Shown here piece after piece: positions 1-34,435 of a DNA stretch of 34,435 nucleotides. Where the stretch lies: the NCBI GenBank assembly GCA_018384595.1, contig JAHAYO010000029.1, positions 1-34,435 on the forward strand. Reading direction: 5' to 3'. The position numbers were made by a program, and so were the translations under genes. The DNA comes from Thiopseudomonas sp. (GTDB lineage Bacteria > Pseudomonadota > Gammaproteobacteria > Pseudomonadales > Pseudomonadaceae). A model generated the notes under the pieces. It was given only the letters and a program-made list of their open reading frames with translations. It was not told where the DNA came from and did not search any database. Positions within the stretch are counted from its first letter, which is position 1. The number at the start of each line of letters is the position of its first letter.

Positions 1-2
1 TG

Positions 3-857
3 GTCTGGCTGGTATTTGCTACCCGCAAGGGCCAGCACAGCGACACCACCGAGCAAACCGTAGGCCATGTCTATGACGGCATCGAAGAGTACGACAACCC
101 CCTGCCCCGCTGGTGGTTCATGCTCTACATCGGCACCGTGATCTTCGCCGTTGGCTACCTGATCTTGTATCCCGGCATGGGCAACTGGAAAGGCGTACTG
201 CCCGGCTACGACGGCGGCTGGACCTCTGCCAAGCAGTGGGAGCGTGAAGTGGCCAAGGCCGACGAGAAATACGGCCCGATCTTCGCCAAATACGCCAGCA
301 TGTCCATTGAAGACGTGGCCAAAGACGGGGATGCACAAAAAATGGGCTCACGCCTGTTTGCCAACCACTGCGCCATCTGTCACGGCTCCGACGCCAAGGG
401 CTCGCCCGGCTTCCCCAACCTGACCGACAAAGACTGGCGCTGGGGTGGCGATGCCGCCACCATCAAAACCTCCATTCAGCACGGACGCACCGGCGTGATG
501 CCAGCCTGGGGCGAGGTTATTGGCGAAGATGGCGTCAAGAACGTGTCTGCCTTTGTGCGCAGCGAGCTGGCTGGCCTGCCATTGGGTGAGGGGGCATCCT
601 TTGACCTAGAGCATGGAAAACAGGTTTTTGCCCAGACCTGCATGGCCTGTCATGGCGCAGACGGCACCGGCATGGCAGCATTGGGCGCGCCCGACCTGAC
701 CTCGCCCGGCGGCTGGATTTATGGTCAAAGCCTGACCCAGATCCAGCAAACCGTACGCTATGGCCGCACCGGTGTTATGCCTGAGCAAGAAGCCTTCTTG
801 GGTGCTGACAAGGTGCACCTGCTGGCTGCCTACGTCTACGGCCTGTCCCAAGATTAA
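3..857 (+). CDS. ccoP: cbb3-type cytochrome c oxidase subunit III (diheme), 5' end missing
   Basis: This is the membrane-anchored diheme cytochrome c subunit of the cbb3 high-affinity terminal oxidase; it passes electrons from soluble cytochrome c to the CcoO/CcoN core. The reading frame is open from the left edge, so the N-terminus lies outside; 284 residues are visible. The visible part starts with the end of a first hydrophobic region, then an acidic stretch ([14 protein letters not shown]) typical of CcoP, a transmembrane helix, and two c-type heme motifs, CAICH (visible residues 123-127) and CMACH (213-217). Each is followed by a GVMP segment that supplies the distal Met ligand. The ATG at 120 is internal and is not the gene start. 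ccoN, ccoO and ccoQ would be expected to the left. A hairpin follows the stop codon, before the assembly genes. Confidence 0.95.
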
Positions 858-865
858 ACCCGCCT

Positions 866-901
866 AAAACATGCTGGCGGCAGTATGTCGCAGCATGTTT
901 T
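866..901 (+). terminator. Hairpin after ccoP
   Basis: Arms AAAACATGCTG (866-876) and CAGCATGTTTT (891-901) are perfect complements around a 14-nt loop. The T-run is short (TTTTGCTT). It lies 9 bases after the ccoP stop and probably ends or attenuates the oxidase structural operon before ccoG. The rest of the 140-bp gap before ccoG has no recognisable FNR-type box. Confidence 0.6.
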
Positions 902-997
902 GCTTGTATGGGCGTACTATATCAAGGGTCAAAATACCTGCTCTGACCGGCAAGGTGCCGGTCAGACACGCCAGAAATTCATACAAGGCAAGCATCC

Positions 998-2401
998 ATG
1001 AATTCCAAAATACCTGTTAAGAACATTACCCCCCCCAAAGCAAGCGGCGACTTGTATGAAAAGCGCCAAAAGATTTTTACCCGCGCATTTACCGGATTAT
1101 TCCGCAGTATCCGTATCTACGTCGGCGCAATTCTCTTCCTGCTGTTCCTCGGTACTGCCTGGCTCAACTGGGATGGCCGCCAAGCTGTCTGGTGGAACCT
1201 GCCCGAGCGTAAGTTCTATATCTTTGGTGCCACCTTCTGGCCGCAAGATTTTATGCTGCTGTCATGGCTGTTGATTATCTCTGCCTTTAGTCTGTTTTTT
1301 ATCACCGTATTTGCCGGCCGCGTATGGTGCGGTTATGCCTGCCCACAAACCACTTGGACTTGGATCTTCATGTGGGTTGAAAAGGTCACCGAAGGTGACC
1401 GCAACAAGCGCATGAAACTGGACAAAGCCCCTTGGAGCACAGAAAAAATCCTGCGCCGCAGCGCCAAGCACGGTCTGTGGCTGCTGATCGGTTTTGTAAC
1501 CGGCCTAACATTTGTTGGCTACTTCACCCCTATTCGCCAACTACCGATTGATCTCTTTACCGGCCAAGCAGATGGCTGGTCCTATTTTTGGGTTGGCTTT
1601 TTCACCGTCATGACCTACCTCGCCGCCGGTTACCTGCGCGAACAGGTCTGCATCTACATGTGTCCATACTCCCGTTTCCAGAGCGTGATGTTCGATAAGG
1701 ACACCCTGATTGTTTCCTACGATGCCAAGCGCGGTGAAAACCGTGGCCCACGCAAGAAAACCGCCGACTATAAAGCTGAAGGTCTGGGCGACTGCATCGA
1801 CTGCACCCTGTGTGTGCAGGTGTGCCCGACCGGTATCGACATTCGCGATGGGCTGCAGATTGCCTGCGTAAGCTGCGCCGCCTGTATCGATGTCTGTGAC
1901 GAAGTGATGGGCAAAATGGGCTACGAAAAAGGCCTGATCAGTTACACTACTGAACACAACCTGTCCGGCGAAAAAACCAAACTGGTACGCCCACGCCTGG
2001 TCGGTTATGCTGCCGCAATTCTGATCATGATCAGCCTGTTCAGCTATACCATTTTCAATCGCACGCTGGTTGAGCTCAACGTCATCAAGGACCGCATTCC
2101 CTACCGTGAAAACATGGAAGGTCGTGTTGAAAACGTCTACCTGTTGCGCATCATCAACAAGGACCAGCACGCTCACACCTACATGCTTGAAGCATCCGGC
2201 TTAGACGGCTTGCAACTGGAAGGCAAACAGAATTTCGAAGTGCAGGCCGGCGAAATTTTTTCGTCACCCGTATCCGTATCGGTTGACCCCGAAGCACTGG
2301 GCTCCAGCGCTAACACCATCGAGTTCAAAATCCAGTCCGTGGATGACCAGCGTATTTCGCGCGCATCCAAATCAACCTTCATCGGACCTGTGGTCCGCTA
2401 A
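998..2401 (+). CDS. ccoG: Cytochrome c oxidase accessory protein CcoG (polyferredoxin-like)
   Basis: CcoG (RdxA/FixG family) is an inner-membrane iron-sulfur protein needed for cbb3 oxidase biogenesis; published work links it to Cu(II) reduction during copper delivery. The 467-residue product has membrane helices near residues 40-57, 85-107, 158-178, 195-213 and 335-352. It carries a CxxxCP motif (CGYACP, 111-116), a second pair in VCIYMCP (218-223), and two 4Fe-4S ferredoxin motifs with Cys 266/269/272/276 and 290/293/296/300. The C-terminal third is the periplasmic Ig-like domain typical of the family. The start at 998 lies behind an AAGGCAAG ribosome-binding site. It begins the ccoGHIS assembly cluster. 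Confidence 0.95.
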
Positions 2402-2418
2402 CCCAAGGAATTGTCATC

Positions 2419-2931
2419 ATGCAACAGACCGAGCAAACAAGCAGCCGCTGGCACAAAGAACCCTGGGCCTGGTTTGTTCTGGGCATCCTAGGCTCCTCGG
2501 TGGTGCTCGGTCTGTTGCTGTTGACCATCGCCATCAACAACCAGCCCAGCATGGTGGTTGACAACTACTATGATGCCGGCAAAGGCATCAACACCTCGCT
2601 GGAGCGTGAGCGACTGGCGGTTAAACTCAATATGCAGGCCCGCTTGCTGTTGGATCACGAGCGCGGCGAAGTGCAGCTGGAACTGCAGGGTATGAGTCTG
2701 CCCCAGCAACTGGTGCTCAACCTGATCTCGCCCACCCAGCCCGAACGTGACCGCCGCATTGTGCTGCAACCAGCCCTTGAGTCCGGTCAGTACCGGGGTC
2801 TGCTGGCTGAAGAAATCAGCGGCCGGCGTTTTGTCGAGCTGCTCGGTAACGAAGACGGCCATGACTGGCGTTTATTCGAGGAAGAAACTCTAGTCACCGG
2901 CCAGCCACTGGAGCTGGGCGAAGCGCTCTAA
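2419..2931 (+). CDS. ccoH: FixH/CcoH family cbb3 oxidase assembly protein
   Basis: A 170-residue single-pass membrane protein of the FixH family, which assists assembly of the cbb3 oxidase and associates with its subunits. One transmembrane helix at about residues 17-40 ([20 protein letters not shown]) is followed by the signature [14 protein letters not shown], which marks this family, and a periplasmic beta-rich domain. It begins 17 bases after the ccoG stop with an AAGGAA ribosome-binding site, and ends 14 bases before ccoI, so it is almost certainly in one operon with both. Confidence 0.93.
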
Positions 2932-2945
2932 TCCGCAGGTTTTTC

Positions 2946-5360
2946 ATGTCAACTCCCCTGCCCTGTTATCACTGCTCGCTGCCGGTTCCTGCCGGCAGTG
3001 ACTTTTCTGCCGTGGTGCTGGGCGACACCCGCAGTTTCTGCTGTCCCGGCTGCCAGGCAGTAGCCGAGGCCATTGTCGATAACGGCCTAGAAAGCTACTA
3101 CCAGCATCGCAGCCAAACCTCGACCAACCCAGACGCACTGCCCGGGCTCATTCCCGACGAACTTAAGCTGTATGACCGCCAGGACGTACAGCAACCCTTC
3201 GTGCAAACCGACGGCGAACTCAGCGAAACCCGCTTACTCATCGAAGGCATCACCTGCGCTGCTTGCGGCTGGCTGATCGAAAAACACTTGGCGCGCCTGC
3301 CCGGCGTCGCCAGCGCCGAACTCAACCTGACCAGCCACCGCCTGCATGTGCAGTGGCATGCCAGCCAACTGCCGTTGTCGGACCTGATGCATAGTCTGCG
3401 CACCATCGGCTATGCCGCCCATCCTTGGCAGCCGGACGCGGTCAGCGAACAGCTGGCGCAAGCCAACCGCAAGGCACTGCGCAAACTGGGAGTCGCCGGT
3501 CTGCTATGGATGCAAGTCATGATGGCTTCCATGGCCACCTGGCCTGAATTTAACATAGACCTCTCTCCCGGCATGGACAGCCTACTGCGCTGGGTCAGTC
3601 TGCTGCTGACCACCCCTATCATTTTTTACTGCAGCACCGAGTTTTTCAAAGGCGCTGTGCGCGACATTCGCACCCGTCACCTGACCATGGATGTATCGGT
3701 ATCGCTGGCCATTGCCGGCGCCTATGTGGCCGGCATCTGGTCTACCTTGACCGGTCAAGGCGAGCTTTATTTTGACGCCAGCGGCATGTTTGCTTTTTTT
3801 CTGCTGTCGGGCCGTTATCTGGAAAAGCGCGCCCGCGAGCGCACCGCATCCGCCACCGCCCAACTGGTCAACCTGCTACCTGCCTCGTGCCTACGCTTGG
3901 ATGCTGAAGGCAACAGTGAACGTATCCTGCTGCGTGAACTGGCACTCAACGATCAAGTGTTGGTGCCGCCCGGCCATCTAATTCCGGCCGACGGCCTGAT
4001 CCTGCAGGGCCATTCCAGTGTGGACGAATCGTTACTAACCGGTGAATACCTGCCCTTGCCGCGCACGCCTGGCGACCGCGTTATCGCCGGCACCCTAAAC
4101 GTAGAAGGCCCACTCACCTTGCACATCGAAGCACTGGGCGACCAAACCCGCCTGTCAGCCATCGTGCGCCTGCTGGAACGGGCGCAATCGCTCAAACCGC
4201 GCCTAGCGGAAATCGCCGACAGGGTGGCGCAATGGTTTCTGATTTGCGTGCTGCTGATTGCCGCTGCGGTGGGCATCGCTTGGCTGAACATCGACAGCAG
4301 CCGCGCTTTCTGGGTGGTGTTATCATTGCTGGTGGCCACCTGCCCCTGCGCGCTATCACTGGCTACGCCCACCGCCCTAACCGCCGCCACCGGCAGCCTG
4401 CACAAGCTGGGCCTGCTGTTGACCAGCGGCCATGTGCTAGAAGGCTTCAAACATATCGACACGGTTATTTTCGACAAAACCGGCACCCTGACCGAAGGCC
4501 GCCTGACCCTGAAACAGGTACTGCCCCTGCAAGGCCATGAGGGCGACCACGCGCTGGCGTTGGCCAGTGCGCTGGAAAACCGTTCCGAACATCCCATCGC
4601 CCGCGCCTTTGGTTTCAGCCCGCTGCAGGCACAACAGATAGAAAGCCAGCCGGGCATGGGGCTGCAGGGCGTGATTGACGGCCAGCTGCTGCGCATTGGT
4701 CGCCCCGACTATGTGTGCGCGCTAGCCGGCCAGCCAATACCCGCAACCCCCAGTCCCTACGGCCAGTGGTTGCTGCTGGGTAGCGAGCAAGGTCCCATAG
4801 CTTGGTTCGCGCTGGATGACCAGCTACGCGGCGACGCGCCCGACTTGCTCGCCGCCTGCCGGCAGATGGGCTGGCACACCCTGCTGTTATCCGGCGACAG
4901 CTCGCCCATGGTGCAGGAAGTCGCCCGAGAACTGGGCATTGAGGACGCCCGTGGCGGCCTCACCCCAGATGACAAACTAGCGGTGCTGCAAGACCTACAC
5001 GCTAAAGGCCACCGCGTGCTGATGCTGGGGGATGGCGTCAACGATGTTCCGGTGCTGGCCGCCGCCGATATCAGTATCGCCATGGGCAGCGCCACCGATC
5101 TGGCCAAAACCAGTGCCGATGCCATCCTGTTGTCCAACCGGCTGGGCAGCTTGGTGGATGCATTGGCCGTCGCCCGCAAAACACGCACCGTCATTATCGA
5201 AAACCTAGCTTGGGCAACCCTGTATAATGGTCTTATCATTCCCTTTGCAGCACTGGGCTGGGTCACTCCCGGCTGGGCAGCGGTCGGTATGTCCGTCAGC
5301 TCGCTGCTGGTGGTTATCAATGCCATGCGCCTGTCCCGTCTGCCGCAAGCCGTTGTCTGA
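2946..5360 (+). CDS. ccoI: Copper-exporting P1B-type ATPase of the CcoI/FixI type
   Basis: CcoI pumps Cu(I) from the cytoplasm to the periplasmic side to supply the binuclear centre of cbb3 oxidase. The 804-residue protein begins with a Cys-rich segment (CYHC at 7-10, CCPGC at 32-36) of the kind found on CcoI-like ATPases, then a heavy-metal-associated domain with CAAC at 104-107. The ATPase core is complete: TGE phosphatase loop (366-368), intramembrane CPC metal-binding motif (466-468), DKTGT with phosphorylated Asp510, the SEHP nucleotide-binding motif (547-550) and GDGVND (695-700). Membrane helices occur at about 183-200, 212-228, 250-266, 277-290, 430-446 and 455-470, with two more near the C-terminus. 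Length and motif order are normal for the family. Confidence 0.96.
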   Translation: MSTPLPCYHCSLPVPAGSDFSAVVLGDTRSFCCPGCQAVAEAIVDNGLESYYQHRSQTSTNPDALPGLIPDELKLYDRQDVQQPFVQTDGELSETRLLIEGITCAACGWLIEKHLARLPGVASAELNLTSHRLHVQWHASQLPLSDLMHSLRTIGYAAHPWQPDAVSEQLAQANRKALRKLGVAGLLWMQVMMASMATWPEFNIDLSPGMDSLLRWVSLLLTTPIIFYCSTEFFKGAVRDIRTRHLTMDVSVSLAIAGAYVAGIWSTLTGQGELYFDASGMFAFFLLSGRYLEKRARERTASATAQLVNLLPASCLRLDAEGNSERILLRELALNDQVLVPPGHLIPADGLILQGHSSVDESLLTGEYLPLPRTPGDRVIAGTLNVEGPLTLHIEALGDQTRLSAIVRLLERAQSLKPRLAEIADRVAQWFLICVLLIAAAVGIAWLNIDSSRAFWVVLSLLVATCPCALSLATPTALTAATGSLHKLGLLLTSGHVLEGFKHIDTVIFDKTGTLTEGRLTLKQVLPLQGHEGDHALALASALENRSEHPIARAFGFSPLQAQQIESQPGMGLQGVIDGQLLRIGRPDYVCALAGQPIPATPSPYGQWLLLGSEQGPIAWFALDDQLRGDAPDLLAACRQMGWHTLLLSGDSSPMVQEVARELGIEDARGGLTPDDKLAVLQDLHAKGHRVLMLGDGVNDVPVLAAADISIAMGSATDLAKTSADAILLSNRLGSLVDALAVARKTRTVIIENLAWATLYNGLIIPFAALGWVTPGWAAVGMSVSSLLVVINAMRLSRLPQAVV

Positions 5361-5372
5361 GGAGCCAACCCC

Positions 5373-5567
5373 ATGGCCGCACTGTATGTCATGATCCCCG
5401 CCGCACTGGTGCTGGTCGCCATTGCCGTACGCATCTTCTTCTGGGCTGTTGACAGCGGCCAGTTCGATGATCTGGACAGCCCAGCCCACAGCATCCTGTT
5501 CGACGACACCGAGCCTTTTGCCGACAAAAAACCATCTGACGACAATACAGGCAAACCCGATGCCTGA
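5373..5567 (+). CDS. ccoS: cbb3-type cytochrome oxidase assembly protein CcoS
   Basis: A 64-residue protein with one N-terminal transmembrane helix (about 4-26) followed by the CcoS signature FFWAVDSGQFDDLDSP. CcoS is required for cofactor insertion into CcoN in several bacteria. A good ribosome-binding site (TGAGGAG) lies before the ATG, 12 bases after ccoI. The last 8 bases overlap the next gene, which indicates translational coupling. Confidence 0.94.
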   Translation: MAALYVMIPAALVLVAIAVRIFFWAVDSGQFDDLDSPAHSILFDDTEPFADKKPSDDNTGKPDA

Positions 5568-6246
5568 ACTGCTCCCCCTGCTGCTGTCGGCCTTAACCTT
5601 GGGCCTACTCGGTAGCGGCCACTGCATTGGCATGTGCGGCGGCGTGATGGGCGCATTGGGCATGGCCATTCCGGCTGATCAACAACACCGCAAACTGCAC
5701 TACCTGCTGCTCTATAACCTGGGCCGTATTTGCAGTTACGCTTTGGCCGGTTTTTTATTCGGGCTGGCTGGTTGGGCGGTAGGCAACAGTCCGGTGGCTA
5801 TGGGCATGCGCGTGCTGGCGGGCTTATTGCTAATCGCCATGGGCCTGTATCTGGCCGGCTGGTGGTTTGGCCTGACGCGGCTGGAAAAACTCGGCCAGCA
5901 CCTGTGGCGACCCATCCAGCAAAAAGCCAAAGGGCTGATGCCGCTCAAACAACGTCGCCACGCCTTGTTATTGGGCGCACTCTGGGGCTGGCTGCCCTGC
6001 GGTTTGGTGTACAGCACCCTAATCTGGTCCGCCAGCCAGGGCGATGCCGGCCTCAGTGCCCTGCTTATGCTCTGCTTCGGTCTGGGCACTTGGCCGGTGC
6101 TGATTGCCTCCGGTTTTGCCGCCGAGCGCTTGGGCCACTTTCTGCGCCACAGCGGGGTGCGTGCGGTCGCCGGCCTGCTGGTTATCCTTTACGGCATCTG
6201 GACCCTGCCCGGCCCGCATCACCACCTACTGATGGGCGGGCACTGA
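5560..6246 (+). CDS. TauE/SafE-like (DsbD_2/UreH-type) membrane protein of the cbb3 cluster
   Basis: A 228-residue polytopic inner-membrane protein with about six helices. Key features are GHCIGMCGG near residues 19-27 and WGWLPCGLVYS in the second half; the paired conserved cysteines are characteristic of the DsbD transmembrane-like family often annotated as sulfite exporter TauE/SafE. Members found beside ccoIS are thought to take part in copper handling or cytochrome maturation, but that role is inferred from neighbourhood here. I placed the start at the ATG at 5560: it overlaps the end of ccoS by 8 bases and gives an N-terminus that begins directly with a hydrophobic helix. Upstream in-frame starts would run through ccoS. 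The C-terminus is His-rich (PGPHHHLL), which could bind metal. Confidence 0.88.
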   Translation: MPELLPLLLSALTLGLLGSGHCIGMCGGVMGALGMAIPADQQHRKLHYLLLYNLGRICSYALAGFLFGLAGWAVGNSPVAMGMRVLAGLLLIAMGLYLAGWWFGLTRLEKLGQHLWRPIQQKAKGLMPLKQRRHALLLGALWGWLPCGLVYSTLIWSASQGDAGLSALLMLCFGLGTWPVLIASGFAAERLGHFLRHSGVRAVAGLLVILYGIWTLPGPHHHLLMGGH

Positions 6247-6279
6247 CCCGCTCCCCTTAAGTCGTAGCCACGGGGCCGC

Positions 6280-6321
6280 TTGATACAGGTCAAACCCCGC
6301 CAGCAGCGCCCTGCCTATACT
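6280..6321 (+). promoter_or_regulatory. FNR/ANR box plus -10 element (class II layout)
   Basis: TTGAT-ACAG-GTCAA at 6280-6293 matches the FNR/ANR consensus TTGATnnnnATCAA at 9 of 10 informative bases. A -10 hexamer TATACT sits at 6316-6321. The box centre (6286.5) is 32 bases from the -10 centre (6318.5). That is the spacing of a class II promoter with the regulator at -41.5, and it predicts a transcript start near 6328 and a leader of about 42 bases. I infer oxygen-limited activation of the downstream HemN-like gene. The protein-activator assignment rests on consensus only. Confidence 0.8.
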
Positions 6322-6369
6322 TTCGCCACACCCAATACAGGCAAGCCCGCCCTCCGACAAGGACCTCCC

Positions 6370-7317
6370 ATGCACGAAGCCGCGCACTGGATCAGCGACT
6401 ACAGCAGCCAGCCCACCTGTGCCGCCGTACAGTTGTGTGAGCATGGCCGCCCCATTGCAAGCGACAGCATCAGCGACTTCGAGCGTTTGCGCACACTGCA
6501 AAACCTACCCAGCAACGCGCACTGTGGCTTAGCCATTGCCCTGCAGATTCCTCCACAGGCAGCATCCTGCCCAGCTGCTTACACACGGGCCCTGCTCAGT
6601 GAAGCCGCTCTGCTGTACCGTCACCTACCTGCCAAGCTGCGCCTGCACCAGTTGCAGGTGCAGGGCGATCCTGCGGTATTTACCGCGCACCAGCTAACGC
6701 AGTTGTTTGACGGCCTAGGCAAGCATTTCATCGTGCCGGCCACCAACTTTGCTTGGTTTGGCATCGAAATCCAGCCGCAACAGGCTGACTGGTCCATGCT
6801 GGGTTCTCTGCGCGATGCCGGCTTTAACCGCATCACATTGCAAACTGGGGCAGATAGTCAACGCGCCACCCAGCATCTGTACGAAGCAGCCCGCGCCCTG
6901 CAATACAACACCATCAGCATTCGCATCCAAACCCCAGACGACAGCCTGCAAACACTGCAGCAGGCGCTTCGCTTGCAGCCCGACCGCATCCTGCTCAACA
7001 CAGCCACAGCGCCCGCCGCAGCCACTGACCTGCTACAGGAATCCGGCTACCTGATGGCCAGCCCCCATTGCTTCGTTCTGCCGGATGACGAGCTGGCCGA
7101 AGCCGCCAACCAGCCGCCAACCCATGACTGCAAACGCCTAACACTGGGCCTTGGCAGTGGTGCCTGCAGCCATTTGGGCCGCCTGCACTACTGCAACGAA
7201 AGCGATCTGCAAGCCTACATCGACAGCCTGACCGCCCACCGATTGCCCGCTGCCAAAGGCCACCGCTGTAGCGTCCCCGTGCCACCCCAGCCGCATCCCC
7301 CCAGCTCCCAGGCATAA
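6370..7317 (+). CDS. HemN-like protein lacking the radical-SAM cluster motif and C-terminal domain
   Basis: This 315-residue protein is clearly related to oxygen-independent coproporphyrinogen III dehydrogenase (HemN, about 460 residues). Shared blocks are GIEIQPQQAD (131-140; HemN SIEVDPREID), LRDAGFNRITLQTG (147-160; HemN LRAxGFNRxSxGVQ), LQPDRILLN (202-210; HemN LNPDRLSVFN), ESGYLMASPHCFVLPDDELA (224-243; HemN GYxxIGMDHFARPDDELA) and LGLGSGACSHLGRLHY (259-274; HemN LGLGVSAISxxGDxY). Where HemN has HIPFCxxxCxFCxC, this protein reads IALQIPPQAASCPAAY (56-71): the cluster loop is missing. The GGGTP motif is also lost (LQVQGDPAVF, 95-104), as are the last hundred or so residues. It therefore cannot be a normal HemN. 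The start at 6370 follows AAGGACC; the in-frame TTG at 6280 lies inside the FNR box. It occupies the position where hemN sits in Pseudomonas cco regions. Confidence 0.85.
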   Translation: MHEAAHWISDYSSQPTCAAVQLCEHGRPIASDSISDFERLRTLQNLPSNAHCGLAIALQIPPQAASCPAAYTRALLSEAALLYRHLPAKLRLHQLQVQGDPAVFTAHQLTQLFDGLGKHFIVPATNFAWFGIEIQPQQADWSMLGSLRDAGFNRITLQTGADSQRATQHLYEAARALQYNTISIRIQTPDDSLQTLQQALRLQPDRILLNTATAPAAATDLLQESGYLMASPHCFVLPDDELAEAANQPPTHDCKRLTLGLGSGACSHLGRLHYCNESDLQAYIDSLTAHRLPAAKGHRCSVPVPPQPHPPSSQA

Positions 7318-7383
7318 ACCGCCCGTCTTTTTGGTGTAGCATAGGCTCCCCTTTTCTGCCTACACCGGAATCCAGCACGCTCC

Positions 7384-9948
7384 ATGTCCAGCACCAGCGC
7401 CCACACGCCCATGATGCAGCAATACTGGCTGCTCAAAAACCAGCATCCCGACCAGATCATGTTTTATCGCATGGGCGACTTTTATGAGCTGTTTTACGAC
7501 GACGCCAAAAAAGCCGCACGCCTGCTCGACATCACCCTCACCAGCCGTGGTCAGTCTGCCGGTCAGGCCATCCCCATGGCCGGCATCCCCCACCATTCCG
7601 CTGAAGGCTATCTGGCCAAGCTGGTCAAGCTGGGCGAATCCGTGGTTATTTGCGAACAGGTGGGCGATCCGGCCACCAGCAAAGGGCCGGTCGAACGCCA
7701 AGTAGTGCGCATTGTCACCCCCGGCACCCTGACCGACGAAGCCCTGCTTGATGAACACCAGGACAGCCTGATTGCTGCGCTACTGGGCATCGAAGCGCCG
7801 TTCGGACTGGCGGTGCTGGATATCAGCAGCGGCCGCTTTCAGGTGCAGGAAATCACCGATTTTACCGCCCTACAGGCCGAACTGAGCCGCTTTAATCCCG
7901 CTGAATTGTTAGTGCCAGAAGACTGGCCCTTGCTGGAACAACTGCCTCAGCAGCGCAGTCGCCAGCAGCGACCGCTGTGGGAGTTCGACATCGACAGCGC
8001 CCGCAAGGCGCTATGCCAACAATTTGGCACCAAAGACCTACGCGGTTTTGGCTGCGACACGCTCAGTCAGGCGCTAGGCGCTGCCGGCTGTTTGTTGCAA
8101 TACGCCAAGGATACCCAGCGCACCTCCCTACCCCACATCCGCAGCCTGAGCCACGAACAGGCCAGCGACACCGTGGTGCTAGATGCCGCCACCCGCCGCA
8201 ATCTAGAGTTGGATCAGAACCTATCCGGCGGGCGCGACAACACCCTGCTTTCCGTACTCGACCGCTGCCAGACCGCCATGGGCACCCGCCTGCTCACCCG
8301 CTGGTTACACCGCCCACTGCGCCAACACAGCGTATTGGAACAGCGCCAAGACGCCATTGCCCATCTACTGACCGATTACCAGTTTGAGCCATTGCAGCCG
8401 CTGCTGAAACAAATCGGCGACATCGAACGCATTCTGGCACGGGTCGCCTTGCGCAGCGCACGCCCACGGGATCTGGCCCGCCTGCGCGATGCGCTGAACT
8501 GTCTGCCGGATGTGCAGCACGCACTACAGCCGCTGGCCGCAGGCCGCCTGGTAGAGCTGGCCAGCGACATCAGCCAGTTCCCCCAACTTGCCGACACCCT
8601 GCAGCGCGCCATAGTTGACACCCCGCCCGCGCTCATCCGCGACGGCGGTGTGCTCAAGGCCGGCTATCACCCCGAACTGGACGAGCTGATCAACATTAAC
8701 GAAAACGCTGCCCAGTTTTTGCTCGACCTCGAAACCCGCGAAAAAGAACGCACCGGCTTGGCCAATCTCAAAGTGGGTTACAACCGAGTACACGGCTATT
8801 ACATCGAACTGCCGAGCAAACAGGCCGAACAGGCACCGATAGAGTACATCCGCCGCCAAACCCTCAAAGGCGGCGAGCGCTTCATTACCCCAGAGTTGAA
8901 AGCCTTTGAAGACAAGGCGCTATCGGCCAAAAGCCGTGCGCTGGCGCTGGAAAAACAACTGTACGAGCAACTGATCGAACAGCTGATTAGCGAGTTGGGC
9001 GCGCTGCAACTGAGCGCCATGGCGCTGGCCGAGCTGGACGTACTGACCAATCTGGCCAGCCGCGCGCTGGATCTGGATCTATGCCGCCCCGAATTTAGCC
9101 ACGAACCCTGCCTGCATATCGAACAGGGCCGCCACCCAGTGGTCGAGCAGGTGCTGACGACGCCTTTTGTCGCCAACGATGTGGAACTGCACGATGATCG
9201 TCGCATGCTGGTGATCACCGGCCCCAACATGGGCGGTAAATCCACCTATATGCGGCAAACGGCGCTGATCGTGCTGCTGGCCCATATCGGTAGCTTTGTA
9301 CCGGCGACGGCCTGCCGCCTATCGCGGGTCGACCGTATCTTTACCCGTATTGGCTCCAGCGATGACCTGGCCGGTGGCCGCTCTACCTTCATGGTAGAAA
9401 TGAGCGAAACCGCCAACATTCTGCACAATGCCAGCGAACACAGCCTAGTGCTGATGGACGAAGTGGGTCGTGGCACCAGCACCTTCGATGGTCTGTCACT
9501 GGCCTGGGCCGCCGCCGAACAACTGGCTGCCCTGCGCAGCTGGACACTGTTTGCTACCCACTACTTCGAGCTAACGGCCCTTCCCGAGCAGTTAGAACAT
9601 GTTGCCAACGTGCACCTGAGCGCCACCGAACATAAAGAACGCATTGTCTTTTTGCATCATGTGCTGCCAGGCCCGGCCAGCCAGAGCTACGGTTTGGCTG
9701 TGGCACAACTGGCAGGCGTACCCGAGCCGGTCATCGAACGTGCTCGCCAACATCTGCAGCAACTGGAGCAGTCAAGCAGCGAACGGCCGCGATCTGCTGT
9801 CGCAGCCGCCGCCGAAATGCCGCTGCAGGCCGACCTGTTTGCCAGTGCGCCGCACCCGCTGATCACCGCCTTGAGCCAGATCAATCCAGACGACATCAGC
9901 CCACGCCAGGCACTGGAACTGTTATATAAGTGGAAGGACAAGCTCTAA
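7384..9948 (+). CDS. mutS: DNA mismatch repair protein MutS
   Basis: MutS recognises base mismatches and small loops and starts methyl-directed repair with MutL. The 854-residue protein is full length. The mismatch-recognition motif [15 protein letters not shown] lies at about residues 28-42 (Phe-Tyr-Glu wedge). The Walker A motif GPNMGGKST is near 613-621, followed by the Walker B region [16 protein letters not shown] near 687-702. A QADLF sequence near the C-terminus (about 818-822) fits the beta-clamp binding motif. The helix-turn-helix and tetramerisation tail follow and end in [12 protein letters not shown]. The ribosome-binding site before the ATG is weak (CGGAATCC, with a 12-base gap). 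It is followed by fdxA, an adjacency common in Pseudomonas. Confidence 0.97.
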
Positions 9949-10007
9949 CATAGCCGCCGCCAAACTGTTAGAATGCCGACGTTTTATACCCCTCAAAGTA
10001 GAGGCCG

Positions 10008-10030
10008 CCCGCGCGCACTTTGCGCACGGG
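10008..10030 (+). other. Short hairpin in the fdxA leader
   Basis: CCCG-C-GCGCA, loop CTT, then TGCGC-A-CGGG forms a 9-pair stem with one mismatch, 35 bases before the fdxA start. There is no T-run, so it is more likely a leader structure than a terminator. Function unknown. Confidence 0.45.
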
Positions 10031-10064
10031 ACACGGCCCAGAGCCCAAGCCTGGAGAATACGAC

Positions 10065-10388
10065 ATGACTTTTGTGGTAACCGACAACTGCGTCAAGTGC
10101 AAATACACCGACTGCGTAGAAGTCTGCCCGGTTGACTGCTTCTACGAAGGCCCCAACTTCTTGGTCATCCACCCAGACGAATGCATTGACTGCGCCCTGT
10201 GCGAGCCCGAATGTCCGGCTGCGGCCATCTACGCCGAAGACGAAGTGCCCGACGATATGCAGGAATACATCGCACTCAACGCTGAGCTGGCCGAAGTTTG
10301 GCCCAACATCAGCGAGAAAAAAGACCCGCTGCCCGACGCCGAAGAATGGGACGGCGTGGCCGACAAACTGCAACATCTGGAGCGCTAA
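10065..10388 (+). CDS. fdxA: 7Fe ferredoxin FdxA
   Basis: A 107-residue seven-iron ferredoxin carrying one 3Fe-4S and one 4Fe-4S cluster. The N-terminal half shows [18 protein letters not shown] and [12 protein letters not shown], the typical Cys pattern of FdxA, and the acidic C-terminal extension (about residues 60-107) is also characteristic. The start at 10065 follows CTGGAG. The longer in-frame alternative beginning at 10020 adds 15 residues that do not belong to the family. The electron-transfer partners are not evident from the sequence, although the Rnf operon lies about 2.4 kb downstream. Confidence 0.96.
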
Positions 10389-10413
10389 TCGCAGCGCCCA
10401 TCCAGCACCCTTT

Positions 10414-10437
10414 AACGGCAGGCCAGACCTGCCGTTT
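10414..10437 (+). terminator. Rho-independent-type terminator after fdxA
   Basis: AACGGCAGG (414-422 of this kilobase) and CCTGCCGTT (428-436) form a perfect 9-bp stem with a 5-base loop, followed by a short T-rich tail (TTTCAATATT). It lies 25 bases after the fdxA stop and 37 bases before pyk. Confidence 0.7.
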
Positions 10438-10473
10438 CAATATTCGCCGCCCGCTTTTAGCCAGGATTCCAAC

Positions 10474-11949
10474 ATGACCTTTCGCCGCACCAAAATTGTC
10501 GCCACCATGGGCCCCGCCTGTGACCGCCCCAATGTTCTGGAACAGCTGATCCTGGCCGGCATGAACGTGGCCCGCCTTAACTTCTCCCATGGCACCGCCG
10601 ACGAGCACCGCCACCGTGCGGCGCTGATTCGCCAGTTGGCCGCCAAACACGGCCGTCATGTGGCGCTACTGGGCGACCTACAAGGCCCCAAAATCCGCAT
10701 TTCGCGCTTTACCGACGGCAAGGTTGAAGTGGCCAGCGGCGCACGCTTTACCTTCTCGCTCAGCCATCCCAAGGACGCCGGCACCGCAGAAAGCGTGTGT
10801 ATTGACTACCCTGGCCTGGTCACCGACTGCAGCGTGGGCGACGAACTGCTGCTGGATGACGGGCGTATCGTGATGAAAGTTGAAGAGGTCACTGCCGACA
10901 GCTTGGAGTGCCGTGTGGTGCTGGGCGGCACCCTGTCCAACCACAAGGGCATCAACAAGCGCGGCGGCGGCTTGACCGCACCGGCGCTGACCGACAAAGA
11001 CCGCGAAGACATCAAGCTGGCCGCCGAGCTCAAGCTGGAATACATAGCCGTTTCCTTCCCCCGTGACGCTGCCGATATGCACCTAGCCCGCCAGCTGTGC
11101 CGCGAAGCCGGCAGCGATGCTTGGCTAATGGCCAAGATTGAACGGGCCGAGGCGGTAATGAATGACGAGGTACTGACCGGCCTGATTGAGGCCAGTGATG
11201 CGGTGATGGTGGCTCGCGGCGATCTGGGGGTGGAAATTGGCGACGCCGAGCTGGTCGGCATTCAGAAAAAAATCATTGCCACCTCGCGCCGCTACAACAA
11301 GGCAGTGATTACCGCCACCCAAATGATGGAGTCCATGATCAGCAGCCCGATGCCGACCCGCGCTGAAGTATCGGATGTGGCCAACGCCGTGCTGGACAAC
11401 ACCGACGCGGTGATGCTGTCAGCCGAAACCGCTGCTGGCCGCTACCCAGTCGAGGCGGTCGAAGCCATGGCGCGTATTTGTCTGGGGGCAGAAAAATCCC
11501 CCTCGCTGCGCTCATCCTCACACCGCATTGGTCGCGAATTTGCCCGTCAGGATGAAAGCATTGCGTTGGCCAGCATGTACATTGCCAACCATTTCCCCGG
11601 CGTTAAGGCCATCATTGCGCTAACCGAAAGCGGCCACACGCCGCTGGTAATGACCCGCATCCGCTCGACCATTCCGGTGTATGCCTTTGCCAGCACCGCC
11701 ACCACCCAAGCCCGGGTTGCGCTGTTTCGCGGGGTGGAAACCATTCCCTTCAACCCGACCGCCCAGCCCCCAGAGCAGGTCGGCAATGCCGCCATCAACG
11801 AGCTACTGATTCGCGGCGTGGTGCAGGCCGGTGACTGGGTTATCCTGACCATGGGCGATATTCACCACCGTGTGGGCTGCACCAACACCATGAAGGTGTT
11901 GCAGGTAGAACCCGACGGCGGCCTTTGTGATACAGGCGCTCGTCCTTAA
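10474..11949 (+). CDS. pyk: Pyruvate kinase
   Basis: Converts phosphoenolpyruvate and ADP to pyruvate and ATP in the last step of glycolysis. The 491-residue protein has the N-terminal signature RTKIVATMGPA, substrate-binding MNVARLNFSHG, the GDLQGPKIR segment, the active-site region LMAKIERAEAV (catalytic Lys-x-Glu), MVARGDLGVEIG and the cation/substrate loop MMESMISSPMPTRAEVSDVANAV. The C-terminal domain is complete. The start at 10474 is chosen because the protein begins directly with the family's RRTKIV; a longer in-frame reading would overlap fdxA in another frame. It resembles PykA-type enzymes of Pseudomonas. Its stop codon is interlocked with the stop codon of maf on the other strand (shared TTAA). 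Confidence 0.96.
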   Translation: MTFRRTKIVATMGPACDRPNVLEQLILAGMNVARLNFSHGTADEHRHRAALIRQLAAKHGRHVALLGDLQGPKIRISRFTDGKVEVASGARFTFSLSHPKDAGTAESVCIDYPGLVTDCSVGDELLLDDGRIVMKVEEVTADSLECRVVLGGTLSNHKGINKRGGGLTAPALTDKDREDIKLAAELKLEYIAVSFPRDAADMHLARQLCREAGSDAWLMAKIERAEAVMNDEVLTGLIEASDAVMVARGDLGVEIGDAELVGIQKKIIATSRRYNKAVITATQMMESMISSPMPTRAEVSDVANAVLDNTDAVMLSAETAAGRYPVEAVEAMARICLGAEKSPSLRSSSHRIGREFARQDESIALASMYIANHFPGVKAIIALTESGHTPLVMTRIRSTIPVYAFASTATTQARVALFRGVETIPFNPTAQPPEQVGNAAINELLIRGVVQAGDWVILTMGDIHHRVGCTNTMKVLQVEPDGGLCDTGARP

Positions 11950-12542
11950 GCCTCATCCACCTGCAATGCAACAAAGTCCAGCCCTGCCTCGCGCAGGGCC
12001 ACCACCACTTCGGTCATGGGTAAGCCGACCACATTGCTGTAGCTGCCAGCAATCGAGCTGACAAACAAACCGCCCTTGCCCTGAATGGCATAGCCCCCGG
12101 CCTTATCCAACTGCTCGCCGGTCTGGCCGTACCAGATCACTTCCCGCTCCAGCACATTACGGAAAAACACCGTGGTACTGACCCGCTGCACACGAATGCA
12201 GTCGGCCGTTTTCAGGGCAAACGCGGTCATCACCACATGCGAACGTCCCGACAGTTTGCGCAACATGGCAGCCGCTTGTTCCATGTTCGCCGGTTTTTCC
12301 AACAATTCGTCTTCCAGCACCACCACCGTATCGGCGGCCAGCACCAGCGCGCCGGCCGTTTCTTCCAGCATGGCCAGCCCCGCTTCTGCCTTTTGCTTGG
12401 CCATACGTTCGACATAGTTGGCCACCGGCTCGTGCGCGCGGCGTGATTCGTCAATCGCCACATCCAGCGCGGTAAACGGCATATTCAATTGCGCCAGCAG
12501 AGTACGGCGCCGGGGCGAGGTAGAAGCAAGATACAGATTCAA
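11946..12542 (-). CDS. Maf-family nucleoside triphosphate pyrophosphatase (YhdE-like)
   Basis: Maf proteins hydrolyse non-canonical or excess nucleoside triphosphates such as dTTP and UTP to the monophosphate and pyrophosphate. The 198-residue protein begins LYLASTSPRRRTLL (P-loop-like Maf signature), has ESRRAHEPVANYVERMAKQKA, AADTVVVLEDELLEKP and GGYAIQGKGGLFVSSIAGSYSNVVGLP, a pattern fitting the YhdE subgroup. The start is a TTG at 12540-12542 preceded by AGGG nine bases upstream; no ATG or GTG start lies in frame nearby. The gene is convergent with pyk, with no room for a separate terminator, and divergent from the rsx operon. Confidence 0.93.
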   Translation of the reverse strand: MNLYLASTSPRRRTLLAQLNMPFTALDVAIDESRRAHEPVANYVERMAKQKAEAGLAMLEETAGALVLAADTVVVLEDELLEKPANMEQAAAMLRKLSGRSHVVMTAFALKTADCIRVQRVSTTVFFRNVLEREVIWYGQTGEQLDKAGGYAIQGKGGLFVSSIAGSYSNVVGLPMTEVVVALREAGLDFVALQVDEA

Positions 12543-12545
12543 CGG

Positions 12546-12563
12546 TGCAAACCCTGTGCAAAC
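12546..12563 (-). promoter_or_regulatory. Tandem TGCAAAC repeat just upstream of maf
   Basis: Two identical 7-mers TGCAAAC at 12546-12552 and 12557-12563 are spaced 11 bases start to start, about one helical turn, and immediately precede the TTG start of maf. They could be an operator or chance; no matching known site is recognised. The rest of the 259-bp gap to rsxA has only a weak inverted repeat (ACGGCTG 12624-12630 / CAGCCGT 12662-12668). Confidence 0.3.
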
Positions 12564-12801
12564 TAGAAAGCAGGCAAAACAATAGCATTGTCAGCTTTTT
12601 TTAGCACCGCAAAATACACGCGCACGGCTGATCTGCCTTACGGCATCACGCCACACGCCAGCAGCCGTCTTGCGGCATTTATCCGGTCGGTTATCGACAA
12701 GGATCAAAAAAGTATAGGCTGCCAGCCCCCTTCCCTTGTCCCCCATGGCAGGGTCAAGGATAATGCGGCCACCTTTTTTTCGAGTTCCGACTGTTATATC
12801 C

Positions 12802-13386
12802 ATGAGCGAGCTAGTCCTCATTGCCCTGAGTGCCATCCTGGTCAACAACTTTGTCCTGGTGCAGTTTCTGGGCCTGTGCCCCTTTATGGGCGTGTCGAAA
12901 AAAATCGAAACCGCCATTGGCCTGGCACTGGCCACCACCTTTGTGCTGACATTGGCCGCCATCTGCAGCTATCTGCTGCAAGCCTATGTGCTCAAACCGC
13001 TAGACCTTGAGTTCCTGCGCACCATCAGTTTTATTGTGGTGATTGCCGTGGTGGTGCAATTCACCGAGATGCTGGTACAAAAAACCAGCCCCGTGCTGTA
13101 CCGCGTGCTGGGTATCTTTTTGCCACTGATTACCACCAACTGCATCGTGCTGGGTGTAGCCCTGCTCAATGCCAACCGCGTTGAATACGGCTTTGTCGCA
13201 TCCAGCATCAACGGCTTTGCCGCTGGCATTGGTTTTTCGCTGGTGCTGGTGCTGTTTGCTGCCATGCGCGAGCGTATTGCGCTGTCTGATGTACCCAAGC
13301 CTTTTCAGGGGGCCGCCATCGGCATGATTACCGCCGGCCTGATGTCGCTGGCCTTCATGGGCTTTGCTGGGCTGGTCAAGCTATGA
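12802..13386 (+). CDS. rsxA: Electron transport complex subunit RsxA (RnfA)
   Basis: An integral membrane subunit of the Rnf/Rsx complex, which couples electron transfer between NADH and ferredoxin (or the SoxR regulator in E. coli) to ion movement. The 194-residue protein has six predicted helices and the conserved segments [16 protein letters not shown] and [12 protein letters not shown], whose cysteines are thought to bind an iron-sulfur cluster shared with RsxE. The start at 12802 gives the normal family length; a longer in-frame reading from 12736 adds 22 residues without family similarity. First gene of a six-gene operon, divergent from maf. The stop overlaps rsxB by 4 bases (ATGA). Confidence 0.95.
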
Positions 13387-13964
13387 GCCTAGTCGTGATT
13401 GCCGTCTTTACGCTGGCGGTTCTGTGCCTGATATTTGGCGCTATTCTGGGCTTTGCCGCCGTGCGTTTTCGCGTGGAAGGCAACCCCATCGTTGACCAAA
13501 TCAATGCCCTGCTGCCGCAAACCCAATGCGGCCAGTGTGGTTATCCGGGCTGCAAACCCTATGCCGAGGCGATTGCCGGCGGCGACAAGATCAACAAGTG
13601 CCCGCCCGGTGGCGAGGCTACCATTCAGGCGCTGGCCGATTTGTTGGACGTTGAGGCCGAGCCACTAGACGCCGTCGAAGGGGAAAAGCCGGTACAGGTC
13701 GCCTACATCCGCGAAGCCGAGTGCATCGGCTGTACCAAATGCATTCAAGCCTGCCCAGTGGATGCCATCCTCGGCGCGGCACGGCAGATGCACACCGTCA
13801 TCACCAGCGAGTGCACCGGCTGCGATCTATGCGTTGAGCCCTGCCCGGTAGACTGTATTGAAATGCGTCCAGTGACGGGCGATCTGCGCAGCTGGAGCTG
13901 GCAGCAACCAGCTGCCGTTGCAAGCCTGATGATTATCGCCACCGACCGAGAGGTTCAGGCATGA
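13383..13964 (+). CDS. rsxB: Electron transport complex subunit RsxB (RnfB)
   Basis: The iron-sulfur entry subunit of the Rnf/Rsx complex. The 193-residue protein has one N-terminal membrane helix (about 3-25), then a 4Fe-4S domain with [16 protein letters not shown] and a fourth Cys in KCPPGGE (about residues 49-80), then two ferredoxin motifs [12 protein letters not shown] and [12 protein letters not shown]. Length and order match the short gammaproteobacterial form. It overlaps both neighbours by 4 bases, indicating coupled translation. Confidence 0.95.
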
Positions 13965-16057
13965 GCACTGTTTGGCCCCTACACCGGTTTCACGGCGGCA
14001 TTCATCCGCCCGAAAACAAGCACATCTCCACCACCCTGCCCATTCAGCAGGCCGCGCTGCCCAAGCGTCTGCTGGTGCCGCTGCTGCAACACATCGGCCA
14101 ACCTGCGCTACCGTGCGTCAGCGAGGGCGAGGCTGTCCTCAAGGGCCAGCTGATTGCCACGCCGGTTGGCCTGGGGGCGGCGGTACACGCGCCCAGCTCC
14201 GGCACCGTACAACGCATCGGCCCAGCGCCCTACCCGCATGCCTCCGGCCAGCCGTTTGCCGCCATTGAAATTGCCACCGATGGCAAAGACCAGTGGCACC
14301 CCGATATCCAACCGGCCGATGCCGACAGCCTGAGCGACGAACAAATCCTTCAACGTATTCACAACGCCGGTATCAGCGGCATGGGCGGTGCTGGATTTCC
14401 GGCTGCCATTAAATTGCAAGGCGGTCGCAACGCTCGCATCGACACCCTGATCATTAACGGCACCGAATGCGAACCCTACATCACTGCCGACGACCTGCTG
14501 ATGCGCGAGCGTGCCGCCGATATTCTGTCCGGTGCCGCACTGATGCAGCGCCTGCTGGACGCCCGTCAGGTGGTGATTGCCGTCGAGGACAATAAACCCG
14601 AAGCACTGGCCAGCATGCGGGCTGCGCTCGGCATCCGCCCGTGGACTGTGGTCGCCATTCCCACCCTGTACCCGTCGGGTGGCGAGCGTCAGCTGATCAA
14701 AATCCTCACCGGTCAAGAAGTGCCTTCTGGGCGTTTGCCGGCCGATATTGGCATTGTGTGCCAAAACGTAGGTACCGCCGCTGCCGTACATAACGCGGTC
14801 TATCTGGGCCGCCCGCTGATTTCACGCATCACCACCCTAACCGGTGCCGCGCTGCGCCAGCCGATGAACGTCGAGTGCTTGGTCGGCACCTCGGTCAGCG
14901 AACTGCTGCAGCAGGCGGGTCTGGATCAGCGTGCTATGAACCGAGTGATTGTTGGCGGCCCCATGATGGGCTTTAGCTTGGCCGACCTTGACGCCCCCGT
15001 GATCAAAACCAGCAACTGCCTAATTGCCAGCACACAACAGGAAATGCCAGCCCCTGAACCGGCGCTGCCCTGCATCCGTTGTGGCGAGTGCGAGCTGGCC
15101 TGTCCCGCTAATTTATTGCCGCAACAGCTGTTGTTTTATGCCCAGGGTGGCGAGCACGAACAGCTCCAGGCCAACAACCTATTTGACTGCATTGAATGCG
15201 GTGCCTGCGCCTATGTGTGTTCGTCACGCATTCCGCTGGTGCAGTATTACCGCGCCGCTAAGGCAGAGATTCGCGATTTGCAGCAAAAACAGGCCAAAGC
15301 CGAGCATGCCCGCCAGCGCTTCGAGTTCCGCCAAGAACGCCTGCGCTTGGAAGAAGAGCGCAAGGCCGCCGAACGTATCGCCCGCGCCGAACGGTTGGCG
15401 CGCACCAAGGCAGCACAAGAAAAAGCCGCCGCGCACCAGCCCGCCAGCAGCGCAGACGCAGATGCTGAAGCACTGAAAAAACTTAAAATCGCCTCCAGCA
15501 TGGCCAAAGTGGCGCTAACCAAAGCGCAAAAACAGCTGGCCCTACACGACACCCCCGAACTGCACGCGCAAGTAGCCCAACTGCAAGCGGCCGCCGACGC
15601 TGCCCTGCAAGCGCTGACCGCCGCTGAAAACCAACAGCCCGCCCCCGCTGCCACAGCAGCTACACAACCAGCCAAAGCCACCGTCAACGAAGCGGTTAAA
15701 AAAGCCAAGGTCGAGCTGGCCATGGCCAAAGCAGCACTAAAAAAAGCCGAACGCGCCGAAGCAACAGAAGACGCGCTGGCTCCCCTGCGTGACGCACTAA
15801 GCCAAGCAGAGCTGCACCTGGCCAACACCGAAGCCGCCAATCCGCCCGCTGCCGTGCCCCCAGCCGCTGCTGCCAAGGCCGACAAGCCCGTGCTGAGCGA
15901 TGCGGTGAAAAAAGCCAAAATCGAACTGGCCATGGCCAAAGCAGCACTAAAAAAAGCCGAGCGCGCCGAAGCCGCTGAAGACCAGCTGGCCACACTGCGC
16001 GCTGCGCTAAGCCAAGCCGAACAGGCACTGGCCCAAGCCGAAGGCACCCCGGAGTAA
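13961..16057 (+). CDS. rsxC: Electron transport complex subunit RsxC (RnfC) with C-terminal repeats
   Basis: The peripheral NADH- and FMN-binding subunit of Rnf. Of 698 residues, the first 450 are the conserved part: [16 protein letters not shown] (about 138-153), [13 protein letters not shown], a soluble ligand-binding domain, and two 4Fe-4S motifs [11 protein letters not shown] (Cys371-381) and [11 protein letters not shown] (Cys410-420). A charged coiled-coil follows, then Ala/Lys-rich tandem repeats from about residue 500 to the end. Variable repeats in this place are known from E. coli RsxC. The gene ends 2 bases before rsxD. Confidence 0.95.
15690..16045 (+). repeat. Tandem repeat in the 3' part of rsxC, period 210 bp
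   Basis: Two nearly identical units encode [20 protein letters not shown]. The 30-base stretch at 15721-15750 recurs at 15931-15960, exactly 210 bases (70 codons) later. A third, diverged unit is seen upstream at about 15475-15540 ([20 protein letters not shown]). The high nucleotide identity of the last two units suggests recent duplication or gene conversion and potential for copy-number change. Confidence 0.85.
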
Positions 16058-16059
16058 TC

Positions 16060-17094
16060 ATGTTTTTAAGCCAAGTCACTTCGCCCCACGTGGTACGTCA
16101 TGATCACACCCGCAACATCATGCGCCGCGTTATTCTGGCAGCCGTACCCGGTCTGCTGGTGTCCTGCTGGTTTTTCGGTTTGGGGCCGCTGTTCAACCTG
16201 CTGCTGTGCAGCCTGTTTGCCATTGGCTTTGAAAGCCTGATCCTCAAGCTGCGCCAGCGCCCCATCGGTTTTTACCTCAATGACTACAGCGTACTGGTTA
16301 CCGCCGTCTTGCTGGGGCTGGCACTGCCGCCTTGGGCGCCTTGGTGGCTGCTGCTGGTGGCTACCGGTTTTGCCGTGGTGTTTGGCAAGCAGTTGTTTGG
16401 TGGCCTTGGCCAAAACCCCTTTAACCCCGCCATGCTCGGCTATGTGGTCGTGCTGGTGTCCTTTCCGGTAGACATGACCCGCTGGCCCGCAGCCCATAGC
16501 GTGACCTTCAGCGGCGGACTGGCACATATGTTTGCAGGCGTCCCTTGGCCCGATGCGTGGAGTCAGGCCACGGTGTTGGATGCCCTAAAAAATAACGCCG
16601 GCCTCACCCTAGACGAGCTCTGGGGCAGCTATAACGGCTTTGGCTGGTTGTCCAGCCGTGACAGCGAACTGATTAACCTAGCTTTCCTACTGGGCGGCCT
16701 GTGGCTGCTGTACAAAAAAACCTACAGCTGGCACGCGCCCGTCGGCATGCTAGGCGCGTTGTTTGTTATCAGCTTGCTGTTCTGGGGCGGCAGTGGCTCC
16801 GAGTCGCACGGCTCGCCGCTGTTTCACCTGTTCAGCGGTGCCACCATGCTGGGCGCTTTCTTCATCATTACCGATCCGGTCAGCAGCGCCACCAGCACCC
16901 GTGGCCGCCTGCTATTTGGCATCGGCGTCGGCATTTTGATCTACATCATCCGCAGTTGGGGCGGCTACCCAGACGCCATTGCCTTCTCAGTGCTGCTGAT
17001 GAACCTCTGTGCACCCACGCTGGACTACTTCACCCGTCCGCGCAGCTACGGTCACAGCAAAGCCAAGCGCGGTTTTAATTCGGAGGGCCAGTGA
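16060..17094 (+). CDS. rsxD: Electron transport complex subunit RsxD (RnfD)
   Basis: A 344-residue polytopic membrane subunit of Rnf carrying covalently bound FMN. The attachment motif SGAT is seen at residues 259-262 (Thr262 as attachment site) in [17 protein letters not shown]. Other family features are [17 protein letters not shown] at the N-terminus and [15 protein letters not shown]. About nine to ten membrane helices are evident. It begins 2 bases after rsxC and its stop touches the start of rsxG. Confidence 0.95.
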
Positions 17095-17744
17095 TGAGTA
17101 CGCCCGACAGCATGCCGCGCTCCATCCGCCGCAACGCCAGTATTCTCGGCTTGTTTGCCGCTGCCACCGTGGCCATGGTGGCGCTGGTACAACAAGGGAC
17201 GGACGAGCGCATCAACCAAGCCCGCCAGCAGGCGCAATTACAGGCACTGACCGAAATTCTGCCTGCCGGCAGCTACGACAACGACCTGCTAACTAGCACA
17301 GTGCTGGTTGATGATCCAAGGCTGGGCAACCGCAGCGCGCAAACCGCCCACCTAGCCACCCTCAACGGCCAACCAGCCGCCATCATCCTGCAGGCCACCG
17401 CGCCCGACGGTTACAGTGGCAGCATTCGCCTACTGATTGGCGTTCTGGCCGACGGCAGCCTAGCCGGCGTGCGGGTGCTGGAGCACCAAGAAACCCCAGG
17501 CTTAGGCGACAAAATCGAGCCGGCCAAAAGTGACTGGATTTATAGCTTCAACGGCAAAAGCCTGACCAACACAGCTACCGAACGCTGGGCAGTAAAAAGG
17601 GATCGCGGCGACTTTGACCAGTTTGCCGGAGCCACCATCACCCCACGTGCCGTCATCAAGGCCGTGCACAAAACACTGCAATACTTTGACGACGCCCACG
17701 CGCAGTTATTTGCCCAGGCCACCGCCACAGAGAACCAGCCATGA
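17094..17744 (+). CDS. rsxG: Electron transport complex subunit RsxG (RnfG)
   Basis: A 216-residue membrane-anchored periplasmic flavoprotein of Rnf. One N-terminal helix (about 15-33) precedes an FMN-binding domain with the motif [13 protein letters not shown]; Thr181 is the expected covalent FMN site. [22 protein letters not shown] is another family signature. The start could be the GTG at 17091 or the ATG at 17094; I prefer ATG because GGAGGG is then better spaced and the stop and start form TGATG. Confidence 0.94.
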
Positions 17745-18451
17745 GCGTGAACTACAAAGAACTGACCCTTAACGGCCTGTGGAAAAACAACCCCGGCCTC
17801 GTCCAGCTACTGGGCCTATGCCCGCTGATGGGCACCAGCAACTCCACGGTCAACGCGCTGGGGCTGGGGCTGGCCACCCTGTTTGTACTGGCCTGCTCTA
17901 ACGCGGCGGTATCCCTCATTCGCAGCGCGGTCACGCCTGCCGTGCGCCTGCCGGTATTTGTGATGATCATCGCCGCGCTGACCACCTGCATCGAACTGCT
18001 GATGCAGGCCTATACCTATCAGCTGTACATGATTCTGGGCGTGTTTATTCCGCTGATTACCACCAACTGCATCATCCTTGGCCGTGCTGAAGCCTTTGCC
18101 GCTAAAAACGGCGTACTGGCGTCCGCCTATGACGGTTTTGTCATGGGGGCCGGTTTTGCCTTGGTGCTGGTCGTCATTGGCATGACCCGCGAACTGCTGG
18201 GCACCGGCATGCTGTTTGCCAATATGCACCTGCTGCTCGGCCCGATTGCCGCCAATTGGACTTGGGTGCTGTTTGACAATTATCAGGGCTTTCTGCTGGC
18301 CATTTTGCCGCCCGGTGCCTTTCTAGTTATGGGCTTGCTGATTGCCCTGAAAAACCACATTGACGCGCTGATTCTGGCGCGCAAGCCGGTGGCCATCACA
18401 GCCACTGCCGCCGCCGACCGCCGTGTGCGCGTCACCGGCGTTGTCGAATAA
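17741..18451 (+). CDS. rsxE: Electron transport complex subunit RsxE (RnfE)
   Basis: A 236-residue membrane subunit, paralogous to RsxA: it repeats the [16 protein letters not shown] and [16 protein letters not shown] blocks with the conserved cysteines. RsxA and RsxE have opposite topology and together hold the central iron-sulfur cluster in known structures. It overlaps rsxG by 4 bases and ends the operon. The nth gene that follows rsxE in E. coli is not present here. Confidence 0.95.
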
Positions 18452-18479
18452 GCCTGCACAGCGCGAAGCCTTGCAGGCT
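18451..18479 (+). terminator. Hairpin at the rsxE stop codon
   Basis: AGCCTGCA (18451-18458) pairs with TGCAGGCT (18472-18479) around a 13-base loop. No T-run follows, so intrinsic termination is uncertain. The rest of the gap to 18662 shows a possible -10 element TATAGT (18514-18519) without a good -35, and a short direct repeat CAGCCGTAA. Confidence 0.4.
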
Positions 18480-18662
18480 GCGCGCCGGTCATCGTGCTGT
18501 CACACGACTTGTGTATAGTAGCGAGCGCTTCAGCAGGTCACTAGACTTGCCCAGCTTTTTCCAGAGCGCCCGCTCGCTGGCCTCGGTTTCAGCCGTAACC
18601 AGCCGTAAAGCGCCCCACACATTTAGGTCGCCTACCGCGCAGCAACATCACAAGGAACCCCG

Positions 18663-19118
18663 ATGAATACGTTTGATATCCAATGGTCAGAAGAATACGC
18701 AACCGGCATTGACATCATTGACGAGCAGCACAAGGTGCTCTTCGACTATTTTGTTGGGGTCGAAAGCGTGGTTGAAAATGGCAACGTGGACGACATTCGC
18801 AACATTGTTAAAAAGCTGTTGGATTACGCCGTCTGGCACAACGAGTTTGAAGAAGGGCTGATGACCGAAGCCGGCTACCCGATGACCATTCCCCACGGCA
18901 AAATCCACGAAGCCTTTAAACAACGGGCTATGGAGTACGAGCGCAAGATCGACACCGAAGCCAACCCCATTAAGCTGGCCCGTGAAATACGCACCGATAT
19001 TGCCCTGTGGCTAATCAATCACATCAAGCGTGAGGACAAGCACTACGTTAAAGATGTGCTCGCCTACCTGAAAAAATCCAAGCGTAAAAGCGGCAAGCTG
19101 TTCGGCTTGTTTGGCTAA
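18663..19118 (+). CDS. Bacteriohemerythrin
   Basis: A single-domain hemerythrin of 151 residues that binds oxygen at a non-heme diiron site. All seven expected ligands are visible: His23 (DEQHK), His59 and Glu63 (WHNEFEE), His78 and His82 (PHGKIH), and His120 and Asp125 (NHIKRED). The C-terminus is a short Lys-rich tail. A ribosome-binding site AAGGAACC precedes the ATG. It is a separate unit after the rsx operon. Possible roles, inferred from the family, are oxygen storage or delivery to membrane enzymes or oxygen sensing; its closeness to the cbb3 and Rnf genes fits an oxygen-related role. Confidence 0.95.
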   Translation: MNTFDIQWSEEYATGIDIIDEQHKVLFDYFVGVESVVENGNVDDIRNIVKKLLDYAVWHNEFEEGLMTEAGYPMTIPHGKIHEAFKQRAMEYERKIDTEANPIKLAREIRTDIALWLINHIKREDKHYVKDVLAYLKKSKRKSGKLFGLFG

Positions 19119-19206
19119 TTCCTAGTTTTACACCCCTGCCCCTTGCCTGACCGGCACACTGGGCGCTGTGCTCAGCCTGTCGGTCGTCGTTGCCCTGCGT
19201 GATACA

Positions 19207-19229
19207 GGGCCGCCCCATTAGAGCGGCCC
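19207..19229. terminator. Hairpin between convergent hemerythrin and murJ genes
   Basis: GGGCCGC (19207-19213) and GCGGCCC (19223-19229) form a 7-bp GC stem with a 9-base loop in the 133-bp convergent gap. No T-run on either side, so its strength as a terminator is uncertain. Confidence 0.4.
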
Positions 19230-19251
19230 ACGACAGCTGGGCATATGGCCT

Positions 19252-20808
19252 TTAACGCCGCAACTGGGCGGGTCGCAAGCCGGTCAAGCCCAGACCAGCC
19301 ACAAACGCCAGCATACCGCCCATCACCAGCAGACTGACCTGCCACACCCGCTGCTGCCACCCCCAGGCCAGCCAGTCGCTGACCGGCGCGCTCAGCCACA
19401 GCACCACCGCCACCATCAGCGCACAGCCGGTTGTCAGTTGCAGGGCAAAACGGCCCCAGCCAACGGCGGGCTGATACACCCCCGCCTTGTGTAAGCCCCA
19501 CAGCAGCAAGCCGGTGTTGAGCATGCTCGACAGCGATGTCGCCAGCGCCAAGCCCACATGCTTAAGCGGCCAAATCAGAATCAGGTTCATCACCATATTG
19601 GCCACCATGCAAATCACCGCAATGCGCACCGGCGTTTTCATATCTTGGCGCGCAAAAAAGCCGGGCGCTAACACCTTAATCAGCATAAAGGTCAGTACAC
19701 CCAGCGCGTAGGCCTGCAGTGCCAGCGCCGACTGGCGCACGTCGCTATCGGTCATCTGGCCATAGTGAAACAGGGTGGCAATCAGCGGCTCAGCCAGCAC
19801 ACCCAGCGCCAACGCCGCCGGCACACCGACCAACAGCACCATGCGCAAGGCCCAGTCCACCGTGGCAGAAAACGCCTGCGGATTATCACCGGCATGCTGA
19901 CGCGACAGCGCCGGCAAAATCACCGTGCCCACGGCAATGCCAAAAGCTCCCAGCGGCAGCTCCGACAGCCGGTCGGCGTAATACAGCCAAGACACGCTGC
20001 CAGTCTGCAAAAAAGACGCCAGTACCGTATCCAGCAATAGGTTGATCTGGCTGACGCCGACGCCAAACAGCGCCGGCAACATCAGCAGCATAATGCGTCT
20101 CACGCCTTCATGGCCTTTAGCCGGTTTGGGCAAGGGCAACAAACGGATCTGCCACAAAAAAGGCAACTGAAACAGCAGCTGCGCCACGCCCGCGATCATT
20201 ACGCCCCAAGCCAGCGCCATGATGGGTTGGTCAAACAACGGGCTTAAAAACACCGCCGCGCCAATCATCGACAGGTTAAGCAGCACCGGCGTAAAGGCCG
20301 GCACAGCAAAGCGGCCATAACTGTTGAGAATGCCGCCGCAAAAGGCCGTCAGCGATACCAGCATCAGATAAGGAAAGGTAATGCGCAATAACTCGCCGGC
20401 CAGCTCCAGCTTGGCGGGCTGCGTATGAAAGCCTGGCGCAAACAGCATAATCAGCCAAGGCGACAGCGCCACCCCCAGCAAAGTAATAATGACCAGCACA
20501 AAGCCCAGCTGGCCGGCGGTGCGATCTACCAGATTTTTCACTTCGGCCAGTGTGCGTTTTTCGCGGTATTCAGACAGCACCGGCACGAAGGCCTGGGCAA
20601 AGGCACCTTCGGCAAACAGGCGGCGCAAAAAATTGGGGATTTTAAACGCGATAAAAAAGGCATCCGCCGCTGGGCTGGAGCCAAAATAACCCGCTACCAC
20701 AATGTCGCGCACCATGCCCAGTACCCGCGACAGCATAGTCATCACGCTGACCACCATGCTGGAGCGTAAGAGGCCGGTTTTTTTGTGTGTCGGGGTTGCG
20801 TGCGCCAT
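19252..20808 (-). CDS. murJ: Lipid II flippase MurJ (MviN)
   Basis: MurJ moves the peptidoglycan precursor lipid II across the inner membrane. The 518-residue protein has about 14 membrane helices and the family's N-terminal pattern SSMVVSVMTMLSRVLGMVRDIVVAGYFGSSPAADAFFIAFKIPNFLRRLFAEGAFAQ, given here only as the region at residues 14-70. The start at 20808 follows AGGG (spacing 8); the longer reading from 20838 adds ten residues without support. A possible -10 element (TAGAAT on the minus strand, 20837-20842) lies just upstream. The usual partners rpsT and ribF are not next to it. Confidence 0.95.
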   Translation of the reverse strand: MAHATPTHKKTGLLRSSMVVSVMTMLSRVLGMVRDIVVAGYFGSSPAADAFFIAFKIPNFLRRLFAEGAFAQAFVPVLSEYREKRTLAEVKNLVDRTAGQLGFVLVIITLLGVALSPWLIMLFAPGFHTQPAKLELAGELLRITFPYLMLVSLTAFCGGILNSYGRFAVPAFTPVLLNLSMIGAAVFLSPLFDQPIMALAWGVMIAGVAQLLFQLPFLWQIRLLPLPKPAKGHEGVRRIMLLMLPALFGVGVSQINLLLDTVLASFLQTGSVSWLYYADRLSELPLGAFGIAVGTVILPALSRQHAGDNPQAFSATVDWALRMVLLVGVPAALALGVLAEPLIATLFHYGQMTDSDVRQSALALQAYALGVLTFMLIKVLAPGFFARQDMKTPVRIAVICMVANMVMNLILIWPLKHVGLALATSLSSMLNTGLLLWGLHKAGVYQPAVGWGRFALQLTTGCALMVAVVLWLSAPVSDWLAWGWQQRVWQVSLLVMGGMLAFVAGLGLTGLRPAQLRR

Positions 20809-20909
20809 TGTGCTGACCCTGTGCGGAAAAGGGCACATTCTACCTGATCTGTGGTGCGCTTACGGTGTGGGTGTGATTGTGGTGTGCTGATTGTGCTTGC
20901 GGTGTGGAC

Positions 20910-21003
20910 GGGGCTGGGTGTGATCTTCGCTGCAGCTACGCCCCCGCACCGAAGCGAGCTTCGGCACGGGGGCTAATGCTTGGCGCAGGTCACACCCAGC
21001 CCC
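20910..21003 (+). repeat. 94-bp palindromic repeat, copy 1
   Basis: Outer arms GGGGCTGGGTGTGA (20910-20923) and TCACACCCAGCCCC (20990-21003) are perfectly complementary over 14 bp. Inside is a second stem GCCCCCG (20940-20946)/CGGGGGC (20967-20973) and a central stem CCGAA/TTCGG. The central 14-mer CGAAGCGAGCTTCG (20950-20963) is also the centre of copy 2 at 31305-31399, which lies in the opposite orientation. Both copies also share AGCTnCGC left of the core and GCTnATGCTT right of it. No transposase is nearby. Confidence 0.8.
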
Positions 21004-21179
21004 TGATGTACAGCTTGCTTTGGGGAGGGATGGCCCGGCGTTGCCGGGCTGCTGTCGCGGTGTGGGATGGTGGATTTGTGGTTGGGTTGCAGCGCGAACG
21101 TTCAAAAAGGTGGCAGATTCATTTTTTACATGGCTGTGTTTTTTGAAGGCTGCTTTCGCTTACCCTGCTTTGCGTCAGA

Positions 21180-21229
21180 TCAAAAAGGGGGGGCGGGTTC
21201 AGTTTTAAATGAACCTGCCCCCTTTTTGA
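21180..21229 (-). terminator. Strong bidirectional terminator downstream of the TonB receptor gene
   Basis: A long stem pairs TCAAAAAGGGGG... (from 21180) with ...CCCCCTTTTTGA (to 21229), with a GGTTCA/TGAACC top and an 8-base AT-rich loop; two extra G residues bulge on the left arm. A-run and T-run on the two sides make it able to act in both directions. It lies 56 bases beyond the stop of the minus-strand receptor gene. Confidence 0.85.
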
Positions 21230-21284
21230 GTGGTTTGCTCGCTGCCTGCTTTTTAGCGGGCTGTGAGGTGCGGGGGTTGGTGTA

Positions 21285-23408
21285 TTAGAAGCTCCAGCGA
21301 ACTTCCATATCCAGCGCGCGGCCAGCGGCTTGCAACTCTTCTGGGCTGCGGTAGCGGCGGTCGGCTAGGTTCTGTGCCAGTACGGCCAGGCTCAGGTTTG
21401 GTAATTGCGTTGGCTTGTAGTAAGCGCCGATGTTTAGTTCGGCGTAGGAACTCCTACGCTGGGATTTTGACTCCGCCAAAAAGTCATAGCCCTCTCGGCG
21501 CGCCTTGCCACCGCCGCGTACATAGAAGTCCAGCTCTAGGTCCTGAGTTGCATACCACTCAACTCCAGCGCGGCCCTGGAAAATGGGCAGACCGCTGCGC
21601 CAGGTTTTGGTGCCATCTGCATAATACATGCGGCGTTTTTGTATCCCTAAGTTCATATAAGGACGCCAGCTGGTCAACTGGTAAGCCAACATCAGCTCTG
21701 CCCCAGTAGTCTGCGCTTTGCTAACGTTAAACCACTGAAAGCAACTTCTAGTTGTACAGACGTCAAAAAACCCTTCTACAGCGCTTCCTGCTTTAAGCTC
21801 TGTTTTATCAATAAAGTCTTTTGCACGACTATGATAAAGCGTGGCATCAGCCGTTAATCGTTCACCATCAAAACGCCAGCCCAATTCATAGGTTGTGGCT
21901 TTTTCTGCTTTTAATTTCGGATTGCCATAGTTCATGGCAGTACCACCTGGGGTAGCTGAAAACTGCTGAGTCAGACTGGGATAGGTGTAGCCTTGGGCAA
22001 TGTTGGTTCGCAAAGAGGATTTATCATCATACTGCCAAACCAAAGATGCCGAGCCGACCAGCTGAGTATCACTTTTACTGGTTTTGCTGCGCTCGGTACT
22101 TTTTTTCAATTTAGAATCAATATCGTAGTAACGAGCACCCACGTTAGCCTCTAGGCTGTCGGTAAACTTGATTTGTTGCTGGATAAACACCGACCAAAAC
22201 TCTTGCTCGGCCTGCTGAGCCGAGGGAGTCACCACCGTAACGCCTGGTGCCGTCGGCACCGGTGGATAGGTAGTTTTGACGGTTGTCTTGTCCGCTTCCA
22301 GTTTGTCTTTCTGGTACTCAAAGCCAAAAACAGTATTGTTGTCAGCAAACAGGCGGCTGGCCATGGTTAATTGCAAGCCATGGGCCTTCAGCTCATCATT
22401 GGAGCGGGTAAAAGTATCACTTTTAACCCGTGGTCTAGGTGGCACCGCAGGCATATCTATATTGATGGTGTTATCCATTACCCGCTTGCCCGTTTGATGA
22501 TAAATACGGCCATCAATGCTGTGCACTAAGGCGCTGTCATCTTCAAAGCTATAGGTCAGCGCATTGCGTAAAGAATCACGCTTAGGAAACTCAAGGCTCG
22601 CAGCCGTAATTGGGTCTGCTTCAATCCAAGCATTAGCCTCCTGCTTGAAATAATCCCCCTGCCAAGCAATCCGCTGACGCTCATCCAGCTTCCAGCCCAG
22701 TTCGGCGGAAATGGATTTTTGCTCGGAGTCGCTAGACCTCAACCGCTTGTACTTAGTCTGGTCATTAGTATCCAAGATACGACCTTTGGGAATCCGCCGA
22801 TCGCCAAAATCCGCCTTGCTTACCTGCAAACGCCAATCAAAGGTATCGGTAGCCCCCAGCACGCCGCCATTAAGGCGATGGCCACGGGTCGCAGAATAAT
22901 AACCCGCGCCAACAAAGGCTTCGTTTTCGCCCGGTGCGGCTTGGCGGGTGGTGATGTTGACCACGCCACCAATGGCGTTACTGCCGTGCACCACTGAGGC
23001 AGAACCGCGCACCACTTCGATGCGCTCAATGATATTGACGTCCAGCAGCAGCGGCGAACCGTAATTGGAATGGTCGGGAATGGGCTGGCCATTGACCTTG
23101 ACCAGCACCCGGCGCGAGTTTTCACCGCGCAAGGAAATGCGCTTCATACCGCCTACTTGGGAGTCAACAATATCCACCCCGGGAATGTCGCGCAGCACTT
23201 CGGCCAGATCGGCAACCGGCTTGCGTTGGATTTGCTCGTTATCCACCACGGTAATGGAGGCCGGCGCACGCAGGGCTTCCTGCTGATAACCAGTGGCGGA
23301 CACCACCATGGTGGGCAGCTCAACGTCGGCGGCCAGCGCCTGCCCGGTGAGCGTTCCCGTGGTGAACATCAGGCTGGCCAGCGCCAGCGGTGTCTTTTTC
23401 AGCATCAT
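21285..23408 (-). CDS. TonB-dependent outer-membrane receptor
   Basis: A 707-residue TonB-dependent receptor for active uptake of a metal complex, heme or another scarce nutrient. The signal peptide spans residues 1-26 (ending GQALA). A TonB-box-like stretch TMVVSA (33-38) is followed by the plug domain, with DLAEVLRDIPGV, ISLRGENSRRVLVKVNGQP and IERIEVVRGSASVVHGSNAIGGVVNI. The rest is a beta-barrel ending in Phe (EVRWSF). NPKLKAEKATTYELGWRF is a typical barrel signature. A Cys pair (VCTTRSC) lies in an extracellular-loop region. The start at 23408 follows GGAG with 7-base spacing; a longer in-frame reading from 23555 would include the structured leader. The plug resembles CirA/heme-type receptors, but the substrate cannot be told from sequence. 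No exbB, tonB or ABC transporter gene is adjacent. Confidence 0.93.
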   Translation of the reverse strand: MMLKKTPLALASLMFTTGTLTGQALAADVELPTMVVSATGYQQEALRAPASITVVDNEQIQRKPVADLAEVLRDIPGVDIVDSQVGGMKRISLRGENSRRVLVKVNGQPIPDHSNYGSPLLLDVNIIERIEVVRGSASVVHGSNAIGGVVNITTRQAAPGENEAFVGAGYYSATRGHRLNGGVLGATDTFDWRLQVSKADFGDRRIPKGRILDTNDQTKYKRLRSSDSEQKSISAELGWKLDERQRIAWQGDYFKQEANAWIEADPITAASLEFPKRDSLRNALTYSFEDDSALVHSIDGRIYHQTGKRVMDNTINIDMPAVPPRPRVKSDTFTRSNDELKAHGLQLTMASRLFADNNTVFGFEYQKDKLEADKTTVKTTYPPVPTAPGVTVVTPSAQQAEQEFWSVFIQQQIKFTDSLEANVGARYYDIDSKLKKSTERSKTSKSDTQLVGSASLVWQYDDKSSLRTNIAQGYTYPSLTQQFSATPGGTAMNYGNPKLKAEKATTYELGWRFDGERLTADATLYHSRAKDFIDKTELKAGSAVEGFFDVCTTRSCFQWFNVSKAQTTGAELMLAYQLTSWRPYMNLGIQKRRMYYADGTKTWRSGLPIFQGRAGVEWYATQDLELDFYVRGGGKARREGYDFLAESKSQRRSSYAELNIGAYYKPTQLPNLSLAVLAQNLADRRYRSPEELQAAGRALDMEVRWSF

Positions 23409-23459
23409 TGTTATGCTCCAGCTCCGATTGTAATGGCACCAGCATACAGGCCGCGCCTT

Positions 23460-23468
23460 AAAAAAAAA
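23460..23468 (-). promoter_or_regulatory. T9 tract in the TonB receptor leader (possible attenuator)
   Basis: On the minus strand nine consecutive T residues follow a GC-rich segment (GCCGCGGATGGCGTTCGG) about 50 bases before the receptor start. The stem that could precede it is weak, so attenuation is a suggestion only. Confidence 0.3.
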
Positions 23469-23529
23469 CCGAACGCCATCCGCGGCATGATTCCTGTCAA
23501 GCCCTGACCGCTGGCACAGTGACACATAA

Positions 23530-23602
23530 GGTAACAGTCGCTCGCCCGCTGCCATCGGCTGGCTGATGGCAGGGCGTGGCAGAAGCGGCGGAATCTGTTA
23601 CC
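23530..23602 (-). promoter_or_regulatory. 73-nt inverted repeat upstream of the TonB receptor gene
   Basis: GGTAACAG (23530-23537) and CTGTTACC (23595-23602) are perfect 8-base inverted repeats. Within them, GCCcgCTGCCATC-type arms around 23545-23577 (GCTGCCATC / GATGGCAG) form an inner stem with an 8-base loop. Read on the minus strand this is a two-level stem-loop 120 bases before the receptor start. It has no B12-box sequence and does not match a riboswitch class that I recognise. It could alternatively be protein-binding DNA half-sites. Confidence 0.6.
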
Positions 23603-23612
23603 AAGCGCACAG

Positions 23613-23631
23613 GTGGGTAAAATTTACACAC
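23613..23631. promoter_or_regulatory. 19-bp imperfect palindrome overlapping the MCP promoter -35
   Basis: GTGGGTAAA-A-TTTACACAC is a 9+1+9 palindrome with one mismatch. It overlaps the -35 element of the chemoreceptor promoter (23623-23628) and lies between two divergent genes, which is a typical place for an operator. The cognate regulator is unknown. Confidence 0.45.
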
Positions 23632-23651
23632 ATAGCCGTTTGCGATACAAT
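23623..23651 (+). promoter_or_regulatory. Sigma-70 promoter for the chemoreceptor gene
   Basis: TTTACA (23623-23628), a 17-base spacer and TACAAT (23646-23651) match the -35/-10 consensus at 5 of 6 positions each. The start codon lies about 93 bases downstream of the predicted transcript start. Confidence 0.7.
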
Positions 23652-23750
23652 CCGCGCCCGCTAATCCGCCTGTATTTTATGCACCGCGCATCGCTTGCGT
23701 TGTGTGCAGCTTGTTTGTCTACATCTCCCTATCCGCCCTCAGGAATACCT

Positions 23751-25679
23751 ATGAAAAACCTCAATATGATGGTCAAGCTGACCATAGGGTTTGGCATTGT
23801 TCTGGCTTTGATGATTGTTATGTCCGCCAGTAATGTGCTGGGCCTTAACGACATTACCACCCGTGGTACCAACCTTGACCTGATCTACCAAATTGAAGAC
23901 GCCACCGTTCAGCTGAAGCAGTACAGCGACAGCTATCAGATCAAGCCCGATAACCGCCACCTTGACAGCACTCGCCAGCTAACCGGCCAGATGGCCGATT
24001 TGTCGCGTCAGATACAGAGCCGCCTGCAATTTGCGCAAAACCGCGCCAAGGCTGCCGAAATTCCAACGCTGGCCGAGGCTTATAGCCGTGCTTTTTCTGA
24101 CTACGCGGCTGCGCACCAAAACAAAGAAAGCAACGTAGAGCGGGCGATTGCCAGTGGCGTGCGCTCTGACGAGCTGATCAGTCAGCTCAACCAGCAAATC
24201 AACGGCAGCTTGGAGCACCCTGTGCTGCACGAAAGCCTGAGCAGCGCCGTTGCCGGCCGCCTGAGCGCACGCCTGGCCACCGACCGCCGCACGCTGGCCT
24301 ATCAGGCGCGCGGTTATCTGCTGACTGAAACGCCAGAGGCCATGCAACGTCTCGAAGCGAGCTATAGCGAACTGGAACAGCTCAGCCAACAGCTGCAGAG
24401 CAACCCTAGCCTGTCGTCGGATGCCCGAATCAGTCTGGCCAATGCGATAGAAAGCACCGCCAGCTACATGGATGCACTGCGCGAGCTACCCGCCCTGGTC
24501 AGCCATCAAAGCCAAGCTCGCGACACCATGGACCAAGCCTATAGCGACCTGCACCAACGCACCCTAGAGCTGGCCGGCATTCAGAATCAATTGCTGTCAG
24601 AAAAAATTTCTGAATCCAGAATCGCCACCGTCGTGCTCTCGCTGATTGCGCTGATGCTGGCCACCCTAATTGCCTGGTACATTACCCGCCAGATCGTACA
24701 GCCGCTCAACACGGCCGTAGAAATTGCCAAGGCGCTGGGCAACCGCGATATGACCAGCAGCGGTGTCGAGACGCGCGGTGACGAGTTTGGTACCCTGCTG
24801 CAGGCGCTGGACATCACCCGCAGCAACCTGCGCGAGGCGCTGACCGATGTCAACGGCGTCACCACTCAGCTGGCTGCCGCCGCTGAAGAGCTGTCGGTGG
24901 TCACCGGCCAGACCAGCTCCGGCGTCAACGCCCAGCGCGTCGAAACCGAACAGGTTGCCACCGCTATGAACGAAATGGCCGCCACCGTGCAGGAAGTCGC
25001 GCAAAACTCAGAAGAGGCCGCGCAGGCTGCCCAAAAAGCAGACGGCCAAGCCCAGAGTGGTAACAAGGTATTACGCACCGCGCTGGAAGCCATCCGGCAC
25101 CTGTCCAGCGACGTACAGCAAAGCACGCAAGCGATGCACCGCCTTAACGAAAACAGCGCCAACATCAGCACCGTGCTGACCGTAATCAACGGCATCGCCG
25201 AGCAAACCAACCTACTGGCCCTCAACGCTGCCATCGAGGCGGCGCGAGCGGGCGAAGCGGGCCGTGGTTTTGCCGTGGTGGCGGACGAGGTGCGCGGCCT
25301 AGCCCAGCGCACGCAAGAATCCACCGCTCAGATCGAAGACCTGATCGCCACCTTACAAAAAGGTGCGCAGGATGCGGTACACATGATGGACAGCAGCAGC
25401 CAACTGGCTGAAAACACGCTTGAGCTGGCCCACCAGGCCGACGACGAACTGAGCGCCATTACCCGCACCGTCTCTGAAATTCAGGCAATGAACATGCAGA
25501 TTGCCACCGCTGCCGAGGAACAAAGCTCGGTGGCCGAAGAGATCAACCGCAGCGTCATCAACGTCAACACTATCGCCGACCAGTCGGCCTCTGCCGTCGA
25601 AGAAATGGCCGCCTCATCTGCCGATCTGGCCCGCCTTGGCCAGTCACTGCAAGACCTAGTGTCCCGCTTCCGCGTCTAA
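23751..25679 (+). CDS. Methyl-accepting chemotaxis protein
   Basis: A 642-residue transmembrane chemoreceptor that signals to CheA/CheW. A membrane helix (about 9-31) leads to an all-helical periplasmic domain of roughly 257 residues (32-288), a size matching the helical bimodular (HBM) class rather than the shorter four-helix bundle. A second helix (about 289-310), a HAMP domain and a long cytoplasmic coiled coil follow, with the conserved tip [20 protein letters not shown] continuing into [15 protein letters not shown] (about 482-518). It ends VSRFRV; there is no CheR-binding pentapeptide. The ligand is unknown; HBM receptors often bind organic acids. The start at 23751 follows CAGGAAT, and the longer reading from 23613 would include the promoter. 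Confidence 0.95.
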
Positions 25680-25690
25680 CCCTGCACAAA

Positions 25691-25712
25691 CTGCCGGCCA
25701 GCGGGCCGGCAG
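25691..25712. terminator. GC-rich hairpin after the MCP gene
   Basis: CTGCCGGCC (25691-25699) and GGCCGGCAG (25704-25712) are perfect 9-bp arms with a 4-base loop, 11 bases after the stop. No T-run follows, so it may stabilise the mRNA end rather than terminate on its own. Confidence 0.5.
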
Positions 25713-25780
25713 CATGACGCCAGCGCCATCCTGCTGTATCCTGCCCGCCCCTGCACGCCGCTTCGGCAAGGTTCCAACAC

Positions 25781-26800
25781 ATGCCCTCTTTTGTTAGTGC
25801 CATTTGTTCGCGCCCGCTCATTCCCCCAACCATCCTGCGCATACTGACTGTGCTGATGCTCTTGAGCATGCTGCAGCCAACTGCCGTCGCCAGTGGCATG
25901 CCCAGCCGTCTTGAGGATGCCAAACTGCTGCTTCGCGAGCACGTTTACTTTGACCAGCAGCAAAACCAAACACCCGGCACCCTCTATTGTGGCTGCCGCT
26001 GGCAGTGGATCGGCAGCAGCGGCGGACGTGTCGATCTGGCCAGTTGCGGCTATCAGATCCGCAGCCGACCAGAACGCGCCAAGCGTATCGAGTGGGAGCA
26101 TGTGGTACCGGCCAGCTGGCTGGGCAGTCAGCGCCAATGCTGGCAACAGGGCGGGCGCGACTACTGCCGCCAGAACGACCCGCTGTTTGCGCGCATGGAA
26201 GCCGATCTGCACAACCTAGCGCCGGTGATTGGCGAGGTGAATGCCGACCGCTCCAATTTCCGCATGGGCATGGCCCCGCGCGCACGCGCCATGTATGGCC
26301 GCTGCAGCAGCAAGACCGATTTTGGCCAGCGTATTTTTGAACCCCGCCGCGAGGCACGCGGCAGCGTGGCGCGCATCTACTTTTATATGCACGACCGCTA
26401 CAACCTTAAAATGTCGCAGCAACAGCAAAAGCTGTTTATGCAGTGGCACCTAGCCTATCCAGTCAGCGCTTGGGAGCGCGAGCGCAACCAGCGCATTCAG
26501 CGCCTAACCGGCGTCGATAACCCCTATGTCAGCGGCCAGCGCCAATGGCAACTCAATCCACGCAACAGCGGGGCGGGTTTAATCGGCCTCACCGGCGCTA
26601 CAGGCAGCTCAACACCGGCTGCCAACGCATCCGTAGCGGTCAAGGGTAACCGCAACAGCAAGCTCTATCACTTGCCACACTGCCCCAACTTTGCCGATGT
26701 CAGCCCGCGTAATAGCGTGCCTTTCAAGAGTGAACATCAGGCGCAACAAGCCGGTTACCGTAAAGCCCGTAATTGCCGCCAAACTCCACAAAAGTTTTAA
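25781..26800 (+). CDS. Secreted EndA-type endonuclease I with C-terminal Cys/His domain
   Basis: A 339-residue nuclease of the endonuclease I family, which cuts DNA nonspecifically in the periplasm or outside the cell. Residues 1-38 look like a signal peptide (hydrophobic 18-30, cleavage near AVAS-GM). The catalytic region has EWEHVVPASWLG (His107) and DLHNLAPVIGEVNADRSNFR, the family's His-metal finger and partner residues. Cysteines at 70, 72 and 89 probably form disulfides. After about residue 245 a Gly/Ala/Ser-rich linker leads to an extra domain, GNRNSKLYHLPHCPNF...AGYRKARNC. This resembles the small Ada-type Cys/His module attached to several secreted nucleases. An AAGG ribosome-binding site precedes the ATG. 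Confidence 0.92.
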   Translation: MPSFVSAICSRPLIPPTILRILTVLMLLSMLQPTAVASGMPSRLEDAKLLLREHVYFDQQQNQTPGTLYCGCRWQWIGSSGGRVDLASCGYQIRSRPERAKRIEWEHVVPASWLGSQRQCWQQGGRDYCRQNDPLFARMEADLHNLAPVIGEVNADRSNFRMGMAPRARAMYGRCSSKTDFGQRIFEPRREARGSVARIYFYMHDRYNLKMSQQQQKLFMQWHLAYPVSAWERERNQRIQRLTGVDNPYVSGQRQWQLNPRNSGAGLIGLTGATGSSTPAANASVAVKGNRNSKLYHLPHCPNFADVSPRNSVPFKSEHQAQQAGYRKARNCRQTPQKF

Positions 26801-26886
26801 GTATGCTTTATTGATTCAGTTCAGAAAATCACTTCTAATAGTGCCAGTCTGACATTCCATTTGCTTGAGACAGAGAGTTATCCGGC

Positions 26887-27681
26887 ATGCTTTTTATTCA
26901 ACGTGTTTTACTTGTATTAAGCGCCCTGTTATTCAGTATCCCTGTCTTGGCAGTCGATAGTCGTCTGCAGCAGGTCATCGAGCGTAACAAACTGCAGGTC
27001 TGCATCTGGCCCGATTACTACAGCATTTCCTACCGCGACCCGCGCAGCCAGCAGCTGTCGGGTATTGATATTGATCTGGCCCACGCGCTGGCCGCCGACC
27101 TGGGGGTGGGCCTTGAGTTCATCGACAGCTCGTTCGCCCAGCTAATCCCCGACGTGCAACAGGAAGCCTGTGATATTGCCATGTTCGGCATCGGCATCAC
27201 GCCTGAACGCACAGAACATCTGGCATTCACCACGCCCCATCTGGTCAGCGATGTCATGGCCATCACCACCCGCAGCAACCGGCGCATCCAAACCTGGGAC
27301 GACCTCGACCAGCCCGGCAACGTCGTGGTGGTGGCCAAAGGCACGCTGCACGAGCCCCTTATGCGCGAGCGCTTGCAACACGCCGAACTCAGCACGCCAG
27401 ACACCCCCAAAGCCCGTGAGCAGGAAGTTATTTCCGGCCGCGCAGATGCTTTCATCACCGACTTTCCGTACAGCCTGCGCATGCTAGAAACCACCCCTTG
27501 GGCACGACTGATCAAGCCAGAGCAGAGCTACCATCTCACCTATTACGCCTGGGCGGTCAAACAGGGCGACAGCCAATGGCTGCAGCGTCTCAACCAATTT
27601 GTAGACCGCATCCGCCAAGACGGCCGTCTGCTGGCCGCCGCCCGCAAGCACAATCTGGAACCCGCCGTGGTGATCAAGTAA
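26887..27681 (+). CDS. Periplasmic solute-binding protein (family 3), partner of the downstream diguanylate cyclase
   Basis: A 264-residue periplasmic binding protein with a clear signal peptide (1-22, cleavage SIPVLA-VDS). Family-3 features are LQVCIWPDYYSISYRD, LSGIDIDLAHALAADLGV, DIAMFGIGITPERTEHLAFTTP and ISGRADAFITDFPYSL. Such proteins bind amino acids or related small polar molecules. There is no ABC permease or ATPase gene nearby; instead a membrane diguanylate cyclase starts 3 bases after its stop. That suggests the protein delivers a ligand signal to the sensor domain rather than to a transporter. The 86-bp gap upstream is AT-rich and likely holds the promoter; the ribosome-binding site (GAGAG) is rather far from the ATG. 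Confidence 0.88.
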   Translation: MLFIQRVLLVLSALLFSIPVLAVDSRLQQVIERNKLQVCIWPDYYSISYRDPRSQQLSGIDIDLAHALAADLGVGLEFIDSSFAQLIPDVQQEACDIAMFGIGITPERTEHLAFTTPHLVSDVMAITTRSNRRIQTWDDLDQPGNVVVVAKGTLHEPLMRERLQHAELSTPDTPKAREQEVISGRADAFITDFPYSLRMLETTPWARLIKPEQSYHLTYYAWAVKQGDSQWLQRLNQFVDRIRQDGRLLAAARKHNLEPAVVIK

Positions 27682-27684
27682 AGC

Positions 27685-30330
27685 ATGCCTGCCAATACTC
27701 TCTTCCAGCTTGAGGAACAGGGCAGGCGGCCACTGGCCAAAGCCTCGGTTACCCTGCTGATTGCTCTGCAAATCGTACTGGTGATGTGGGTACTGGGTGG
27801 CGTCTATGCCGCCACCCAACAATTGCGTCAGGTCACGCTCGATAACCTGCAAAGCCACGCCAGTCTGCAAAGTCAGAACCTCAGCGAGCAACTGACACAA
27901 AGCATGAACCTGCTGCACCTGCATTTTGATGCGCTACTGAGCGACCACCCTGATGCTGCCATCGACCCCGATGTGCTGCGCGGCGTTTTGCAGCAATTGC
28001 AAAGCAAGCTCCACTTTATTCGTTCGATTTCCGTAGTCGATGTGAGCAGCCACATTTTTGTCAGTACCCGTGCCACCAACGAACATACTAAAGTCGACTT
28101 GGGCACGCTGCTGCCCGAATCGTCCCTGCACAGTACCGGCCTGCTGCGCTTCGCCGCGCCTTGGCACGGTCGTGATTTTGCCGGCGGCCAGCGTTTTACG
28201 GCAGACACCCAACTCCCCCGCCCCGACGCCGGCTTTTTCCCAGTCACCCTTGTGTTGCCAGACGTCCCGCACTGGACGTTTTTGGTGGCCGTCAACAGCG
28301 ACTTTTTCATCAACGCTGCGCCGCCCTACAAGGCTGCTGGCGATCTGGCCTACCGCGTGCTGCTCGACAACGGCACCTTGCTGTTTTCCAGTGCCGACAA
28401 CGAACAACCCGGCACCCAGCCACTAAGCCCTGAACACCTACAACAGGTACTGCAACACCACAGCGGCACCCAGCACTGGCTGGATGAGCACAACCAGCAG
28501 CAACTGGGTGCCTACCACGCTTCATACAGCTACCCCTGGTTTGTGCATGCCCAGGCCTCGGCAGACTACGCCCTGCAACAGTGGCGCACTGACAGCCGCC
28601 GCCTATGGCTGGGCGCGTGCAGTTTACTGGCTGTCATGCTGCTGGTCGGCGGGCTGTTCACCCGTCGTGCGTACCGCACCCTACAGCAAGAACAGCACAT
28701 GCTGGAGAAAAACCGTCTGGCTGCCATGGTATTCATGCACAGCAACGACCTGATCGGCATTACCGACAGCAACCGCGCGCTCATTGCCGTCAACCCTGCC
28801 TATGAAACCATCACCGGCTACACTGCAGCCGAAGCCCTGGGCAGGATTCCGGGTACTTTCCGCACCGACCCCGACAGCGAAGCCACCTATGCCAGCCTCT
28901 GGCACACGCTTGAGTCCGGCAACCAATGGCAAGGCGAAATCAGCGAATACCACAAGGACGGCCATCTGATTACCGGTCAGTTGCAGGTCAATACCATTCG
29001 CGATGAACAGGGCAAAATCCTGAACTATGTCGGCGTGTTCAAAGACCTTTCACAACTGCACGCCAGCGAAGCCACCCTCCTCAAGCTGTCACAAGCCGTC
29101 GAACAAAGCCCGTCCAGCATTGTCATAACCACCTCGGCAGCCAACATTGAGTACGCCAACCCACAGTTTCTGGCCCTCACCGGCTACAGCCGTGACGAAG
29201 TCATGGGAGTCAACCCGCGCATCCTGCAGTCTGGCAAAACCCTACGGCCCACATACATTGATTTGTGGCGGCGCATCTCTTCCGGACAGGTCTGGCACGG
29301 CGAATTCATCAACCGCCGCAAAGACGGCAGCCTCTACTATGAACGCTGCAGCATCAGCCCCGTGCTGGACAATAAGGGCCAGCTAACCGGCTACCTGGGC
29401 ATCAAGCATGACGTCACCGCAGAAAAAGAGGCCGAGCAGGCCATGCGTCTGGCCGCCAGCGTCACCGCCAATACTGCCGAAAGCATCATGGTTTGCGATG
29501 CAAACGAACGCATTATCGAAGTCAACCCCGCCTTTACTCGGCTCACCGGCTATAGCAGCGACGAGGTACTGGGCCAACACCCCAGCATGCTGTGCGACGG
29601 GCAGCGCAACAGCGAAGTCTACACCGAACTGCGCGCCACGCTGGCGGTACAGGACCAGTGGCAGGGCGAATTTTGGAACCGTAGTAAAAACGGCACGCTC
29701 TACGCTATCGCCGGCACTATCAGCGTGATTCGCGATGAAGCCGGCAATCTGACGCACTATGTCAGCATTTTCTCCGACGCTACCGAAAACAAGCGCCAAC
29801 AAGAAAGCCTGCAACAACAGGCACACTTCGACCCGCTGACCGGACTGCCCAACCGTAGCCTGCTCAATGAACGACTGGCACAAGCCATGGCCCGCTCCAT
29901 TAAGCATCAGCATCAGTTGGCCGTCTGTTTTATGGACCTGGACGGTTTCAAGCAGGTCAACGATAGCCTAGGGCATCAGGCGGGTGATGAGCTGTTGATC
30001 TGCGTAGCCAAGCGCCTTAAGGACTGCCTGCGCGGCGATGACACAGTGGCCCGGCTGGGCGGTGACGAATTTGTGCTGCTGCTCAACCCCGTCCGCAGCC
30101 TAGAAGAGTGCGAGCAGATCATTGGCCGCATCCTGACATCAGTTGCCCAGCCCATCGCGCTGGGCAGCGGGCAACAGGCCAGCGTCACCGCCAGTATCGG
30201 CATCACGCTGTTCCCGTGCGATTCAGGCAGCGCCGAACAACTGATGCGCCACGCTGACCACGCCATGTACCAGGCCAAGCAAAACGGCCGCAACGGCTAC
30301 GTCATCTCACCCAAAGCCCTGCAGCCGTAA
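27685..30330 (+). CDS. Membrane diguanylate cyclase with periplasmic sensor, three PAS domains and GGDEF
   Basis: An 881-residue sensor enzyme that makes cyclic di-GMP from two GTP. A membrane helix at about 21-44 and another at about 307-328 enclose a periplasmic domain of some 260 residues, by size and pattern Cache-like. Three PAS domains follow at about 350-465, 470-595 and 595-710; each has the NPA/NPQF...TGY core (VNPAYETITGY, YANPQFLALTGY, VNPAFTRLTGY). The GGDEF domain begins with AHFDPLTGLPNRSLL. The catalytic motif GGDEF is at 792-796 and an RxxD inhibitory site (Arg783, Asp786) is five residues before it, so both activity and product inhibition should be intact. No EAL domain. The gene starts 3 bases after the binding-protein gene with only a weak ribosome-binding site, implying translational coupling. 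Confidence 0.95.
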   Translation: MPANTLFQLEEQGRRPLAKASVTLLIALQIVLVMWVLGGVYAATQQLRQVTLDNLQSHASLQSQNLSEQLTQSMNLLHLHFDALLSDHPDAAIDPDVLRGVLQQLQSKLHFIRSISVVDVSSHIFVSTRATNEHTKVDLGTLLPESSLHSTGLLRFAAPWHGRDFAGGQRFTADTQLPRPDAGFFPVTLVLPDVPHWTFLVAVNSDFFINAAPPYKAAGDLAYRVLLDNGTLLFSSADNEQPGTQPLSPEHLQQVLQHHSGTQHWLDEHNQQQLGAYHASYSYPWFVHAQASADYALQQWRTDSRRLWLGACSLLAVMLLVGGLFTRRAYRTLQQEQHMLEKNRLAAMVFMHSNDLIGITDSNRALIAVNPAYETITGYTAAEALGRIPGTFRTDPDSEATYASLWHTLESGNQWQGEISEYHKDGHLITGQLQVNTIRDEQGKILNYVGVFKDLSQLHASEATLLKLSQAVEQSPSSIVITTSAANIEYANPQFLALTGYSRDEVMGVNPRILQSGKTLRPTYIDLWRRISSGQVWHGEFINRRKDGSLYYERCSISPVLDNKGQLTGYLGIKHDVTAEKEAEQAMRLAASVTANTAESIMVCDANERIIEVNPAFTRLTGYSSDEVLGQHPSMLCDGQRNSEVYTELRATLAVQDQWQGEFWNRSKNGTLYAIAGTISVIRDEAGNLTHYVSIFSDATENKRQQESLQQQAHFDPLTGLPNRSLLNERLAQAMARSIKHQHQLAVCFMDLDGFKQVNDSLGHQAGDELLICVAKRLKDCLRGDDTVARLGGDEFVLLLNPVRSLEECEQIIGRILTSVAQPIALGSGQQASVTASIGITLFPCDSGSAEQLMRHADHAMYQAKQNGRNGYVISPKALQP

Positions 30331-30336
30331 CCCTAA

Positions 30337-31164
30337 TTAGCGCAGCGCTGCCGCGTGATGCGCCAGGTGCTCGCCAATAAACGATGCAATGAAGTAATAG
30401 CTGTGATCGTAGCCTGCATGGTAACGAATGCTGGCCGGATGCCCTGCGCTGCTGCAGGCTTGCTCCAGCAAGGGCGTGCGCAACTGGTCTGCCAGAAAGC
30501 TGTCGTCCAGCCCTTGATCAACCAGCAGGTGCAGCTTTTCTTGCGCTTGGCTAATGAGCTGAACCGCGTCATACGCCAGCCACTGGCTACGATCCTCGCC
30601 CAAATAGGCGCTAAACGCCTTCTCACCCCAAGGCACCTGGCTGGGCGCAACAATAGGCGAAAACGCCGATACACTGCGGTAAACGCCCGGATTCTTCAGC
30701 GCCAGCACCAATGCACCATGGCCGCCCATGGAGTGCCCGCTAATAGCACGGGCATCTGTTGCCGGAAAATGCTGCTCAACCAACTGCGGCAACTCGCTCA
30801 GCACATAGTCATACATGCGGTAATGTTTGGCCCAGGGCTCCTGCGTGGCATTCACATAAAAACCTGCGCCTTGCCCCAGGTCATAGGCTTCATCGTTGGC
30901 CACATCCTCGCCGCGCGGGCTGGTATCCGGTGCCACAATGATCACGCCGTGCTCAGCCGCATAGCGCTGGGCATGGGCCTTGGTAATGAAATTTTGCTCA
31001 TTACAGGTCAGGCCGGACAGCCAGTACAGCACCGGGCATTTTTTTTCTGCTGCCGCAGGTGGCAAATAAACAGCAAAGTTGACCGTACAGCCCAGCGTGG
31101 TCGACGCATGCCGCCACACCTCCTGCCAGCCACCAAAACATGCATGACGCTCAATACGCTCCAT
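30337..31164 (-). CDS. fghA: S-formylglutathione hydrolase
   Basis: Hydrolyses S-formylglutathione to formate and glutathione, the second step of glutathione-dependent formaldehyde detoxification. The 275-residue protein shows the serine-hydrolase nucleophile motif [10 protein letters not shown] (Ser145), [12 protein letters not shown] and [29 protein letters not shown], all diagnostic of the family (esterase D type). The ATG at 31164 follows AGGAG with 9-base spacing. The gene is convergent with the diguanylate cyclase (6-base gap) and lies downstream of adhC on the same strand, but 259 bases away. Confidence 0.95.
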
Positions 31165-31194
31165 TGATCATTTCTCCTGTTAAAGACTGTATAG

Positions 31195-31226
31195 ATTCTG
31201 CGACTACGCTGCGATACGCGCAGAAT
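31195..31226. repeat. Palindrome upstream of fghA
   Basis: ATTCTGCG (31195-31202) and CGCAGAAT (31219-31226) are perfect arms around a 16-base loop. The pattern resembles small dispersed palindromes seen in many bacterial genomes, but only one copy is present in this window. It sits in the gap between adhC and fghA, together with the larger palindromic element. Confidence 0.55.
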
Positions 31227-31304
31227 GACAAAAACACGCCACACCACCGCGACAGCATCCCGCCACCGGCGGGGCAAAAATCCCCACCCGCACAAGGCGT
31301 ATCC

Positions 31305-31399
31305 GGGGTTGCGGGGAGACTGGCAAAAGCATCAGCGAGCGTTTCGAAGCTCGCTTCGAAACGGGAAGCGCAGCTTTATGCCAGCCTACCCGCAACCCC
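31305..31399 (-). repeat. 95-bp palindromic repeat, copy 2 (inverted relative to copy 1)
   Basis: Outer arms GGGGTTGCGGG (31305-31315) and CCCGCAACCCC (31389-31399) are perfect. A second stem CTGGCA-AAAGC (31320-31330) pairs with GCTTT-a-TGCCAG (31373-31384), and the centre is GTTTCGAA (31341-31348)/TTCGAAAC (31355-31362). Its core CGAAGCTCGCTTCG (31345-31358) is the reverse complement of the copy 1 core, and the core is central in both. Arm sequences differ between copies but remain complementary within each copy. Confidence 0.8.
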
Positions 31400-31423
31400 A
31401 ACACCGCAGCGCAAAAAACCCAC

Positions 31424-32617
<1,194 letters not shown>

Positions 32618-32660
32618 TCAAGGCGTCTGCGTACTTGTGCAAGACTGCCCGCCGGCAGAG

Positions 32661-32684
32661 AATGGATTTTCGCCTTCATCCATT
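32661..32684 (+). promoter_or_regulatory. Hairpin just before the GST ribosome-binding site
   Basis: AATGGAT (32661-32667) pairs with ATCCATT (32678-32684), loop of 10 bases, ending four bases before the GAGG ribosome-binding site of the GST gene. It could be a leader hairpin or an operator in the divergent adhC/GST promoter region. No promoter hexamers are convincing here. Confidence 0.4.
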
Positions 32685-32699
32685 ACCGAGGTAACTTTC

Positions 32700-33308
32700 A
32701 TGAAACTTTACAGTTTTTCATACTCTTGCGCCCTGTCCTGCCACTTGGCCCTGCTCTGGAGCAAGTTGCCATTCGAGCTACAACAGATCACTCACGAAGA
32801 CCTAGCCAGTGCGGAAATCCGTGCACTCAACCCCGCCGGCAAGGTGCCCATTCTCACCGACAACGACCTGGTGCTTAGCCAGAGCAGCGCCATCCTCAAC
32901 TACATTGCCGAGCGCGCCCCTGAAGCCGGCCTGAGCGGCACAACCCCGGCCGAACGTGCGCAGACCAACATGTGGCTGGGCCTGCTAACCTCCGACCTGC
33001 ACCCAGCCTACAGCACATTATTCAAGGTCAGCCGCTGGCTCAAGGATGAGCAGGCCGCCGATCTGGTCAAACAACAGGCCAAAGCCAGCATACGCCAGCT
33101 GTATGAGCAGATTGACGCCCAACTGGCCGGACGGGAATGGCTCACCGGCACCCGCTCGATTGCCGATGCCTACCTGTTTGTCACCCTGCTCTGGGCAGGT
33201 CTGTTGAAAATTGACCTGTCTGGGCTGGAAAACCTGACCGCCTTCAGTGCCCGCCTGCACGTCACACCCGAGGCGCAACAGGTGCTCCGCGCCGCCGGCA
33301 TTGCCTGA
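32700..33308 (+). CDS. Glutathione S-transferase (beta-class-like)
   Basis: A 202-residue glutathione S-transferase. The N-terminal thioredoxin-like domain begins MKLYSFSYSCALSCHLAL; Cys10 is placed where beta-class enzymes carry the glutathione-bonding cysteine. NPAGKVPIL (cis-Pro) and LSQSSAILNYIAE (glutathione-binding loop) follow. The C-terminal helical domain includes LTGTRSIADAYLFV with the conserved Asp. The start at 32700 is supported by GAGG seven bases upstream and by the family N-terminus. Its substrate is not evident; the divergent adhC gene gives a glutathione-linked detoxification context. Confidence 0.93.
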   Translation: MKLYSFSYSCALSCHLALLWSKLPFELQQITHEDLASAEIRALNPAGKVPILTDNDLVLSQSSAILNYIAERAPEAGLSGTTPAERAQTNMWLGLLTSDLHPAYSTLFKVSRWLKDEQAADLVKQQAKASIRQLYEQIDAQLAGREWLTGTRSIADAYLFVTLLWAGLLKIDLSGLENLTAFSARLHVTPEAQQVLRAAGIA

Positions 33309-33333
33309 TCGACTACGCACCTGACCGACTACA

Positions 33334-33372
33334 CAACAGCCGGCCTCTTTGGATACCGGCTGTTGTTTTTTT
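33334..33372 (+). terminator. Strong intrinsic terminator after the GST gene
   Basis: CAACAGCCGG (33334-33343) pairs with CCGGCTGTTG (33356-33365) around a 12-base loop and is followed by seven T residues. A second hairpin, TGCAGCCGC/GCGGCctCTGCA at 33376-33403, follows directly and would be in the leader of the next gene. Confidence 0.9.
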
Positions 33373-33484
33373 GTGTGCAGCCGCGCACGTTGCGGCCTCT
33401 GCAAGCCGTAAAGGATACCGGTTCAACCTTGGGCCACTCAGGCCGATACGTTAAGCCATACGCCCTACCGGAGCACGGAGCGCC

Positions 33485-34435
33485 ATGCCTATCAAGCCAG
33501 AGTTACCCCCTGTCTACCCGAGCAGACAACCGCCTGCCCGAGCGCAGCAGCCCACAGCAGACGCGCAGGAAGCACTCCCCGCTGCCAAATCCCTACACGA
33601 GCGCCAGCAAGAACGGCTGCAAGACATGCAAATGTCTGCTGCCCAGATACAGCAGATGAAAAAAGCCAACTCGCCCAAACAACAGGCCGCCAACCGGGCC
33701 GGACTGCTGGCACAGCGCCTGCAAATGCTTAAATCCATGCTGTCCAAGCTGCCACCGGGCGACTACAAGGCGCTGCTGCAAGAGATCAAGCAGATTGCCA
33801 AAGAGCTCAAAGCCCTGAGCGCCCAGCTAAAAACATCCTCGGCGGGCGGCTCGTTGCCCGGTTTGTCGGCCGCAATGTCCCAGGCCGGTGCCAACATTGC
33901 CACGTCGAATGTCAACGCGCCTAGCGATGCCGGCGCCGCCATGGATGGCGCTGCCGAAGCAGCCATAAGTGCGCCCGTGGATGTACCACCGGCTGCCGCT
34001 AGCGCACAGGATGCGTCCGTTGAAGCTGAAGGCGTGGTTGTCGATGAATCGGCTGAAGCTGATGTGGAGGCCGAAGCACAGGCAGCGACTGCTGCGGCTG
34101 AAACTGCTGCTCAGCAAGCCAGCGCAACCGAAAACAACCAACGACCAGAAGGGCTTGCACCCGCCAGCGGTAAAGACGATGACGCGGCAGACAAACAGTT
34201 ACGCGAAGTGCTTAACGAAGCCAAAAAGCTGCTCAAGGAAGTGCTCAACCTGCTCAAGGCCAAACACCAAGACAACGACAAAGAAAGCCGCAAGCTGGTC
34301 AATGAAATTGAGCGCGACATTGAAGACCTAGAGCAGGCACTGGCGCAAAACCAACTGTCCAGCGACCTGCCGGAAGCCATTGCCGACAGCGGCTCGGGTG
34401 ATGTCGATATAGACAGCGCTGGGCTGGGCGGGTTT
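33485..34435 (+). CDS. Ala/Glu-rich coiled-coil protein of unknown function, 3' end outside the window
   Basis: An open frame of 317 codons runs from the ATG at 33485 to the right edge without a stop. GGAG lies five bases before the ATG. I do not recognise a family. There is no signal peptide: the start is Pro/Gln-rich (MPIKPELPPVYPSRQPP). Residues about 35-120 are a Gln/Lys-rich helical coiled coil (RQQERLQDMQ, LLQEIKQIAKELKALSAQLK). A region of about 120-235 is an acidic Ala/Val/Glu-rich low-complexity linker. A second Lys/Glu-rich helix (LREVLNEAKKLLKEVLNLLK) follows at about 250-295. It stands alone after a strong terminator. The layout would suit a scaffold or a protein carrying a helical adaptor, but no role can be assigned. 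Confidence 0.75.
   Translation, partial: MPIKPELPPVYPSRQPPARAQQPTADAQEALPAAKSLHERQQERLQDMQMSAAQIQQMKKANSPKQQAANRAGLLAQRLQMLKSMLSKLPPGDYKALLQEIKQIAKELKALSAQLKTSSAGGSLPGLSAAMSQAGANIATSNVNAPSDAGAAMDGAAEAAISAPVDVPPAAASAQDASVEAEGVVVDESAEADVEAEAQAATAAAETAAQQASATENNQRPEGLAPASGKDDDAADKQLREVLNEAKKLLKEVLNLLKAKHQDNDKESRKLVNEIERDIEDLEQALAQNQLSSDLPEAIADSGSGDVDIDSAGLGGF

Follow-up and report, generated by a model that had tools for sequence, protein, structure and literature searches.

What does a solute-binding protein do when its gene stands directly in front of that of a membrane-bound cyclase? The question is raised by two adjacent genes in a 34,435-nucleotide stretch of a Thiopseudomonas sp. contig (the whole stretch analysed, here called the window), in which an initial annotation had read a relay linking an extracellular small molecule to cyclic di-GMP (c-di-GMP). 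For most diguanylate cyclases it is, to our knowledge, not known which input they respond to.

The features of the locus are collected in Table 1. The TAA of the solute-binding protein (SBP) gene is followed by AGC and by the ATG that opens the cyclase reading frame, which confirms the three-base spacing first reported. Hydropathy places about 265 residues between the two transmembrane segments, close to the 260 or so originally assigned to the periplasmic domain, and the catalytic motif and RxxD site that had been called intact can indeed be read from the sequence. The SBP had also been described as lacking a transporter partner: no permease or transport ATPase is found on either side among the scanned window neighbours, which in the Pfam scan are six genes for a chemoreceptor, endonuclease I, an esterase, a zinc alcohol dehydrogenase, a TonB-dependent receptor and MurJ. 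The endonuclease I gene lies upstream of the SBP gene, and the esterase gene lies downstream of the cyclase gene on the opposite strand. No sigma-70-like site appeared in the promoter scan, and terminators were at chance level.

Table 1. Coordinates of the SBP and receptor genes and of their parts, counted from the first nucleotide of the window.
Feature	Position	Strand	Evidence
SBP_bac_3 solute-binding protein, 264 aa	26887..27681	+	ORF, Pfam 97.1 bits, hydropathy
Gene junction TAA-AGC-ATG, 3 bases from stop to start, same reading frame	27679..27687	+	Sequence
GGDEF-output membrane protein, 881 aa: TM1 - double-Cache sensor - TM2 - PAS - PAS - PAS - GGDEF	27685..30330	+	ORF, Pfam, AF2, hydropathy
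Transmembrane segment 1 (TM1), residues 22-40	27748..27804	+	Hydropathy
Periplasmic sensor, residues 45-305, predicted double-Cache fold	27817..28599	+	AF2, Foldseek, VIA-align
Transmembrane segment 2 (TM2), residues 307-325	28603..28659	+	Hydropathy
PAS domain 1, about residues 346-460	28720..29064	+	Pfam scan; boundaries approximate
PAS domain 2, about residues 468-579	29086..29421	+	Pfam scan
PAS domain 3, about residues 598-706	29476..29802	+	Pfam scan
GGDEF domain, residues 713-870	29821..30294	+	Pfam 173.6 bits
RGDD = RxxD inhibitory site, five residues upstream of the GGDEF motif	30031..30042	+	Read from sequence
GGDEF catalytic motif, intact	30058..30072	+	Read from sequence

The membrane protein probably makes c-di-GMP, judging from its domain content: the GGDEF match (PF00990) lies far above the Pfam cut-off of 23.8 bits, and no EAL domain is matched in this receptor at E<=0.1. 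An AF2 model of residues 1-345 (pLDDT 91.6, pTM 0.84) predicts a double-Cache fold for the periplasmic sensor. Foldseek with this model retrieved 3lif_A as the best match (E 3.6e-10), VIA-align superposed it on 3lif_B over 231 residues (Z 19.2, rmsd 3.2), and many further matched structures carry titles naming a dCache, tandem Cache or chemoreceptor sensor domain. At the sequence level no Pfam dCache model matches the window receptor at E<=0.1, and sCache_4 reaches 13.2 bits, below its cut-off; among its relatives, dCache_1 falls below the cut-off in L110, L149 and L216, and dCache_1_like exceeds it in L216. The receptor is probably a dimer. The combination with three PAS domains, first noted as unusual, is not unique to the window, as the same three-PAS-GGDEF layout is found in the four Comamonadaceae that come closest to the window SBP (sensor identity 43-45%, GGDEF 57-59%). 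Across the family the number of PAS domains varies from 0 to 3, and we rejected three PAS domains as a defining feature.

The 264-residue protein matches SBP_bac_3 (PF00497) with a score well over the cut-off of 26.4 bits. Its N-terminus carries a signal-peptide-like stretch (about residues 1-22, hydropathy segment 7-21), and we infer that it is located in the periplasm. The best match among solved structures is AncCDT-1, a non-catalytic, arginine-binding protein; R108 and D192 of the window SBP align with the same residues there. As ligand, an amino acid or something closely similar to one seems most likely.

We then looked at the pair in other genomes. A genome scan at E<=1e-3 found SBP relatives encoded in 403 stretches, of which the best 80, selected by SBP similarity and 55-68% identical, were examined; cultured relatives include Vogesella (L096, L099, L100) and Zoogloea oleivorans (L118). 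In 78 of these 80 the SBP gene is followed directly, and on the same strand, by one for a receptor with a homologous sensor, two of these receptors (L115 and L137) being split into two frames. This pairing exceeds chance, since no sensor lies within 1.5 kb on either side of any of 33 other SBP matches (29 loci, including the decayed copy L055, plus four class-draw matches at 28-30% identity). Intergenic gap sizes lean small because, of the possible start codons, the script picked the one closest to the stop of the SBP gene.

Counted from the sensor side, 44 of 46 sensors (E<1e-20) adjoin an SBP gene in 40 genomes that had been chosen for their SBP, a figure that excludes 14 weak sensor matches of 36-44 bits. 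In a 300-genome draw 11 of 13 sensors adjoin the SBP, the two exceptions being one at a contig edge and one without SBP; three of the 13 come from genomes to which the SBP had led us before (G758, the centre, with G769 and G786), and leaving them out gives 8/10. Both sensors found in a 20-genome order draw have the SBP. On the SBP side, a class draw yielded matches in 7 of 321 genomes: that of the window itself, G657, G572 and four more with 28-30% identity. In the class and order draws the profile searches scored only 6-8 candidates per genome and may therefore have missed sensors. Divergent-gene pairs also occur, on an Azospirillum plasmid (L216, sensor E 1.3e-30) and in G572 (L159). The 14 weak matches, together with G490, G432 and G720, have no SBP within the stretches seen, and we take the weak matches to be generic double-Cache domains. 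Individual exceptions were recorded in G791 (SBP and sensor on different contigs), G926 (one sensor without SBP), G768 (one sensor of 93 bits without SBP, in a genome where the SBP search stopped at E 1e-40) and G776 (an additional SBP for which no sensor is listed). The co-occurrence that the initial annotation had proposed to check is thus borne out from both sides, and with 44/46 and 11/13 adjoining it, sensors of this family usually have the SBP.

The enzymes attached to the sensor vary. Among the 78 receptors there are 24 with GGDEF output (counting L093, despite an EAL match in an overlapping frame behind), 35 with GGDEF-EAL and 16 histidine kinases, and 3 are cut off; in G060, for example, an SBP 57% identical to that of the window is paired with a histidine kinase sharing the sensor. 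Evolutionary distances were compared on 70 loci plus the window, leaving out loci without sensor (L082, L108), with a split frame (L115, L137), at a contig end (L122, L125) or not in the alignment (L092, L100, L113, L135). Over the 56 GGDEF operons the distances of the SBP correlate with those of the sensor at r 0.77 and with those of GGDEF at 0.43; the partial correlations are 0.70 for SBP and sensor given GGDEF, and -0.02 for SBP and GGDEF given the sensor. Because shared descent of the whole operon inflates such correlations, only the contrast with GGDEF argues for a specific link. The output label has to change 15 times on the SBP tree, the least possible being 2, and the well-supported branches of this quick tree force only 2-3 changes per output class. 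SBP and sensor appear to behave as one evolving module joined to GGDEF, GGDEF-EAL and histidine kinase outputs, and the recurrence of the pairing in other bacteria, coupled to different signalling enzymes, gives it the look of a sensing module that can be reused.

Taken together, conserved pairing and SBP-sensor covariation support the original reading, and we consider it quite likely that the two genes encode a relay from SBP to receptor. After secretion, the SBP would capture an extracellular small molecule and, once loaded and closed, dock on the cyclase's periplasmic double-Cache domain. TM2 and the three PAS domains would pass the resulting change on and so set GGDEF activity, and an outside cue would thereby alter c-di-GMP, by either activation or inhibition; product inhibition would come from the intact RxxD site.

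The double-Cache domain might instead sense its own ligand directly, with the SBP concentrating, delivering or buffering that ligand outside any signalling complex. The closest cyclase, from the same genus (G003, 49% identity over the full length), fits such an arrangement, as it is encoded without an adjacent SBP gene; that genome, which is 90% complete, yielded no close SBP either (best 24% identity), and for both reasons the G003 receptor may work alone. Many titles of the matched double-Cache-type structures also name a bound small ligand. Further, as SBP and sensor share one frame, a read-through chain could be folded: AF2, given 15 linked relatives and 66 single-gene rows, returned a pTM of 0.58 for this chain, with no confident interface and the relative placement left open. 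With an artificial linker, and a receptor that is probably dimeric, this model neither supports nor refutes docking. The frequent pairing, however, and a covariation of SBP with sensor above that with the output domain fit a binding partner better than a buffer, and we regard direct sensing as unlikely.

Less probable still is that the SBP serves an ABC transporter encoded elsewhere, its co-transcription with the cyclase being incidental or merely regulatory. The window genome does carry a separate amino-acid-type ABC operon, on contig C53, and a Methylobacterium SBP of 38.5% identity sits in an ABC operon. But the C53 operon has its own SBP, and the adjacency to a receptor throughout nearly all of the subfamily loci, together with the lack of a permease or transport ATPase among the scanned neighbours, speaks against a transport role. 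Finally, the idea that the protein is a periplasmic cyclohexadienyl dehydratase-type enzyme making the signal, suggested by the reconstructed and natural cyclohexadienyl dehydratases among its best PDB matches, can hardly be maintained and was rejected, because the general acid Glu173 named in the account of that enzyme in PMC7683729 aligns with Tyr195 of the window SBP (Y or F in 71/71 rows) and the best match itself is non-catalytic.

Under the relay reading, the window locus is, by its sequence, the GGDEF-only, three-PAS version of an apparent output-swapping SBP-receptor cassette. A wider proposal, to which we give slightly less than even credence, is that this SBP_bac_3 subfamily and its matched double-Cache domain form a portable cassette that reports a single extracellular cue shared by all members, an amino acid or something closely similar to one. 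In Proteobacteria and Desulfobacterota this cassette would have been joined to no fewer than four outputs, namely diguanylate cyclase, cyclase-phosphodiesterase, HisKA kinase and HisKA_3 kinase, and it would also have moved between lineages. With a soluble, screenable SBP and the same input pair on different outputs, one ligand screen could inform many receptors, and the family provides a natural experiment on how a signal from the SBP reaches different output enzymes on the other side of the membrane.

SBP-activated c-di-GMP receptors are already known as a mechanism class, as the initial annotation had noted with ArtI and a Salmonella cyclase as its example, and NspS-MbaA (PMC9993111) and ScrB-ScrC (PMC11315295) are precedents; no description of the present SBP_bac_3/double-Cache family was found in the open-licence literature searched. 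For NspS-MbaA, according to PMC9993111, the SBP gene lies directly upstream of the receptor gene and overlaps it in Vibrio cholerae and Sinorhizobium meliloti, and in V. cholerae liganded NspS interacts with MbaA and raises cyclase activity. The likeness is one of arrangement, an SBP gene standing beside one for a c-di-GMP enzyme that sits in the membrane and has a periplasmic domain. NspS, however, is PotD-like and handles polyamines and MbaA is a GGDEF-EAL protein, whereas the window has an SBP_bac_3 protein, with no PotD-type model among its Pfam or NCBIfam matches at E<=0.1, and GGDEF only. In scrABC of Vibrio parahaemolyticus, as outlined in PMC11315295 and PMC10269520, signal-loaded ScrB switches ScrC; by these descriptions it shares with the window a periplasmic binding protein and a membrane c-di-GMP enzyme in one operon, but it also has a signal-making aminotransferase gene, scrA, and EAL phosphodiesterase activity, neither of which is seen at the window.

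The combination of a binding protein with a double-Cache cyclase recalls Salmonella, whose L-arginine response, by the account in PMC8846402, genetically requires the double-Cache domain of the cyclase STM1987 and the putative arginine-binding protein ArtI, although the window SBP reaches 62.3 bits on the ArtI model, for which the cut-off is 522. The same source describes an SBP_bac_3 domain serving L-arginine sensing within the c-di-GMP enzyme RmcA of Pseudomonas aeruginosa, and in G004 we found a single open frame that joins an SBP-like segment to PAS, GGDEF and EAL-like parts. Such fused receptors contain the SBP domain within their own polypeptide, in contrast to the separate SBP and double-Cache receptor of the window. 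Lastly, many SBP-activated sensor histidine kinases are encoded beside their SBP gene, as stated in PMC11113362, and a kinase output is likewise present at 16 of the 80 loci (best 80 of 403), but here the same SBP-sensor pair also goes with c-di-GMP enzymes.

The window's family-3 solute-binding protein (SBP) and the 881-codon membrane protein encoded beside it form a real, conserved pair, and the best reading of that pair, on sequence grounds, would be a relay from the SBP to the receptor's predicted periplasmic double-Cache sensor. Both genes lie where the initial annotation had placed them (see the table) and with the spacing it reported: the SBP stop TAA is followed by the three bases AGC and then by the receptor's ATG. 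The SBP begins with a signal-like stretch and the receptor has transmembrane segments at residues 22-40 and 307-325 (both by hydropathy); reading of the cyclase bore out the intact catalytic (GGDEF) and inhibition (RGDD) motifs. The SBP had also been described as lacking a transporter partner, and Pfam found no permease or transport ATPase in any of the six window neighbours scanned. Over 2.25 Mb, the same genome has 25 GGDEF matches; its SBP_bac_3 matches number three, one of which sits in an ABC operon together with genes for two permeases and an ATPase.

Features of the gene pair, its neighbours and related loci (L, locus; G, genome; C, contig)
Feature	Position	Remarks
SBP	window 26887-27681	SBP_bac_3 97.1 bits (Pfam)
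Membrane cyclase-type protein	window 27685-30330	881 codons; three PAS stretches and GGDEF 173.6 bits (Pfam)
Chemoreceptor with helical bimodular (HBM) sensor	window 23613-25679	two genes upstream of SBP
Endonuclease I	window 25781-26800	C-terminal stretch weakly like Ada metal-binding domain (18.9 bits, cut-off 23)
SBP_bac_3-like segment, then PAS, GGDEF and EAL-like parts, in one frame	L012:190-3993 (G004)	EAL by eye
Sensor joined to GAF and HisKA_3-type kinase	L110:6799-9357	Pfam
Sensor joined to GAF and HisKA_3-type kinase	L141:6756-9314	similarity, by eye
38.5% SBP relative in amino-acid ABC operon	L217:5183-9649	Methylobacterium plasmid; with arginase-family gene and M20-type hydrolase
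C-terminal piece of same SBP subfamily	L055:1501-1737 (G020:C1)	47% to residues 183-261, in 107-aa frame

A search with the sensor domain through 398 genomes of the window's own family gave three strong matches, namely the window itself, its congener G003 and G060, and four weak ones. In G060 the sensor (34%) is borne by a histidine kinase whose gene is overlapped by an upstream one encoding an SBP 57% identical to that of the window. Using these two SBPs as queries, we found 403 stretches encoding a relative in the genome collection and retained the best 80. The gene adjacency described in the initial annotation recurs in these loci, as 78 of the 80 carry a homologous sensor on the next same-strand gene after the SBP; L082 has no receptor alongside, and L108 no sensor in the 759 bases left of its contig. 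The receptor start nearest the SBP stop, a measure that leans small by construction, lies at most 50 bases away in 76 of the 78 and overlaps it in 29. The receptors, two of which (L115 and L137) are split into two frames, end in GGDEF (24), GGDEF-EAL (35) or a histidine kinase (16, of which a script assigned 14, the HisKA_3 match L110 and inspection by eye L141), with three cut by the contig end. As a control, no sensor was found in the available flanks of 33 other matches of the window SBP. The L055 piece has no cyclase among the surrounding ORFs of at least 60 aa and has the appearance of a decayed copy.

The pairing was also counted from the sensor. Genomes behind 40 of the 80 loci, chosen because they hold the SBP, gave 60 listed sensor matches; among the 46 with E<1e-20, 44 have an SBP upstream on their own strand at a distance of no more than 700 bases (the exceptions being in G791 and G768), and none of the 14 weaker ones has an SBP beside it. 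G791 carries an SBP (L082) and a sensor (L186) of the same family on separate contigs, and G776 has a second SBP with no listed sensor. When 300 genomes were drawn from across one order, with an SBP-bearing genome as the centre, 13 sensors turned up in 12 genomes: 11 had the SBP, one lay at a contig edge and one lacked it; leaving out G758, G769 and G786, already reached through the SBP (3 of the 13 sensors), 8 of 10 remain. Both sensors found in a 20-genome order are accompanied by the SBP. Six of 321 genomes in a class draw matched: the SBP accompanies the sensor in the window and in G657 and is a divergent gene in G572, and three weak matches lack it. An Azospirillum plasmid carries the SBP (47%) in divergent orientation to the gene of a hybrid kinase that bears the sensor. 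No close SBP was found in G003, the genome with the closest cyclase.

SBP and sensor distances correlate (r 0.68, 71 rows), a value reached in 0 of 999 permutations. Across 56 GGDEF operons, r is 0.77 for SBP-sensor, 0.58 for sensor-GGDEF and 0.43 for SBP-GGDEF; the partial correlations are 0.70 for SBP-sensor given GGDEF and -0.02 for SBP-GGDEF given the sensor, and restriction to pairs with SBP distance >0.25 leaves 0.45 versus 0.13. The higher SBP-sensor values argue that the SBP evolves together with the sensor, even though the sensor is on the same polypeptide as GGDEF. SBPs in these operons are on average 68% identical (the trait used to pick the loci), sensors 36% and GGDEF domains 47%. 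Explaining the output classes on the SBP tree takes 15 changes, against a minimum of 2 and a mean of 31.9 after shuffling, and well-supported branches alone force 2-3 per class; these figures point to outputs that are clustered but repeatedly swapped. The L012 frame appears to be a fused counterpart of the two-gene layout. Among the 59 GGDEF-bearing receptors, 54 keep RxxD; in the remaining five, all GGDEF-EAL (L079, L085, L096, L100, L111), G, A or S stands in place of its first Arg.

The three-PAS-GGDEF receptor of the window recurs in four Comamonadaceae loci (L077, L078, L080, L089), which hold the four nearest SBPs. The window SBP groups with these at SH-aLRT 98, its position being less sure because its end branch is long (1.04). 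The pair occurs in Beta-, Gamma- and Alphaproteobacteria and two Desulfobacterota, and its rarity in the window's family makes gene transfer likely.

The predicted model of receptor residues 1-345 has pLDDT 91.6 and pTM 0.84. Structure matches of the sensor are headed by 3lif (rpHK1S-Z16; Foldseek E 3.6e-10, VIA-align Z 19.2 over 231 residues), followed by many double-Cache-type sensor domains; no PDB chain matched the sensor by sequence. A linked SBP-sensor chain was modelled with good local confidence and pTM 0.58, so no interface can be claimed.

HisJ-type proteins bind the amino acid by its carboxylate and ammonium groups, through an Arg and an Asp. R108 and D192 of the window SBP are invariant in 71 of 71 SBPs, as are W41, D43, Y44, Y45, T153, H155 and E156, and both align with AncCDT-1, the best solved relative, whose bound ligand is L-arginine (PMC7683729). 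The ABC operon setting at L217 gives a hint of the ancestral ligand. Our best guess, a tentative one, is that the SBP binds an amino acid, perhaps a cationic one. Cyclohexadienyl dehydratase was rejected, its catalytic Glu being absent from the window SBP.

The window holds one version of a cassette whose output was exchanged repeatedly. We found no description of this SBP_bac_3/double-Cache family in open-licence papers. In one published test the AgtS kinase domain did not bind neighbouring SBPs (PMC11113362); adjacency alone is therefore no proof. According to the respective papers, several receptor classes are activated by SBPs (PMC9602780, PMC11113362), and NspS-MbaA (PMC9993111), ScrB-ScrC (PMC11315295, PMC10269520) and ArtI with STM1987 (PMC8846402) are established cases of SBP-controlled c-di-GMP enzymes.
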